Assembly: GCA_016841445.1 (NCBI GenBank)
Contig: JAENZD010000001.1
Span: 434,001 to 498,000 of the forward strand
From: Anaerolineaceae bacterium
Lineage (GTDB): Bacteria; Chloroflexota; Anaerolineae; Anaerolineales; Anaerolineaceae
DNA: 64,000 bases
Direction of reading: 5' to 3'
Shown here: positions 1-64,000 of the stretch, in pieces
How the letters are laid out: every line of letters begins with the position of its first letter
How positions within the stretch are numbered: the stretch's first letter is position 1
Notes under the pieces: generated by a model
Told to the model about the DNA's origin: nothing
The model's input: only the letters and a program-made list of their open reading frames with translations
Databases searched by the model: none
Program-made: the position numbers and the translations under genes

Positions 1-1210
1 GGTTTTCAATGTCCTGGTAAGACTCCTGGATCTCAGCTTGCAAGTTTTGATGTTGTGCGTGGGTCGGTTGAAGGGTTTGGAGGATTTGCAGGTTCTCCTC
101 AGCCTGGGCATAGGCTTCTTTCGCACCTTTGATGGTATTAGACGAATCGCCCTGACGTTTTTGGCGTTGAATGTTTTCGATCAGTTGCGTTGTGACCGCA
201 GGCAGGACCATCTCTAACCGGTTTCGGAGGCGCGTGACCTGCGGGATCTCACCGTACTTCACGGACAAACGCTCCAATTTTGTTCGGGATTCCGCCAGCT
301 TCTCCGGGGGGATGTTTCCACTGAGGTTCACAACGTCAGCAATTTCATCCAGGCTTGCAATATCGCTCCGTATCTCATTGGCTTTATCAACATATTCAGG
401 GATAGCGACAGCACTGGCAGCCGTTTGCACTTTCGAAAGACCGCCCTGAAGATCACCCTGGCGGAGGAGGGTTAAACCTTCCTGGTAGACCTCGTTGGCC
501 TGCATCTGGTTTTCCAAATCCTGACGAAGGTCTTCTCCTTCGCGCCAGCGGTTGATGCCGGTTTCGTTCAGGCTGGCGAAGGCTTCTTCGAGGTAGTCCA
601 AAGCGGTTTGATAGCGAAAAACGCGGGCTGCAGATTGGGCCTTGCCATAAGCTTTTCCGGCATCAGGGGGCAGGGCAACGGATGGAATATTACCGGTTCG
701 CAAGAATTCTTCCGCTTCATCGCGATGCTGCGTGGCACGCGACCAGGCAGGTTCGATTTGAAGGACTTTTTCGTAAAGCGGGATGGCTTTCTGGTAATTC
801 CCTGCATAGAAGGCTTCCTCAGCATTGTCCATCAACGAGTCAGCCTCTGGATCGTGGCTTGAGCTAAGGAATTTTCTGAGAGGATCATAGGTATCATCGT
901 CATCAAATTGTGGAGACGCCGCCAAACGCTCACGACTTTCTTGGGGTTCTGCTGCATCACTTTCAGCAGGCGCATCAATAACTTCGTTCTGTTGTGCTTC
1001 AGCCAGGCGGCGCGATCTTTCACGCCTTACCTCTCTGAGAAGGCGGTTGGCGTGTTCGAGATCAGAAAAATCAACCGGTTCTGAAACCCGTTCGGTTGCA
1101 AGCGCTTCCAGGAATGCACTGAGCGCATTTTCCGCTTCCGCCAGCTCCTGGTCGGTGGGATGCGCTTTTTCAAGAACGATTTTTGCCTGGTAGATGAGAT
1201 CTTGTATCAT
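1..1210 (-). CDS. TPR-repeat protein, C-terminus beyond the window edge
   Basis: An open frame runs from an ATG at 1208-1210 to the left edge without a stop, giving about 403 codons of an incomplete protein. A purine-rich ribosome site (AGGGGAAGGG) sits just upstream. The first 110 residues are acidic and low in complexity. They are followed by a clear tetratricopeptide unit (AFYAGNYQKAIPLYEKVL) and by long charged helices rich in Gln, Glu and Leu, which suggest further TPR or coiled-coil structure. The gene lies 22 bp after a kinase-like gene and ends a three-gene minus-strand cluster. TPR proteins are usually protein-protein scaffolds, so a role as partner of the two kinase-like proteins is likely but inferred. 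No enzymatic domain is visible in the part present. Confidence 0.8.
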   Translation of the reverse strand, partial: MIQDLIYQAKIVLEKAHPTDQELAEAENALSAFLEALATERVSEPVDFSDLEHANRLLREVRRERSRRLAEAQQNEVIDAPAESDAAEPQESRERLAASPQFDDDDTYDPLRKFLSSSHDPEADSLMDNAEEAFYAGNYQKAIPLYEKVLQIEPAWSRATQHRDEAEEFLRTGNIPSVALPPDAGKAYGKAQSAARVFRYQTALDYLEEAFASLNETGINRWREGEDLRQDLENQMQANEVYQEGLTLLRQGDLQGGLSKVQTAASAVAIPEYVDKANEIRSDIASLDEIADVVNLSGNIPPEKLAESRTKLERLSVKYGEIPQVTRLRNRLEMVLPAVTTQLIENIQRQKRQGDSSNTIKGAKEAYAQAEENLQILQTLQPTHAQHQNLQAEIQESYQDIEN

Positions 1211-1232
1211 TTTTTACCCTTCCCCTGAACGG

Positions 1233-2249
1233 TTATGATTCCGACTTACGAAGTTCAACCAAACGCTGCAGGTCGATGGATAGATCGGCTGCGGTTTTAT
1301 ATTCACCCTTAATTGCCCTGCCCAACACCTCTAATTCCTGGTCAGAAAGACGTTTATGATCATCATAAGTCCAGACCGGTTCATATTGATGGGGGGCGTT
1401 TTGAATATCTTCAGGGCGGTTCGGCCCAACCTTTACAGAACCTGGCGCCTGGCGGCCAGTCAGCAGGTGATGAAGTGCACGAGCGGCGAATTGCAGGACA
1501 TCGAATTCAAACATCTCTTCGGTGTTTCCATTGGTGATCATCCGGCCAATATTCCAATCGAGGGCAATAACCTGGTTGCGGGGTTCATTCCAGTAGTAGT
1601 GCAGGACCTTATGGTCCAGGAAAACAATATTTTTTTCGTGAGCCGCTTCGAGGATCTTTGAAATCTGAAAAGATGCTTCCAGGGCGGTCAGTACCGGGAA
1701 AGACCGGTGGAATTCGCCGCGTGTATAGCCGGAATCACAGCGCAGGTAGAGGTTGTCCTCCCACCTTCGGGGCAAGATAATCGAAGCAAGCCATCCTTCT
1801 GATGCCCGAACGTCTAATTCATCCAGGAAGGCTTGCACTTCATCCGCTGAAAAAAGATCCATGACACCGGAGATATTAACCGCTGAGGATTTTTCTTCCA
1901 GTGATTTTGTAAGTGGGGCGATCTCATCAGGCCATTCCCCCGATTCGGTTTTGATGAATGCCAGGCCTATTAGCGGTGTGACGCCGGGCGTGTCCTTCAT
2001 CCGATCCAGGATTTGGATTTCATTCTTGAAAAGGGGAAGGGCATAATTGATTTTATCCGGACGCATGACCTTGATCGCCGGGTGGTTGGCATAGTCGCCA
2101 GCAAGTTCAGGATAGATCAGGCTAAAAACACGGGCTGAGGAGCCCAGTGCTTCAGGAACGGCAAAATCACGTAATCCAGCAGATAGCCATGTATCCAGCG
2201 GCTCAGTCAGCTTTATTGTTTTATCGGGACCAAAATGTATTGTTTGCAT
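1233..2249 (-). CDS. Protein-kinase-like protein with atypical DWN motif
   Basis: This 338-residue protein has the layout of a protein kinase fold. A small glycine/serine loop (GSSARVF, about 36-42) is followed by an AIKV strand with Lys60, a helix-C-like Glu77, a catalytic-loop-like LDHKVLHYYW with Asp212 and Lys214, and ALDWN at 229-233 in place of the usual DFG. The metal-binding Asp is kept but the Gly is replaced by Asn, and the loop Asn is replaced by His. It may be a divergent kinase or a pseudokinase. It lies between a larger kinase-like gene with the same unusual D-x-K-x-x-H catalytic loop and a TPR gene, all in one direction with short gaps, so the three are probably co-transcribed. 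The substrate is unknown. Confidence 0.75.
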   Translation of the reverse strand: MQTIHFGPDKTIKLTEPLDTWLSAGLRDFAVPEALGSSARVFSLIYPELAGDYANHPAIKVMRPDKINYALPLFKNEIQILDRMKDTPGVTPLIGLAFIKTESGEWPDEIAPLTKSLEEKSSAVNISGVMDLFSADEVQAFLDELDVRASEGWLASIILPRRWEDNLYLRCDSGYTRGEFHRSFPVLTALEASFQISKILEAAHEKNIVFLDHKVLHYYWNEPRNQVIALDWNIGRMITNGNTEEMFEFDVLQFAARALHHLLTGRQAPGSVKVGPNRPEDIQNAPHQYEPVWTYDDHKRLSDQELEVLGRAIKGEYKTAADLSIDLQRLVELRKSES

Positions 2250-2276
2250 TTAGTGTATTTCCAATCCTAACCCTAC

Positions 2277-5060
2277 TCAGCTTGAAAATATGGATTGCAC
2301 AATCAAGTTGTAAATAGGATGATTTTCAGACAAAGATAATACCACCTGCCGGCGTCCTTCGGGAGTCGGTTCGGTTAATATCCTAGAAAATGCTTCAACC
2401 CATTCCGGGAACTTTAATCCAGCTGGTTCAAGTGCCAGGATAGTCTCGACTGCAGATAAGTCCTCCAGGATATTTCCGAGGGTCTTTAATTTTGTTGGCA
2501 CGCTGACATGATCACCCTCGACAAAAATCGATAAACTGAGATTTGCTTGCCTGCTGTGGGTTGAGAGAAGCAGTAATTTGTTTGATATTTTCCGGATTAG
2601 ATCCAGATAGGCATGATAGATCAGGCGAACCACCTGGTCTGCGGATTGCTCCTGCTCCTGGCGCCACTTCATAAATAATTGGCGGGTTAAATCGACTTCG
2701 TCAGTCAGTGCCTCCAGTGCAGGTTGATGAACGCCGTTTTTCAGGATCGAATCCCAAATTCTGGAGATTTCAGCATAGCTTACGGTTGTTATGCTTAATG
2801 GCGATCCCGTAGGATCCGGTTGAACACCCGCTTCTCCCGGATGACCTGAGATCATCCAATTCAGCGAAGGCAATATTTCCTGAACCCAAACGGTTGTCAT
2901 ATTTTGTGCATGCGCAACCATCCGCCAGCCTTTATTTTGCGGAAAGAACAGATCATCCAATGCTTTGTCTGGATCTTTTTCTTCAAGGTGATTGCGCCAC
3001 TCACTTAATGCTCGGAGTGCAAGATAGGTTTCATCCAGGTTGGGGTGCGATGATTGACCAGGTTTTATGGATTGCAATTCGTGGCTGGCATTGAGCATCA
3101 GTGTACTCTGAAATCTGTCGGCAAGCATCTGGCATTCAGGGTGGTACACAGGGGCCTGTTTTCTGACGACAGAAAGGCCAGCTTCAATATCGCTCCAGGA
3201 TTTTAGATGCTGCTGGAAATGAGAGAGGATTTCATCAATCGCCATTGAAGGTAGTTCATGGGAAACCTCTCCTGTGCGATTGGTTTTTAGCAGCCAGGGA
3301 AACCACGCTATGATTTCAGCGTGGTAGTTATTCCGGAATGCTTTGGTATGGATGGCATCGAGCGTTTCAATTAATAGCTTCATCCAGGGGGGCATCCCGA
3401 GGCGTTGTTCAATACCCGGCCGTGATTCCGCCATTTGCTCAAGATATTGGATGGGCTCTGTTTCAACACTCGGACCAGCATAAAGATTTTGAAGCCATGT
3501 TTGAAACAGGCGGGATTGTTTTTCTAATTCCAGGCTTCCCCAGCGATCAGGGTCCCATCCTGCCACCTTGCGGATGGCAGTTTCCAGCGCTTCGAAATTG
3601 GCATTTTCCCAAACTTTAATCAGCTCCCTGATTGCATCTTGTCCAGCCGCAAAACTCTGTCTGAATTCTGAACGCAGATTTCGGGGAAGTTCGAGTTTAT
3701 TTTGGAATAATCCCATAATTTCATATTCGAATGGACTTTCAGCCAGATCAGCACCTTTCGTCCGCCAAGTTTTCACGATAGTAGATAATTTTTGTGTGGT
3801 TTGGGTCTGTCCCGAACTTTCATTCTGATACCAGGCCAAGATGGATTGACTAACCTGAAGCGGTGGGGGGATAACAAGTTCCAAAGCTCTTTGCCGCAGC
3901 ACCGGCATGATTCGTTCCCACCAACCTGGTTCGTTTGAATCTTTCGCAATGCGGATCAAGGTCCACAGGGCAGTTAACCATTGTTCATTGAGAGTAAACC
4001 GCACAAGGTCACTGACCATAGCATGGGCAAGGATATCAGTTTGCCGGAAATATTCTCTGAGCAAATGCCATGGCAGTTCAAGATCTTCATCATATAAATC
4101 CCAAACCAGTGACACAGCCTTGATGGCTGATCCCAGATCCTTATTCTCCATTGACGCAAAAATTAAGTTGTGGCCATAAGACAGCACACCTTCTGCATCC
4201 CAGGGCGCGCCGATTTGCAGGAGATCTTTTTGGTAACCCCGGATTTTCTCGAAGCCATCCAGCGAGGGATCGCTGTTTAGAATAACCCGGATCAAGGATT
4301 GATATTCCATGACTTTAAGGGCCATCACTTGCTGCTGGTAGGCAATCCGCCGGGCGAGAACAGACACACGGGGTGAATCCAGTTCCTCGCCTACAAACTC
4401 ATCCCAACCTAAGTCGTTGTATAGCTCCGGAGCGTTATGCTGGAGAAAACCTCCCAACGTTTCAACCATCTGTTGGTAGTCTTCCCAGCGGGGAAGCAGT
4501 CGCTGCCTTTTGTCCTCTGGTTGGTCCAGGAACTGTGCGTTACCCCAGTCGATGACGGCGACCCAACCGGATGGGTTATGCCAGTAGATATGGTCCAGCT
4601 TGACATCATTCCACAGCACACCCGCTTTATGGGCACGGGAAAAGAGGTCAAACAGAGCATCCAAAACGGTGATGATGACCCTGCGAGGAAATGGCTTTCC
4701 GGATTGATGGGTTTCGCTCAACATGTCAGCGATATCCAACCCTGGGGCTCTTTCACTGACGATGAAATAATTTGCGGTACCCAGGGTAAATGAGGGTGCT
4801 TCATCCAGGAGTCTTGGCGGATGCGCTTTAGCACCCGGCAAGCCATCAAGGCGAGCTAAGGCAAAGGATTCTTGGGCAATCTGGTTAGCCTGTCGCTGGA
4901 TCGTACCGCCTGTGGCAATCCGGGCTGGTTTTTTCAGCACGCCCACAAGATCGGGATTTTCCTTACAAGACACAGCATAAACTTCACCCGCATCACCACT
5001 GCCGATGGGGGTGTCGCTTAACTGCCAGGTTTGGTTTTTCCCTTGAAGGGTCTTTGCCAA
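2277..5060 (-). CDS. Large protein-kinase-like protein with long helical C-terminal region
   Basis: About 927 residues. The first 250 form a protein-kinase-like domain: glycine loop IGSGDAGEVYAV, a VGVLKKP strand carrying the ATP lysine, a helix-C-like QESFAL, catalytic loop LWNDVKLDHIYW and VIDWGNAQF in place of DFG. Asp, Lys and the metal Asp are all present, so activity is plausible; the loop Asn is replaced by His. The remaining 650 residues are helical, Trp/Leu/Glu-rich and unlike a family I can name; they may be a solenoid or sensor. No membrane segment is seen. I chose the TTG at 5058-5060 because AAGGAG (5066-5071) stands 5 bases before it, whereas the GTG at 5064-5066 overlaps that site. 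It is the first gene of the cluster with the smaller kinase-like and TPR genes. Confidence 0.75.
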   Translation of the reverse strand: MAKTLQGKNQTWQLSDTPIGSGDAGEVYAVSCKENPDLVGVLKKPARIATGGTIQRQANQIAQESFALARLDGLPGAKAHPPRLLDEAPSFTLGTANYFIVSERAPGLDIADMLSETHQSGKPFPRRVIITVLDALFDLFSRAHKAGVLWNDVKLDHIYWHNPSGWVAVIDWGNAQFLDQPEDKRQRLLPRWEDYQQMVETLGGFLQHNAPELYNDLGWDEFVGEELDSPRVSVLARRIAYQQQVMALKVMEYQSLIRVILNSDPSLDGFEKIRGYQKDLLQIGAPWDAEGVLSYGHNLIFASMENKDLGSAIKAVSLVWDLYDEDLELPWHLLREYFRQTDILAHAMVSDLVRFTLNEQWLTALWTLIRIAKDSNEPGWWERIMPVLRQRALELVIPPPLQVSQSILAWYQNESSGQTQTTQKLSTIVKTWRTKGADLAESPFEYEIMGLFQNKLELPRNLRSEFRQSFAAGQDAIRELIKVWENANFEALETAIRKVAGWDPDRWGSLELEKQSRLFQTWLQNLYAGPSVETEPIQYLEQMAESRPGIEQRLGMPPWMKLLIETLDAIHTKAFRNNYHAEIIAWFPWLLKTNRTGEVSHELPSMAIDEILSHFQQHLKSWSDIEAGLSVVRKQAPVYHPECQMLADRFQSTLMLNASHELQSIKPGQSSHPNLDETYLALRALSEWRNHLEEKDPDKALDDLFFPQNKGWRMVAHAQNMTTVWVQEILPSLNWMISGHPGEAGVQPDPTGSPLSITTVSYAEISRIWDSILKNGVHQPALEALTDEVDLTRQLFMKWRQEQEQSADQVVRLIYHAYLDLIRKISNKLLLLSTHSRQANLSLSIFVEGDHVSVPTKLKTLGNILEDLSAVETILALEPAGLKFPEWVEAFSRILTEPTPEGRRQVVLSLSENHPIYNLIVQSIFSS

Positions 5061-5218
5061 GATCACTCCTTAAAATTTACTTTACTTCGGGTTCATTTTA
5101 CCAACGATAAATGTAAATCAAAAGAACCTTCAGTGGTAATTTTATGATTAGCGAAAAGAATTTATGAATGATTGAGAAATTAGTGGTTTTCTGATAAAAG
5201 GTTAAGAAGGAGATCGGG

Positions 5219-5794
5219 CTAGCTGAAATACTGGAGTGCTTTCCGCAGCCTGGATTCAACATCCGGTGTTTCTTCTTTTGATATGGACTGCAGCGCAGTC
5301 TGAGCTTCAACAATCGAGTAACCAAGGGCTGTCAAGGCATCCATGACCTCAGTATCGATTTCGTCAATCCGGGAATATGTCTCAAGGGGTTCCAACGGTT
5401 GGATTTTTCCCTGCAGGTCGAGGATGATTTTTTGAGCGGTTTTCTTGCCAATCCCCGGTGCTCTGGTAAAGATCTCAGGCTGATCGCCGGTGATCCCTCG
5501 CCGGATCTCTTCGGGTGAGAGGGTGGAAAGCAGTGCCAGCCCGCTTTTTGGACCCACGCCTGCGACACTGATCAGGTGCACAAAAAGATCCCGGGCTTCC
5601 AGGGATTCAAAACCATACAAGGAGAGCTGGTCTTCACGAACGACAAGATACGTGTGAAATGATTTCTTCATGCCCGGTTTGCAAGCCAGGCAGGTGTCTT
5701 CGGTCGCATGCAGCAGCAGTCCTATGCCGCCAACATTAATCACAAGCTGGCCATCCATTATTTGGCTGATCTCTCCCGTAATGGTTGCAATCAT
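5219..5794 (-). CDS. ruvA: Holliday junction branch migration protein RuvA
   Basis: A 191-residue RuvA of normal size. The N-terminal OB fold (MIATITGEI, then VGGIGLLLHAT) is followed by two helix-hairpin-helix units (VAGVGPKSGLALL and APGIGKKTAQKII) and a C-terminal domain ending in the ALTALGYSIVEAQTAL helix that contacts RuvB in the family. RuvA holds four-way junctions as a tetramer and loads the RuvB motor. Its start overlaps the stop of the upstream rRNA methyltransferase by 4 bp, and it is last in the operon yebC-ruvC-methyltransferase-ruvA. ruvB is not in the window. Confidence 0.96.
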   Translation of the reverse strand: MIATITGEISQIMDGQLVINVGGIGLLLHATEDTCLACKPGMKKSFHTYLVVREDQLSLYGFESLEARDLFVHLISVAGVGPKSGLALLSTLSPEEIRRGITGDQPEIFTRAPGIGKKTAQKIILDLQGKIQPLEPLETYSRIDEIDTEVMDALTALGYSIVEAQTALQSISKEETPDVESRLRKALQYFS

Positions 5795-6603
5795 AAGCCG
5801 CTCACTTCCGGTTTTCTAGTTTGATTGTAAATTTCATACAACGTGACAGCTGATGCCACAGCCAGGTTTAACGAGTCGCTGCGTCCAGCCATGGGGATCC
5901 GGACCAGGTGGTCACATGCTGCCATCATTTCCTCGGTCAGCCCATGACGTTCGCTTCCCATCAGCAGAACCAGGGGGAATGGGTATTGGATGGCCTGGTA
6001 GTCTGCATTGGCATGGTCTGACGTACCTATGAGGTTGATCCGATTGTTTTGCTGCCAGGCTGTGAATTGCTGCCAGGTGGTTTGGATCAAATTCAATGAA
6101 AAAAGCGCCCCCATGCTCGCTTTAACGGCTGTTGGGTCATAAGGATCGGTTGCGTTTCCGAGTAATATAATTCCCCTGCAGCCCACGGCATCGGCGGTGC
6201 GCATGATCGTTCCCAGGTTGCCGGGATCGGCTACAGAATCGAGCGCAATCCATAGGTCTTGTGGATTGACATTGATTTTCTCAAGGTCAAGCCAGTTTTG
6301 ATGGACAACAGCACCGATCCCCTGAGGCCCCTGTTTATGGGCGATTTTCTGGTAAATCTCAGCGCTTATCAGCAGTTGATCTGTTCCGCTTATGTTTGGA
6401 TGTGCCAGCAGCTCTTGTCCGAAGTCACTTTCTAAAAGGTCGGGTGCAATGACCAGCGTTTCGATAGGTGCTTTGGTCTGTACTGCTTCACCCACCGTAT
6501 GCAAACCTTCAATAAAGAACAAACCTGATTCCTGCCGGTATTTCTTTTGATCCAGCTTGCGAATGGATTTAATTTTGGGGTTTGAAAAGCTGGTGATGAT
6601 CAT
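5791..6603 (-). CDS. TrmH/SpoU-family RNA 2'-O-methyltransferase
   Basis: This 270-residue protein has an N-terminal substrate-binding domain (IKSIRKLDQKKYR, then a GLHTV strand) and a C-terminal SPOUT knot. The three SpoU motifs are clear: DPGNLGTIMRTADA, LLMGSERHGL and IPMAGRSDSLNLAVASAV. The family methylates ribose 2'-OH in rRNA or tRNA with S-adenosylmethionine. The layout fits the RlmB/TsnR-like rRNA group, but the exact nucleotide cannot be told from sequence alone. It overlaps ruvC upstream and ruvA downstream by 4 bp each, which points to translational coupling. Confidence 0.92.
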   Translation of the reverse strand: MIITSFSNPKIKSIRKLDQKKYRQESGLFFIEGLHTVGEAVQTKAPIETLVIAPDLLESDFGQELLAHPNISGTDQLLISAEIYQKIAHKQGPQGIGAVVHQNWLDLEKINVNPQDLWIALDSVADPGNLGTIMRTADAVGCRGIILLGNATDPYDPTAVKASMGALFSLNLIQTTWQQFTAWQQNNRINLIGTSDHANADYQAIQYPFPLVLLMGSERHGLTEEMMAACDHLVRIPMAGRSDSLNLAVASAVTLYEIYNQTRKPEVSGL

Positions 6604-7103
6604 ACCTGTGATTGGCTGACAAAATTAGAAAAGGATTGGTGGTTGATATGGCAAATGGCGACGGCCAGTGCATCCGCAGCATCATCGGGTTTCGGTAGGG
6701 CATCCAGGTGGAGCAGTGTTTGAACCATCTGCTGAACCTGGGCTTTTCCCGCACTGCCGTAGCCGCAGACGGTCTGCTTGACCTCATTTGGCGTATATTC
6801 CATAACCGGCAAATGGGCTTGTGCGAGGGTTAACATCGCGACACCGCGTGCCTGGCCAACAGATATCGCAGTCTTGACATTTTTCTGAAAAAAAAGCTTC
6901 TCGACTGCACTGGTATCCGGATGGTTTTCTTTGATTAATGCGGTTAATTCATCATACAGGATGCTCAAACGATCCGCTTCTGGCAGCTTTGAACTCGTGG
7001 TGATCACGCCAAAATCCACACACTGATATTCATTTTGATCGCCCTGCCGGATGAAGCCATAACCAGTGATGGCGATACCCGGGTCGATCCCTAAAACCAG
7101 CAT
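6600..7103 (-). CDS. ruvC: Holliday junction resolvase RuvC
   Basis: 167 residues starting at the ATG at 7101-7103, which gives the family N-terminus MLVLGIDPG. The frame is open further upstream to 7184, but that part lies inside yebC. The acidic active-site residues are in place: Asp in GIDPG, Glu in AVEKLFF, and the Asp pair in KPDDAADALAVA. The GYGSAGKAQVQQMV helix is typical of RuvC. The enzyme is a dimeric, magnesium-dependent endonuclease that nicks Holliday junctions symmetrically. It starts 7 bp after yebC and overlaps the methyltransferase gene by 4 bp. Confidence 0.96.
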   Translation of the reverse strand: MLVLGIDPGIAITGYGFIRQGDQNEYQCVDFGVITTSSKLPEADRLSILYDELTALIKENHPDTSAVEKLFFQKNVKTAISVGQARGVAMLTLAQAHLPVMEYTPNEVKQTVCGYGSAGKAQVQQMVQTLLHLDALPKPDDAADALAVAICHINHQSFSNFVSQSQV

Positions 7104-7110
7104 ATCCGGC

Positions 7111-7866
7111 TTAGCTGTTCTCCATGGATTGGATAGCCTCTTCGGTGATATCCAGGTTTGAGTAAATGTTCTGGATATCGTCAAGCTCTTCCAGGATTTC
7201 GATGGTCTTCATTACTTTGATCGTTTTCTCAGTATCCAGAGTGATCTCTTGTTTTGGTAAGAAACGGATACCGGATTCATCTGGTTTGATGTTGGCTTTT
7301 GAGAGGTGATCCGCAATAGTGTGGAAATTGCTCGGTTTACCATAGATCTCGATCACAGTATCTTCCATTTTGATATCATCTGCGCCGGCTTCAACTGCCA
7401 GCTCAAAGATCTCGTCAAAATCATGAGACTCACCATCGATTGCAAAAAATGACATCCTGTCAAACTGCCAGCTAACGGAACCGGGATCTCCCATGCTGCC
7501 GCCAGCTCTGGAGAGGATGTGACGAAGTTCCGCCACAGTACGGTTGCGATTTTCAGTGACGCATTCCATCATGAGGGCGACGCCGTTCGCGGCATAACCT
7601 TCATACAGGATTTCTTCAAATTCGACACCGTCTTTATCTTCACCGGTACCGCGCTTGATTGCCCGATCAATGCTGTCTTTCGGCATGTTGGCTGCTTTAG
7701 CCTTATCAATGGCCAGCTCTAACCGGACGTTCATACCGGGATCGCCGCCACCTTCACGGGCAGCGATCACGATCTCTCGCGCCAGGCGGGTGAAAATCTT
7801 TCCCTTTTTGGCGTCAGCAGCACCTTTTTTACGTTTAATGGTTGCCCAATGCGAATGTCCTGACAT
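7111..7866 (-). CDS. yebC: YebC/PmpR-family regulatory protein (TACO1 type)
   Basis: 251 residues from the ATG at 7864-7866, giving the hallmark start MSGHSHWATIKRKKGAADA. An AGGAG (7876-7880 on this strand) lies 9 bases upstream, so the longer frame beginning at 7902 is not used. The sequence continues with FTRLAREIVIAAREGGGDP and a Gly-rich ERNRTVAELRHIL region, all standard for the family. YebC proteins were described as DNA-binding regulators. Some members, including mitochondrial TACO1, relieve ribosome stalling. Linkage to ruvC and ruvA is common in bacteria. It is the first gene of the four-gene operon. Confidence 0.95.
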   Translation of the reverse strand: MSGHSHWATIKRKKGAADAKKGKIFTRLAREIVIAAREGGGDPGMNVRLELAIDKAKAANMPKDSIDRAIKRGTGEDKDGVEFEEILYEGYAANGVALMMECVTENRNRTVAELRHILSRAGGSMGDPGSVSWQFDRMSFFAIDGESHDFDEIFELAVEAGADDIKMEDTVIEIYGKPSNFHTIADHLSKANIKPDESGIRFLPKQEITLDTEKTIKVMKTIEILEELDDIQNIYSNLDITEEAIQSMENS

Positions 7867-7921
7867 AAAAATGATCTCCTTAGAAATCTTTATATTATTC
7901 ACAAGCGTGATAGTAGAGAAA

Positions 7922-7930
7922 ATTATACCA
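7922..7930 (-). promoter_or_regulatory. Extended -10 promoter for the yebC-ruvA operon
   Basis: On the minus strand TGGTATAAT matches an extended -10 element (TGN before TATAAT). It lies about 55 bp upstream of the yebC start, in the only non-coding stretch between mrfB and yebC. No convincing -35 was found at the normal spacing, which fits an extended -10 promoter. Confidence 0.45.
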
Positions 7931-7967
7931 TTTTATTAAGAGACAAGATATTAATGGAACTGTGGGA

Positions 7968-9242
7968 TTACGCCTGGTTTTCACCAGTGTCTGATGCTTT
8001 TGATCCCTGGTCTTTAGCCATACGCCGTTCCAACCGTGCCAGGCGGTGGTCCAGGACTTCCTGCCATTTTAGGGTTTCATACGCCGGCAGGTGCCGAGAT
8101 TCGAGGTCATCCTTGGCTGATAAAGCCCATTGATGCGCGGCGTTGAGGTCTTTAATTCGGTGCTCATAGTACTTAGCGAGTTCTTCATAAGCATACAAAG
8201 CATGGTTTTCTGCTGCCATCTCCCACAGCGCAATGGCTGATGGCCAATCCTCTTTACGCTTTAGAAGGAATGAAAACCGCTCCAGTGTATCCCAGTAGAG
8301 GTCTTCAGATAATTCAAGAGACAGGGCTTTTTGATAGAGGGTCTGCGACTGTTCAATGTCATCCATTGATTCAAAAAACCGTGCTAATGCCACGATATCT
8401 TCACCATGCTGAATCTTCTCTGAATGCGGCTCATGTAAAAGAAAAGCCATGTGACTGAATAGCCCAGCCAGGCTGAGGATATCGATTGCATTGTGGTAAA
8501 AAATACCTGCCATCGGGCGTGCATCCTGGGTTTTAAGGTAATCGAAATACATTTCGGGGATAAGGTAACCGGGCACCTCTTCCTCTCCGCGAGTCACACC
8601 GAGGATTTGGTGTTCAACATTACCCAAAGTCCGGCTCTCCAGCCTGATCCGCCATAACCGGCGCGCTAACGGCAGCAGGTCGAAGTGGTCAACGCCATCA
8701 AACGGGCTGGTCATCCCCATCAAGGTGTAGCGAGTGTTCAGTAAGGGGATATCAAAGGATTTTCCGTTGTAGGTGACGACTGCTTTCATGCCATCCATAA
8801 ATTCCGATAAGCCGGCAAGAAGGGCAGGTTCTTCGCCGGGGTGACGCATGAAAAATTGCCCCAGTTTGAAGCCCTCATCTGTAAATCGCCCTAAGCCAAC
8901 TTCGAATGCATAAGTCCCTGTGCCGCCTGCCAGGCCGCTGGTTTCGGTATCCAGGAAAATAAAGTCCTGGAGATCATCTATAGCATACGATTCGGCGTTA
9001 GCCCATTGGCACAACATGCTGATCGGTTCGGTCGGCCATAAAGGTTTGTTGCCGTGGCGAAAATCACGCTGATAATGTTCTTCATGACAGAAGACCTCAC
9101 CATAGATGACCTCTTTGAAGGTCCCATCAACCACCGAATCGATAGGATATCTCGCCTTTCGGGAAGATTTAAGCTTCTTTTTCTTACCCAGGTCAACACC
9201 CAGGGCTTTAAGTTGGTCCGAGAGAGATTCCCAGTCAGTCAT
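7968..9242 (-). CDS. mrfB: MrfB/YprB-like 3'-5' exonuclease (RNase H fold) with TPR tail
   Basis: 424 residues. Residues 94-270 form a DEDD-type exonuclease: IFLDTETSGLAGGTG (Asp98, Glu100), VTYNGKSFDIPLL, DHFDLLPLARRLWR and a final HNAIDILSL Asp. The C-terminal 130 residues look like TPR helices (ALSLELSEDLYWDTL, then ALWEMAAENHALYAYEELAKYY). The same order occurs in Bacillus YprB/MrfB, which acts with the helicase MrfA in a UvrA-independent mitomycin repair route. Here the two genes overlap by 8 bp, the same partner and order as in Bacillus, so the assignment is strong. The lesion actually repaired in this organism is not known. Confidence 0.88.
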   Translation of the reverse strand: MTDWESLSDQLKALGVDLGKKKKLKSSRKARYPIDSVVDGTFKEVIYGEVFCHEEHYQRDFRHGNKPLWPTEPISMLCQWANAESYAIDDLQDFIFLDTETSGLAGGTGTYAFEVGLGRFTDEGFKLGQFFMRHPGEEPALLAGLSEFMDGMKAVVTYNGKSFDIPLLNTRYTLMGMTSPFDGVDHFDLLPLARRLWRIRLESRTLGNVEHQILGVTRGEEEVPGYLIPEMYFDYLKTQDARPMAGIFYHNAIDILSLAGLFSHMAFLLHEPHSEKIQHGEDIVALARFFESMDDIEQSQTLYQKALSLELSEDLYWDTLERFSFLLKRKEDWPSAIALWEMAAENHALYAYEELAKYYEHRIKDLNAAHQWALSAKDDLESRHLPAYETLKWQEVLDHRLARLERRMAKDQGSKASDTGENQA

Positions 9243-11757
9243 TGCTGATCAATGCCTTAATCAATGCTAAAGTTTCAAGTTTACCGCCGGACGCTTCCTC
9301 GCCAATGGGTCCGACACAGGAGGGACAGCCATCCTCGCATTCACAGTAAGCTACCATATCATACGATTGGCGGAGCAGGTCAGCGTGAATTTCGTATAGA
9401 TTATCTGAAAGCCCCAATCCTCCAGGGATATTATCATAAACAACGACCGTTGGTTGTCCATCCCCTAGGGTTGCGTTGGGATCGTAGTGTACGCCGATAT
9501 CTTCACCATCGCACATTAGCATCAGGGGTGCCAGGCTATGGAGAACGTAGCTGAATCCGGCCATACCGCTTCGGATACGCACGCTGGTTTCTGCCTGTCG
9601 ATGGCAGGTCGGGCACAGCATGATCAAATTCTGGAGCTGGTTAGCCGTTTCAAGAGAAGTGAAGCTTCGGAAGGGTTGGATGTGGTGCACATGCAAGGGA
9701 CGTAGTGAACCGGATGTCCCACAAACCTGGCAGCGATCCCCATCGCGGGTTATGACACGTGCCCGGATCTTATCCCATTCCGGGCCGTAATCGTTCTGAT
9801 CAGAATGCCACATCATTTGGTCTTTGAGCTGATTTACTGTCTTATCATTCAGCGAAATCCAGTACCCGATTGTGTTCAGGTGGGTAGGCGGCAGGTTGAC
9901 TTCGCCACCGCCCAGGAATTCATGAGTGAACCAGCGGATCTTTCGGTAACCGACAACTTTCGTCGTAACGATAATTTCACCCAAGGATTTCGTTGCGCCT
10001 TCCACCGGGGCTTGTTTTTGAAGCAATTTTTGTTCGACCTGGGTTTCCTCCCTGGCCTGGGTATAGTAATCAATCGCTGTCTCACGAAGATAGGCTGCCC
10101 CGGCTTCCAGATCGAGAGAATCCACCAGGTAGGAGGTTCCCTCATGCAGGTAAACGGCCTCTGGGTGAACCATCCAGTAAGCACTGGCCATGTCGACCTG
10201 TCCGATCGTTTCCTGGCGGTAGGAACCCTTGACGATCAGCGTGACCTGGTCTGGCGTGGCATTCCGCAATGAAATTTCTGCTGCGGGATACTGGTCAGCC
10301 ATCCAAAAGAACCGCTCGCCCTGCTGGTGTAATTGACCGCTTTGAGACAATAATTCGAGGAACGCACGTAATCTTTCTACACTGATCGCACCGAAGCCCT
10401 CGTTGGGTTGAAAAGGCAGTTCGAAAGCCGCACAGCGGATATGTTGAAGAAGGATCAGCAGGTTATTGGGGGCAATCAATGCGCGTTCAGGGGAGCGGTC
10501 GAAAAAATATTCCGGGTGACGTGCCAGGTATTGGTCCATAGCGTTGGCTGAAGTGACAAGGATGGATAATGAGGGTGCTAATTTTCTCCCCGCGCGTCCG
10601 GCTTGCTGGCGGGTGCCGGCGATGCTTCCCGGGTAACCGATCAGCACAGATGCATCCATTCCGCCAATATCGATCCCGAGTTCAAGGGCAGAGGTCGCGA
10701 CAACACCCTGGACTTCACCGCGACGCAGGCCTTCTTCGATCGCACGGCGCTCCTTTGATAGATAACCGCTCCGGTAACCCCTGATCCGGTTGGGGTTATC
10801 CCCGGAGCTGCGCTGGCGGATGTACGTCAGGATCAGCTCGATGCTCCGCCTTGTGCGGCCAAACACGATTGTTTGAATTTTTTCTTCGATCAGTTCGCTG
10901 GCTAATAATGAACCTTCCAGCAGTGAACTTTGCCGGATACCCAGTTTTTTATCGATGAGCGGGGGATTATAGATCAGGAAATGTCGTTCACCATGGGGTG
11001 AACCATCCTGGTCAATGACTTTGACTGGTTTTTCGATCAGCCCTTCTGCCAGTTCCTTCGGGTTGGCAATCGTGGCAGAGGTCAGGATGAACTGGGGCTG
11101 GCTGCCGTAAAAACGGCTGATGCGTTTCAATCGCCGGAGGACGTTGGCCACATGAGATCCAAATATCCCCCGGTAGGCATGCATTTCGTCAATCACGATA
11201 AATCGCAGGGCGGTGAAAAAATCTTTCCAGACCGTGTGGTGGGGCAGGATGCCGGTATGGAGCATGTCCGGGTTGGTTAGAATGAGGGTTGAGTCCCGCC
11301 GGATGGCAGATCTGAGATGCTGGGGCGTATCGCCATCGTAGATATTCGCTTTGATTCTCTCCTGTTGATCAGACAGTTGTAGCAGCCTCCAAAGATTGGA
11401 TTGTTGATCCTGAGATAGGGCTTTGGTTGGGAAAAGGTACAACGCCCGTCCCTCAGGTTGTTTGATCAGGCTGTCAATTACCGGCAGGTTATAGCAGAGC
11501 GTTTTGCCGCTGGCTGTGCCGGATACGATGGCGATATTATGACCTTCATGAACAGCTTGATATGCCTGGTATTGATGGACGAACAGGGAATGGATTCCAT
11601 CCGACTTTAACGCGTTAACCAACGTTGGCTTGATCTGGCTTGGAAAATCGATCAGCTCTGGTGCTTTCTGGGATAATACACGCCATTCAACGATGTTTTC
11701 CGCTATACTGGGCTGACTTCGCCACCGGTTCAGGATTGTTTTGATCTTATTGGTCAT
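9235..11757 (-). CDS. mrfA: MrfA/YprA-like DEAD/H helicase with inserted HNH motif and DUF1998 domain
   Basis: 840 residues, about 90 longer than I recall for Bacillus MrfA. The helicase core has GTASGKT (80-86), DEMH (190-193), a C-terminal domain with TSALELGIDIGG and the motif VI stretch QQAGRAGR. The C-terminal DUF1998 region ends in the four-cysteine zinc site CECEDGCPSC (about 805-814). Between them, near 660-725, lies a complete HNH nuclease motif: CQVC, HVHH, an Asn and LCPTCHR. The helicase family moves 3' to 5' and works with MrfB in repair of mitomycin-type damage. The HNH part may be a true nuclease or a zinc-bound DNA clamp; it is not part of the MrfA I know. Confidence 0.9.
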   Translation of the reverse strand: MTNKIKTILNRWRSQPSIAENIVEWRVLSQKAPELIDFPSQIKPTLVNALKSDGIHSLFVHQYQAYQAVHEGHNIAIVSGTASGKTLCYNLPVIDSLIKQPEGRALYLFPTKALSQDQQSNLWRLLQLSDQQERIKANIYDGDTPQHLRSAIRRDSTLILTNPDMLHTGILPHHTVWKDFFTALRFIVIDEMHAYRGIFGSHVANVLRRLKRISRFYGSQPQFILTSATIANPKELAEGLIEKPVKVIDQDGSPHGERHFLIYNPPLIDKKLGIRQSSLLEGSLLASELIEEKIQTIVFGRTRRSIELILTYIRQRSSGDNPNRIRGYRSGYLSKERRAIEEGLRRGEVQGVVATSALELGIDIGGMDASVLIGYPGSIAGTRQQAGRAGRKLAPSLSILVTSANAMDQYLARHPEYFFDRSPERALIAPNNLLILLQHIRCAAFELPFQPNEGFGAISVERLRAFLELLSQSGQLHQQGERFFWMADQYPAAEISLRNATPDQVTLIVKGSYRQETIGQVDMASAYWMVHPEAVYLHEGTSYLVDSLDLEAGAAYLRETAIDYYTQAREETQVEQKLLQKQAPVEGATKSLGEIIVTTKVVGYRKIRWFTHEFLGGGEVNLPPTHLNTIGYWISLNDKTVNQLKDQMMWHSDQNDYGPEWDKIRARVITRDGDRCQVCGTSGSLRPLHVHHIQPFRSFTSLETANQLQNLIMLCPTCHRQAETSVRIRSGMAGFSYVLHSLAPLMLMCDGEDIGVHYDPNATLGDGQPTVVVYDNIPGGLGLSDNLYEIHADLLRQSYDMVAYCECEDGCPSCVGPIGEEASGGKLETLALIKALISND

Positions 11758-11857
11758 TGGATTCTTCGAATATTTGTTTTATTTATTTTAATCGGATTTA
11801 GTGTGAGTTGCAATATGTTCTGGATGAATAACATCAATTCTCAGGAAATTTAAATAG

Positions 11858-11887
11858 TTCACATCTATTAGTAAACCGCGTTATACT
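11858..11887 (+). promoter_or_regulatory. Probable promoter of the MFS gene
   Basis: TTCACA (11858-11863) and TATACT (11882-11887) are 18 bp apart and lie about 43 bp upstream of the MFS start, in the gap between divergent genes. Pattern match only. Confidence 0.4.
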
Positions 11888-11929
11888 TTAAATTTGAAGT
11901 TCGGCTTCCACATGGGAGAACTGCGTTAA

Positions 11930-13243
11930 ATGAAAAAAGTTTCAAAACGTTGGGTATTTTTGGTCCTATTTTCCTTTTTCCTATTCATCCAAGAATTCAA
12001 CCGGCTATTCCTGTCCCAAATGACGCCCGAGTTGACAGGGTTGTTCCACAGCAGCGGAATAGGTTTCCTGGGTAGAATCCCCTGGACTGCTGTTGTCGCA
12101 GCGGTTGCCTTCCTGCTTTGGGGCTATTTGTTTGACTCTTATCAACGGCGAAAATTATTCACAATTGTTGGCTTCCTCTGGTGGATGACATCATGGTTAA
12201 CAGGGATTGCCCCGACTTTCAGTACCTTCGAACTTTCAATAACAGCTGCAGCCATTCCACAGTCCAGCTCCCCCGGGATATTTTCGCTGGTCGGGGACTT
12301 TTTTAAGCCGAATGACCGGGGCAAAATATTGGGATTATTATTGATCAGCCAGCCACTTGCTTTGTTCTTTAGCACCTTACTGATGCCTGGTCTGCTGAAT
12401 TTAATTAACTGGCGGTTTCTCACATTATTCCTGGGCGGGTTTGGTATCATCTTTGGTTTGGTTGCGTACCGATTTTTTCATTCGCCCTTAAGAGGAGATA
12501 AAGAACCCGCGTTGATGGATATACCACGAATAGGTCGATACCTGTTTGATTGGAGTTCTGCAAAAGTTCATTTGAAACAAACCAGCATGATCGTTATATA
12601 TCTGCTTGGATTTTTCAGCATTATTCCATGGATTTCTATGACATCCTGGGCTGTGGAATTTCTTACCACCTCTGCAAATAATCCCGATCTCGCCATTAAT
12701 TTTCAAGATTATATCCTGCCCGGTTTGACCAGCTTAACGTTAAGTTTCCCGCTGGCTGGGTTTTTGGGGGATTTTGTATTTCAAAAAATGAAATCCGGTC
12801 GAATCCTGGTAAGCATGGCAAGTACAGCCATTTCGATCATCTCTTTGATCTTGATATTCATTGCCAGAAATACATCCGGGCTGCTGCTGCTGATATCCTT
12901 GGTAGGATTAGGGCTATCATTTTCATTTTTATGGCCGAACATCATCGCTTCGATCATGGATATCACCCTGCCCGAATTAAGGGGGTCTGCCAGTGGTGTC
13001 TATTTGTTTTTTCAAACCATTGGTGCAGTGCTCAGCCCGATTTTTGTTTCTTTGCTCAAGGACCGGATCGGTCTGATTGGATCGATAACCTGGGTTTCTG
13101 TTACCGCCTGGATAGCGTGCTTGATTTTATTGATCATTCTATACCGGCGAATCCCGGATGATATTGAACAGCTTCGGAAGCACATGGCTTACCGCAGCTA
13201 CCTCGAAATGCAGTTAAAGAACGCTTCTGTTCGGGAACGCTGA
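11930..13243 (+). CDS. Major facilitator superfamily transporter
   Basis: A 437-residue integral membrane protein with about twelve hydrophobic segments. The loop between helices 2 and 3 reads WGYLFDSYQRRK, a variant of the MFS G-x-x-x-D-R-x-G-R-R signature. Later segments include PLAGFLGDFVF and SGVYLFFQTIGAVLSPIF. The first helix is preceded by MKKVSKRW, a short positive N-terminus. GGGAGA 14 bp before the ATG serves as ribosome site. The substrate cannot be read from the sequence, and the neighbours (mrfA on the other strand, an SDR downstream) do not help. Confidence 0.88.
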   Translation: MKKVSKRWVFLVLFSFFLFIQEFNRLFLSQMTPELTGLFHSSGIGFLGRIPWTAVVAAVAFLLWGYLFDSYQRRKLFTIVGFLWWMTSWLTGIAPTFSTFELSITAAAIPQSSSPGIFSLVGDFFKPNDRGKILGLLLISQPLALFFSTLLMPGLLNLINWRFLTLFLGGFGIIFGLVAYRFFHSPLRGDKEPALMDIPRIGRYLFDWSSAKVHLKQTSMIVIYLLGFFSIIPWISMTSWAVEFLTTSANNPDLAINFQDYILPGLTSLTLSFPLAGFLGDFVFQKMKSGRILVSMASTAISIISLILIFIARNTSGLLLLISLVGLGLSFSFLWPNIIASIMDITLPELRGSASGVYLFFQTIGAVLSPIFVSLLKDRIGLIGSITWVSVTAWIACLILLIILYRRIPDDIEQLRKHMAYRSYLEMQLKNASVRER

Positions 13244-13292
13244 GGAATAATTATTGATACTTCAGCCTAAGATGGATGGAAAATGAGGGGTT

Positions 13293-14111
13293 CTATTTCT
13301 TTTTCTTCTGGGCAATCCGAACTAGGATATCGATGATGGTGTATGTGATGTTGCCCAGGATGTTGACCAGGCGGTAGAAAAATTGACCATCAAAACCGGG
13401 GATGATCACATACTTCTCTTTTCTGACTTTTCGAAGGATGTCATGGGCTACTAGTTCTGCAGATTGGGGTTTTGTGGCACCCGCGATGAACTTTGTTTCA
13501 GGGGGTTTCAGGGGTTCCTCAAATGCCAGTTGCGGCGTAAGGGTATCAGGGGGGAAAACAACTGAAACCTGGATACCTAGGGGTTTCATTTCAGAACGCA
13601 AGACATCACTGAACCCACGTACAGCATATTTTGAAGCACTGTAACCGGTATAGCCAAATACACCGGCAAACCCAGCCTGAGAGGAGATATTCACCATCGT
13701 CCCACGACCTTGTTGGATCATTTTTGGAATGATGATCTTACACACATGCAGGGTGCCGTAATAGTTGATATCCATCAGCCAGTGGAAGATTTCGACATCT
13801 AAATCCTGGAAATAACCCGGGTAGGTCACGCCGGCAGAATTGACAACAAGATCAGGTGTTCCAGAGCGTTCCATCCATTCTTCAAGGATGACATTCAAAG
13901 CATCATAATTTCTGATATCACAGGATAGGGTTTCTACGGTCTGGCTTTCATTTGCAGCCAGGGCTTGAATTTCAGTTTTTGCCTGGCTAAGTTTTTCCAC
14001 ATCTGTGGCGAGCAAACAAAGGTTTGTGCCCTCTTGATATAATTGTTTGGCCAATGCCAGGCCAATGCCGCTTGAGCCGCCGGTAATGAGTGCTAATTTG
14101 GTTTTATTCAT
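13293..14111 (-). CDS. SDR-family reductase resembling 3-ketodihydrosphingosine reductase
   Basis: 272 residues from the ATG at 14109-14111, which stands 2 bp after the FmdB-type gene stop. It is a classical SDR: TGGSSGIGLALAK dinucleotide loop, NSAGVTY, active-site Ser in VNISSQAG and YSASK. The stretch VVFPPDTLTPQ followed by KPPETKFI is the signature of 3-ketodihydrosphingosine reductases (KDSR), which reduce 3-ketosphinganine with NADPH. The C-terminus (FFYRLVNILGNITYTIIDILV) is hydrophobic, as in membrane-bound KDSR. Bacterial members of this group also act on other long-chain ketones, so lipid substrate is likely but its identity is open. No serine palmitoyltransferase is in the window. 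Confidence 0.85.
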   Translation of the reverse strand: MNKTKLALITGGSSGIGLALAKQLYQEGTNLCLLATDVEKLSQAKTEIQALAANESQTVETLSCDIRNYDALNVILEEWMERSGTPDLVVNSAGVTYPGYFQDLDVEIFHWLMDINYYGTLHVCKIIIPKMIQQGRGTMVNISSQAGFAGVFGYTGYSASKYAVRGFSDVLRSEMKPLGIQVSVVFPPDTLTPQLAFEEPLKPPETKFIAGATKPQSAELVAHDILRKVRKEKYVIIPGFDGQFFYRLVNILGNITYTIIDILVRIAQKKKK

Positions 14112-14113
14112 GA

Positions 14114-14338
14114 TTAATGAGATCCACAAGTGCTGCAGCTTCCGCCCGCGCAGCCGCTGCATGAATGGCTGTTTGTCAGTGTGCGCCCCCCGCTGGAAGC
14201 ATTGAATAATGAAATTTTCCGCTGGATATGCTCACCCTGACATTGTATGCACTTTGCGCCAGCATCAGCATCTTTAATGCGCCTGATCAATTCAAATTCT
14301 GTTTGGCAATCAAGGCAGGTGTACTCGTAAATGGGCAT
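14114..14338 (-). CDS. FmdB-family zinc ribbon protein
   Basis: 74 residues from the ATG at 14336-14338, giving the standard FmdB start MPIYEYTCLDCQTEFEL. The two knuckles are CLDC and CIQC. The tail is unusually rich in Cys, Gly and Ser (CSGCAGGSCSTCG) and may bind a second metal. FmdB-type proteins are small predicted regulators of unproven function. The gene is directly upstream of the KDSR-like SDR and probably shares its transcript. Confidence 0.9.
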   Translation of the reverse strand: MPIYEYTCLDCQTEFELIRRIKDADAGAKCIQCQGEHIQRKISLFNASSGGRTLTNSHSCSGCAGGSCSTCGSH

Positions 14339-14414
14339 AATATTTCCAGGCGTTTGATAAAATAACGACAACGGGTCAATTCTATCGTAATGTGAGGGAA
14401 AGGTCAATTAAAAC

Positions 14415-14894
14415 ATGGTTTATATTAAGCAAGAACCTGTCCAAAAGAAAGTTTATGCATACGTTCTCAGGTCAAATGAAGGGAAATTGTCTCTTTTGGT
14501 TTTTGAGCATGTTGATTTCCCGTAAGCCGGGATCCAGGTGCCTGGTGGAACAGTGGAACCTGGGGAGTCCATACCCAATGCAGCAATAAGGGAATTTCAG
14601 GAAGAAACAGGCCTTCAAAAGGTTGAATGGTTCGAAAAATTGGGCGTAACAACCCATGATTTGAGCCGATACGCCTTGCAAGGGCTTCAAGAACGCCATT
14701 ATTTTCTTTTCATGTTAAAAGAGTCAACACCGGTTTCTTGGATTGGTTATGAATACGACCCGTCTGATGGCAGTCCTGTACCGATCGCTTTAAAATTCTA
14801 TTGGGTGTTTTTGGACGATTTACTGCCGTTGGCAGGCGAGCTGGACGAAATGCTGCCGGATTTGATCGCACGAATCAAAAAAGAAGCTGGGTGA
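14415..14894 (+). pseudogene. Nudix hydrolase split by an in-frame TAA
   Basis: The frame from ATG 14415 to TGA 14894 is 160 codons and reads as one Nudix protein except for TAA at 14523-14525 (codon 37). Before the stop it reads KVYAYVLRS and LSLLVFEHVDFP; after it AGIQVPGGTVEPGE and the Nudix box EFQEETGL. Relatives usually read FPEAGIQVPGG here, so one G-to-T change (GAA to TAA) explains the lesion. A GTG at 14538 could restart translation but would remove the first strands of the fold. The cause may be a recent nonsense mutation or a base-call error. The family hydrolyses nucleoside diphosphate-linked compounds; the substrate here is unknown. Confidence 0.85.
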
Positions 14895-14925
14895 TTGCCA
14901 GCTTCTTAATGTTTTTGCAGTTTCC

Positions 14926-15945
14926 TTATTCGTATCTTCTCCGGATGGCCGGGATCAGATATTTGTTGAAAGCGCGCTCGCAGTTATAATCTGGCTGCCA
15001 ATCCCAATCCTGGCGGGCAGCGGAATCATCGACGCATTCCGGCCAGCTGTCAACAATTTTCTGACGGTTATCATCCACCGCAAAATGGATATTGGCCTGT
15101 GGAAACGCCTTGAGGACGATATCGAAAATTTCCTGGGCGGATAAGCTGAAGCTGGTGACGTTATAAACATATTGTGATAAGCGATTCTTGGGGACAGCTT
15201 CCAGGAAAATTAGCGCTTTGACGGCATCAGCCATGACCATGAAGGGGAGGGTTGTGTCAGGACGGACAAAACAGTTGTATTCTTCGCCCTTTGCAGCGGC
15301 ATGCAGCATCTCTGGGCCGTAATCGCTTGTTCCACCCGTGGGCACGGTTTCAGCGCTGATTAACCCGGGAAAACGAATGGCTCTGAAATCGAGCGTCTGT
15401 GATCCGCCGCCGTCAGCAGCAAGTTGACGATAGTGGGAATTGTAATAGCGGCCAAGATGCTCACAGTAGAGTTTGTTACAGCCGTACATGGTCGTTGGAT
15501 AGTTCCAATCTTCCTCTTTGGCTGAACCAGCCTCTGATTTATCTTTTAAGGTTGGGATTCCGTAGGCAGCGATGGAACTGGGATAGATGAATTTCACCGA
15601 TTGACCCTGCCATTGCGACTGTTCAACAGCCAGCCTTAACAAATTCAATGTGCCTTCGACGTTGATCCGGTGGGCTGTTTCCGGGTTGTATTCCGCTTTC
15701 GTGGATAAAATCGAGGCGAGGTGGTAGATCGTGGCGATCTCATGCTCGACGACCAGCCTGCCTAAAAGCATCTGATCTAGGATATCGCCAACAATATAGG
15801 TGCTGCATAAAGGACGCAAGCATTTATCGAGAGGGGTGACATCCAGGGCAACAATATTGGCATCTGTGTTTTCAGCCAGGTGTTGAATGAGACCATGCCC
15901 AATTTCACCGTTTGCTCCGGTGATCAGCACGACCTTTTGGCGCAT
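14926..15945 (-). CDS. NAD-dependent epimerase-type L-threonine 3-dehydrogenase
   Basis: A 339-residue extended SDR. The NAD loop is TGANGEIGHGL, the catalytic pair is in MYGCNK, and the region RFPGLISAETVPTGGTSDYG followed by CFVRPDTTLPFM and later IVDSWPECVDDSAARQDW matches the short-chain (human TDH-like) threonine dehydrogenases rather than sugar epimerases. These oxidise L-threonine to 2-amino-3-ketobutyrate, which a CoA ligase splits to glycine and acetyl-CoA. That ligase (kbl) is not in the window. The gene stands alone, convergent with the Nudix gene. Confidence 0.82.
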   Translation of the reverse strand: MRQKVVLITGANGEIGHGLIQHLAENTDANIVALDVTPLDKCLRPLCSTYIVGDILDQMLLGRLVVEHEIATIYHLASILSTKAEYNPETAHRINVEGTLNLLRLAVEQSQWQGQSVKFIYPSSIAAYGIPTLKDKSEAGSAKEEDWNYPTTMYGCNKLYCEHLGRYYNSHYRQLAADGGGSQTLDFRAIRFPGLISAETVPTGGTSDYGPEMLHAAAKGEEYNCFVRPDTTLPFMVMADAVKALIFLEAVPKNRLSQYVYNVTSFSLSAQEIFDIVLKAFPQANIHFAVDDNRQKIVDSWPECVDDSAARQDWDWQPDYNCERAFNKYLIPAIRRRYE

Positions 15946-16055
15946 ATGTTCCTCCTATGGTGATGGTGAGATTTATTTTCTGCAATCGACATTATTGTAT
16001 CGCAATTTAATGTTAATATTGTTTTGGATCATTAATGTATTTTGACAGGGTTTGC

Positions 16056-16766
16056 TTAGTTTTCATCCAGTGTCATCGATACGCTCATCCGGCGGATCTG
16101 GTCGTTGGATTGTGCTTTTAACAGCAGAACGATCACGCTCATATCATCCTTAGGCCGGCCATCATCCAGCCGAATGGACTGGTTGAGCAGGAAATCTGCG
16201 ATCTCCTGTGCGCTCGGTTCTTGTTCTTCAATCAGCGCCTGGATGGTTGTACAGAAATCGAGACCCTCCTGATTTTTACGTCCGGCATTGAAAACGCCAT
16301 CTGAAAAAACGATGACTTTCATACCTGCCCGGATCTGCAGCTCGACGATCGAAGGTGAAATATCGACCCGCCCACCGATGGGTTCGCTGTCGCTGGAAAG
16401 GCAATCGACGCTATCCTCATTGACCAGGAAAACCGGAACCGGGCTGTTGCGTGAGATCAGGATCGTATTTGTTTGTAAATCAACGGTCAGGACGTTCAGG
16501 TTTGCCTGAACACTGCCGTTATGTTCCAGGAAGATGTTATTTGAAGCTGCCCGTATGGCAGCGCTGTCGCGAACACCGTCGGTGATATGATCAATCACCC
16601 GGTGACTGACCATGGTAGAAATGGTTTTGGTATCATGACCGCCAATCTGACCATCCGCAAGGACAGCGGAAAGTCCCCCGTTTGGGCGCTCTATGGTCTC
16701 AACAGTATCCCCGCTGTTTCCAGAGCCATATTTATCAATTTTTGCGACGGCAATCTTAATTTCCAT
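16056..16766 (-). CDS. PP2C/SpoIIE-type serine/threonine phosphatase
   Basis: 236 residues covering a single SpoIIE/PP2C catalytic domain. Visible motifs are AVLADGQIGG (metal-binding Asp-Gly), VIVFSDGVFNAG and PKDDMSVIVLLL. There is no membrane segment or sensor domain, so this is a free-standing cytosolic phosphatase. Such proteins dephosphorylate anti-sigma factor antagonists or oppose Ser/Thr kinases. The only kinase-like genes seen, at 1233-5060, are 11 kb away, so a functional link is only a possibility. Confidence 0.87.
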   Translation of the reverse strand: MEIKIAVAKIDKYGSGNSGDTVETIERPNGGLSAVLADGQIGGHDTKTISTMVSHRVIDHITDGVRDSAAIRAASNNIFLEHNGSVQANLNVLTVDLQTNTILISRNSPVPVFLVNEDSVDCLSSDSEPIGGRVDISPSIVELQIRAGMKVIVFSDGVFNAGRKNQEGLDFCTTIQALIEEQEPSAQEIADFLLNQSIRLDDGRPKDDMSVIVLLLKAQSNDQIRRMSVSMTLDEN

Positions 16767-16833
16767 GTATCTATTTTACATCAAATGTTTGACTTTGCGA
16801 TGGCTGTTGCTTTGAATTAATCGATACGAGTAA

Positions 16834-16861
16834 TGAACAGATCATGAAATTGACTTATAAT
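16834..16861 (+). promoter_or_regulatory. Possible promoter of the lipoprotein nuclease gene
   Basis: TATAAT at 16856-16861 with TGAACA at 16834-16839 (spacing 16) in the gap between the divergent phosphatase and nuclease genes. The -10 is perfect and the -35 is weak. Confidence 0.4.
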
Positions 16862-16916
16862 ATGCTGGTTGGGAATGGTTCTTGTTAAAAGTCACCAATT
16901 ATTGAAGGGATAATTA

Positions 16917-18824
16917 ATGTCACCTAAAGGACGAATTCACCGCCAGGCATTTTACATGATGATCGCTGCAGTTTTTTCGATTTCTCTGTTCGTTGGCTGC
17001 CAAAGGCAAACCCCTCAAGCGACTCCGCTGGTGACAACGGAAGCCGTTTCACCAGAACCAACATCAGCCGAGGTTGAACCTTCACCTACGCCAGCTCCTG
17101 TCGGAGAGACGATTGCACAAATCCAGGGTGCGGGGCATGTTTCTCCTTTCCGCAGCCTGATGGTTTCTGATGTAAGCGGGGTGGTGACAGTCGTAAAATC
17201 GGATGGATTTTGGATGCAGTCGGTGGAACCGGATGACGATCCGGCTACCTCAGAAGGACTTTTCGTCTACACCGAAAGGATACCCTCTGTTCGGGTTGGT
17301 GATGATATTTTGGTCAGCGGTCGGGTGGAGGAATATACACCGGGTGGCGGATACGGCAACCTGGCGACAACCCGCATCAAAAACCCAGAGGTCGAAGTCC
17401 TCTCTCAAGGCAATACGCTTCCCGACCCCGCCATCATTGGGCAGGGAGGGAGAATTCCACCGACACAGATCATTGATGATGATACGAACGGATTTATTTC
17501 AAAGAATACCCCCTTTGATCCTGAAAACGACGGCATTGATTTTTACGAGAGTTTCGAGGGAATGCTCGTACAAGTGAATAACGCAGTCGTGGTTGGACCG
17601 ACCAATGCCTATAAAGAAATCGTCCTGCTGGCGGATAGCGGTCAGGATGCCAGTGTGCTTACCCCCAGGGGTGGCATCGTGGTCCAGGCGGATGACTTCA
17701 ACCCGGAGCGGATCATTCTTGATGACTTGTTAAATGAAACCCCATTTGTGAATGTCGGTGATCATTCTGAAGCCCCCATTATTGGCGTGATGGATTATGA
17801 CTATGGAAATTATAAACTTCTGATCACGGAGGATGTCCATTTTACATCAGGCGATCTTGAGCCGGAAGATGCCCTTCAGCCTGTGGGAGAGGGTCAGCTT
17901 CGGGTGGTGAGCTACAATGTTCTGAACCTGCCGGCTGTGGAAGCCCGTCGCGTGGCTTATCTTGCAAGCCAGATCGTGAACAAGCTGGCATCGCCGGATA
18001 TCATTGCGCTGCAGGAGATCCAGGATAACGACGGGGTCGGTTTTGACACGATTTCAGCAGACCAGACTTACCAGGGGATCATTGATCAGATCAGCGAAAT
18101 GGGCGGCCCGCCTTATGGCTATGTGGATATAGATCCCATTTCAGGTGCAGATGGTGGTGCACCTGGTGGGAATATTCGCCAGGGATTTTTATACCGTTTG
18201 GACAGGGGATTATCGCTGGCTTCCGCACCTCATGGTGACGCGAAAACGCCAGTGGAAGTGAGCGACCAGGCTGGGAGTCCGATAATGTCATTAAACCCCG
18301 GGCGAATTGAGCCAGGCGATCCAGCCTTTTACGCCAGCCGTAAACCCCTGGTTGTCACTTTTTTAGTCAATGGCGAACCGCTGTTCCTGATCAACAACCA
18401 TTTTGTTTCAAAAGGTGCTGACCGGGATTTATTTGGTGAGTTTCAGCCGCCTTTGCTTGATTCAGAATTAATCCGGCTAGAGCAAGCCCAAATTGTGCAT
18501 GATTTTGTTGTTCAAATTCTCGAGATCGACCCGGAAGCGCGTGTGATTGTATTGGGCGATTTGAACGATTTTCAGTTTTCAGCATCAATCGACCTGCTGG
18601 AAGGGGATATCCTCCAGAATCTCGTTGAAACGCTGCCGGTTGATGAGCGCTATTCTTATATCTATGATGGCAACAGCCAGACCCTTGACCAAATCCTGAT
18701 CAGCGAAGGGCTGCTGCCAAACCTGCTTACGATGGATATCCTGCATATCAACAGCGAGTTTGACTACAATTCACGATTCAGCGACCATGACCCATTGGTT
18801 GCCACGTTTGAGATTGATTGGTAG
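16917..18824 (+). CDS. Secreted lipoprotein endonuclease/exonuclease/phosphatase-family nuclease
   Basis: 635 residues. The N-terminus is a lipoprotein signal with lipobox LFVGC (Cys about 28), followed by a Thr/Pro/Glu stalk. Residues 60-170 resemble the OB-fold domain that precedes extracellular nucleases (VSDVSGVVTVV, GDDILVSGRVEEY). From about 325 an EEP nuclease domain runs to the end: LRVVSYNVLNL, IIALQEIQDNDG, NNHFVSKG, VIVLGDLNDFQFS and SDHDPLVATFE carry the Asn, Glu, Asp and His catalytic residues. The order matches NucH/ExeM-type extracellular DNases that recover phosphate and nucleotides or act in biofilm matrix. The ribosome site is GAAGGGA. The next lipoprotein gene starts one base after its stop. 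Confidence 0.9.
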   Translation: MSPKGRIHRQAFYMMIAAVFSISLFVGCQRQTPQATPLVTTEAVSPEPTSAEVEPSPTPAPVGETIAQIQGAGHVSPFRSLMVSDVSGVVTVVKSDGFWMQSVEPDDDPATSEGLFVYTERIPSVRVGDDILVSGRVEEYTPGGGYGNLATTRIKNPEVEVLSQGNTLPDPAIIGQGGRIPPTQIIDDDTNGFISKNTPFDPENDGIDFYESFEGMLVQVNNAVVVGPTNAYKEIVLLADSGQDASVLTPRGGIVVQADDFNPERIILDDLLNETPFVNVGDHSEAPIIGVMDYDYGNYKLLITEDVHFTSGDLEPEDALQPVGEGQLRVVSYNVLNLPAVEARRVAYLASQIVNKLASPDIIALQEIQDNDGVGFDTISADQTYQGIIDQISEMGGPPYGYVDIDPISGADGGAPGGNIRQGFLYRLDRGLSLASAPHGDAKTPVEVSDQAGSPIMSLNPGRIEPGDPAFYASRKPLVVTFLVNGEPLFLINNHFVSKGADRDLFGEFQPPLLDSELIRLEQAQIVHDFVVQILEIDPEARVIVLGDLNDFQFSASIDLLEGDILQNLVETLPVDERYSYIYDGNSQTLDQILISEGLLPNLLTMDILHINSEFDYNSRFSDHDPLVATFEIDW

Positions 18825-18825
18825 G

Positions 18826-19881
18826 ATGAAAAAACATCGGGTCATTTTCCTGGGATTGATCTGGATGTTTTTCCTGCTTTCCTGTCAACCTGCTGTGCAC
18901 GCGCCAACCAGCACTGAAACATCAGTATTAAAAGCTAATACTGTGGCCCTACCTGAAAGTGAAGTGCAGGAAACCCCTTTGATTGGGGAAGCATCAGAAC
19001 CAAAGGCTGAGATTTCTGGCATGGCCTGGTGTGGGACGAACCTGATCCTGCTTCCGCAGTACCCGGATCGATTTAACACGGATGGGAAGGGCCATGTCTT
19101 CTCTATTGATGAAGGTCAGTTGGAAGCATTTTTCCAGGGTACATCGCCGGATGGCATTGAGCCGGAATGGATCGTGTTTGAAGCGAATGGTATAGAGAAC
19201 TTGATCGATGGCTTTGAGGGATTTGAAACGATTGTTTTTCACGGCAGCGATTTCTACATAAGCATTGAATCGCGCCAAAAAGATGGAATGGTCAGTTATT
19301 TCTTAAAAGGTGAGGTTGAAGGCGATTGTTCCCGCCTAGTTCTCGATATTGAGAATATGCAGTCAATCGAAACCCCAACGGATATTTCTAACCTATCTTA
19401 TGAAACGATGCTGATTTACCAGGATTCGCTGTATGCGATTTATGAAGCCAATGGAGCAGGTGTCAACCCCAATCCAGCCGCGCATGTTTTTGATCTTGAT
19501 TTGGAATCCCATTCAGAAATCAAGATAGAAAATATTGAATACCGGATCACGGATGCCACCGAACTTGATGCGGATGGGACTTTTTGGGTGATGAATTACT
19601 TTTTCCCGGGGGATAGCAAGTTACTGCCATCATCAGATCCCATTGCTGCTGAATTTGGGCTTGGAGAAACGCATCAAGAGTCTGAGACGGTTGAGAGGTT
19701 GCTCAAATTCATTATTGATAATGAGGGCATTCATTTGACTGACGACCCCCCAATCTACCTTGAACTGCTGGTGGACGATTCGCGCAACTGGGAGGGAGTT
19801 GTGCGGTATGGGGATGGATTCCTGCTTGTAACCGATAAGTTCCCGACGACGATCCTGGCTTATGTAGAAGCAGGAGAGTGA
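18826..19881 (+). CDS. Lipoprotein of unknown function
   Basis: 351 residues from the ATG at 18826, one base after the nuclease stop; the frame extends upstream but inside the nuclease gene. MKKHRVIFLGLIWMFFLLSC is a lipoprotein signal with Cys at about residue 20. The body has motifs typical of a beta-propeller-like or esterase-like fold (GMAWCGTNLILLPQYP, VFHGSDFYISIESR, DATELDADGTFWVMNYFFPG, YGDGFLLVTDKFP). These repeat a W/F-G-[ST]-x-L/F pattern, but no named family is certain. Tight coupling to the secreted nuclease suggests joint expression at the cell surface. Confidence 0.8.
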   Translation: MKKHRVIFLGLIWMFFLLSCQPAVHAPTSTETSVLKANTVALPESEVQETPLIGEASEPKAEISGMAWCGTNLILLPQYPDRFNTDGKGHVFSIDEGQLEAFFQGTSPDGIEPEWIVFEANGIENLIDGFEGFETIVFHGSDFYISIESRQKDGMVSYFLKGEVEGDCSRLVLDIENMQSIETPTDISNLSYETMLIYQDSLYAIYEANGAGVNPNPAAHVFDLDLESHSEIKIENIEYRITDATELDADGTFWVMNYFFPGDSKLLPSSDPIAAEFGLGETHQESETVERLLKFIIDNEGIHLTDDPPIYLELLVDDSRNWEGVVRYGDGFLLVTDKFPTTILAYVEAGE

Positions 19882-19897
19882 TTTAGAAAATCTATTT

Positions 19898-20484
19898 GGA
19901 ATGAGGGCTTTAGCCCGATAATATGTTGCCCTTAAGGGCTCACTCCACAATTCTCATGAAATGAGTGCTTTAGCCGATAATTTGTTAACCTAAGGGCTCA
20001 CTCCACAATTTTCATGAAATGAGGGCTTTATCCCGATAATATTTCGCCCTTAAGTGCTCACTCCCCATTTTTCATGGAATGAGGGCTTTAGCCTGATAAT
20101 TTGTTAACCTAAGGGCTCACTTCACAATTCTCATGGAATGAGGGCTTTAGCCCGATAATTTGTTACCCCTAAGGGCTCACTCCACAATTTTCATGGAAAG
20201 AGGGCTTTAGCCCGAAAATATGTCGCCCTGAAGGGCTCACTCCACAATTCTCATGGAATTGAGGGCTTTAGCCCGATAATATGTCGCCCTGAAGGACTCA
20301 CTCCGGAATTCTCATGGAATGAAGGCTTTAACCCGATAATATGTCGCCCTGAAAGGCTCACTCCACAATTCTCATGGAATGAGGGCTTTAGCCCGATAAT
20401 ATTTCGCCCTGAAGGGATCACTCCATAATTTTCATGGGTTGAGGGCTTTAGCCCGAAAATATGTCGCCCTGAAGGGCTCACTCC
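19898..20484 (+). repeat. Ten tandem copies of a 60-bp palindromic unit
   Basis: Ten head-to-tail units of about 58-61 bp fill the space between a lipoprotein gene and ssrA. Each unit begins GGAATGAG and ends CTCACTCC, which pair with each other. Inside are GGGCTTTAGCCC and GCCCTTAAGGGC, each able to form its own stem, and the units are joined by an A/T-rich spacer close to ACAATTCTCAT. Copies differ by a few bases each and the last lacks the spacer. A solitary copy of the same element lies at 30853-30903, so this is a mobile or dispersed REP-like element that was amplified in tandem here. Confidence 0.93.
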
Positions 20485-20542
20485 GAAAGATTGCAAAGAA
20501 TGCTCGACAAAACAAATTTATACATTGTTAACGAAAATATCG

Positions 20543-20548
20543 TATAAT
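20543..20548 (+). promoter_or_regulatory. -10 element of ssrA
   Basis: Perfect TATAAT ending 12 bp before the mature 5' end of tmRNA. No good -35 lies at normal spacing; TTGTTA at 20525-20530 is only 12 bp away. Confidence 0.5.
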
Positions 20549-20560
20549 AACAGTCCATTC

Positions 20561-20959
20561 GGGGATGATCGGCTTCGACGGGAGAGGCTGGTCCCGGATT
20601 GCGAGTCGAGAGGTACCGACCTCGTAAAATCAGTACAACAATTAAGTGCCAATCGCACTGAATATGCAGCTCTCCCCCTCGCAGCGTAAGCTGTAGGCTA
20701 AGAGCTACGGTTTCCTAGAGAAACCTCGTCCCCCATTTTTCGTTTTCCTGGCCGGGAGTGGGTGTGGCGACATAAAGTCAGGATGCCATGCAGGACGCCG
20801 TTTAATGCATGAAAGAGGAGCTTTCGGGCTCTAACGGCTGGCGAGAGGGTCGCCCGGTTGGCTGGCTAACCTCAAGCGAGATTGAATAAGCTGACTACAC
20901 TCGTAGATATTCGAGGGTCGATTCTTTCGGACGCGGGTTCGATTCCCGCCATCTCCACC
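20561..20959 (+). ncRNA. ssrA: Transfer-messenger RNA (tmRNA)
   Basis: The 5' end GGGGATGATCGGCTTCGACGG and the 3' end with a T-arm (GGGTTCGATTCCCGC) and CATCTCC pair as the alanine tRNA-like half. The message part at 20648-20689 encodes the tag ANRTEYAALPLAA followed by TAA, ending in the degradation signal LAA-type residues. Pseudoknot-forming segments follow. tmRNA with SmpB frees ribosomes stalled on broken messages and tags the product for proteolysis. The encoded end is ACCT rather than ACCA, so the last base would need to be repaired by the CCA enzyme. A strong terminator follows. Confidence 0.97.
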
Positions 20960-20970
20960 TTGACCAGGGA

Positions 20971-20992
20971 CCGCCCACCACGGGCGGTTTTT
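20971..20992 (+). terminator. Rho-independent terminator of ssrA
   Basis: CCGCCC and GGGCGG form a six-pair GC stem with a five-base loop, followed by TTTTT. Confidence 0.9.
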
Positions 20993-21121
20993 GGTTTAAT
21001 CCCGAGTGAATCGTGAAAATTGAATGAAGAATAAGAGCCCATTCACCATGCACAATTCACCATTCACCTTTATAATTTTTCTTAGTGAGATCAATTAATT
21101 GAACATCGGCAGGGAGTCCCT

Positions 21122-22228
21122 ATGACAGACAAAAATATCTATCTTTCCGCTGATTATCTTCATGAATTCGTTAAAGCCTGCTTTATGTCTTTTGGTGCAC
21201 CTGAAGAAGATGCCCAGACTTGTGCGGATGTCATTATTGAGTCCGATCTGAGAGGCATCGAATCCCATGGTGTCGGGCGGCTGCGCTATTACTATGACCG
21301 TCTGATCACAGGCCAGCATGACGTGCACACGAAAATTGATACCGTCCGCGAAAGCCCAACCACAGCCGTGTTGGACGGCAACCACGGGCTGGGGATGGTG
21401 ATCGGAAAATATGCCATGAATTTGGCGATCGAGAAAGCGCGGACTTACGGTATGGGATCGGTGGCGGTGCGAAATTCCACCCATTTCGGCATCGCTGGTT
21501 TTTACCCGACGATGGCAGTGGCAGAAGGCATGATTGGTCTGACATTCACCAATGCACGGCCCGCCGTCTGCCCCACCTTTGGCACCCAGCCGATGATGGG
21601 GACGAACCCGATTGCCTTTGCAGCCCCAACCGATGAGCCCTTTTCCTTCCTGTATGATGCCGCGACGCCAATCGTGCAGCGTGGGCATATCGAAAAGTTG
21701 GTCAGGCAGGAAAAACCAGCAAACGAAGGCTGGCTGGTGGATCCGGAAAACCATTACCTGACGGATCCTGGTGAAATTCTTCAGAAATTATCAACCGGTG
21801 AAGCAGCTTTCCTGCCCCTGGGCGGGATTGGTGAAACACTGGGCGGCCACAAGGGCTACGGCCTTGCGGCAATTGTTGAGATCCTGTGCGCTTCGCTGCA
21901 AACTGGTGCGTTCCTAAATGCTCTTTCTGGAATTGAAGAAGATGGGTCGCCGGGACGTTTTAAGGTTGGGCATTTCTTCATGGCGATCAATGTGGAAGGT
22001 TTCGTTGACCTGGAGACCTTCAAGCAAACTACCGGTAATATCCTGCGTGAACTGCGTGCCTCACGCAAAGCCCCGGGACAGGCGCGAATCTATACGGCAG
22101 GGGAAAAGGAATACGAAAAAGAGATCCAGGTTCGCAAACAGGGTATTGAGATCATTCCAAATCTGCGGAAGGATTTGATGTTTGTGCGGGATGCGTTGGG
22201 GTTGGATGCGGACGAATTTCCGTTTTAA
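21122..22228 (+). CDS. Malate/L-lactate dehydrogenase (Ldh2) family oxidoreductase
   Basis: 368 residues, the usual length for this family, which uses a fold unlike classical lactate dehydrogenase. Motifs include DLRGIESHGVGRL, SVAVRNSTHFGIAG (active-site His), TNARPAVCPTFG, GTNPIAFAAPT and a GGHKGYGLAAIVEILC near the end. Members oxidise malate, ureidoglycolate, sulfolactate or 2,3-diketogulonate with NAD(P); the substrate cannot be chosen here. The ribosome site CAGGGAG is 5 bases before the ATG. The gene stands alone after ssrA. Both flanks carry short ATTCACC-like repeats. Confidence 0.9.
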   Translation: MTDKNIYLSADYLHEFVKACFMSFGAPEEDAQTCADVIIESDLRGIESHGVGRLRYYYDRLITGQHDVHTKIDTVRESPTTAVLDGNHGLGMVIGKYAMNLAIEKARTYGMGSVAVRNSTHFGIAGFYPTMAVAEGMIGLTFTNARPAVCPTFGTQPMMGTNPIAFAAPTDEPFSFLYDAATPIVQRGHIEKLVRQEKPANEGWLVDPENHYLTDPGEILQKLSTGEAAFLPLGGIGETLGGHKGYGLAAIVEILCASLQTGAFLNALSGIEEDGSPGRFKVGHFFMAINVEGFVDLETFKQTTGNILRELRASRKAPGQARIYTAGEKEYEKEIQVRKQGIEIIPNLRKDLMFVRDALGLDADEFPF

Positions 22229-22306
22229 GAATAATAGGAGATGTGTGTTGAGAATGGTATGATTCATTTACCATTCACCATTCACAATTCACTATTATCT
22301 ATTCAC

Positions 22307-25551
<3,245 letters not shown>

Positions 25552-25586
25552 TTAATTTTACACGAAGCAGTGGATTAAATGAAAAA

Positions 25587-25658
25587 TATTCCCGGTGAGA
25601 TTCGAACTCACATGTACGGCTTCGGAGGCCGTCGCCTTATCCATTAGGCCACGGGAAC
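25587..25658 (-). tRNA. tRNA-Arg (anticodon CCG)
   Basis: The minus strand folds into a cloverleaf: acceptor GTTCCCG with CGGGAAT, D-stem GCCT with AGGC, anticodon stem ACGGC with GCCGT around loop CTCCGAA, and T-arm GTGAG-TTCGAAT-CTCAC. The anticodon CCG reads CGG. The CCA end is not encoded and a short T-run follows. Confidence 0.93.
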
Positions 25659-25690
25659 ATGTTTGGAATGGCCAACATTCCAGCACAACA

Positions 25691-25696
25691 ATTATA
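25691..25696 (-). promoter_or_regulatory. -10 element for tRNA-Arg
   Basis: Minus-strand TATAAT, 33 bp upstream of the tRNA 5' end. A perfect seven-pair hairpin (TGGAATG with CATTCCA, 25664-25682) lies between it and the tRNA, in the expected leader. Confidence 0.45.
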
Positions 25697-25720
25697 CCCA
25701 AATTTGATCGGGGAGATAGA

Positions 25721-26719
25721 TCAAGAGGTCATTGATTTCGAAAGCAGGCTTAATTTTTCCCGCAAAGCATCCACCATTTCAATGTTGCCTTGTTCATCCC
25801 CAAAACGCTCAAGATGATGTAGTTTAATCGCTAGCTCAGCTGCAGTGCGATAAAGCTGGGTTTGCTGTCGATAGTTCCCTTCAAAAAGAGCAAGTATCCG
25901 GTGAAAGAGAAGCTTTAAGGCAGAAGAGGACTGCTGGTAATGTTCTTCTGTCAGGGTGCCTCGGATGACCTCGGGTTTTAAGTATTTTTTGATCTGCTGA
26001 CCTTCGATCAAGAGAATGATAAGAATGAAGAGCACCATCAAAAACCATCCCACCCAATCTATGAAGGTGGTGAAGGCAAAACCAACCGGGCTTCCAAATA
26101 AAGAAGTGAACAGGTTATGGATGGCATGGGCCAGGATGGCGGCGGCCTGGCCCGCAGCAGGTGCAGCCAGCCGGATGAACCAGTTTCGTGTTAATCGGAC
26201 GACTGCCAATCCAATCCCAAAGAATGCGGTGTAAAAGGGGTGCTGCCAGCCGACCAGTCCTATCCGGATCAGGCTCATAGAACCCAAGCCTGCCCAACCT
26301 CCTTCCAGGAACCCATAAGTGTAAATGTAGAAGGCATTTTCCGTAGCGGCGAAACCAAGGGCGACCACACCGGCATAGATGATGCCATCCAGGACGGAAT
26401 CAAATTCAGCCCTGAAGAAAACAAAAACCAGGAAAACGGCGAACCCTTTCAGGATTTCCTCGACGATGGGCGCGGCAAAGACACTGATGGTCAGGCTGGA
26501 AGCGGCTTCTGATCCGGTCAGGATGAAAATACCGGTTCCAAAGACGGTGTTGAGGATAAACGCGCCCCCGGCGGATATGACCGCGCCCCACAAGAAAGTG
26601 CCAGCCAGCAGCAGAAAGGGCTCTTTCTCGTACAGGTCCAACCAGTACAGAATGGTCGCAAAAATGAATGATGCCCCAAAACCGATCCCGATCGAAGCCA
26701 GTAAACCTGATATTTGCAT
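25721..26719 (-). CDS. PrsW-family intramembrane metalloprotease
   Basis: 332 residues with about eight hydrophobic segments. The family motifs are present: FAAPIVEEILKG (catalytic Glu pair), ALGFAATENAFYI, GWQHPFYTAFFGIG and AHAIHNLF. The last 80 residues are soluble and helical. PrsW of Bacillus cleaves an anti-sigma factor under envelope stress; no anti-sigma factor gene is nearby, so the substrate is unknown. GGGGAAGG upstream serves as ribosome site. Confidence 0.92.
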   Translation of the reverse strand: MQISGLLASIGIGFGASFIFATILYWLDLYEKEPFLLLAGTFLWGAVISAGGAFILNTVFGTGIFILTGSEAASSLTISVFAAPIVEEILKGFAVFLVFVFFRAEFDSVLDGIIYAGVVALGFAATENAFYIYTYGFLEGGWAGLGSMSLIRIGLVGWQHPFYTAFFGIGLAVVRLTRNWFIRLAAPAAGQAAAILAHAIHNLFTSLFGSPVGFAFTTFIDWVGWFLMVLFILIILLIEGQQIKKYLKPEVIRGTLTEEHYQQSSSALKLLFHRILALFEGNYRQQTQLYRTAAELAIKLHHLERFGDEQGNIEMVDALREKLSLLSKSMTS

Positions 26720-27035
26720 AATGCCTTCCCCAAAAAAGTGAATAATAAATTGTACTGTGGATTTTTGAAAACAGCATGGGATGGACGATTTTTACACCCA
26801 AGGGTTGTAAGGCGCTCAGCATGCTGAGCCACTACCGGTTAATTTATATTTGGTGAGTTGGAAAACTGACTTTTTTCCTTTTGTGGAAAGGAAAAAAACA
26901 TTAATGGGATGGATGATATTTCTGAGTGAAAGGACTTACTGGATTATGATTACAACGTAGAGACGTTGCAGGCAACGTCTCTACGGAAATTGGCTAGTAT
27001 TAGATGTTCGAGAAATTTTCTGGATAGTTATTCCC
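26720..27035 (-). other. Intergenic stretch with three separate palindromes
   Basis: No gene is visible. It holds a perfect 16-bp palindrome at 26814-26829, an A/T-rich hairpin at 26871-26897 (TTTTTTCCTTT with AAAGGAAAAAA) that could end transcripts in either direction, and the 14-bp inverted repeat at 26956-26985. Confidence 0.7.
26956..26985 (+). repeat. Perfect inverted repeat of the GTAGAGACGTTGC type
   Basis: CGTAGAGACGTTGC and its exact complement are separated by two bases. This word is familiar as a dispersed palindrome in several bacterial phyla. A single copy is present in the window, so its family status rests on memory rather than on a local repeat. Confidence 0.75.
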
Positions 27036-27683
27036 CTAGGAAAGCATCAATTTTGTGCGCTTGACCAGGACATCGGTATTCTGGTACCCCATCTCCTCTA
27101 AAACCTCATCCGGCCTTCCGGTTTGACCGGGTTCAGCCAACAAGCGCATCCCTAATTCCCATTCATCACTCTCGAGTTGAATTACTGCCAAATCCAGGAT
27201 CAAAGGGCGCAGGTTATAAGATTTATTGCGGCGTGTGCGGCTGATTTCATCTGCTGCCAGGAGTTCGCTGATTTTTTCCTGCAGTTTTTCTCCTGACTGA
27301 GGATCAAAGAACGTAATTTCATATTCGCTGGCATGCATTTGAGACTGGAGGGACTTATCACTCATGCTGATCCCTTCCACCGATTGTATTATCAACCCGG
27401 GTGGTGCAGCAGAAGATAGGGCTTGCTTGATCTCATCAACCGGGCGGGGTTTGTCCATCCAAAAATCAAGCATTTCTGCATCGCTGATGAAACCCAGCGG
27501 CAGGGCAGATGCCAGGTTAAGCCTGGCGCGGGGATGAAATCCCTGGGAGTAGCGGATGGGCAGGCCGCTGCGCCGCAGGAGACGCTCCCATAAGCGCTGA
27601 ATGTCAAGATGCCCGGTGAAACGCAGGCTTTCGCCTTTCGTATAGGTAACTCTTATGCGGGTGATCAGGTCTTGTTCGTTCAT
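27036..27683 (-). CDS. TIGR03936-type radical SAM-associated protein (DUF2344)
   Basis: 215 residues from the ATG at 27681-27683, one base after the stop of the upstream radical SAM gene. The N-terminal region reads IRVTYTKGESLRFTGHLDI, RRSGLPIRYSQGFHPRARL and ALPLGFISDAEMLD, the signature of DUF2344. In many bacteria this domain is encoded beside, or fused to, a B12-binding radical SAM protein, as here. Its reaction is unknown; a role in RNA or ribosome modification has been proposed by context. It is last in a four-gene operon. Confidence 0.92.
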   Translation of the reverse strand: MNEQDLITRIRVTYTKGESLRFTGHLDIQRLWERLLRRSGLPIRYSQGFHPRARLNLASALPLGFISDAEMLDFWMDKPRPVDEIKQALSSAAPPGLIIQSVEGISMSDKSLQSQMHASEYEITFFDPQSGEKLQEKISELLAADEISRTRRNKSYNLRPLILDLAVIQLESDEWELGMRLLAEPGQTGRPDEVLEEMGYQNTDVLVKRTKLMLS

Positions 27684-27684
27684 A

Positions 27685-29559
27685 TCAGGGGCACTTCCAT
27701 CCACCGTCAGGGGCAGTCAAACGCAGTTCGCTAAAGGTTGAGAGGATACCGCAGGAATAGCACTGGTCCCGGCAGTCCGGCCGAATCTTTCCCGCTAAGC
27801 TCCATTCATAATCACGTTTGAGGAAGGATTTCCGCACGCCAGCATTGATGTGATCCCAGGGGAGGGTCTCATCCAGTTCCCGCTCGCGTTTGCTGTAAAA
27901 ATCAGGGTCCAGTCCCGCTTGCTCAAAAGCCTTTTGCCAGATATCGCTGTTAAAGTGCTCAGACCAGGCATCAAACCGCGCCCCGTTCTGCCAGGCATGG
28001 AAAATGACATCTGCAATCCGGCGATCGCCGCGCGAAAGCCAGGCTTCCAGCAAGGACGCCTGGGGGTCGTTCCATGTCATTTTGATCTTGGCACCGTGGA
28101 AGCCTTCATGCAGAAGATTCAGTTTCTGGCGGATGATCTCCGGGTCTTCAAAGGCTGCCCACTGGAAGGGGGTATGCGGCTTGGGAATGAAGGTGCTCAC
28201 GCCAACATGCAGCCTGGCGCGTCCGCCTGCGATTTTTCGCCCTTCTTGCAGAACTTTCCTGGAAAGCTCAGTGATCGCGGCGACATCTTCCATTGTTTCC
28301 TGGGGATGACCGATCATGAAATAGAGTTTGATTGTTTTCCAGCCATGCTGGAAGATCGATCGTGCCGTCGCCAATAGTTCATCATCGCTGATCGGTTTGT
28401 TGATGACATTCCGTAAGCGCTCCGTGCCTGCTTCAGGTGCCAGGGTGAACCCGCCGCCGGGTGAGAGGGCTTGAAGTTCATTCATAAGTTCATCAGAGAA
28501 AGATTCGATCCGCAGTGAGGGCAGGGAGATATTCACCTGGCGCTCACAAAGTAGGTCGCTCAAGCCCTTGATCAAGGCGATGATCTGGGAGTGGTCAGAG
28601 GAAGACAGCGATAGCAAGCTGACCTCTTCGTAACCAGTCTGCTCCAACCCAGACCGTAAAGCTGACAAAATCTCATCGACAGAACGCTCGCGGATTGGAC
28701 GGTTGACCATCCCGGCGTGGCAGAAGCGGCAGCCTCGGGTGCAGCCCCTCATGATCTCAACGCTGACCCTCTCATGCACGACTTCTACATTGGGGACCAT
28801 GAAGCGGGTAAGGGGGGGCGGGAAGGCTGCCATGATACGCTTGTCCACAGTCTGCTTTGCTGCAGGATTATTGGGATTGATCTGATTCACCCGGCCGTCA
28901 TTGTGATAGCTGATGTCATATAAACTAGGGACGTACACACCGGGGATACCTCCCAAGCGTACCAGTAGTTTCTCACGGGTCTCTCCTGCATCTTGCCAGG
29001 CTTGATAGACGTCCACAACTTCCAGAATTGCATCTTCTCCCTCGCCGATCACGAAAGCATCCACGAAAGGGGCGACCGGTTCAGGGTTGTAGACTGCCTG
29101 CCCGCCTGCGATCACCAACGGATGTTCTTTGGTACGCTCACGGCTGTAAAGCGGCAGGTGTGCCAGGTCAAGGATATTAAGGAAGTTGGTGTAAAGCGTC
29201 TCATAGGGCAGGCTGACGCCGATGATCTCAAATTCCGAAAGGGCACGTTTGCTTTCCAGGCTGAACAGCGGAATCTCCGCCGCTCGCATGGCAGCTTCCA
29301 TATCGATCCAGGGTGAAAAAGCCCTTTCTGCTGCAATATCATCACGCTGGTTGAGGATGTCATACAGGAGTGCAATGCCCAGGTTGGACTGGCCCAGGTC
29401 ATAGATATCCGGGAAAACTAGGGCAAGGTGGGTGTGGACAGAATCCCAGGGTTTGATGGTCTGGTTGAGCTCACCGCCCACGTAGCGCCCGGGTTTGGCG
29501 ACGGTGGGTAGGATGCGTTCTACCCACCGTTGGAGGGTTTCAGGTTGGGTCTCGGGCAT
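27685..29559 (-). CDS. TIGR03960-type B12-binding-domain radical SAM protein
   Basis: 624 residues. An N-terminal cobalamin-binding-like region (LALVFPDIYDLGQSNLGI, then VIAGGQAVYNPEP) precedes a radical SAM barrel with the cluster motif CTRGCRFC and a GGFTLAPEAGTERLRNVI strand. The C-terminus has CRDQCYSCG, which may hold another metal. The reaction is not known. It is coupled to the DUF2344 gene downstream and lies one base after the SDR gene upstream. Confidence 0.94.
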   Translation of the reverse strand: MPETQPETLQRWVERILPTVAKPGRYVGGELNQTIKPWDSVHTHLALVFPDIYDLGQSNLGIALLYDILNQRDDIAAERAFSPWIDMEAAMRAAEIPLFSLESKRALSEFEIIGVSLPYETLYTNFLNILDLAHLPLYSRERTKEHPLVIAGGQAVYNPEPVAPFVDAFVIGEGEDAILEVVDVYQAWQDAGETREKLLVRLGGIPGVYVPSLYDISYHNDGRVNQINPNNPAAKQTVDKRIMAAFPPPLTRFMVPNVEVVHERVSVEIMRGCTRGCRFCHAGMVNRPIRERSVDEILSALRSGLEQTGYEEVSLLSLSSSDHSQIIALIKGLSDLLCERQVNISLPSLRIESFSDELMNELQALSPGGGFTLAPEAGTERLRNVINKPISDDELLATARSIFQHGWKTIKLYFMIGHPQETMEDVAAITELSRKVLQEGRKIAGGRARLHVGVSTFIPKPHTPFQWAAFEDPEIIRQKLNLLHEGFHGAKIKMTWNDPQASLLEAWLSRGDRRIADVIFHAWQNGARFDAWSEHFNSDIWQKAFEQAGLDPDFYSKRERELDETLPWDHINAGVRKSFLKRDYEWSLAGKIRPDCRDQCYSCGILSTFSELRLTAPDGGWKCP

Positions 29560-29560
29560 A

Positions 29561-30349
29561 TCAGATTAGTCCTTTATAGGTGCCGCCGTCGACTGTCAGG
29601 AGTACGCCTGTGATGTAGGATGCTGCCGGGGAGAGCAGGAATGCCGCTGCTTTAGCAAACTCCTCCGGTGTGCCCATCCGACCCAGGGGACTTTGGGCGT
29701 TTTGCGCCTGGATTTCCTCTTCAACCGTGGTGCCTTTCCGTTCCGCCCGGTCTGCCATGAGCTGTTCGACGCGTTCGGTTTGCGTCCAGGAGGGCAGGAT
29801 TGAGTTGAAGCGGATGCCTTCCGGTCCCAGTTCGAGAGCCAGGGTCTTCGTTAATCCGGCGGTGGCAGCCCGGATGCTGTTTGAGAGCACTAGGTTGGGG
29901 ATGGGCTGTTTGACCGAAACGGAGGTGACGGTCAATACGGAGGGATTATCTGATTTCCGTAGATAAGGCAGGGCAGCACGGATCAGGCGCACGTGGCTTA
30001 GTAATGAAAGATCGATTGATTTTGCCCATTCATCATCGGAGAAATCCTCGAAAGCCCCGGGAGGTGGTCCGCCGGCATTAGTGAACAGCAGATCTAAGCC
30101 ATTGAAAGCAGACACAGTTTGTTCGATGAGTTTGTTTGGCGTTTTCGGATCTGTCACATCGCCGGGAAGAGTGATCACATCCACACCGAAGTTGGATAGT
30201 TCATCACTAGCTTCAGAAAGGTTTTCTTCATCGCGGCTGTTGATAGCGAGTTTCACGCCTTCCTGGGCCAGGATTTTTGCCGTGGCAAAGCCCAGCCCGC
30301 GGCTGGCACCGGTCAATAATGCAACTTTTCCTTTGAGTCCTAAATCCAT
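29561..30349 (-). CDS. SDR-family protein without the usual Tyr-Lys catalytic pair
   Basis: 262 residues with an intact Rossmann loop (TGASRGLGFATAK), an NAGGPPPG turn and the C-terminal GVLLTVDGG of FabG-like SDRs. The catalytic stretch is changed: Ser143 is kept (VTSVSV), but the Tyr expected at 156 is Ser and the Lys at 160 is Arg (LSNSIRAATAG). A FabG-like subgroup with this SNSIR pattern is known and is often annotated as a 3-oxoacyl-ACP reductase without proof. Activity may be different or absent. It sits between DUF503 and the radical SAM genes with gaps of 11 bp and 1 bp. Confidence 0.88.
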   Translation of the reverse strand: MDLGLKGKVALLTGASRGLGFATAKILAQEGVKLAINSRDEENLSEASDELSNFGVDVITLPGDVTDPKTPNKLIEQTVSAFNGLDLLFTNAGGPPPGAFEDFSDDEWAKSIDLSLLSHVRLIRAALPYLRKSDNPSVLTVTSVSVKQPIPNLVLSNSIRAATAGLTKTLALELGPEGIRFNSILPSWTQTERVEQLMADRAERKGTTVEEEIQAQNAQSPLGRMGTPEEFAKAAAFLLSPAASYITGVLLTVDGGTYKGLI

Positions 30350-30360
30350 AATATCAACTT

Positions 30361-30648
30361 TCAGTAAATGATTTCTATTTTTTCATCTGTCAGCGGCAGA
30401 TCGGGCCAGTGGTTCTCGTAAAAGGTGATCACCTGCCCGAGGGTCTTCTCGGCAATGATCCCGTCTGAAGCAGCACAGGCGATCAGAAGCTGGCAGGACT
30501 GCCAGCTATCCTGATGATCAGATTCCACAACAGAAACATTGAACTCTTTCCGCAGACGAGCAATGATCGGTTTGATACGCCCGCGCTTTTCCTTTAAGGA
30601 ATGGCAGTCCGGCAGGTAGAGCGTGAGAGTCAGTATTCCGACATGCAT
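30361..30648 (-). CDS. DUF503 family protein (YlxP-like)
   Basis: 95 residues from the ATG at 30646-30648, giving the family start MHVGILTLTLYLPDCHSLKEKR. It continues IKPIIARLRKEFNVSVVESDHQD and ends in a short beta hairpin. Family members are small cytosolic proteins, in Bacillus encoded near ribosome-maturation genes; function is unproven. First gene of the operon that runs to 27036. Confidence 0.9.
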   Translation of the reverse strand: MHVGILTLTLYLPDCHSLKEKRGRIKPIIARLRKEFNVSVVESDHQDSWQSCQLLIACAASDGIIAEKTLGQVITFYENHWPDLPLTDEKIEIIY

Positions 30649-30761
30649 GGGACTAATTATACCGAGGGAGGCGAAAGAAAGAAGGTGAAAGGGTAATCGG
30701 TTAATAGACAATTAAACGATCAGGTATTTGACAATTAGACGTGTAACAAAAACGGGTGGTG

Positions 30762-30783
30762 GGGCGGATCTCCGTGTCCGCCC
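30762..30783 (+). repeat. GC-rich hairpin, GGGCGGA/TCCGCCC
   Basis: A perfect seven-pair stem around an eight-base loop. A hairpin with the same layout but another sequence is found at 52918-52939. Confidence 0.7.
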
Positions 30784-30852
30784 ATCTTTGTTAGTGTCTG
30801 CCCTCTGAAAAATGTAATTGAGTATGCATCTTATTAATGATCTCATAAATCT

Positions 30853-30903
30853 GGAGTGAGGGCTTTAGCCCGACAAATTCAATCGCCCTAAAGGGCTCAT
30901 TCC
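30853..30903 (+). repeat. Solitary copy of the 60-bp array element
   Basis: GGAGTGAG, GGGCTTTAGCCC, GCCCTAAAGGGC and CTCATTCC occur in the same order and spacing as in each unit of the array at 19898-20484. The central part between the two inner stems (GACAAATTCAATC) differs. Confidence 0.9.
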
Positions 30904-31057
30904 TTCTTGTAATGAATAAGCAATCAAGCGATTAGGCAAATAGAAAATCAGGTTATCAGGCAATCAGGAATCAGGCTATGGGGTGAATCGCGAAGGTTGA
31001 GTGAACCGGCAAAGAAAATTCCGGTCTCCAGTCTTCGGTCTCCCGTCCTTTCTCAAC

Positions 31058-31822
31058 CTAACCTTCTGCCACCACCAGGTTGATAAGCGTTCCGAGTCCC
31101 TCAATGTTAATTTTTACGTCTTTCCCGGGAGGTAGTTCACCCACCCCAGAGGGGGTGCCGGTCAGGATCAGGTCGCCCGGTTCGAGGGTCATAAAGGAGG
31201 AGATGAACACCACCAACTGCGGGACGCTGAAGACCATATCACGGGTGGAGGCCATCTGGCGCAGTTCTTCGCCCACATGGCAAGTGATCACTGCGTCGGC
31301 GGGGTTAAAATCGGTGTCGATCCATGGCCCTAACGGACAGAACGTGTCGAATCCCTTGCCGCGCGTCCACTGCAGGTCAGCGCGCTGCAGGTCACGGGCG
31401 GTGACGTCGTTGGCGATGGTGTAGCCAAAAACGTGGTTCATTGCTTCCCCGGGTTGGATGCGCCGGCCGCGCTTCCCGATCACCGCGGCAAGCTCAGCCT
31501 CGTGCTCCACCTGTTTGGATTGGGGCGGCAGAATGATCGCATCACCTGGCCCGATCAGGCTGGAAGGCGGCTTAAGGAAAATCGCTGGGTATTCGCTCAC
31601 TTCAGTATTTTGTTCTTTGGCGTGCGCCTCATAGTTGCGCCCCACGCACAGGATCTTGCTGGGTCGAGATGGGGGCAGCAGCCTGACGGTATCAACCGGG
31701 ATGGTAGGGTCAAGCCGCCGGTACTCGCCAAAGGGATCGCCATCGATCTGGCCGACCAGATCTTCATACAGCCAGCCAAAGCGGGGACTGAGTTCAGGGG
31801 TCGAAAAGCGCAGGATTTTCAT
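31058..31822 (-). CDS. Fumarylacetoacetate hydrolase family protein
   Basis: 254 residues. A short N-terminal domain is followed by the FAH fold: KILCVGRNYEAHAKE, FLKPPSSLIGPGDAIILP, EHEAELAAVIGKRGR (metal-binding Glu residues), TIANDVTARDLQ and ILTGTPSGVGEL. Members are magnesium-dependent hydrolases or decarboxylases of acylpyruvates and oxaloacetate, or isomerases in aromatic degradation. No degradation operon is nearby, so an acylpyruvase or oxaloacetate decarboxylase role is as likely as any. Single gene, divergent from tRNA-Val. Confidence 0.92.
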   Translation of the reverse strand: MKILRFSTPELSPRFGWLYEDLVGQIDGDPFGEYRRLDPTIPVDTVRLLPPSRPSKILCVGRNYEAHAKEQNTEVSEYPAIFLKPPSSLIGPGDAIILPPQSKQVEHEAELAAVIGKRGRRIQPGEAMNHVFGYTIANDVTARDLQRADLQWTRGKGFDTFCPLGPWIDTDFNPADAVITCHVGEELRQMASTRDMVFSVPQLVVFISSFMTLEPGDLILTGTPSGVGELPPGKDVKINIEGLGTLINLVVAEG

Positions 31823-31854
31823 ATTTGGTGTATTCCTGTTTAAGTAGATTGCGG

Positions 31855-31860
31855 TATAAT
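31855..31860 (+). promoter_or_regulatory. -10 element of tRNA-Val
   Basis: TATAAT ends 9 bp before the tRNA. TTCCTG at 31833-31838 is a weak -35 at 16 bp. Confidence 0.5.
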
Positions 31861-31869
31861 GGTTGCGTC

Positions 31870-31943
31870 GGGCGGATAGCTCAGTTGGTTAGAGCGCATC
31901 TCTTACACAGATGAGGTCGCAGGTTCGAGCCCTGTTCCGCCCA
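31870..31943 (+). tRNA. tRNA-Val (anticodon TAC)
   Basis: Cloverleaf with acceptor GGGCGGA/TCCGCCC, D-arm GCTCAGTTGGTTAGAGC, anticodon stem CATCT/AGATG around CTTACAC, and T-arm with GGTTCGAGCC. Anticodon TAC. No CCA is encoded; TTTTT follows directly. Confidence 0.95.
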
Positions 31944-32130
31944 TTTTTGGTTTAAGTTGAGGGAATTATAACAGGGATATCAAGTGAGTGGGTTTACATA
32001 GACAATTAGGTTGTGAACATCTTTGGGGGAATGATACCAAATCATTTAATCTAATATTAATCTAAGTTGAAAATATTCCAATAATATATTATCATAGATA
32101 AAAGCTACCCGTATAACTTCAGGAGGTCCA

Positions 32131-34191
32131 ATGATGAAAGACCAGAATGGTAAAAAGGGGAAGCATAGGGGTAGGTGGGTAATTATCATCGGATGCATCA
32201 TATTGCTCATCATCAGTTTCTTAGCGATCTGGTTCTATACACCGCTGTTAAGATCAAAACCTCAGGTCAGGATCGTTCAACCTGAGACCCGGTTGGCGGT
32301 CAGATCGGGTGACGGTGTGATCTTGAAAGTCGAAGCAACGTCGCATAACGGTTTTGATTCCCTGGTTTTCCTTTTGGATGATGAATTCGAAAGTCAGCAA
32401 ATCATCACAAACTCACAGCAGAATTTGCTCAATCTGACCTTTCCCTGGTACAGCAGCCAAACCGGTGTTCACAAATTGAGTGTGGTGGCCTACAGCAGTG
32501 AAGGAATACCGAGTGAGCCATCCACTTTGCTCGTGATGGTTAATCCCCAGGAGCTTGGCCAAAACGCTCAGATTAACCCCCAGGAGTCTGTTGAACAGCA
32601 GGCTGCGGAACCCGTTGAACCCGGTTCGGAAAGCATCGTCCCACAGAGTGAGGTGGAAGCCCCGCAGCAAGCCAATCTTGATGGAGGTATTGTTGAAAAC
32701 CTCGATTGGTTCATCAGCGAGGTCGATGAAGTTGGCAATTTCCCGGTGCCGCTTCCCGATTTGCCGAATGACCAGATCCCCTGGATCACCAGGTTTGATA
32801 TCTTCAATGATCGCAATGGCAACCCCAGCAGTGGTACCGTCACCATTGCCGCTGCAGATGATACCGGTTTGAGCAGGATCATTTTTTCGATTGCCAACCT
32901 GTCAGATCCGCTTCACCCCTTCAACCAGGATTTTCTATGCGGTGGAGAGCTCACCTGTGAAATGGGGGGTGATTTTCAGCTGCCGGAGGGCGGGTGGGTT
33001 TTAGGCGCACGGGCAGTCGATGTTTTCGGCCAGGCCTCAGCGCTGTCCACCCGTCAAATTCATGTCCTGGCGGGGGATGACCCCCAGGCGGTTGCAGAAG
33101 GCGATGAAGAACAATTCATCTTTTTGGACCCAACCATTTCAGGAGAGGATATTGTCCTTTTTGATACTTCCCTGGATGATATCGGTGATCCCCAAATCGC
33201 GGAGTATGGATGCTCGGGGCAGATTGTGTATTTGGAAGTGCCCTATACCTACAAGTCTGATCATGGGGTTGATGTCTATCTGGGAGCCACGGCAGAGAGT
33301 GGCAATGTGATGGTAGCTGCGGGACACGCTAAAATCCAGCCCGGATCCGGCGTTGCAAGGATCCAAATGGAGCCGATTGCACCGGAATTAGCAGACCAAA
33401 CCGATAAGTTGGAGCTCTACTTTCGCACCGGTCCGGATTACTTCTATACCGAAACAGCCCCACTGGCGATTACCTGGCCCATCCCCGAACCGGACCTGAA
33501 GATTACCGCAGTTGACCTTGCTGAATCATTGATTTCCGTCAGGGTCAAGAATGTGGGCTGCGCCAGCGTAGAGGGATTTGAAATCGGATTTTTTCTGCCG
33601 GAAGACCAGACCCTTATAGAACAGGTGGATCAGCTTCTTTCGCCGGGCGCTGAATATGCCTGGGAGGGTTTAGTTAATCCCAATCTCTTTTCTCGTGCCT
33701 TCCAAACGGCTGTAGATCCGGGGAATGCCATATTGGAGATTGATGAATCCAATAATTCGTTTTCTTTATCCGCTATAGCGATCGACTATCTGGAAGTGTA
33801 TAAAATTGATATCCATAATATCAGTGAAGGTATCCTCAGGGGCGATAGAGGAGAGTTTGAGTTCTGGATGGCGGCTAACGGCATTGAACGGCGAAGTCCA
33901 TCAATGTATGACAGTTATTGGTCTCTTCCAAAGGGATCCTTTGAAGTCAGTGAGTTTATTGAACCCATTATCATCCACCCGCCAGCCGAGTGGAATAGGG
34001 ATTTATATTTCCTGTTTCAAGGTTGGGAGGATGATGATGGTTGGCGTGATTTTTTGGGCAATGTCAGGTATCTCCACAGCTTTGATATGTTCCAGGAAGG
34101 GAATTGGAAAGCCGGCGGTGAGTTTTCACAAACAAGTGATGATAACTTTTACACAGTATTCTGGCGGATTGTTCTCAAACCTCGTTATTAG
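32131..34191 (+). CDS. Membrane-anchored surface protein with Ig-like and CARDB domains
   Basis: 686 residues. A basic N-terminus precedes one membrane helix (VIIIGCIILLIISFLAIWF, about 17-35), so most of the protein is outside. Residues 45-140 look like an Ig-like domain (SSEGIPSEPSTLLVMV), followed by an acidic Gln/Pro/Glu linker. Near 455-550 a CARDB domain is seen (ITAVDLAESLISVRVKNVGCAS, DPGNAILEIDESNNSF). AGGAGG lies 4 bases before the first ATG and 7 before the second (32134), so either may be used. The following gene encodes a lipoprotein with a related N-terminal domain. Ligand unknown. Confidence 0.85.
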   Translation: MMKDQNGKKGKHRGRWVIIIGCIILLIISFLAIWFYTPLLRSKPQVRIVQPETRLAVRSGDGVILKVEATSHNGFDSLVFLLDDEFESQQIITNSQQNLLNLTFPWYSSQTGVHKLSVVAYSSEGIPSEPSTLLVMVNPQELGQNAQINPQESVEQQAAEPVEPGSESIVPQSEVEAPQQANLDGGIVENLDWFISEVDEVGNFPVPLPDLPNDQIPWITRFDIFNDRNGNPSSGTVTIAAADDTGLSRIIFSIANLSDPLHPFNQDFLCGGELTCEMGGDFQLPEGGWVLGARAVDVFGQASALSTRQIHVLAGDDPQAVAEGDEEQFIFLDPTISGEDIVLFDTSLDDIGDPQIAEYGCSGQIVYLEVPYTYKSDHGVDVYLGATAESGNVMVAAGHAKIQPGSGVARIQMEPIAPELADQTDKLELYFRTGPDYFYTETAPLAITWPIPEPDLKITAVDLAESLISVRVKNVGCASVEGFEIGFFLPEDQTLIEQVDQLLSPGAEYAWEGLVNPNLFSRAFQTAVDPGNAILEIDESNNSFSLSAIAIDYLEVYKIDIHNISEGILRGDRGEFEFWMAANGIERRSPSMYDSYWSLPKGSFEVSEFIEPIIIHPPAEWNRDLYFLFQGWEDDDGWRDFLGNVRYLHSFDMFQEGNWKAGGEFSQTSDDNFYTVFWRIVLKPRY

Positions 34192-34251
34192 CCATGGCTG
34201 CTGACAAAAGCCGTCTCAGCAAAAGAGCTTGAAAGAGTGAAAGGTTAGAAG

Positions 34252-35166
34252 ATGATGAATGGTCAGATTAAACGAATTTCATTGATAAAGACATTACTTT
34301 CCTTAATTTTTTTGAGCTTCTTGATCGGATGTGAATTTCCATCTCAAGGACTGAATGATACCTGGCGGGATAGCATTGGGGTTCAAATCCTCGTGCCTGA
34401 GGATGGTTCTCAGTGGCACCTGGGAGAGGAAATTGAGGTCACATCCAGGGTTTCTGCGCCAAATATTGTCAGGAGCCTCATTCTATATGTGAATGGCGAA
34501 CAGGTCAGGGAAGATTTATTTTTTAACCCCCAGTTCTTCAGTGGGACGATTTTCCAGAAATGGACCCCAAAAAACACAGGCATTTACACACTGCAAACAC
34601 GGTTGATGGATGCCTCGGACAAGACTGATTCGAACATTGTTACCATCCAGGTGGTTGAAGGAGATACCCCCTTAGTAGGACCGATAGATCAAATTACGAT
34701 GACACCTAACGAGGTGATTTCCATCACACCGACCCTGCCCACCACAACCTTAACGTCCACATTGACACCGACCATCACTTTAACGGTCACGCCAACGCAG
34801 CCCGAAGCAACGGGGAATGTCAACCTAAACTGCCGGTTGGGACCGGGGCTGGTGTATGAGACGGTCTGGTATTTGATGGCTGGGCAGACGGTTCCCCTGA
34901 TTGGGCGCAGCGAAGACAGCAACTGGTTGGTGGTTCAGCGATCTGATAACCTTGGCAGATGCTGGGTTTCAGCCAGCTACGTCACAACCAACATAGATAT
35001 TGGGGATCTGACAATCATTGAAGCACCTCCCATACCGCCAACCATCACCTTCACGCCGCTTCCTTATTATGGCTGTTCCGATTACCCCGATTTTGCCACA
35101 TGCAGTGCTGACCCGATGGGCTTTGGCACCTGCAGCTGGAACACGGGCTTGAATGTTTGTGAGTAA
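34252..35166 (+). CDS. Lipoprotein with Ig-like domain, Thr/Pro stalk and bacterial SH3 domain
   Basis: 304 residues. Lipoprotein signal with FLIGC (Cys about 27). Residues 40-140 form an Ig-like domain (VQILVPEDGSQWHLGEEIEV) like that of the gene upstream. A Thr/Pro-rich stalk (about 150-185) leads to an SH3b domain (LNCRLGPGLVYETVWYL, WLVVQRSD, GRCWVSASYV). The last 40 residues hold several Cys (GCSDYPDFATCSADP). SH3b domains often bind peptidoglycan or peptides, so this is probably an envelope protein of unknown role. It is 60 bp after the CARDB protein and may share its transcript. Confidence 0.86.
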   Translation: MMNGQIKRISLIKTLLSLIFLSFLIGCEFPSQGLNDTWRDSIGVQILVPEDGSQWHLGEEIEVTSRVSAPNIVRSLILYVNGEQVREDLFFNPQFFSGTIFQKWTPKNTGIYTLQTRLMDASDKTDSNIVTIQVVEGDTPLVGPIDQITMTPNEVISITPTLPTTTLTSTLTPTITLTVTPTQPEATGNVNLNCRLGPGLVYETVWYLMAGQTVPLIGRSEDSNWLVVQRSDNLGRCWVSASYVTTNIDIGDLTIIEAPPIPPTITFTPLPYYGCSDYPDFATCSADPMGFGTCSWNTGLNVCE

Positions 35167-35202
35167 AACGGTTTGGTAAAAGAAGCCACTTAAATATAGA
35201 TT

Positions 35203-35841
35203 TTATTCATCAAAATCAAATGGTTCGGATTGATATTCTGACTCATCTTCAGTTGTTCCCATTTCCGGGTTGGCTTCAATAACCCACTTCCGCCCAGCCC
35301 CGGTGATTTCCCAGGTGCCTCGCGGTGAATCAGCGGCAAGGTAGCCTTCTTTAACCAGCTTAAACCGCGCCCACTGCGCATTGTTCTCCCAGCGGACCAC
35401 ATGGGGTTTGGAGGGCAGGGACTGGTAGTCATCGTTGCTGAGCTGGTCTTTTATGATCTGATGCACCTGGTCCAGGACGGTTTGGAGCGGTGCAGACCCG
35501 CCCAGGTGAACTAATGCTTGTAGGATGGGCAGCTGGAAAGCCTGTTTCGGCGTTCGAGAACCCAGTTGGGGGGCATTCGTAGGCTTTTGGCTTGGGATCA
35601 TTTTCTGCCTGAGTTTTGTGGGTGTTGTGGGCAGGCTGATATTTGACCAATCATCATACAGGGCTTTGACCCTGGCATGAAAGGCGTGGATCTCTTCGGT
35701 CTTGTTTTTGATTTGTTCTGCTTCGATGAATTTTTCGTTTTCTAACAGGTGGGTGTGATCCTGTTTGAGGTCTGTTAGGGTCGTGCGCAGAGATTCGAGG
35801 AGGGTTTCTATTTGATTATGAATCTCATCCTGCCGTGCCAT
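35203..35841 (-). CDS. Coiled-coil protein with Mrr_N-like winged-helix domain
   Basis: 212 residues. The first 75 are a helical, charged coiled coil (IETLLESLRTTLTDLKQ, FIEAEQIKNKTEEIHAF). A Pro/Thr/Gln linker follows, then a winged-helix domain (QLPILQALVHLGGSAPLQTVL, WARFKLVKEGYLAADSPRGTWEITGAG) resembling the N-terminal domain of Mrr restriction proteins. The Mrr nuclease part is missing. The final 20 residues are acidic. It may be a DNA-binding regulator. No restriction genes are near. Confidence 0.8.
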   Translation of the reverse strand: MARQDEIHNQIETLLESLRTTLTDLKQDHTHLLENEKFIEAEQIKNKTEEIHAFHARVKALYDDWSNISLPTTPTKLRQKMIPSQKPTNAPQLGSRTPKQAFQLPILQALVHLGGSAPLQTVLDQVHQIIKDQLSNDDYQSLPSKPHVVRWENNAQWARFKLVKEGYLAADSPRGTWEITGAGRKWVIEANPEMGTTEDESEYQSEPFDFDE

Positions 35842-35906
35842 TTCTGCCTCTTTTATAGTGTTTATTTGATTGTATCATGGCATGAAGGAGAATTATTTTA
35901 ATGTAG

Positions 35907-35925
35907 GTCAGGTTTCCAACCTGAC
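35907..35925 (+). repeat. Short perfect hairpin GTCAGGTT/AACCTGAC
   Basis: An eight-pair stem with a three-base loop, followed on the plus strand by AAAAA. It sits alone upstream of the Mrr_N-like gene. The word is common as an intergenic repeat in bacteria. Confidence 0.6.
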
Positions 35926-35989
35926 AAAAAGGCTTTTGCATTAAATAATAGTCTCATCACAAAAAACGCGCGGCTGCCCCAAGCAGATT

Positions 35990-36024
35990 AAAAAAAGAAC
36001 GCCGGCAGGAATGTTTGCCAGCGT
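35990..36024 (-). terminator. Terminator of the DUF4397-like gene
   Basis: On the minus strand ACGCTGGCA pairs with TGCCGGCGT (one G-U pair) and is followed by TTCTTTTTT. It begins 23 bp after the stop of the gene at 36047. Confidence 0.8.
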
Positions 36025-36046
36025 CCTATAGAGATTGATTTTGAGA

Positions 36047-36457
36047 TTAGTTGACGACAGCCCGCAGGGTTGGGGCTTTTCCTGCACCCAGGGTTGCCCG
36101 GATGGAAACATTTACACCGGCGGGAATCTCAACTGGGCCGAGGGTCATGATGGGATCGCTGCCACCAGCGAAAGTTACTTCAATATAATAAGTGTCTGCT
36201 TCGAGTTCAGCCGATAAGCTCTGGCCGAATTCAACGTCAGAGAAAACCGCCAACAGTTCCTGGCTTTCTCCCTTGTAAACATAGATGTCGACAGGCAGTT
36301 CTTTTTCGAGGCCCAGGCTGCGGCCATTGATATTGTGCCTTACGTACAGGTCAAAAGTATCGTGGCCTGCTGCCTGCACCGAGCTGGCTCCGAAGGCAAA
36401 TACAACAGCGATTGCAAGGATACTTGCAAAGATAGAAACCTTAAAGAATTTGGACAT
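36047..36457 (-). CDS. Secreted DUF4397-like protein
   Basis: 136 residues. Signal peptide SIFASILAIAVVFAFGASSVQAAG with a probable AxA cleavage site near 30. The mature part is a single beta-rich domain (FDLYVRHNINGRSLGLEK, VDIYVYKG, GPVEIPAGVNVSIRATL) resembling DUF4397. AAGGAG lies 8 bases upstream of the ATG and a strong terminator follows, so this is a single-gene, probably well-expressed, exported protein. Function unknown. Confidence 0.83.
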   Translation of the reverse strand: MSKFFKVSIFASILAIAVVFAFGASSVQAAGHDTFDLYVRHNINGRSLGLEKELPVDIYVYKGESQELLAVFSDVEFGQSLSAELEADTYYIEVTFAGGSDPIMTLGPVEIPAGVNVSIRATLGAGKAPTLRAVVN

Positions 36458-36822
36458 GATTTTACTCCTTTTTTGTATATAGTTAGTTTATCGTTCTTAT
36501 ATTTTAAGCATAGCAGATCCAACAGGGAATCCAAGGATTTGTACAGGGTTAAGTCTATACAGGATGATTTTGTTTCAGAAATTAATAATTTTGGGTCATA
36601 TATTGCGGGATATTCACAGCCATTTGAAAAACACATTTCCCCCGTATATCCTGACTAAATTATTCAATAATTCTGTCATCGTGCGGAAATCATGAAGGGA
36701 TGACGCGGCGATCTCAGAAGTTAATACCATTGACATAGGCTCATTGGTGTTTATGTCCTCATAGGACGCTATGCAGTCGTTTTGCTCACGTTATCCTAAA
36801 CGGGAATTATTGAGAAAAGATT
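36458..36822 (-). other. Intergenic stretch with promoter for the secreted protein
   Basis: Minus-strand TATAAG (36496-36501) with TTGGAT (36517-36522) at 15-bp spacing is a weak promoter candidate. The rest shows only a small hairpin (GTCCT/AGGAC, 36755-36767) and no gene. Confidence 0.35.
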
Positions 36823-37590
36823 CTAAATCAGAATAAACACAATCGTCAGGAAGATCAACAGGAAGCCCCACACAAACGTTACCCTTGGCAGCTGCTCCTG
36901 CCTCATCTTACTCAATGGGATGTTGGCAAACAGCATGGTGAGGGGCAGGCCGATCAGCGCGGTGCCAACCCCGGCCAGGACATCACTGACATAATGCGCA
37001 CCGAGAACAATCCTGCTGAAACAGACACCCAATGCAATAAAACCAATCAAGATCTTTATCCCTTTGTGGATCCATTTCGAATGACCAACCAGCAGGATGA
37101 ACGGCAGGACCAGGGCAATGCTCTTGGTGGCATGCCCGGATGGGATCGCAGACGACACTGCGTCACTCAATGCCAGGATTTTATCGCCATATAAGGCAGC
37201 CGGTCTTGGACGATTGATCAGCAGTTTTATCAAATCTCCTGCAATCCCGCTCAGCCCAAACGAACAAATGGTATAGAAATAGATGGTTTGCGTGGCATCC
37301 AGCGCTTTGGAAAATTTTGAACCCAACAAGTATAAAATTAATATGGTTGTGATGGCTGCCATGCCATAGGCAGACAGCCATTTTGAGGCTCTGACCATCG
37401 GTGCCATCTCGATTCGAATAGGGTTGAAATAGAAAAGGGCCGCTTCATCGAACCCTTTCTGCAGCCATAGGATGATCCCTGCGGCCCAGAAGAACGCACC
37501 ATTAATGATGCAAAAAGTCCAAAGCTTCTTCGGTTTGATTAGTTTTATGGGCGTATCTTTATCCTGATCTATGGGTTTGGGGTTTGCCAT
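36823..37590 (-). CDS. PAP2-family membrane phosphatase
   Basis: 255 residues with about six hydrophobic segments. The three phosphatase motifs are present: KLLINRPRP, PSGHATKS and SRIVLGAHYVSDVLAG. These carry the Lys/Arg, Ser-Gly-His and Arg/His/Asp residues of the PAP2 site. Members act on phosphatidic acid, undecaprenyl pyrophosphate or similar lipids at the membrane. The substrate is not clear from the neighbours. Single gene. Confidence 0.92.
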   Translation of the reverse strand: MANPKPIDQDKDTPIKLIKPKKLWTFCIINGAFFWAAGIILWLQKGFDEAALFYFNPIRIEMAPMVRASKWLSAYGMAAITTILILYLLGSKFSKALDATQTIYFYTICSFGLSGIAGDLIKLLINRPRPAALYGDKILALSDAVSSAIPSGHATKSIALVLPFILLVGHSKWIHKGIKILIGFIALGVCFSRIVLGAHYVSDVLAGVGTALIGLPLTMLFANIPLSKMRQEQLPRVTFVWGFLLIFLTIVFILI

Positions 37591-37749
37591 CCTGATACCT
37601 CATTTGGCTTACTGGTTTTCAGTTGTCATTCCTGAATATAGTATAACAAATTGTAGATGTGTTGGGCGCGTTCTTTCTTTTGACCGCACCAGATTAGAAT
37701 TGGGCTTCAATCGGTTCGCAAGAAACAATCCACACCCCACAAGCACCTC

Positions 37750-39519
37750 TCACGGGCAAAACGGCTTGATCTTATCCGCTTCCATCACCGCCGGGCTGAA
37801 AACAAAATCATCGCTGTCGCTGAAGTAGTAATACACCACCCCATTTGGCATCAATACCACCACGTTCCCGCTGATCCCCTGCCAATCCGTCACCCAGAAC
37901 TCACACGAAAATTCCTGGGCACGGCCATAGCGCTGTGCCCAGAAGGCATTGTTATAGCTGCTTACCGAGCCAATAGGAAGGCCGCGATCCGCAGGATCCT
38001 GCTGCATGGTAACCGCCAGCAGGTCAGGGTCGAGGACTTGCTCACCGTCGATCGCCCCGCCATCCAGGAGGAAGGTCGTCAGCTTGGCGATGTCGTCGGG
38101 CGTCCACCACAAACCATAGCCGCCTTCTGCCTGCCCCTGCCAGTTGTTTTCCACTGTGCGCATGGTGGTGAACGCCCCAGGTCCAAGATTCAGCGGTTTG
38201 TAAATCTCATCCACCACATAGTCGAAGATGTCATCATCGCCGCCCGTTTGGGACTGGAGGAAGTTCTGCATGGCACGCGTCACGATGAAGGTGTCGCTGG
38301 TGCGGTAGACCCAGATTGTGCCTGGTTGGTCTTTATTGGGCCAGTTAAAGGCTTCTGCAATGCGGCCATCATATGCAGCGCTGCCGAAAAACTCACCCAT
38401 TTTATCGCCGGTGTCATCCGCCATGAACGAGGTGGAGTCATAGTTGCCGGTGGCCATATCAATCGTGTTGTTGAAGGTGACGGTCTCCCAATCGCCGGTG
38501 CTCTCCGCGGCTTCCGGGACATAATCCCTGATCAGCAGATCCGGCACCTCCGGACCATATTCCTGGGTCAGGCGCATCAACGCCAGGGCTGGGAAGGTTG
38601 ATTTTGCGACCGAGTAGGAGGGCTGGCGCATCCATTCGCAGTAGGGATAGGTGCCGGCACGTGTCTGGCAGCCGCCCAGGTAGTTAACCCCGTCCACGAC
38701 CACTCCATACCATCCCATATCTTCCGGTGTGACTCCCTTACCAAAAGCGGATAGGTCTATCCCCGGGTATTTCTCCGCCAGCGCAGAGATGGGCTGAGTG
38801 GGGAAGCGCTGCGCAAGTTCCTGCCGGAATGCCTCACGAATTGCTTCAGCATCTGGGATTGATTCGGGGTGGTAGGCGGCATCCAGCAGACCCCATAAGT
38901 TAGCTTTAGTGTTCTGGGTGGTCTCCTGTGTGATCTGGTACCAGACTTTTGAGACGGTTTCATCATCAAAGAGGAAAGTCAGCGTCCCATTGAGCAGGGC
39001 GTTTTGTCCTTTGAACACCAGCGCAAAAGGCAGGGAAGCGCGTGAGAAGCCCTGGTCACCCGGTTCTTGCCAGATCCGGCCGGGTTCAAGAATGAAGTTG
39101 TATTTAGGCTGTGCTGTGATGATCAGGCCGCGTTGGATAGGAACAAGGTAGGAATCCACCTGGATGAACCCATAATCGAATTCGGGCAGATGCTTATAAT
39201 CATCTGAAAGCGAACCAAGCAAGACGGTCATATCGCCGTTCCCGGATTCACCCAACAGTTCAAGATGCCCCTGAAAGGCATGGGGAGAAGGAAGTGCATC
39301 CTCAGGCATGGTTAAAGCTTCCTCTGGGATAATGCTCTCGGGTTCGAAACCTGAGACCAGGTCAGCGTGGGTGAGGTCTTTGCGGGATGCAAGGGTGACC
39401 TGTTTTGTCTTAGTAGCGGTTGGGCTGACTTGCGTGGTTGAAGGAACCTGGCGGCAAGCAGCTAAAATGATAAGAAAAAATATTTGGATAAGACCATAGA
39501 TTTTATTTTTTAAACGCAT
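37750..39519 (-). CDS. Lipoprotein serine hydrolase of the beta-lactamase/class C type
   Basis: 589 residues from the ATG at 39517-39519. An AAGGA precedes this ATG, while the ATG at 39534 overlaps that site. Lipobox ILAAC gives a lipid-anchored protein with a short Thr/Ser stalk. The N-terminal 200 residues are of unknown fold. The catalytic domain begins near 280 with SYSVAKSTFPAL (SxxK). A Tyr motif and a GGYGLWWTPDDIAKL region follow, as in class C beta-lactamase-like hydrolases. Members are esterases or D-amino acid peptidases; beta-lactam resistance should not be assumed. Confidence 0.87.
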   Translation of the reverse strand: MRLKNKIYGLIQIFFLIILAACRQVPSTTQVSPTATKTKQVTLASRKDLTHADLVSGFEPESIIPEEALTMPEDALPSPHAFQGHLELLGESGNGDMTVLLGSLSDDYKHLPEFDYGFIQVDSYLVPIQRGLIITAQPKYNFILEPGRIWQEPGDQGFSRASLPFALVFKGQNALLNGTLTFLFDDETVSKVWYQITQETTQNTKANLWGLLDAAYHPESIPDAEAIREAFRQELAQRFPTQPISALAEKYPGIDLSAFGKGVTPEDMGWYGVVVDGVNYLGGCQTRAGTYPYCEWMRQPSYSVAKSTFPALALMRLTQEYGPEVPDLLIRDYVPEAAESTGDWETVTFNNTIDMATGNYDSTSFMADDTGDKMGEFFGSAAYDGRIAEAFNWPNKDQPGTIWVYRTSDTFIVTRAMQNFLQSQTGGDDDIFDYVVDEIYKPLNLGPGAFTTMRTVENNWQGQAEGGYGLWWTPDDIAKLTTFLLDGGAIDGEQVLDPDLLAVTMQQDPADRGLPIGSVSSYNNAFWAQRYGRAQEFSCEFWVTDWQGISGNVVVLMPNGVVYYYFSDSDDFVFSPAVMEADKIKPFCP

Positions 39520-39701
39520 TTTATTTTCCTTCATTATAATAATGGAAGCGAAACTGAAAGGGAGCTATCATTTCATTATAAAGAATCTGGAATTTTGCTG
39601 TCAACCGCCTTTAGAAGGGTCTTATGTTATGTAGAAAATAATCCTTCAGGATCGGAAAACAACTATACGATTGACCAGGTTGAAGGAAGAATCATTAAAT
39701 T

Positions 39702-40271
39702 ATGAAAATGCTTGAATTTGACAACCGGGAAGAATGGCGCGAATGGCTGTCTGAAAACCATGATAGGGAAAGTGAAGTTTGGCTGGTTTACTACAAAAAG
39801 GAAAGCGGTCTTCCCACCATCGGGTATGGTGAGTCGGTGGAGGAGGCACTCTGTTTTGGCTGGGTGGACAGCCTGATCAAGAAGATTGATGAACAAAAAT
39901 ATGCCCGGAAGTTCACCCCGCGCAAGGAAGACAGCAACTGGTCAGAAGTGAACAAAAAGCGGGTTGCGAAAATGATCAAGGCAAACCGGATGACAGAGCA
40001 GGGGCTAAGATTAGTCGATGCAGCTAAGAAGCTGGGAACCTGGGATGCGCCAAAAACAAAACCGAAGTTCAACCTCGAAATGACGGAGGCGTTTGCGCAG
40101 GCGCTTAATAACAATCCTGAAGCGGAGGAATTCTTCAAGAGCCTTGCTCCGACTTACCAAAAGCAGTATCTACTGTGGATTGCTACCGCAAAGCGGCCTG
40201 AAACCAGGCAGAAAAGGATCGATGAATCAGTTAAACTATTGCTCGAGGGGAAAAAGCTGGGTCTGCGCTGA
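39702..40271 (+). CDS. YdeI/OmpD-associated family protein
   Basis: 189 residues. The family signature is seen throughout: EWREWLSENHDRESEVWLVYYKK, YGESVEEALCFGWVDS, RKFTPRKEDSNWSEVNKKRV and a C-terminal SLAPTYQKQYLLWIATAKRPETR with the helical bundle. YdeI-like proteins are small cytosolic proteins linked in some bacteria to peptide or bacteriocin tolerance. The biochemical role is not known. GAAGGAAG lies about 12 bases before the ATG. Confidence 0.88.
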   Translation: MKMLEFDNREEWREWLSENHDRESEVWLVYYKKESGLPTIGYGESVEEALCFGWVDSLIKKIDEQKYARKFTPRKEDSNWSEVNKKRVAKMIKANRMTEQGLRLVDAAKKLGTWDAPKTKPKFNLEMTEAFAQALNNNPEAEEFFKSLAPTYQKQYLLWIATAKRPETRQKRIDESVKLLLEGKKLGLR

Positions 40272-40300
40272 TGAACACCTGGTATCACGGAGATTAGGCG

Positions 40301-40984
40301 TTAAGATATCAATGCTTCCGGCCAGGGAAATCCATCCGGGTCTTCTTTGACTAATTTTGCCAGGAGGTCGTCATCATGTCCATGAATTTGAGCAAGGAAA
40401 GGGAAATCTTCCGGTCCGACGGTCAGCTTTGCGATCGGCTCAGCCGGGGATGTACTAACCCAATGGGGAAAATCAACGGTGACCCCCATGATTTGCTGGT
40501 TGGGCTCTTTATTAAATGATTCGCGGGGCAGGATGTAGATCGTGCCGGAGATCCACGGTGAATGTTTCAGGGCTGAATGTGAGATTGAGAAGAAATAATA
40601 CGGGTCGCTCCAGAGATCTACTGCATCCTGGAAGCGGAAGCAGGCATTATAAAGCGACATGGGGTGATTCTTTCGATCCAGGATCGCAAAGTAGATTACC
40701 CAAATACCGTCCGTTGTGGCATAGATGGCGCGCTGGTTGGCAAAAGCCCGGATATCGTTCGCCTGCCGGGGCTGAACTGTTGGGAGCTCTGAAAGTTGTG
40801 AGCCGTGCAGGATGACAGGTTTAGTGTCACACAGGTAGCTCAGGAACTGCCATTTGGGGTAGGGGAGATGGTAGTCAAATAGCTCCCCATGCCCGGCGGC
40901 ATCCCACAAGTTTTCAAAAGCGGATTGTTTCTCGGGGGAGAGGTTAAGTTCAGGTCTGGACAGATAGTGATCAAGAATTTCCAT
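40301..40984 (-). CDS. Conserved hypothetical protein
   Basis: 227 residues with no signal or membrane segment. It is Trp-, Pro- and Asp-rich and keeps a compact pattern: VILHGSQLSELPTVQP, ANDIRAFANQRAIYATTDG and later VDFPHWVSTSPAEP. I recall similar LHGS-x-L and IYAT words in conserved hypothetical proteins but cannot name the family. It is convergent with the YdeI-like gene. The pI and composition look normal for the neighbourhood. Confidence 0.72.
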   Translation of the reverse strand: MEILDHYLSRPELNLSPEKQSAFENLWDAAGHGELFDYHLPYPKWQFLSYLCDTKPVILHGSQLSELPTVQPRQANDIRAFANQRAIYATTDGIWVIYFAILDRKNHPMSLYNACFRFQDAVDLWSDPYYFFSISHSALKHSPWISGTIYILPRESFNKEPNQQIMGVTVDFPHWVSTSPAEPIAKLTVGPEDFPFLAQIHGHDDDLLAKLVKEDPDGFPWPEALIS

Positions 40985-41063
40985 GATGATTATCTTATCA
41001 CATTATGAAGTGCCAGGACTTCTCCTTTTGATACCAGCGAAGAGAGGTTTCAGCTTTGTTGAA

Positions 41064-41093
41064 TTAACAAACCAATCAAACTAATTGTATAAT
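41064..41093 (+). promoter_or_regulatory. Promoter of the APH-fold kinase gene
   Basis: TTAACA (41064-41069) and TATAAT (41088-41093) with 18-bp spacing, about 40 bp upstream of the ATG. Confidence 0.5.
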
Positions 41094-41132
41094 GAACTTA
41101 TTACAATAGCGTGAGCCTTTGGAGGATTTCAA

Positions 41133-42170
41133 ATGACCTCAAAACCGGTTGGAGAATTATCACGGCGTGAACGGCTTTGGCGATTCCGGGAGCTCGCGGG
41201 TCTTGCACTGGGAGCATATGGTTTAGATGGCGCACAGCTCACCCTCATCCAATACAATGAAAATGTGATCTATCGAGTGGATTTGCCTGACGGGGTTGAA
41301 ATGGCAGGGAAAAACGAACACCGTTCCTCAAGCCGTGTCCTCATGCGCCTTCATGCCTGGGATAAAGAGGATTACATCAATGGGGAGATGCTCTGGCTCG
41401 AAGCCCTCTCACGCGAGGCAAGTCTGCCTGTGCCGGAGCCCATCCGTACCCTGGATGGAAATTATACATTCAAAGCCGTTTCAGATAGAATGCCCAACGG
41501 ACGTTGGGTCACACTTCTGAGCTGGCTGGACGGGCGGCAGCTGAGCAAGGGCTTTAAGCCGCAGCATTTACGATCCCTGGGAGAAGTCATGGCGAAGATG
41601 CATAACTTCTCCGCCGTATGGAAACCGCCAGAAGAATTCTCCCGCCCCATATGGGACTGGGATGCTCAGCTCGGTGGGAGCCACTTTGATGTGGAACGCG
41701 AGATACTGGTGGATTCGATGCCAAAAAGATTTCAAGAAGCTTTCTTGATCGTTTCAACACAATCGGAAAAGGCGATGGAAAGATTGGGCACGCGTATTGA
41801 TGCATATGGATTGATCCATACGGACCTGTATCCTGAAAACATCCTGTTCAAGGCAGGAAAAGCCTCCCTGATTGATTTTGAAGACTGTGGTTACGGTCAC
41901 TGGATGTGGGATATTGCTGTACCTTTAGGGACCTGGGCATGGGATCAGGGTTGGGAAGCAATGCGGGATGTGTTTTTTGAGGGTTATGATCCGATCCATT
42001 CTCTGCCGAGTGATCAATGGAAGCTTTTGGATTTGTTCATCGCCACGCAGCATGCCACCATGCTGCTTTGGGCATCCGCATTTTTGCAGCACGATCCCAA
42101 ACGAGCGGATGAGTATATCCTCTGGCGGGATGACAGCGGAAATAAGCTCCTGAAGTTTTTTGAGAGATAA
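41133..42170 (+). CDS. Aminoglycoside-phosphotransferase-fold kinase
   Basis: 345 residues. The APH fold is clear: a nucleotide loop region (NENVIYRVDL), a catalytic loop GLIHTDLYPENILF with Asp and Asn, and the DFG-like SLIDFEDCGYGHWMWDIA. This layout is shared by choline and homoserine kinases and SrkA-like stress kinases as well as by aminoglycoside kinases, so a resistance role cannot be assumed. GGAGG stands 8 bases before the ATG. It may share a transcript with the two plus-strand genes that follow. Confidence 0.9.
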   Translation: MTSKPVGELSRRERLWRFRELAGLALGAYGLDGAQLTLIQYNENVIYRVDLPDGVEMAGKNEHRSSSRVLMRLHAWDKEDYINGEMLWLEALSREASLPVPEPIRTLDGNYTFKAVSDRMPNGRWVTLLSWLDGRQLSKGFKPQHLRSLGEVMAKMHNFSAVWKPPEEFSRPIWDWDAQLGGSHFDVEREILVDSMPKRFQEAFLIVSTQSEKAMERLGTRIDAYGLIHTDLYPENILFKAGKASLIDFEDCGYGHWMWDIAVPLGTWAWDQGWEAMRDVFFEGYDPIHSLPSDQWKLLDLFIATQHATMLLWASAFLQHDPKRADEYILWRDDSGNKLLKFFER

Positions 42171-42308
42171 ATCTGAAAATCAATAAAACCACAACGACTA
42201 GATTTTGTTGAAATTTTTTCTTCCGACAATTTCATAAAGATATCATAGGTATTGATCTCTGCTTAAATGTGATGATCCGGCGATCCATTCAATGAAAGGG
42301 ATAGAATC

Positions 42309-43061
42309 ATGGCCAAATATAAAAAACGGGTTCGAAATATGTATTCACAATCCAGTGAGAACTTTTCAATTTCCAGGTCGAAGATTGAGCTGTTTGTTGA
42401 ATGCCCACTTTGTTTCTACCTCGACCGCAAGATGGGATTGGGGCGGCCTTCCATGCCGGGCTGGACGTTGAACACAGCCGTGGACCGCTTGCTCAAAAAG
42501 GAATTCGATATCTACCGTGCGAGGCAGGAAAGACACCCTTTGATGGTTGAATATGGCATTAATGCTGTTCCAATGCAGCATGACGACCTGCCGGTCTGGC
42601 GGGACGATGTTTGGCATTTTGTCGGGGCATCGGTGATTGATGACCGGACAGGCCTTCAAATCCAGGGCATCGTCGATGATGTCTGGGTCACACCGAATAA
42701 TGAGATTCATCTCGTGGACTATAAGGCAACCTCCACAACATCGGAAATCAGCCTGGAAGATGAATATAAATCTGGGTACAAGCGTCAGATTGAAATTTAC
42801 CAGTGGATCTTCCGAAAGATGGGGTTTGATGTCTCCCCGACGGGGTACTTTGTGTATGCGAATGGTATCAAGGATCGGGACCTGTTTGACAATAAACTCG
42901 AGTTCGACCTCACCATTTTGACCCATTTCGGTGAAAATAGCTGGGTCGGGCCGACGATCCAGGAAATCAAGACCGTCCTGGATGGCGATGACCTGCCTGA
43001 ACCTGGCGAAGAATGCGAATACTGCGAATACCGGCGGCTGATCGGTGAGGTGGAGGGATAA
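42309..43061 (+). CDS. PD-(D/E)XK nuclease, Cas4/RecB-like, with four cysteines
   Basis: 250 residues. Cys32 and Cys35 in VECPLCFYLDR follow the SRSKIELF start that is typical of RecB-family and Cas4-like nucleases. The nuclease core has QGIVDDVWV (Asp) and HLVDYKATS (D-x-K), with the QxxxY-like QIEIYQWIF behind. Cys236 and Cys239 (CEYCEYRR) could close an iron-sulfur or zinc site with the first pair. The likely role is DNA end processing. No Cas genes or AddAB partner are near. The gene sits between an APH-fold kinase and a methyltransferase. Confidence 0.86.
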   Translation: MAKYKKRVRNMYSQSSENFSISRSKIELFVECPLCFYLDRKMGLGRPSMPGWTLNTAVDRLLKKEFDIYRARQERHPLMVEYGINAVPMQHDDLPVWRDDVWHFVGASVIDDRTGLQIQGIVDDVWVTPNNEIHLVDYKATSTTSEISLEDEYKSGYKRQIEIYQWIFRKMGFDVSPTGYFVYANGIKDRDLFDNKLEFDLTILTHFGENSWVGPTIQEIKTVLDGDDLPEPGEECEYCEYRRLIGEVEG

Positions 43062-43065
43062 TCAA

Positions 43066-43848
43066 ATGCACCAACAAACCCATGCGAACAAGCAGGGCTG
43101 GGATGCCCTGGCTGATATCCATTTCAAGAATTACGATATTGATCGGTTGTTATCCGGTGAGTCCTTATTGAACGAGGTAATTCGCCAGGAGGTGGGAGAT
43201 GTCCAGAGTAAATCCCTGGTACACCTGCTGTGCCACATCGGGACGGATACCCTCTCCTGGGCGCTGCTGGGTGCAAAGGTGACCGGGATCGATATCTCCC
43301 CCAGATCGCTGTACTACGCCCGTCAGCTTATGGAGCGGATGGGGGTCGATGCAGAATTTATCGAATCGGATATCCTGGATGTGATCGACAAGGTGGATAA
43401 AAAATTCGATATCGCATTTTGTTCAACAGGCGTACTGTGCTGGATTCCCGATATCGAGCGTTTTGCCCAAACAGTGCATCACCTGTTGAACCCTGGAGGA
43501 TTTTTCTATATCCATGACGGGCACCCCTTCCGAAACATGATGCTGGACGAGGAAGGCGAATTTCAATTAGGGCAGATCGTGGGAGATTACTTCAGGAAAC
43601 ACCCCTGGCATTATCCCGAAATGGGCGATTATACCGACCCAACCTTCCTCGCACCGACACCATCTTATGAATGGGACTGGACGCTTGGTGAGATTGTAAC
43701 AGCTTTGTGCAATGTTGGATTACGGATCGAATTCTTGCATGAATTTCCCCAGTACTTCTACGGCGGCTACACGCCATATGATGTGGAGGATAATAAAATT
43801 GAGCTTTATCCCTGCACCTTCAGCCTGAAAGCCTCACTCGATGGTTGA
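43066..43848 (+). CDS. SAM-dependent methyltransferase, class I
   Basis: 260 residues from the ATG at 43066, 5 bases after the nuclease stop. The SAM site is HLLCHIGTDTLSWALLGAKVTGIDISPRS in two adjoining strands, and motif III/IV includes FDIAFCSTGVLCWIPDIERF. It resembles ubiquinone/menaquinone or small-molecule methyltransferases of the UbiE type, without a specific match. The neighbours do not give the substrate. A dienelactone hydrolase-like gene follows at once. Confidence 0.88.
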   Translation: MHQQTHANKQGWDALADIHFKNYDIDRLLSGESLLNEVIRQEVGDVQSKSLVHLLCHIGTDTLSWALLGAKVTGIDISPRSLYYARQLMERMGVDAEFIESDILDVIDKVDKKFDIAFCSTGVLCWIPDIERFAQTVHHLLNPGGFFYIHDGHPFRNMMLDEEGEFQLGQIVGDYFRKHPWHYPEMGDYTDPTFLAPTPSYEWDWTLGEIVTALCNVGLRIEFLHEFPQYFYGGYTPYDVEDNKIELYPCTFSLKASLDG

Positions 43849-43872
43849 GGTAAATGATGATGGAGAGTTGTG

Positions 43873-44523
43873 ATGTCAACTGAAAAAATCAAAGGATACT
43901 GGGTCAGCCCAAATCAAGGGAATGGCAAAGCCTTGCTGGTGCTGCATGCCTGGTGGGGTTTGAACGAAACGATCAAAGGTTTCTGCAAGCGGCTGGGGGA
44001 TGAAGGCTACCTCGTTTTTGCGCCCGATCTGTATGATGGCAAGATCACGGACACCATTCCGATGGCTGAAAAATTAAGCAATGACCTGTTTCTCGATTAT
44101 GAGGGTGCAGCAGAACAAGTCAGTCGTGCTGCTCAAGCCCTCCTGCATGAAATGTAACAGCCCGGAAAAGGCATGGGTGTGATTGGCTTTTCGCTGGGAG
44201 TACCTTTTGGGTTGGAATTATCCGTGAAGATGCCGGAGGTTGTGAGGTCAGTGGTCGTGTTCTGCGGCAGCTGGGCGCTGGATTACAGCGATTCAAACGC
44301 GGCTTACCTGGGTCACTTTGCAGAACAAGATGAATTTGAACCAGGGGAGAATGTACAGGAATTTGAGGAATCATTAAAAGTAGGCGGTCGCCCAGCGAAA
44401 ATTTACATTTACCCGGGGACCGGGCACTGGTTCATGGAGCCTGATCGGGAGAATAATTATCAGCCAGCAGCAGCCGAATTAGCCTGGGAACGAACATTGG
44501 CTTTCTTGGGTGAAACATCATAA
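43873..44523 (+). pseudogene. Dienelactone hydrolase family gene split by an in-frame TAA
   Basis: The frame from ATG 43873 to TAA 44521-44523 reads as one alpha/beta hydrolase, but codon 95 is TAA (44155-44157). Before it are LLVLHAWWGLNETIK and FAPDLYDG; after it come the nucleophile elbow GVIGFSLGVPFG, an Asp region (GHFAEQDEFE) and the His motif YPGTGHWF. The stop separates the N-terminal half from all three catalytic residues, so neither piece can be active alone. A single base change from CAA, GAA or AAA would give it. A base-call error is the alternative. GGAGAG lies before the ATG. Confidence 0.87.
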
Positions 44524-44606
44524 GGGTTGTAGTAAATTCATCCGAATAATGTTATCCTCACACTTTTTATTAAGTGAGGTGGTTACAATTGTGTGAACAC
44601 AACCTC

Positions 44607-44696
44607 CTCTCCCACCTCGAAGCTGATTGGCTTCATGCCAAATCAGCGAAGTGCGATTGGTCAGGGGAGCAATGCTCGGGGAGGTGAGGGGGAGAG
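44607..44696 (+). repeat. Long imperfect hairpin with CT-rich arms
   Basis: CTCTCCCACCTC at 44607-44618 pairs with GAGGTG and GGAGAG at 44681-44696 with a four-base bulge. Between them TGATTGG-type words make a smaller stem. It lies between two convergent genes. Confidence 0.6.
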
Positions 44697-44732
44697 ATGG
44701 GTCTCAGCTAAATTTTCAGGAAATTAAACACA

Positions 44733-44763
44733 AACCCTCTCCGTTATTTTGTTGGAGAGGGTT
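44733..44763 (-). terminator. Hairpin AACCCTCTCC/GGAGAGGGTT between convergent genes
   Basis: A perfect ten-pair stem with an 11-base loop, 39 bp after the stop of the PfkB gene on the minus strand. It could end transcripts there, although no long T-run follows. Confidence 0.5.
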
Positions 44764-44801
44764 GTTCGATAATTGATTTTTTTCAGGAAAGGCAAGCGAT
44801 T

Positions 44802-45875
44802 CTATCGTTTTACACGGGCATTCCCCTCATAGATTGCCCATACTTGATCTTCATCCATCGGCTGTCCATAGTCAGTCAACAGCGTTGCCACCATCGCACC
44901 CGTCGCCCAACCGAATTGAGACCACTTCTCTGGCGCCCACCCCTGCAGGATCGCATATAAAAACCCGCCGACAAATCCATCACCACCACCGATGCGGTCA
45001 TATACTGGGATCTCCCTGGGCTCAACCACAGTCCACTCGTCTTGAGCCAGCATTATGGATCCCCACATATGTGTGTTTGCGTTGACGACCTCGCGAAGCG
45101 TTGTCGCAAACACAGATGCGTTCGGGTAATTTTCTTTAACTCGGCGGATCATTTCCTTAAAACCTTTGATCTTATCCGATATTTCTTTTCCGCCGGCTTC
45201 AGGGCCCTTAATGCCCAGTGCTAACTGAAAATCTTCTTCGTTACCGACCAAAATATCGGATAACCCAGCGATCTGTGAAAAAACTTCACGTAATTCTTTT
45301 TTCCGGCCTGCCCAGAATGATGCCCTGTAATTCAAGTCAAAACTGATCAAGGCGCCAGATTTTTTTGCTGCTTTGGCGATCTCAAGGCAAAATTCACTGG
45401 TTTCGGGGGAAAGTGCACCAATCAACCCGGACATATGTACAATCGCTGCGCCTTCTTTTTCAAATATCCGTTCCAGGTCAAAATCCTTGACATTAAGTGT
45501 CTTTCCCACTTCACCCGCCCGGTCATTAAGAACACGGGGTCCTCTCATCCCAAAGCCGCTGTCTGCGATGTTGAATTGATGCCGGTATCCCCACGGGTTG
45601 CCCTGTGGGACATCTACACCCTCAAACTCGATATTTCTTTTTCTCAGTTCGCCCTTGATGAAATATGAAATTTCACTGTCTTTTACGAAAGTCGTTAATA
45701 ACTTGACCCTTTTACCGAGTGCTGCGGAGATATTGCCAACATTACTCTCTGCACTAGTGGATTGCATCATATACAGGTTGCTCATGTTAACAGGCTGCCT
45801 GTCAACCGGCGTGATACGCACGCCCATGCTTGTTGGAATGACCAGCGAATAGGTATATTGATCTCGAATTTTCAT
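44802..45875 (-). CDS. PfkB-family sugar-acid kinase, 2-keto-3-deoxygluconate kinase-like
   Basis: 357 residues from the ATG at 45873-45875. The PfkB signs are NVGNISAALGKRV near the N-terminus, ISFDLNYRASFW and the catalytic DRIGGGDGFVGGFLYAIL with the phosphate-accepting Asp. The DLNYR-x-x-x-W stretch is typical of KDG kinases, which make KDPG from 2-keto-3-deoxygluconate. No dehydratase that would make KDG is in the window, so another sugar acid or keto-acid is possible. It is the last gene after the LarA-like gene (10-bp gap). Confidence 0.87.
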   Translation of the reverse strand: MKIRDQYTYSLVIPTSMGVRITPVDRQPVNMSNLYMMQSTSAESNVGNISAALGKRVKLLTTFVKDSEISYFIKGELRKRNIEFEGVDVPQGNPWGYRHQFNIADSGFGMRGPRVLNDRAGEVGKTLNVKDFDLERIFEKEGAAIVHMSGLIGALSPETSEFCLEIAKAAKKSGALISFDLNYRASFWAGRKKELREVFSQIAGLSDILVGNEEDFQLALGIKGPEAGGKEISDKIKGFKEMIRRVKENYPNASVFATTLREVVNANTHMWGSIMLAQDEWTVVEPREIPVYDRIGGGDGFVGGFLYAILQGWAPEKWSQFGWATGAMVATLLTDYGQPMDEDQVWAIYEGNARVKR

Positions 45876-45885
45876 ATTAAAACCT

Positions 45886-47169
45886 CTAATCTGTGAATTT
45901 ATCTTTGCATGCCCAAAGCCCCAAGGCTGGATTGCTGATATAGAATACAACCTCTCCGTCTTCAAGCGTATTGAAACCGTTTATTAATTTTGTTGGATTG
46001 TATTTCGAAATTGCTTTATCGTAATCCATGTATAAAAATCCAGCTTTTTCAACTTCTTGCTGGTTCATTTTCTTAACGGCATAAGTGATCTTAAAACGTC
46101 CGTCGGACGAGCCATGAATTAAATGTGCTGCAACGGATTGGTTCTCCAATAAATCCTGATGGTCCTGGCAGAGTTTCAGAATATGCTCACGACCCATGTA
46201 ACCATATCTTCGAATACACAAATCGTTATCGACATCTTCCCCGAATTTTGTTACACCAGGTGCCAGAATGATCAAATCGCCATCGTCTGCAATCGCCATA
46301 CGTGTGCGGTAGATTGCCTTGTTCCCAAGCCAGGTACTCTTGAATTCAGTTTCTTCCAAATAGACCACAATCTTTTTAATGGGCTCTTCAACATACGTCA
46401 GGTTTTTCTCCTGGCTTAATTTCACAGCTTGTTCGAATAAAGCGCGGCTTCGGCCGATATAAAGCCCATGGATACGCACTGCCCCTGCGTTTTCCGATGT
46501 TACAGTCAACACATAGGTTATTGGAATGTGAGAAAGGAAACGCTTCTCTGCGTAATCAAACACTTTACGCACCGGTGAATGGTCTTTTCCCATGATGCGT
46601 TCCATGCCGAATACAGCGCCCAGCATGTGTGATTTGTTGATAATATCTGTGCCACCGCAGCCGACAAGCAGATTCTTGGTGTAATTAGCCATACCGACCA
46701 CCTCATGGGGTACGACCTGGCCAATGGAGATAATACGGTCATAGCTGCCATCCACCAGCCGTTTGTTCACCTCAACTTTGATTGGCGTGTCTATCAAACC
46801 TTCCGATATCCCAGCAATAGTCTCACCGGGTATCTCACCAATCTCGACCACATCAGTGCGCCAATGATGCACAATGAAACGGTCTTTGGGTATATCGCTG
46901 CCAAAAAACGCCTCGATCTCTTCGTTTGTCATTGGGTCGTGGGTACCCAACGCTGGCATGATGTCGACATGGCAGCTATCTTTCAACATCTCATAATACA
47001 TGGCTGTGATCACGCCTGCGCCGGAATGCATCCTCGTGATATCTGGCGGAACAAGCAGTACTTTTTTCAGACTGCTGATATCATCGGCAATTGCTTCATG
47101 AAGTGCATTTTTGATATTGATCAGGTCAATGCCATGTTCATCTGTGGCTTGACGTATTAATTCTTTCAT
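45886..47169 (-). CDS. LarA-family nickel-pincer racemase/epimerase
   Basis: 427 residues from the ATG at 47167-47169, a normal LarA length. The lactate racemase fold is seen as PPDITRMHSGAG, ALGTHDPMTNEE, VVPHEVVGMANYTKNLLVG and DIINKSHMLGAVFG. By position His77, His155, Lys165 and His181 match the catalytic His pair, the cofactor-tethering Lys and the nickel His of LarA; the 10- and 16-residue spacings between the last three are identical. The family uses the nickel-pincer nucleotide made by LarB, LarC and LarE, which are not in the window. Homologues racemise lactate or malate, or epimerise sugar acids at C2. Its neighbours here favour a sugar acid such as mannonate or gluconate. Confidence 0.9.
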   Translation of the reverse strand: MKELIRQATDEHGIDLINIKNALHEAIADDISSLKKVLLVPPDITRMHSGAGVITAMYYEMLKDSCHVDIMPALGTHDPMTNEEIEAFFGSDIPKDRFIVHHWRTDVVEIGEIPGETIAGISEGLIDTPIKVEVNKRLVDGSYDRIISIGQVVPHEVVGMANYTKNLLVGCGGTDIINKSHMLGAVFGMERIMGKDHSPVRKVFDYAEKRFLSHIPITYVLTVTSENAGAVRIHGLYIGRSRALFEQAVKLSQEKNLTYVEEPIKKIVVYLEETEFKSTWLGNKAIYRTRMAIADDGDLIILAPGVTKFGEDVDNDLCIRRYGYMGREHILKLCQDHQDLLENQSVAAHLIHGSSDGRFKITYAVKKMNQQEVEKAGFLYMDYDKAISKYNPTKLINGFNTLEDGEVVFYISNPALGLWACKDKFTD

Positions 47170-47182
47170 ATCATAAACCTTG

Positions 47183-48037
47183 CTACACGCCTGAATAAGC
47201 TGAAAATCCGCCGTCAACCGGCACAATGACACCATTGACAAAACCGGATGCTTTTTCGTCCACAAGCCACAAAAGCGTACCAATTAACTCTTCCTGCTCA
47301 CCGAAGCGTCCCATCGGGGTCATACCAATAATTTTATTCGACCTTTCGGTATATGAGCCGTCATCATTAAACAACAGCGCATGGTTTTGCTTTGTAGAAA
47401 AGAATCCCGGCGCAATGGCATTCACCCGGATACCAACCTTAGACATGTGCACCGCGAGCCATTGTGTGAAATTTGAAATGGCTGCCTTAGCACCGCTATA
47501 TGCCGGTATTTTGGTAAGGGGAGAAAATGCATTCATAGAAGAAATATTGAGAATGACAGCACCATCGATATCTATCATATCCATTGCAAAAACCTGTGTC
47601 GGAATCAGGGTACCGAGAAAATTAAGATTAAAAACAAATTCGACACCTTTTGGATCAAGATCAAAAAAAGTTGTGATCCCTTCGGTTTTTACGAGGTCTT
47701 CCTTATAAAGATATTCTTTTGTTGTTGTGCCTTTCGGGTTGTTTCCGCCTGCACCGTTGATGAGGATATTGCAAGGACCAAATTCTTTGAGGATGATATC
47801 TCTTGCTGCCTTCATGCTGTCAATGTCAAGTACGTTACACTTAACACCCAGGGCAGTGCCACCCTCCAATTTGATCTCTTGAGCTACCTTGTTGGCAGCA
47901 TCCTCGTTCAGGTCAAGAACTGCCACCTTCGCCCCGCACATCGCTAATACTTTTGCAAAATTGCTGCATAGCACACCACCGCCACCGGTTACGACGGCAG
48001 TTTTGCCCTTTAGATCGATTTGAAACGGTAAATTCAT
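47183..48037 (-). CDS. SDR oxidoreductase, D-mannonate/D-fructuronate type
   Basis: 284 residues. Standard SDR with TGGGGVLCSNFAK, INGAGGNNP, NISSMNAF and the catalytic YSGAK. The inserted loop NPKGTTTKEYLY and a second stretch FDLDPKGVEFVFNLNFLG are shared with YjmF-like D-mannonate oxidoreductases, which interconvert D-fructuronate and D-mannonate with NAD(P). A gluconate 5-dehydrogenase role is the alternative. It is 11 bp after the 6-phosphogluconate dehydrogenase gene and 13 bp before the LarA-like gene, so all three are likely one transcript. Confidence 0.88.
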   Translation of the reverse strand: MNLPFQIDLKGKTAVVTGGGGVLCSNFAKVLAMCGAKVAVLDLNEDAANKVAQEIKLEGGTALGVKCNVLDIDSMKAARDIILKEFGPCNILINGAGGNNPKGTTTKEYLYKEDLVKTEGITTFFDLDPKGVEFVFNLNFLGTLIPTQVFAMDMIDIDGAVILNISSMNAFSPLTKIPAYSGAKAAISNFTQWLAVHMSKVGIRVNAIAPGFFSTKQNHALLFNDDGSYTERSNKIIGMTPMGRFGEQEELIGTLLWLVDEKASGFVNGVIVPVDGGFSAYSGV

Positions 48038-48048
48038 CTATTCTCCTC

Positions 48049-49497
48049 TTATACCGTATAAGTAGAAGCTGAAGTTGATCCACCTTCACCAGTCCAGTTT
48101 GTGTGGAAAAACTCACCGCGCGGTTTATCGACACGTTCATAAGTATGTGCACCGAAATAATCGCGTTGTGCTTGCAGCAGGTTAGCAGGAAGGCGTTCGC
48201 TGCGGTATCCGTCATAATAATTGAGCGCAGTAGCAAATGCAGGTACCGGAACACCCTTGACCACTGCGACAGCAAGCACGTTCCGAAGGCTCTGCTGACA
48301 TTTTTCTACGGTATTTTTGAAGAACGGATCCAGCAGCAGGTTGTTTAATTTCGGATCGTTGTCATAGGCTTCTTTGATCTTTCCGAGGAATTTGCTGCGG
48401 ATGATGCATCCGCCGCGCCACATCAAAGCAATCCCGCCATAGTTCAGGTCCCAACCGTAAGTTTCGGCTGCGGCCTTCAGTAATGCATATCCTTGGGCAT
48501 ATGAAACAATTTTTGACATATACAAGGCATTTTTAATGTCCTCGATAAATGTTGTTTTATCGCCATCAAATGATGGTTTTGGACCGGTTAGGATTTTTGA
48601 CGCAGTCACACGTTCATCTTTCATCGCGGATAAAAAACGGGCATAGACTGCTTCACCAATCAAAGTAAGCGGAACCCCTTCATTAAGGGAAGAGATTGCT
48701 GCCCATTTGCCGGTGCCTTTTTGTCCGGCTGTATCGAGTATCTTGTTGACAATGGGTTGGCCGTCATCGTCTTTATAGGCAAGAATATCTCTGGTGATCT
48801 CGATCAGGTAACTGTCGAGGACACCTTTATTCCACTCTTTGAATACCTCATGCATCTCATCTGCAGTCATTCCCAGCAGATCTTTCATCAACTGGTAGGC
48901 CTCGCAAATCAACTGCATATCACCGTATTCAATGCCGTTATGAACCATCTTAACAAAATGCCCTGCACCGTCTGATCCGACCCAATCACAGCAGGGTGTC
49001 TCGTCTTCGACCTTAGCGGCAATCGCCTGAAAAATGGGCTTCACTGCTGGCCAGGCCGCAGGAGATCCGCCTGGCATGATGCTGGGGCCTTTGAGTGCGC
49101 CTTCTTCACCGCCTGATACGCCCGTGCCGATATACAGCAGACCTTTTTCTTCAACATACTTTGTTCTGCGTATCGTGTCCGGGAAATGTGAGTTGCCGCC
49201 GTCAATGATAATATCGCCTTTATCGAGATGTGGAATCAGTTTGTCGATCATGTCATCAACCGGTTTCCCCGCTTTGATCATGATCATGACTTTACGCGGC
49301 GTTGCGAGATTTTCAACCAATTCTTCAATTGAATAAGTACCAGTAATATTCTTATCTTTGGCACGCCCTTCAACAAAGTTGGTTACCTTTTCTGCGGTCC
49401 GGTTATAAACAGCAACAGAGAACCCTTTGCTTTCCATATTCATGACAAGGTTCTCGCCCATTACGGCTAGACCGATCAGTCCGATATCTGCTTTCAT
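48049..49497 (-). CDS. gnd: 6-phosphogluconate dehydrogenase, decarboxylating
   Basis: 482 residues, the long (homodimeric) form. The NADP fold starts IGLAVMGENLVMN, followed by GTGVSGGEEGALKGPSIMPGG, HFVKMVHNGIEYGD and the AALNYYDGYRSERLPANLLQAQRDYFGAHTYER-type C-terminus seen in several adjoining pieces. Active-site Lys and Asn are present in that HFVKMVHNGIEYGD stretch. It converts 6-phosphogluconate to ribulose 5-phosphate and CO2. In this locus it follows a gluconokinase and precedes an SDR, so it completes a route from gluconate to the pentose phosphate pathway. Confidence 0.96.
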   Translation of the reverse strand: MKADIGLIGLAVMGENLVMNMESKGFSVAVYNRTAEKVTNFVEGRAKDKNITGTYSIEELVENLATPRKVMIMIKAGKPVDDMIDKLIPHLDKGDIIIDGGNSHFPDTIRRTKYVEEKGLLYIGTGVSGGEEGALKGPSIMPGGSPAAWPAVKPIFQAIAAKVEDETPCCDWVGSDGAGHFVKMVHNGIEYGDMQLICEAYQLMKDLLGMTADEMHEVFKEWNKGVLDSYLIEITRDILAYKDDDGQPIVNKILDTAGQKGTGKWAAISSLNEGVPLTLIGEAVYARFLSAMKDERVTASKILTGPKPSFDGDKTTFIEDIKNALYMSKIVSYAQGYALLKAAAETYGWDLNYGGIALMWRGGCIIRSKFLGKIKEAYDNDPKLNNLLLDPFFKNTVEKCQQSLRNVLAVAVVKGVPVPAFATALNYYDGYRSERLPANLLQAQRDYFGAHTYERVDKPRGEFFHTNWTGEGGSTSASTYTV

Positions 49498-49671
49498 AAT
49501 TTTTTCCCTTTCTCTTTATATCGAAAAGTTAATTATCTTCCATTAAACATACCAGCTCGAATTATCCCAAAGTAATATTTCTTGTGATGGTTTTTCTGGA
49601 TTAATTGGATCATGTAATATATTTATTTTCATTTCTTGAAGTAGCTTTATTGATTTAAACAAGCCACCTTA

Positions 49672-51093
49672 TCATTCTAAATTGTAATAATATAGATAGT
49701 CCTCATAATGAATCTCATAGAAAGGCTTCATTCCTGGATTTGGGTAAATCTTCCGTGCATTCTTGTATTCATAATCAAATTGATCAATTCCTGGCAGCTC
49801 ACCCACAGCATTCAAGGCAAGGGCTGTTGCGCCCAGCAGTGAGGCGTTCGGATTTTCGCTCACGAGCAGTGGCCGCATCCAAATATCTGCTAACATTTGC
49901 GTCCACCTCGCAGAATTGGTGATTCCGCCAGAGAGGATGATTTCCTTGGGCTCACCGCTTTGCTCGCACAAAATTTGGTAGCACTGGTACAGGTTGAAGA
50001 GGATCCCCATTTGAACTGCAGTATACATATGTTTAAGAGTGTGGTTCGGGGCGATGTTTACCAATCCGGCCAGTCTATCTTCTCGCAAACTGGGGCAGCG
50101 CTCACCAAAAAGGAAAGGCAGGAAGGTTGGGTATGTCAACTTGGAGTCAATCGGATCCTCGAAGTCAGCGTAATCGAACTGCCCTCCTGTGAACTGGTCA
50201 AAGAACCAGTTGATGCAGTTTCCTGCGCTGGGGATGGTTGCACCAGAGATCAGGCCTTTAGCACCACCATAACACCACAAAGAGTGGTCTTCCGGCAGGA
50301 TAGGATTTTCAGTCATCATCCGAAGTGCGGCGCTGGTGCCCACAGAAAGCGTCATGATCCCTTCACGTATAGCGTAATTCCCAACCTGGTTCAGGGCGCC
50401 GTCCGGGTGGGCTGGGACAACCGGGGTGCCTTCAGGCAGTCCAAGCAGTTCTGCACCCTGACGGTTCAAGGGAGCCGTGTGTTGATAATTGACCAGTCGC
50501 CCCAGCTGTTCAGGTTTGACATCAAAATAGTCCAGGGTGAAGGGATCATAATCCAGAGTGTGGAGGTTTAGAAAGCCGGTGCCGCAATGAGTGCTGCGGG
50601 ATTCGCAGAATTCTCCGGTCAGCTTGTGGAAAATGTACCCGCCCTGGGTGACAAATCGCTTATCTGAAAGGTCGATTCCGTGGTCACGGAGGAACGACAA
50701 GACGTGCCGGGGGAAGGTTGGGTAAGGGATGCACCCTGTGCGGCAGTAAAGTTCCCTTGTGAGTTCCGCATCCTCGCGCATCTTTCGGCAGTAGCTTGCT
50801 GTCCCCGGGAAATTCCAGGAGTAAGTGACTGTCAGTGGGTTCATTGACTGATCGCAGACTGCTAAGCTGTGCCATGTACTGCAGATCGCGATCGCTTCTA
50901 TTGGCTTACCTGCCGCTATCTTTTTTCCAAGCCGGCAGACAGCTTGTAGAACCCCGTCCGTATCTGTCTTTCCCTGGTTATCATCGATTTCCGGATCGTA
51001 CCGCTCCTGGATTGTATCGATGACTCCAACCTTGCTGTCAAAGAGCATGGCTTTGGCGGAACTTGTGCTGGCTTCTAAGGCTAAGACGATCAT
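49672..51093 (-). CDS. FGGY-family carbohydrate kinase, probable gluconokinase
   Basis: 473 residues. FGGY layout: ALEASTSSAKAMLFD (ATP region), the IEAIAICSTWHSL strand, GTSAALRMM and GGITNSARWTQMLADI near the end. The family phosphorylates gluconate, xylulose, ribulose or glycerol. Linkage to 6-phosphogluconate dehydrogenase makes gluconate the best guess. It starts 40 bp after the GH13 stop, and a 174-bp gap separates it from gnd, which could hold a second promoter. Confidence 0.88.
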   Translation of the reverse strand: MIVLALEASTSSAKAMLFDSKVGVIDTIQERYDPEIDDNQGKTDTDGVLQAVCRLGKKIAAGKPIEAIAICSTWHSLAVCDQSMNPLTVTYSWNFPGTASYCRKMREDAELTRELYCRTGCIPYPTFPRHVLSFLRDHGIDLSDKRFVTQGGYIFHKLTGEFCESRSTHCGTGFLNLHTLDYDPFTLDYFDVKPEQLGRLVNYQHTAPLNRQGAELLGLPEGTPVVPAHPDGALNQVGNYAIREGIMTLSVGTSAALRMMTENPILPEDHSLWCYGGAKGLISGATIPSAGNCINWFFDQFTGGQFDYADFEDPIDSKLTYPTFLPFLFGERCPSLREDRLAGLVNIAPNHTLKHMYTAVQMGILFNLYQCYQILCEQSGEPKEIILSGGITNSARWTQMLADIWMRPLLVSENPNASLLGATALALNAVGELPGIDQFDYEYKNARKIYPNPGMKPFYEIHYEDYLYYYNLE

Positions 51094-51133
51094 GAATAAG
51101 TTCTTCTTTCGTGGATTACAATGGATTAGAATC

Positions 51134-52822
51134 TTATTGTGTCAGGTCAAGGATGAAATACTGCCAGGGATCAACGATATCTGGCAGAGGATATTCACTA
51201 AACGCACCATCTGCATCAAACGACATCGGTTCAAATTCACCCTCACCCAACAAAGTTGAAAGCTGATAGTCTCCAGATAATGGGCTGGCTTCAATCGATA
51301 GGGTGCAGCCAGAGATTTCCAGGTCGCTGAGGTTAGCTATAACCAGAAGTGTTTGTTCCCCATCCATTCGCAGGATAGGATAAATTTGCCGGCAGTTCGA
51401 TGTGAGCGGCTGGTATTCTCCTGAGCTCAAAGCGGGGTACTGGTTTCTTAACTGGACCAGCATCCGGTAATGGTTCAGGAGTGAGGTTGGATCCTCATCT
51501 TGCAAGGCGACATTGAATTCACCAAAATTGCTGTTGAGGGGTTCCCAGGGCGTACCCTTCGTGAAACCCCCGCCAGGCTCTCCAGCCCACTGCATGGGCG
51601 TACGGATCAATTCGTCTGGTTTGCTCCCGACCATGCCAATCTCCTCACCATAATAAATGAAGGGCGTACCCGGGCCGGTTAGGTAGACAAATGCTGCCAT
51701 CTTGGCTTTCGCCATATCCCCATTGTAAAAGGATATCACGCGTTGCTGGTCATGGTTGGATAGGAATGTGCTGAAGTTCATATCCGGGAAGTATGCGAGG
51801 ATATCCAGGTAGGATTTGGTGATGCGCGGGCCATTCGGGGTATAGACCCCGCCTTTGATATCTTCTGCCAGGTCGAACATGAACAGTGAATCCATGCCCT
51901 GGCTGTATTTTGCAGTTACAAATAAACCAGTCCAGACTTCCCCTACAGTAAACGCTTCCGGATTAACCTGCTTGTAGAACGAACGCCACTCTTCAAACCA
52001 TTGGATGGTTGCTGGGATATCTTGCTGCGCAGCGCCATCGGCAAATAAGTAACGGGCAGCGTCAACGCGAAAACCATCTACGCCGATCTCTTCCAGCCAG
52101 AATTTCGAAACCTGCATCATTTCAGCGCTAACAGCCGGGTTGTCGTAATTGAGATCCGGCATACCGCTCCAGAACACACCGTAGTAATACATATCGTTAG
52201 TGGCATTGAAGTGCCAGGAATCCGAGTTAATTGGACCGGGAATTCGTGGGTCGATTTCAGACCAAACATACCAGGTATGGAAAGGTGATGAAGTGTCAGT
52301 TGATGCCTGGAACCAGGCATGCTGGTCTGAGGTGTGGTTGAGGACCAGGTCGATGATGATTTTGATGCCGCGTTTATTCACTTCTTCCAAAAGCTGTTTG
52401 AAATCCTCCATTGTGCCGTAGTCGCTGTTGACGGCGTAGTAATCTGTGACATCATAACCGTGGTAGGAGGGTGAGGGGTTGATCGGCATCAGCCAGATCC
52501 CGCCGATCCCCAGGTCGGTGGTGGTTTCCGGATCGCCGTCATTGAGATAGTCGAGTGCCTGGATGATGCCCTGGAAGTCGCCGATACCGTCACCATCACT
52601 ATCCTTAAAGCTCCGAACGAATATTTCATAAAAGACGATATCCTTCCACCACTCAACAGGTTCTGGCTCGGGTGTTGGCGTGGGCGAAGGCATTGCAGTT
52701 GGGGTGTGTGTTGGAGTCAGTGGAGAGGGCGAAATGGTAGGGCTTTGGCTGATCCGACTGCATGATGTGATTAATATCAAAACAATCGTCAAAAGGATTG
52801 GTTTTTTTTGTAAGACTTTCAT
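51134..52822 (-). CDS. Lipoprotein alpha-amylase (glycoside hydrolase family 13)
   Basis: 562 residues from the ATG at 52820-52822. Lipobox LITSC, then a Thr/Pro-rich stalk of about 40 residues. The GH13 barrel starts VFYEIFVRSFKDSDGDGIGD. Catalytic and binding motifs are IIIDLVLNHT, GFRVDAARYLF (nucleophile Asp), VGEVWTG (acid Glu) and FLSNHDQQR. The small C-terminal domain is beta-rich. It is anchored outside the cell and cleaves alpha-glucans; exact specificity is unclear. A minus-strand TATAAT is at 52856-52861. Confidence 0.94.
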   Translation of the reverse strand: MKVLQKKPILLTIVLILITSCSRISQSPTISPSPLTPTHTPTAMPSPTPTPEPEPVEWWKDIVFYEIFVRSFKDSDGDGIGDFQGIIQALDYLNDGDPETTTDLGIGGIWLMPINPSPSYHGYDVTDYYAVNSDYGTMEDFKQLLEEVNKRGIKIIIDLVLNHTSDQHAWFQASTDTSSPFHTWYVWSEIDPRIPGPINSDSWHFNATNDMYYYGVFWSGMPDLNYDNPAVSAEMMQVSKFWLEEIGVDGFRVDAARYLFADGAAQQDIPATIQWFEEWRSFYKQVNPEAFTVGEVWTGLFVTAKYSQGMDSLFMFDLAEDIKGGVYTPNGPRITKSYLDILAYFPDMNFSTFLSNHDQQRVISFYNGDMAKAKMAAFVYLTGPGTPFIYYGEEIGMVGSKPDELIRTPMQWAGEPGGGFTKGTPWEPLNSNFGEFNVALQDEDPTSLLNHYRMLVQLRNQYPALSSGEYQPLTSNCRQIYPILRMDGEQTLLVIANLSDLEISGCTLSIEASPLSGDYQLSTLLGEGEFEPMSFDADGAFSEYPLPDIVDPWQYFILDLTQ

Positions 52823-52855
52823 GCATAACTCCATAGACTAACGATCATGGAAATT

Positions 52856-52861
52856 ATTATA
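52856..52861 (-). promoter_or_regulatory. -10 element of the amylase gene
   Basis: Minus-strand TATAAT, 34 bp before the start; TTACCC at 16 bp further upstream is a weak -35. Confidence 0.4.
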
Positions 52862-52917
52862 TCGTGTAAAGTGGATAGGGTAATAATTATAAGATTCACA
52901 ATGTGCGTTTCAGGGTG

Positions 52918-52939
52918 GGGTGGAGCTCTGTCTCCACCC
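52918..52939 (+). repeat. GC-rich hairpin GGGTGGAG/CTCCACCC
   Basis: An eight-pair stem with a six-base loop between the divergent amylase and cutA genes. It has the same design as 30762-30783. Confidence 0.7.
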
Positions 52940-53013
52940 TGTATTTATTAGATTTGTGATATTCTTTACTTTAAGAGGATTTATGCATCTTAGAAATTGT
53001 CCAGGAGAGCATG

Positions 53014-53337
53014 ATGAATGAATATTGTGTGATCATGACCACAACCGGAAGCCAGGATGAAGCAGAAGCTTTGGCGGAAAAAATGGTATCTGAGCATCTG
53101 GCGGCGTGTGTCCAAATCTTGCACATCACCAGCTATTACACCTGGGAAGGCAAACCCAATAAAGATTCTGAATGGCTGCTTTTAATTAAAACCCGAACGG
53201 ACTGCTACCAGGGGATTGAGAATTTTATTCAGGCAAACCATAGCTATGACGTCCCCGAATTATTACAAATTCCGATCAACCAGGGGTTGGAATCCTACCT
53301 GGAATGGATCGATCTGTGTACACATAGGGGAGAGTGA
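53014..53337 (+). CDS. cutA: Divalent cation tolerance protein CutA
   Basis: 107 residues from the second of two adjacent ATGs; AGGAG is 6 bases upstream of it but only 3 from the first (53011). Family motifs are EAEALAEKMVSEHLAACVQI, YTWEGKPNKDSEWLLLIKT and the C-terminal SYDVPELLQIPINQG. CutA is a very stable trimer resembling PII proteins, linked to copper tolerance in E. coli but of unproven role in general. Confidence 0.95.
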   Translation: MNEYCVIMTTTGSQDEAEALAEKMVSEHLAACVQILHITSYYTWEGKPNKDSEWLLLIKTRTDCYQGIENFIQANHSYDVPELLQIPINQGLESYLEWIDLCTHRGE

Positions 53338-53360
53338 AGAAAGGGAAAGAAATAACAACT

Positions 53361-53389
53361 AAAAAGGGCAGACTCGGAAGGCTGCCCTT
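53361..53389 (-). terminator. Terminator between convergent genes
   Basis: AAGGGCAG and CTGCCCTT form an eight-pair stem. On the minus strand it is followed by TTTTTAG, so it mainly ends the oxidoreductase gene at 53417. Confidence 0.85.
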
Positions 53390-53416
53390 ATGCCACTAGT
53401 GGTAAACTGCTAAATT

Positions 53417-55870
53417 TTATATAAAGATCACGCCATTGGAATCATCGGAGGATGCTAACATTGTGGCAACGCCGACCACTTCAATGCCGTCAATCAGTTC
53501 TTCACGTTTGATGCCCATCAGGTCCATCGACATCTGGCAGGCCTGGATGCGGACGCCGTTGTCGATTGCCATTTGAAGCATTTCTGGCAGGGAATCAACA
53601 TTTTTCTTCTTCATGATTCCCTTGATCATAGCTGTCCCCAAACCGGCCATATGCATTTGGCTCAATTTAGCTTTTTTGGTGCCGCGAGGCATCATCCAAC
53701 TAAACATGCGCTCGATCAGGTTCTTGTTAACATGGACATGATCGTTTTTCCGTAATAAATTCAAGCCCCAGAAGGTGAAGAACATGGATGCCTCTCGTCC
53801 GGAAGCGATCACACCGTTGGCGATGATACAACCTGCTATGGCTTTGTCCAAATCGCCGGAGAAGATCACCATGGTTTTATTTTTCCCTAAAGCGGCACTT
53901 TCTGCTGCTGGCTTTCCTGCACCTTTTTGGATCTTGGCGACGATCACGCCGTTGTCCGAATCCAGCGACAGCAAGCGGTTCCCGGTTGATTTCGCCCACG
54001 CTTCCACATCACTGGTGAAGCCATAATCGGTTGCCTGGACGCTGACGATATCACCATCTTCAACTTCTTTGATCTTGTTATAAAGCTTTAGGATCGGACC
54101 AGGACACTGTAAACCGCAGGCATCGATTGTGAATTCGTTTCCGGAAATCAATGCGGCAGGTGGTATCTCTTTGATCTCCTCCCGGCTGTTGATGGAAACA
54201 TTTTCAAATACATCGAAGTTTGATTGGCGGCCAACCGCATGGGAATAGGTCTTGTATCCCCCGGTCAGGTTGTAAGCTTCGAACCCTAAATGGTTCAGAA
54301 CCCGGGAGGCAAAATACGAGCGCTGCCCGGTTTGACAGTAGAGCAGGACAGGGCGGTCTTTTGGGATCTCGTTGATATTCTGCCTGATGCTCTGCAGGGG
54401 GATATTTATCGAACCATCGATTGCCCCTAATGCTAATTCTTCGGGCAGGCGAGCATCGACAATCGTGATGCTGGAACGATCCAGCTTATCAACCTGATCC
54501 CAGGTCATGACCTGGGCATCACCTCTAAGAATATTTGCTGCGGTGAAACCAATCAAATTGACCGGGTCACGCGAGGAACTGAAGGGCGGTGCGTAAGACA
54601 GTTCCAGTTCTTCAAGATCAAAAACTGTCAATCCGGCTTGCATGGCCGTAGCCATCACATCGATACGTTTATCCACACCTTCGATACCAACCGCCTGGGC
54701 ACCAAGGATTTTTCCTTCAGCGTTATAAAGCATTTTAAATGCCATTGGTGAAGCACCAGGGTAATAACCGGCATGGTTGGAGACATGGATAATGACAGAA
54801 GAGAAGGGGATATTGACTTGCTCCAGTGATTTAGAATTCATGCCAACAGAAGCCACTGTCAGGTCGAAAACTTTAACCACGGAGGTGCCAACGACACCAT
54901 TAAAAGCAGCAACATGACCCGTGATGTGATCCGCTACAACGCGTCCCTGCCGGCTGGCAGGACCTGCCAGCGCCAGTGAGGTTGGTTCACCGGTTAATTG
55001 GGATGTGACTTCAGCCGCATCACCGACAGCATAGATGTCAGGGTCAGAGGTTTGCATATGTGCGTTGGTTTTAATTGTCCCACGCACGCCAAGGTCCAAT
55101 CCTGCCTCTTTGGCTAATTGGTTCTCAGGACGGACACCGATGGAAAGGATGACCATCTCGGTATCGACACTGCGTCCACTGTTAAGGTCTACTTTCAGCC
55201 AACCTTCGTTGCCGTCGCTGATCCCTTTCAAACCATCACCCAGGGCTAGACGGATCTTCTTAAATGTAAGGTGCTGGTGCACAAGCGCAGCCATCTCATA
55301 ATCAATGGGTGCCATCACCTGGTTCAACAGCTCAATTAAGGTCACCTGGACGCCGCGATGCTTTAGATTCTCTGCAATCTCTAGACCGATGAATCCGCCG
55401 CCAACGACCACAGCGTGGACTGGTTTCTTTTGATCCATAAAGGCTTTGATCTTGTCCATATCCGGCAGGTTGCGCAGTGTGAAAACGCCATCTAAATCAA
55501 CGCCGGGCAGTGGGGGAACGATCGGTGCGGCACCAGGAGACAGAACTAATTTGTCATACGATTCTTCGTATGGACGACCAGTCTCGAGATCCAGCACAGT
55601 AACAGATTTCGCCTCACGGTTGATCGCTTTGACCTCGTGCCTGACACGTGATTCGATATTCAGCATCGCTTTCAGGCTTTCAGGAGTGACAACCAGCAGT
55701 TTCTCCCGATCTTCGATCACTCCACCTATATGATACGGTAAGCCGCAGTTCGCAAAAGAGATGTAAGGGCTGCGCTCCAGCATGATGATCTCAGCGCTTT
55801 CATCCATCCGTCGTAACCGGGCTGCGGTGCTGGCCCCACCTGCCACACCACCTACGATAATAGTTTTCAT
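53417..55870 (-). CDS. CoA-disulfide reductase fused to rhodanese, TusA and DsrE domains
   Basis: 817 residues from the ATG at 55868-55870. Residues 1-445 are a flavin NAD(P)H disulfide reductase (IIVGGVAGGASTAARLR) with the single active Cys in SFANCGLPYHIGG, as in CoA-disulfide reductases. A rhodanese domain (about 455-545) has CQTGQRS. A TusA domain (about 575-645) has DACGLQCPGPILKLYNKI. The last 150 residues are DsrE-like, with CQMSMDLMGI near the end. All four predicted sulfur-carrying Cys are present. The fusion probably reduces persulfide or polysulfide and passes sulfur between its own domains in the cytosol. A good terminator follows. Confidence 0.93.
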   Translation of the reverse strand: MKTIIVGGVAGGASTAARLRRMDESAEIIMLERSPYISFANCGLPYHIGGVIEDREKLLVVTPESLKAMLNIESRVRHEVKAINREAKSVTVLDLETGRPYEESYDKLVLSPGAAPIVPPLPGVDLDGVFTLRNLPDMDKIKAFMDQKKPVHAVVVGGGFIGLEIAENLKHRGVQVTLIELLNQVMAPIDYEMAALVHQHLTFKKIRLALGDGLKGISDGNEGWLKVDLNSGRSVDTEMVILSIGVRPENQLAKEAGLDLGVRGTIKTNAHMQTSDPDIYAVGDAAEVTSQLTGEPTSLALAGPASRQGRVVADHITGHVAAFNGVVGTSVVKVFDLTVASVGMNSKSLEQVNIPFSSVIIHVSNHAGYYPGASPMAFKMLYNAEGKILGAQAVGIEGVDKRIDVMATAMQAGLTVFDLEELELSYAPPFSSSRDPVNLIGFTAANILRGDAQVMTWDQVDKLDRSSITIVDARLPEELALGAIDGSINIPLQSIRQNINEIPKDRPVLLYCQTGQRSYFASRVLNHLGFEAYNLTGGYKTYSHAVGRQSNFDVFENVSINSREEIKEIPPAALISGNEFTIDACGLQCPGPILKLYNKIKEVEDGDIVSVQATDYGFTSDVEAWAKSTGNRLLSLDSDNGVIVAKIQKGAGKPAAESAALGKNKTMVIFSGDLDKAIAGCIIANGVIASGREASMFFTFWGLNLLRKNDHVHVNKNLIERMFSWMMPRGTKKAKLSQMHMAGLGTAMIKGIMKKKNVDSLPEMLQMAIDNGVRIQACQMSMDLMGIKREELIDGIEVVGVATMLASSDDSNGVIFI

Positions 55871-56264
55871 TTGAAACACTCCTTAAAAGAACGAGAGAAA
55901 CTCATTCCATAAAATCTATTTGTGACAAATTTCACCCAATTATACCACTATTAGATCAAAGCAATAAGTCATGAATCAACACATATAGCAAGTTTCGCTG
56001 TCCATGCTATAAGATTTTTTCTTTACTTGTTTATAAATTAAGCCATGTCATCAAATTGACCATGCGGTTACCTTTGGGATTAAAAATTGTTTGCGTTCCC
56101 TGAAATGTCCATAATTTTTAGTCATTCATGCGGTACAGTAAATTAAACAGAGCCCCTTGTTCTATTGGATTCGTTATTTTCTGGGATAAAATCAAATGGG
56201 TTTTCTGAATCACGCTTTTTTGAGGCTGACCTAGTGATTTTATGAAAGGTTCATACATTTAATT
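55871..56264 (+). other. Intergenic stretch between divergent genes
   Basis: A/T-rich, no gene, tRNA or strong hairpin is seen. It must hold the promoters of the oxidoreductase and the MFS remnant, but no convincing -35/-10 pair was found. Confidence 0.5.
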
Positions 56265-57469
56265 ATGAAAATCGCCACATTGCACAGTAACAATAAGCGA
56301 TGGTGGGCTTTGGGCTTGCTGTCATTAACTTTTATCCTATCCATGTCAACATGGTTTTCCGCTTCTGCTGTGATTCCTCAACTTCAGGCAGAATGGAATC
56401 TTTCCAGCAGTCTTTCAGCCTGGTTGATGAATGCCGCGCTTTTGGGATTTGTTATCAGTGCTATTCTCTCCAGCCTCATAAATTTACCTGATCTCCTTTC
56501 GCCACGTTATATCATCCTGATTGGAACGATTGGTGCTGCAGTTGTAAATCTCTTGATCATTTCGGTGAATCATGCAGCCGTTGGAATTTCACTTCGGTTT
56601 TTTACAGGTGTTTTCCTGGCTGGCGTCTATCCCCGGCGTTTAAATTACTTTCTACCTGGTTCAAGGATGACAGGGGAATGGCTCTGGGTGTTTTAGCAGC
56701 TGCAATGGTTTTGGGCAATGGATCACCTCACCTTGTTAATGGGTTAGGGGGATTGGATTGGCATGTTGTTATCATATCAGCATCAGTGATGACGTTGATT
56801 GGCGGTTTCATCCCCGTTATTGGTGTCAGAGAAGGTCCCTTCCCGTTTCCGTCTGCTGTATTTGACCCACGTGAAGTTGGAAAGATCTTTTCAAATCGTA
56901 AAGTACGGTTAGCGATTTTTGGCTATATAAGCCACATGTGGGAGCTATTTGCATTGTATGCCTGGTTTTATGTTTTCTTTACTGACGCTTTGATAAATCA
57001 CGGTATACAAAATAACAAGTTAGCTTCCCTGGTCACATTTGGAGTGTTTGTTTTTGGAAGCTTTGGAAGCTGGGCGGGTGGTATTTTGGCGGATCGCTGG
57101 GGAAGGGCTAAAACAACGATGCTCATGCTGGCAATTTCAGGGGCTTGTGCGATTTTAATTGGGTTATTGATTGGTTCACCAATTTGGATATTAATTATCA
57201 TCGGTTGGATATGGGGATTTTCAGTTGTGGCTGATTCCGCTCAGTTCTCAACACTCGTTACTGAAATGTCAGATCAATCCTATGTCGGGACGGCATTAAC
57301 GCTTCAATTGGCTGCAGGATTTTTGGTTTCTGTCGTGACGGTTTGGCTGATCCCATTGATCCGGGACGCCATCGGTTGGCAGTGGACGTTTGCGTTTTTA
57401 GCACCAGGCCCGATCCTGGGCATCATTGTTATGAACCGGTTGAAACAGCTTGAGAAAAGCAGCGAATAA
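56265..57469 (+). pseudogene. MFS transporter gene broken by a one-base deletion
   Basis: The first part (56265 to about 56630) encodes MFS helices 1-4 (LGLLSLTFILSMSTWFSAS, RFFTGVFLAGVYP). The frame then leaves the pattern at CCCC (56631-56634). Adding one C restores GVYPPAFKLLSTWFKDDRG and joins the second part (GMALGVLAAAMVLGNGSP to the end), for a normal transporter of about 401 residues. Without it, translation stops at 56696. The lesion is at a homopolymer, so a sequencing error is quite possible. The restored protein resembles nitrate/nitrite- or cyanate-type MFS carriers, though substrate is uncertain. Confidence 0.88.
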
Positions 57470-57498
57470 TTATTGGCAGAAATAAGCTTACCTGCAAA

Positions 57499-58281
57499 TC
57501 ACGGCTTCCGAAAAATTGATAACAGCATCCTTTTCATGATCCGGAAAGTGCTGGGGTAGGCAAACCGGACACCACTCTTTTGATTATTGAGTATTTTCTT
57601 CACCAGCCAGGGCACAACTTCATCGATGGGATTAGCTATGATTGTTAGTATCCCTTTTGTTTTCTCCCATTCTTCAGGTTTGCCCTCATATTGCCCGGTG
57701 ACCAACTCGGTTAATATCATGCCGGGTTGGAGCGCTCCTGTAATGATGTTCGGGTTTTCGTTTTCCATCGCCAGATATCGATTGAAATAACCGATCGCTG
57801 CTTTTGACAACCCATATACTGATAATCCTTTGACACCATGGGTCTTTCCATCCGAACCCATACCTTCAAGATTATAGAGCGCACCAAATCCCTGTTCGTA
57901 AAACCCCTGCATGGCCACTTTTGTCCCATAGAGCTCTCCAAGGATATTTGTAGAAACAACGGCGTTCATTTCACTTTCAGGAATTTCCCAGGCTGGTGCT
58001 AGTGTGTTGGATATGCCGGCGTTGTTGATCCAGATATCGATGATCCCAAATCGTGCTTTGCTCTGTTCCCATAGCTGCTTTACAGCTTGATGATCAGAAA
58101 CATCACATACAAAACCTACGACCTGCGCTGCATGATAGCGTTCAATTAAAGGACGAATAGCTTGATCCACAGCGGCCTCACTTCGGCTGCTGAAAACCAC
58201 ACGACATCCCTGCTTAAGAAACGCTTTCCCAAGGGCATAGCCGATCCCACGTGTGCTTCCTGTAATGACGACTGTTTGCAT
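57499..58281 (-). CDS. SDR protein resembling chlorophyll b reductase (NYC1/NOL) group
   Basis: 260 residues from the ATG at 58279-58281. TGSTRGIGYALGKAF is the dinucleotide loop, NNAGISN follows, and the active Ser in GMGSDG stands 13 residues before the Tyr of VYGLSK. The words NLEGMGSDG and LQPGMILTELV closely recall the NYC1/NOL subgroup of plants, which reduces chlorophyll b. No photosynthesis genes are in the window. Bacterial members probably act on another carbonyl substrate. It is convergent with the MFS remnant. Confidence 0.85.
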   Translation of the reverse strand: MQTVVITGSTRGIGYALGKAFLKQGCRVVFSSRSEAAVDQAIRPLIERYHAAQVVGFVCDVSDHQAVKQLWEQSKARFGIIDIWINNAGISNTLAPAWEIPESEMNAVVSTNILGELYGTKVAMQGFYEQGFGALYNLEGMGSDGKTHGVKGLSVYGLSKAAIGYFNRYLAMENENPNIITGALQPGMILTELVTGQYEGKPEEWEKTKGILTIIANPIDEVVPWLVKKILNNQKSGVRFAYPSTFRIMKRMLLSIFRKP

Positions 58282-58580
58282 TTGCACTCTCTTTATTTTA
58301 TTAGGTGAAATTTCATTGATAAGAACCATTCAATGGATCAAATAATGAAAGTCTTGATGAAGGATAAAGAATTCATCAGGTCCACTCAAGTATCAAACAA
58401 GTTTCTTGGGTGGAGGTAGCAATCGCTAAAAATCAAACGAACGATTCAATTCCCATATATATATATTTGAACAAATCTATTATATGTGGTATCTTCAATT
58501 CGATTTGATTTGAAGTCTACCATTTTTTATATCTCATTATTCGAAACCAAAAATGGTTCGCTGCATAATCCTTGGGCTAA

Positions 58581-59018
58581 ATGATTAAAATGAAAAAAGT
58601 CATCCTCATCTTCTTCGGTACATTATTCACAGTTCTTGGGATCATAGGGGTTTTTATTCCAATCCTTCCAACGACTCCATTCTTACTGTTAGCAGCGCTG
58701 CTGTACTCAAACAGCTCTGAACGATTCCTGCACTGGTTAGTTAACAATCCGTTGTGCGGTGACTACATCCGGAATTATCGTGAAGGCAAAGGGATGCCGT
58801 TAAAACAGAAGATCATGACAATTGTTTTACTCTGGATAACCATTGGTGCGTCAGCGATCTTTTTTGTGGATCTGTTCTGGTTGAAAGCGCTGTTGTTCGG
58901 GATCGCATTGGGCGTTACGATTCACCTGGTTAGGATCAAGACATATCAGCCGGATACATTGGGACAATCGAAAGAAATCCACGAACAAGCAGATGATGCC
59001 AATATTACTGTGGTCTAA
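58581..59018 (+). CDS. DUF454 (YbaN-like) small membrane protein
   Basis: 145 residues with three or four hydrophobic segments. The family pattern is complete: FFGTLFTVLGIIGVFIPILPTTPF, then the cytosolic RFLHWLVNNPLCGDYIRNYREGKG and two further helices. The P-x-LPTTPF motif defines DUF454. The function is unknown. No good ribosome site is visible, so the start could be either the ATG at 58581 or the one at 58590. Confidence 0.88.
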   Translation: MIKMKKVILIFFGTLFTVLGIIGVFIPILPTTPFLLLAALLYSNSSERFLHWLVNNPLCGDYIRNYREGKGMPLKQKIMTIVLLWITIGASAIFFVDLFWLKALLFGIALGVTIHLVRIKTYQPDTLGQSKEIHEQADDANITVV

Positions 59019-59229
59019 ATGATCGTTCACATCTGTATCCCTGTGAAATAAAAAGTTGTATTTTTAAGCCCGAAAATTTTCTCTGAACCATCATATAATT
59101 CATAAGAAGCGAATGAAAAATGAGCGGATCAAAATTTCGCTGAGATCCATTTCGTTACTGAATGTGTTTTCTCAAGTTATGAATCTTGTTCACTTTATGG
59201 GAAATTATCGCACCTAGGAGAAAAGCTGC

Positions 59230-60519
59230 ATGACAAAAATAACCAAAGAAGCCGCCTTAGCTTACCATCAAAAGGATAACACGCCCGGAAAAATCTCTGT
59301 GACTCCCACCAAGCCGCTCAGGTCTCAACTTGACCTTGGCTTGGCTTACACGCCAGGTGTCGCTTACCCGGTGCTGGAAATTGACCGTGATTCGAATTTG
59401 GCATACCAGTATACGGCAAAGGGCAATCTCGTTGCAGTTGTTTCAAACGGGACGGCAATCCTGGGTCTTGGAAACCGTGGGGCGTTAGCCTCAAAGCCGG
59501 TCATGGAGGGAAAAGCCGTTTTATTCAAAGCCTTCGCCGATATTGATGTCTTTGATATCGAAGTCGATTCAGAAGACCCGGACGAAGTGATCAAAGCAGT
59601 TCAGCTGATTGCGCCCACATTTGGTGGCATCAACCTGGAAGATATCAAAGCCCCAGAGTGCTTCTATATTGAAGAACGCCTAAAAGAATTATTGGATATC
59701 CCGGTATTTCATGATGATCAGCATGGAACAGCGATCATTATGGGTGCAGCCATATTGAATGCACTCGAGATCACCGGCCGAAAAATTGACGAAATTAAAG
59801 TTGTGTTTTCAGGTGCAGGTGCTGCTGGAATGTCGTGCGCTGATCATTTGGTTAAACTTGGCGTGCCATACGAAAATATTTGGTTAACAGATATTCATGG
59901 CCTGATCTACCACGGCCGCAAAGAAGAGATGTCCCCAAACAAGGAGTTGTATGCAAAAGGTGAAACCCCCGGGACGTTGGCTGAGATTATCAATGGGGCA
60001 GATGTCTTCATCGGTTTGTCAGCAGCGAATCTTGTCAGTCAGGACATGGTTAAGCAGATGCGCCACGATCCTATCATCTTTGCCATGGCAAATCCCGATC
60101 CGGAAATTAAATATGAGTTAGCTCGTCAGGCTCGCCCGGATGCAATAGTCGGCACGGGACGGTCGGATTTCCCAAACCAGATCAATAACGTGCTCGGGTT
60201 CCCATTCATTTTTCGTGGAGCTTTAGATGTCAGGGCAAGGACAATCAACGATGAAATGAAGATGGCAGCCTCCTTTTCACTGGCTGCATTGGCGAAGGAG
60301 CCAGTAACCAGGGACGTTCTCGAAGCATATGGCCTTGATCACCTGGAATTTGGACGTGATTACATCGTTCCAAAACCTTTAGATAAGCGGGTTTGCTTAT
60401 GGGAAGCGCCAGCTGTTGCCAAAGCAGCGATGGAAAGTGGTGTGGCTAAAATTCGTATAGATATTGATGCGTATAAAAATGTATTGGAAAAGCGTCTTTT
60501 GATGAGTAAAAGAGTTTAA
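59230..60519 (+). CDS. NAD(P)-dependent malic enzyme
   Basis: 429 residues, the short bacterial form. Motifs: [43 protein letters not shown] (metal ligands), [10 protein letters not shown] and [13 protein letters not shown] (cofactor loop). It oxidises malate to pyruvate and CO2. AGGAGA lies about 9 bases before the ATG. It heads a plus-strand run with an SMP-30 lactonase, glycerate kinase and DegV protein, separated by 25, 56 and 124 bp. Confidence 0.94.
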
Positions 60520-60544
60520 TTACATTTGTTCAAAGAAAGCAAAT

Positions 60545-61408
60545 ATGAAAATTGATAAGGTCATCGATGTAAAAAATATTCTCGGTGAAGGCCCTCTCTG
60601 GAGTGTCAGCGGACAGGCTTTATATTGGGTGGATATTGTCGGTCAGACGATCAGCCGGTACACACCGAAAACCGGAGATATCACAGTCTTCCCCCAGGAT
60701 GAGCAAATCGGCGTGATAGCCTTTCGTGAAAAAGGGGGTTTCATTGCTGCCGGTGATAAAGGATTTAAATTTTGGTCTCCACAAGATAATCAATTAACAC
60801 CCATTGCTGACCCGGAACCCGGAAAGGAAAACGCAAGGTTCAATGATGGGAAAGTGGATCGTTCCGGGCGATTTTGGGCTGGGACGATGACCCCTAGCGG
60901 TGCAACCAGCGCCTTATACCGGATGGACTCAGATCTTCACTATCACGTCCTGGAGCAAGGCGTCACGATCTCGAATGGAATTGCATGGAGTCCCGATAAC
61001 CGCTTGATGGTCTACGTGGATTCGTTAAGATTCACAATCTACCTGTATGATTATGAGATTGAAACAGGTGAAATTAAAAATAAACGAGTGTTTAAAAATT
61101 TCACTCCTGATTACGGCACCCCGGATGGCTTGACCGTCGACAGCGTGGGAAATATCTGGTGTGCATTTTGGGGCGGGTCAAAAGTCGTTTGCTTCGACCC
61201 ATCAGGTTCGGTGGAAGAAGTGATCTCGCTGCCCGTGACGCAACCCACTTCTTGCACCTTTGGCGGCGAAGAGCTGTGTGACCTGTATATCACCTCAGCG
61301 AGAGATGGCTTGAGTCAAGCAGAACTTGAAAGCCAACCCCTGGCAGGTGATATTTTTGTCGTAAAAACAGGCATCCCGGGCTTGCCAGAACCGTGTTTTA
61401 TCGGGTAG
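60545..61408 (+). CDS. SMP-30/gluconolactonase family protein
   Basis: 287 residues forming a six-bladed beta-propeller. The calcium/zinc-binding motifs are GEGPLWS (Glu), ARFNDGKVDRSGRFWAGTM, SNGIAWSPD (Asn) and GTPDGLTVD (Asp). Enzymes of this group open sugar lactones such as gluconolactone. It lies after malic enzyme and before glycerate kinase. A link with the gluconate locus at 44802-51093 is possible but only inferred. Confidence 0.92.
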   Translation: MKIDKVIDVKNILGEGPLWSVSGQALYWVDIVGQTISRYTPKTGDITVFPQDEQIGVIAFREKGGFIAAGDKGFKFWSPQDNQLTPIADPEPGKENARFNDGKVDRSGRFWAGTMTPSGATSALYRMDSDLHYHVLEQGVTISNGIAWSPDNRLMVYVDSLRFTIYLYDYEIETGEIKNKRVFKNFTPDYGTPDGLTVDSVGNIWCAFWGGSKVVCFDPSGSVEEVISLPVTQPTSCTFGGEELCDLYITSARDGLSQAELESQPLAGDIFVVKTGIPGLPEPCFIG

Positions 61409-61464
61409 CCAGGCAAAAGATTTTAAGTTGATCTTTCCAATATATTCACAAAAGGTACCGATTG

Positions 61465-62847
61465 ATGATGAAGATTGAAAACCTGTACAAAACGCTTAGA
61501 AACCAATTACATGATCAGGAGATTGCCAAGACTTTTGCAGAAATAGTCCAGAGCAGTCTGAATGCGGTTGATCCCACCAAATGCGTATTGAAAGCCCTTC
61601 AATTAATAGGAGATTCGATTTTAATTGGGGATCAACTTCTCTCATTAAAACAAATTGATCGGATTTTCTTGATCAGCATTGGCAAGGCAGCCTATGCGAT
61701 GGCTGGGGCGGTGAGAACAGTCTTGGGAGAGCGAATTTCAGATGGGATCATTGTAGCAAAACACCTGGAAAATCAGGCTCAATTTGAATGGCCTTCTGAA
61801 TTCAAAATTTTAATGGGTGGGCACCCTGTTCCAAACCAGGGGAGCCTGATTGCGGGGAGGGAGATCATCCAATTATTAAGCAAAACAACCCCTTCCGACC
61901 TGGTCGTTTTTTGTATCTCGGGGGGAGGTTCCGCCCTGGTAACTTTTCCATACGAAGGGATTACCTTGGATGATCTTCAGCAGGTCACAAAGTCTTTGTT
62001 GGCTTGCGGCGCGTCTATTGACGAGATCAATTCCATCCGAAAACATTTGGACCAGGTTAAAGGTGGCGGTCTGGCAAAGGCTGCGGCGCCTGCGCAATTC
62101 ATTTCGCTGGTATTATCAGATGTCGTGGGCGATCCCCTTGATGTGATTGCCTCCGGTCCGACCGTCCCGGATACCACCAGCTTCAGTGATGTCCTTAAGA
62201 TTATTTTTAAATATAAAATTGAAGACCAAATGCCAACACCCATCCTGGACCGCTTAAGGCGCGGGGAAAAAGGAGAACTTGCTGAAACACCGAAAGAAGG
62301 AGACCCGGTGTTTGATGGTTCGATCAATGCGGTTGTTGGTAGCAATAAATTGGCAGCTCTAACTGCGCTACAATACGCCAGGGAAAAAGGATTTGATGCT
62401 CAACTGCTGAGCACATCAATTCAAGGTGAGGCATCTCTCGTTGGTCAGGACTTGGCTGTGGTTCTCAAGCAAATCGATCAAACCGGGAAGCCGGTCCAAC
62501 GCCCTGGTTGCATTATCGCTGGTGGCGAGACGACCGTCACGCTTCACGGGAAAGGTCTGGGTGGCAGAAATTTGGAAGTTGCCCTGTGCGCTGCCCAAAC
62601 AATCGATGGATTGGAGCGAGTGGCATTTATCAGCCTGGCCACGGATGGGGAGGACGGCCCAACGGACGCTGCCGGTGCCGTAGTCACGGGTGAAACGCTT
62701 CAGCATGCAAGGGAAGCTGGGCTCAACCCTGAGGACTATTTGGAAAGCAATAATACCTATCCTTTTTTTAGGGAATTAGGTGGGTTGATCCAAATGGGTC
62801 CAACTAGCACTAATGTGAATGATCTTTATTTTCTGATTGCATATTAA
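61465..62847 (+). CDS. Glycerate 2-kinase (GckA/MOFRL type)
   Basis: 460 residues from the ATG at 61465; the frame opens one codon earlier on a TTG. N-terminal DUF4147 domain with IGKAAYAMAGAV, GGHPVPN and CISGGGSALVTFPYEG, then a C-terminal MOFRL domain with GGETTVTLHGKGLGGRN and ATDGEDGPTDAAGA. It phosphorylates D-glycerate at C2, feeding lower glycolysis. Glycerate could come from sugar acid, serine or glycolate breakdown. Confidence 0.93.
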   Translation: MMKIENLYKTLRNQLHDQEIAKTFAEIVQSSLNAVDPTKCVLKALQLIGDSILIGDQLLSLKQIDRIFLISIGKAAYAMAGAVRTVLGERISDGIIVAKHLENQAQFEWPSEFKILMGGHPVPNQGSLIAGREIIQLLSKTTPSDLVVFCISGGGSALVTFPYEGITLDDLQQVTKSLLACGASIDEINSIRKHLDQVKGGGLAKAAAPAQFISLVLSDVVGDPLDVIASGPTVPDTTSFSDVLKIIFKYKIEDQMPTPILDRLRRGEKGELAETPKEGDPVFDGSINAVVGSNKLAALTALQYAREKGFDAQLLSTSIQGEASLVGQDLAVVLKQIDQTGKPVQRPGCIIAGGETTVTLHGKGLGGRNLEVALCAAQTIDGLERVAFISLATDGEDGPTDAAGAVVTGETLQHAREAGLNPEDYLESNNTYPFFRELGGLIQMGPTSTNVNDLYFLIAY

Positions 62848-62971
62848 ATAATTCTCCATAACCCATTTTGTCAAAATCCAAAAATGATAATGAAAAGTAT
62901 TGAATGGTCTACTGTTATAAAAACACCATTTGACCCATGTTCTATAATATTAAAAACAAATGGAGAAAGAT

Positions 62972-63820
62972 ATGATCGGCATCGTTACTGACAGCACGTG
63001 CGATATCCCGGAAGATTTGATTGCAAAATATGGCATTATTGTCATTCCCCAATACATCATTTGGGGGGATGAAGAATATCGCGATCGAGTGGATCTACAG
63101 CCTAAAGCATTCTATAAAAGATTGGTGGATGACCCGCTACGCCCAACAACCGCCCAGGCGGGGGTAGAAGATTTCCTGAAAGGGATCCAAAAATCTGTTA
63201 AAAATGGCGCAAATGAAGTCATCATCCTCACAGTCTCGAGTGCCATGAGCGGGACATATAACATGGCGGTTAAAGCTTCTGAACAGGCGGAAATACCCGT
63301 GACTGTTGTTGATTCAAAAGGGCCAACCATGACGTTGGGTTGGCAGGTTTTGGCAGCAGCGAGAAGGCGGGATGAAGGTGCTGATTTGGCTGCCATTGTT
63401 GATCATTTATCGGAACTACGGCACAACCTTGTTCAGATGGTGGGGATGCAAACTTTGGAATATCTTCAAACAGGGGGGCGGATTGGGGATGCAGTCAAAT
63501 GGGTTGGAGGATTGTTGAGAGTGAAACCTCTTGTTTCAATCAACCATGATAGCGGCCGTGTCCAGCCGGTGGGGTTGGCACGTACCCATCAAAAATTGGT
63601 CGAGATGCTCTATAAGAAATTCTTTGAGAAACTCAAAGTGGGGAAAAACCTCCGGATTGCCGTCCTTCACGGTAATTCCCCGGATGAGGCTCAGACACTT
63701 GCTGAGCGAATTAGAAAGGAATTTGATCCAATCGAGTTGATCGTCAATATCACCGGGCCTGTGCTGGGGATCAATACTGGACCAGGCGCGCTTGCGCTGT
63801 GCGGCTATGCTGAGCCATAA
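62972..63820 (+). CDS. DegV-family fatty-acid-binding protein
   Basis: 282 residues from the ATG at 62972, which has GGAG 6 bases upstream; an ATG at 62960 lacks a site. Motifs are IVTDSTCDIP at the start, TAQAGVEDF, LTVSSAMSGTYN and GGRIGDAVKWVGGLLRVKP. DegV proteins bind a long-chain fatty acid and some act as FakB subunits of fatty acid kinase. No fakA is seen. The remaining 180 bp to the window edge show no gene. Confidence 0.93.
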   Translation: MIGIVTDSTCDIPEDLIAKYGIIVIPQYIIWGDEEYRDRVDLQPKAFYKRLVDDPLRPTTAQAGVEDFLKGIQKSVKNGANEVIILTVSSAMSGTYNMAVKASEQAEIPVTVVDSKGPTMTLGWQVLAAARRRDEGADLAAIVDHLSELRHNLVQMVGMQTLEYLQTGGRIGDAVKWVGGLLRVKPLVSINHDSGRVQPVGLARTHQKLVEMLYKKFFEKLKVGKNLRIAVLHGNSPDEAQTLAERIRKEFDPIELIVNITGPVLGINTGPGALALCGYAEP

Positions 63821-64000
63821 AAGTCCATTTGTTTGAGGGAAAACACGTATCCAGGCTGGAAATCCGATTGAATCATTGATAGTTAAAAGGATAGCGTAAA
63901 TATCAATAAGTGGGGGTTCCATTTATTGCTTTAATTTTCAATAATATTAATTTGACCAACCTTAAAATATCTCAGATTTTTCCTCAATTCTATTTTAGAC

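Follow-up and report, generated by a model that had tools for sequence, protein, structure and literature searches.

Described routes from mannonate to 6-phosphogluconate

An epimerase bypass leading from fructuronate through mannonate, gluconate, and 6-phosphogluconate to ribulose-5-phosphate dates from 2012, when it was put forward for Thermotoga (Rodionova 2012 as cited in PMC6978723). According to passages of PMC7583248 and PMC3750489, the Thermotoga maritima locus consists of gnd, uxaE, uxaD, gntE, and gntK, and its epimerase GntE2 is a member of LarA homologue group 20 (LarAH20; PDB 4NAR); a passage of PMC3750489 adds that none of gluconate, glucuronate, and galacturonate supported growth of the organism when supplied alone. 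In 2020, LarA groups 19 and 20 were shown by measurement to have GntE activity, and epimerization of mannonate to gluconate is described for such related groups, while for group 18, which is defined by sequence, a hexonate substrate has been hypothesized from the same work (excerpts of PMC7583248). A variant is known from Lactobacillus suebicus, in extracts of which phosphorylation precedes epimerization (excerpts of PMC6978723).

A five-gene run containing a putative hexonate epimerase

The locus analyzed here lies in a 64,000-nucleotide stretch of an Anaerolineaceae genome (the window). It shares the logic and gene set of the T. maritima locus as given in the passages cited: gnd, a reductase, a LarA-type epimerase, and a kinase. 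It differs in carrying a PfkB kinase and in its LarA homologue being of group 18 rather than group 20. Read 5' to 3' on the minus strand, the run comprises genes for an FGGY-family sugar kinase (49672 to 51093; Pfam FGGY_N/FGGY_C), the decarboxylating 6-phosphogluconate dehydrogenase Gnd (48049 to 49497; Pfam 6PGD), an SDR-type fructuronate reductase/D-mannonate oxidoreductase of the UxuB type (47183 to 48037; Pfam adh_short), a LarA homologue of group 18, a putative nickel-dependent hexonate 2-epimerase (45886 to 47169; Pfam Lar_N), and a PfkB-family kinase with a KDG-kinase-like fold, a proposed hexonate 6-kinase (44802 to 45875; Pfam PfkB). The intergenic gaps are 174, 11, 13, and 10 bp. 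Open reading frame positions thus bear out the initial annotation of this DNA, which had placed five genes in this order and direction with gaps of 10 to 13 bp and 174 bp after the first kinase. The last two genes are counted from ATG codons; a longer TTG-start frame for the LarA homologue reaches 47283, and an alternative TTG start for PfkB lies at 45965. An alpha-amylase-family gene (51134 to 52834, same strand) lies 40 bp upstream of the run. On the minus strand 3' of pfkB, an inverted repeat (44734 to 44762) that was found by reading the sequence and confirmed by exact match may mark the transcript end; it was absent from the output of a terminator scan, which returned 3 matches versus 6.7 expected, and a promoter scan returned 12 sites versus 10.2 expected.

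The family calls of the initial annotation for three of the proteins held against NCBIfam cut-offs. Gnd scored 782 bits with TIGR00873 (cut-off, 427) and is 81% identical to Gnd of two related loci (L075 and L083); the SDR scored 444.5 bits with NF006132, "D-mannonate oxidoreductase" (cut-off, 281), which places it with the UxuB type; and the LarA homologue scored 638.5 bits over nearly its full length with the group 18 model NF052594, "nickel-dependent putative hexonate epimerase" (cut-off, 500). The gluconokinase call for the FGGY protein stayed below the cut-off (189 bits with TIGR01314 versus 648.55).

We consider it fairly probable that the run is a clostridial-type cassette of gnd, SDR, group 18 LarA, and PfkB genes, joined by an FGGY kinase gene, and that it feeds D-fructuronate, formed from hexuronates such as plant-derived uronic acids, into the pentose phosphate pathway. 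In this reading, the SDR would convert fructuronate to D-mannonate, the LarA homologue would invert C2 of mannonate to give D-gluconate via hydride transfer to the nickel-pincer nucleotide (NPN), a kinase of the operon (PfkB, FGGY, or both) would phosphorylate O6, and Gnd would yield ribulose-5-phosphate, CO2, and NADPH. Gene families, their order, conserved linkage, residues, and fold were observed; every substrate, the order of epimerization and phosphorylation, and the loading of the cofactor are what we infer. The same chain of conversions had been put forward in the initial annotation, and it is the best-supported reading, fitting the family calls, the GntE-like fold and residues, the shuffled related loci, and the lack of a UxuA match in the window's genome, all described below or above. 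As a bypass, however, it is not new, the same kind of gene set being known from Thermotoga.

Residues and fold of the LarA homologue

In an alignment with 4nar (numbering from the ATG), the LarA homologue has R46, K165, and H181 at the positions of the NPN-binding residues R75, K184, and H200 of LarA, and D43, H77, H155, and K284 at those of the catalytic residues D72, H108, H174, and K298. All of these are identical in 78 of 78 aligned proteins, namely, that of the window and 77 of its 80 relatives, three proteins shorter than 380 residues having been left out of the residue alignments. The GntE-type loop, Glu followed by Val or Ser after the catalytic His, is present as E156-V157 (Glu in 78/78 and Val in 77/78 aligned proteins), as is the Trp in helix alpha-11 (W280), a residue shared by LarA groups 18 to 20 according to an excerpt of PMC7583248. 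The structure nearest to the AlphaFold2 model is 4nar, T. maritima GntE2 (Z, 44.9); other LarA structures reach a Z of 33 at most. The two proteins belong to different groups and are 26% identical over the structural alignment; GntE2 has the same NPN-binding and catalytic residues and the nearest fold.

These features also bear on whether the protein might instead be a lactate or malate racemase. The corresponding models do match it, at 32 to 64 bits, but their cut-offs are 460 to 500 and the hexonate model scores 638 bits; together with the GntE-like loop and nearest fold, this led us to reject that identity as highly improbable.

The cassette in related genomes

A query-based scan yielded 83 confirmed relatives, of which the best 80, leaning toward close relatives, were analyzed as loci. 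They were assigned to group 18 by 52 to 67% identity of the best segment; two, L111 and L117, were also scored with NF052594 and passed (609 and 644 bits). All of these best 80 are from Bacillota, mostly Clostridia, and in a sample of 298 genomes of the window's class, only the window's own passes the group 18 cut-off. By this distribution, which is new, the cassette was probably acquired by the window's genome. The cassette sits on a 1.8-Mb contig, making an assembly stray unlikely, although contamination is listed at 4.6% for this genome.

Neighbors were counted by tblastn within 6 kb of LarA, with PfkB required to be at least 55% identical. Among the best 80 of 83 relatives, Gnd was found at 61 loci, PfkB at 51, and both at 49, with the SDR at 10, UxaC at 7, Eda at 3, and UxuA at none; among the 44 loci with 5 kb on both sides, Gnd was found at 35, PfkB at 31, and the SDR at 6. 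In this neighborhood check, which the initial annotation had called for, Gnd and PfkB are thus frequent partners, whereas the SDR and FGGY (3 of 80 loci) are not. Among related loci with UxaC, SDR, Gnd, and PfkB, gene order is shuffled but membership retained, as at L044, L100, L109, L112, and L117. Two counts weigh against the preferred reading of a fructuronate-to-ribulose-5-phosphate route: the UxuB-type SDR is near LarA at so few loci, and at 17 of the 80 both Gnd and PfkB are missing from the 6-kb neighborhood. So do the phosphorylation-first order in L. suebicus extracts, the lack of growth of T. maritima on the three acids alone, and the fact that the literature excerpts consulted showed no activity for a group 18 enzyme.

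Nickel cofactor genes

Genome-wide searches covered 48 genomes, all group 18 carriers, chosen from the 80 loci mostly for longer flanks and not randomly, so that 32 loci contributed no genome, and the nine class genomes, the window's included, that matched NF052594. Of the three known NPN synthesis genes, larC and larE were sought. The window's genome, which is 98.85% complete, gave no match to LarC (PF01969) and none to LarE over the cut-off (three TIGR00268 matches of at most 35.5 bits versus 150), an observation that speaks against the preferred reading. Neither protein was found in 5 of 8 class relatives, both same-genus ones included, or in 27 of the 48 group 18 genomes.

The LarA homologue might accordingly be inactive for lack of NPN, or might use another cofactor or imported NPN, a reading compatible with the others discussed here. 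We regard it as unlikely: 21 of the 48 genomes do have LarC, and the identity of the NPN-binding residues throughout the alignment argues for selection on NPN binding. Incomplete genomes are an unlikely cause of the missing genes, as the chance of at least 27 of 48 lacking them, with genomes assumed independent, is about 5e-11 at an assumed miss rate of 15% and 1e-4 at 30%. LarA unaccompanied by LarBCE was not encountered in the literature searched. Genomes of this kind, in which a LarA homologue is present but LarC and LarE escaped detection, raise the possibility of cofactor sharing or of an unknown route to NPN.

Candidate kinases and the order of the steps

The initial annotation had made the FGGY protein the kinase of the pathway and left PfkB without a role; the comparison of relatives favors PfkB instead. 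By sequence, the FGGY protein is not firmly a gluconokinase, its TIGR01314 score lying barely above that for XylB (165 bits), although this cut-off is strict, being passed in 0 of 57 genomes (best score, 600 bits), and scores below it do not show that a genome lacks FGGY gluconokinases. With the window's FGGY protein as the tblastn query (E value, 1e-8), a match near LarA was found only at L111 (49% identity), L043 (29%), and L049 (27%); the neighbor count had registered L111 and L043, its L043 match being that kinase matching itself. Close homologues (46 to 50% identity) occur in 2 of the 48 group 18 genomes. We therefore rejected FGGY as the conserved kinase. Given the counts of 61 for Gnd, 51 for PfkB, 3 for FGGY, and 0 for UxuA among 80 loci, PfkB is the stronger candidate for a hexonate kinase conserved with group 18, and the finding that PfkB and Gnd, not an FGGY "gluconokinase," are the frequent partners of group 18 is new.

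The PfkB protein passes no model cut-off. Its best matches are models of a KDPG-aldolase/sugar-kinase fusion and of KDG kinases, but it falls far short of two KDG/KDGal-kinase models (96 bits versus 440 and 54 versus 400) and of NF052444 (29 versus 400). Its structure model is nearest to 2afb, a KDG kinase of T. maritima (Z, 39.8; root mean square deviation, 2.1; 322 residues aligned). With 2afb and 1v19 it shares about 24% identity, the PfkB fold, and, in the alignment, an NYR segment, the arginine of which has a substrate role in KDG kinase. KDG kinase phosphorylates O6. Unlike KDG kinases, the window's kinase group has conserved PWGxRHQFNIAD and RGPRVxNDRAGEV stretches, although residues 107 to 124 of the model, part of a conserved stretch, are of low modeling confidence, and the group is linked to Gnd and rarely to KDPG aldolase. 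No PfkB-family gluconate or mannonate kinase was recognized in the literature searched.

Its fold and best matches would fit an ordinary 2-keto-3-deoxygluconate kinase in a mixed Entner-Doudoroff-type route, with the LarA homologue balancing gluconate and mannonate pools. In keeping with this, the KDPG-aldolase family (PF01081) is present in 33 of the 48 genomes and Eda is near LarA at 3 of 80 loci. The initial annotation had noted that the locus holds no dehydratase or aldolase; no aldolase is indeed found there, but one KDPG-aldolase-family gene lies elsewhere in the window's genome. That gene and Zwf, which the window's genome also has, as well as the frequency of PF01081 in related genomes, also count against the preferred reading; UxaC, likewise present in the window's genome, counts for it. 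We nonetheless consider the KDG-kinase explanation improbable. UxuA, absent from the neighborhoods of all 80 loci, occurs in 11 of the 48 genomes (UxaC in 39 and Zwf in 7); of the 33 genomes in which PfkB adjoins LarA, 25 are without UxuA and 11 without both UxuA and PF01081; Gnd is the most frequent partner; and the protein scores far below the KDG-kinase cut-offs. In favor of the preferred route, Zwf is the usual source of 6-phosphogluconate, and of the 38 genomes in which Gnd adjoins LarA, 33 are without it. In the window's genome the search for UxuA that the initial annotation had called for gave no match, whereas T. maritima has kdgA-kdgK-uxuB-uxuA, as given in a passage of PMC3750489.

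The preferred route places epimerization before phosphorylation, and the steps could also run in the opposite order: PfkB or FGGY would make 6-phosphomannonate, which the LarA homologue would epimerize to 6-phosphogluconate. Like the route proposed here, the L. suebicus pathway links mannonate to 6-phosphogluconate, and extracts of that organism showed both activities, without their assignment to genes (excerpts of PMC6978723). No other kinase is linked to LarA as often as PfkB. The residue preceding the catalytic Lys is Asn283 in group 18 but Gly in GntE2, and group 18 has conserved Arg242 and Arg290, positions at which Glu is found in 18 and 26, respectively, of the 29 LarA homologues from the class. 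The characterized relatives, however, use the free acid (excerpts of PMC7583248), and the L. suebicus authors favor a GntK-like mannonate kinase (excerpts of PMC6978723); we consider this order unlikely. It is similarly unlikely that PfkB and group 18 LarA are the gene pair of the L. suebicus mannonate kinase and 6-phosphomannonate 2-epimerase. If they were, PfkB would have a new kinase function and the LarA superfamily a phosphorylated substrate, in a route widespread in gut and digester Clostridia, many of them without two of the known cofactor genes.

Conversion of hexuronates to ribulose-5-phosphate by the route would be redox neutral, as an excerpt of PMC6978723 says of the variant in L. 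suebicus. The partners of group 18 give a short substrate list and a candidate kinase for testing.

Two further genes were seen in these neighborhoods. A PHP protein is encoded near LarA at many loci, and L075 carries a GH4 gene, an ambiguous pointer to uronides.

A known epimerase route and a probable group 18 variant

The initial annotation proposed that a LarA-like epimerase bypasses mannonate dehydratase and the KDG route. The NF052594 match and GntE2-like fold of the LarA homologue support this proposal, but not as a novelty: a route in which mannonate is epimerized to gluconate, which gluconokinase and Gnd then process, was proposed by Rodionova 2012, as cited in PMC6978723. A T. maritima pectin locus has been described with regulon data, and this organism did not grow on gluconate, glucuronate, or galacturonate (PMC3750489). 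Epimerase activity was measured for T. maritima and Corynebacterium glutamicum, with hexonate only hypothesized for group 18 (PMC7583248), and a eukaryotic GntE was added later (PMC11770544). In L. suebicus extracts, mannonate phosphorylation came first and epimerization second (PMC6978723). Given the record of Rodionova 2012, PMC3750489, and PMC7583248, the bypass is already known; within the literature searched, and as far as those searches show, the group 18 plus PfkB variant and a LarC/LarE cofactor gap are new.

The five-gene locus encodes a putative hexonate epimerase

ORF calls place genes for an FGGY kinase, Gnd, an SDR, the LarA homologue, and a PfkB kinase, in that order, on the minus strand at 44802-51093. 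The intergenic gaps of 174, 11, 13, and 10 bp agree with the initial description of five genes in one direction, closely spaced except after the first kinase. Pfam and NCBIfam profile matches backed all five families. The SDR and Gnd exceeded the NCBIfam cut-offs for "D-mannonate oxidoreductase" and 6-phosphogluconate dehydrogenase, and the LarA homologue exceeded that of NF052594, "nickel-dependent putative hexonate epimerase," while falling far under the thresholds set for lactate and malate racemases. No NCBIfam model reached cut-off for either kinase; the name gluconokinase for the FGGY protein is not firm. The FGGY kinase is preceded on the same strand, at a distance of 40 bp, by an alpha-amylase-family protein (51134-52834) whose start looks lipoprotein-like by eye, and 53417-55879 encodes an 820-aa fusion of pyridine nucleotide-disulfide oxidoreductase, rhodanese, TusA, and DsrE-like domains.

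Residues of the LarA homologue (ATG numbering) were mapped by alignment to GntE2, the T. maritima gluconate 2-epimerase (PDB 4nar), with roles from PMC7583248. The NPN-binding and catalytic set (R46, K165, H181, D43, H77, H155, and K284) is complete, and these residues are identical in all 78 aligned proteins (the window's and 77 of 80 relatives). The Glu-Val loop following the catalytic histidine (Val in 77/78) and the alpha-11 tryptophan, both given for groups 18, 19, and 20 (PMC7583248), are also present. Directly ahead of the catalytic lysine, GntE2 has Gly, whereas all 78 aligned proteins have Asn. The AlphaFold2 model (mean pLDDT, 92) was nearest to 4nar (Z 44.9 over 395 residues, 26% identity), compared with Z of about 30 to 33 for lactate racemase and about 25 to 26 for malate racemase structures.

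Gnd and PfkB, but rarely an FGGY kinase, accompany LarA

Neighbors within 6 kb of LarA were counted in the best 80 of 83 relatives, with PfkB scored at 55% identity or more. The window's gene set recurs in part: Gnd was found in 61/80 loci, PfkB in 51, and both in 49, but the UxuB-type SDR in only 10 and an FGGY kinase in 3. UxaC was near in 7 loci, Eda in 3, and UxuA in none of the 80; 17 had neither Gnd nor PfkB. The loci richest in pathway genes read Gnd-PfkB-SDR-LarA-UxaC (L044), SDR-LarA-Gnd-PfkB-UxaC (L100), PfkB-Gnd-SDR-LarA-Eda-UxaC (L112), SDR-PfkB-Gnd-LarA (L117), SDR-PfkB-LarA with UxaC on the opposed strand (L109), and SDR-Gnd-LarA-UxaC with PfkB on the opposed strand (L045). The arrangement differs from locus to locus although the same members recur, which favors a common pathway over common descent of one block alone. 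In 34 of the 80 loci (L046, 11254-12102, and 33 others), a PHP-domain protein lies within 6 kb on LarA's strand, often between LarA and gnd; its best model is 3',5'-nucleoside bisphosphate phosphatase (198 bits; cut-off, 400).

Because PfkB tracks LarA and Gnd and the FGGY kinase does not, we take PfkB as the candidate conserved hexonate kinase. The PfkB model, with a mean pLDDT of 84 and a poor stretch at residues 107-124, is nearest to KDG kinase 2afb (Z 39.8). KDG kinase phosphorylates O6 of a six-carbon sugar acid, chemistry that makes gluconate or mannonate a plausible PfkB acceptor. A stretch that is conserved among 27 aligned proteins of this kinase group departs from KDG kinase in the part covering the sugar site; the literature searches yielded no assay of any group member. 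Two close homologues of the window's FGGY kinase (locus L111, 1416-5722; genome G345, contig 33, 3327-6959) have a KDPG-aldolase-family gene nearby, which may hint at an acceptor other than gluconate.

Genome content and a cofactor gap

From the 80 loci we picked 48 genomes, all group 18 carriers and nearly all labeled MAG. UxaC was present in 39, UxuA in 11, Zwf in 7, and the KDPG-aldolase family in 33. Gnd adjoins LarA in 38, and 33 of these 38 are without Zwf, which ordinarily supplies 6-phosphogluconate. P-loop gluconokinase exceeded cut-off in none of the 48 nor in the window's genome, but did so in 6/8 class relatives (Anaerolineae genomes matching NF052594); FGGY gluconokinase exceeded its strict cut-off in 0/57 genomes searched. 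The window's genome has UxaC and one Zwf. UxuA was unmatched there, as a dehydratase bypass would predict, but one KDPG-aldolase-family gene is present, in a different sugar locus.

The window's genome encodes three LarA homologues, with no match to LarC (PF01969) and no LarE (TIGR00268) over cut-off (best, 35.5 bits versus 150). Of the eight LarA-matching relatives searched within the class, five likewise had no LarC and no LarE over cut-off (G243 and G263, same genus; G202, same family; G130 and G164, same order), and G253, G271, and G289 have both. Among the 48 genomes, 21 have LarC, 17 of these also LarE, and 27 neither. Because the NPN residues are unchanged, loss of LarA function may be less likely than NPN import or NPN synthesis by an unrecognized route.

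Distribution and origin

NF052594 matched 198 of 298 sampled genomes of the class at E 0.001 or better, but exceeded cut-off only in the window's own; the other 197 fell below it. A scan of genome contigs with the LarA homologue gave relatives whose titles, for the best 80 of 83, are Bacillota or groups within, mostly Clostridia. In a tree of 78 group 18-set proteins, 29 class LarA homologues, and the other two from the window's genome, the window's protein nests inside the Bacillota set, where its neighbors are L075 and L083 (local support, 0.92; whole group 18 clade, 0.78). Its Gnd is 81% identical to those of the same two loci. The simple reading is that the cassette would have come from a Clostridium-like donor, a direction we infer. 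In L075, LarA is followed by genes that by eye look like an Opp-type transporter, and by a GH4-like glycosidase (11588-13003) whose family model is "alpha-galactosidase" and whose structure matches include 6-phospho-glucosidases and an alpha-galacturonidase.
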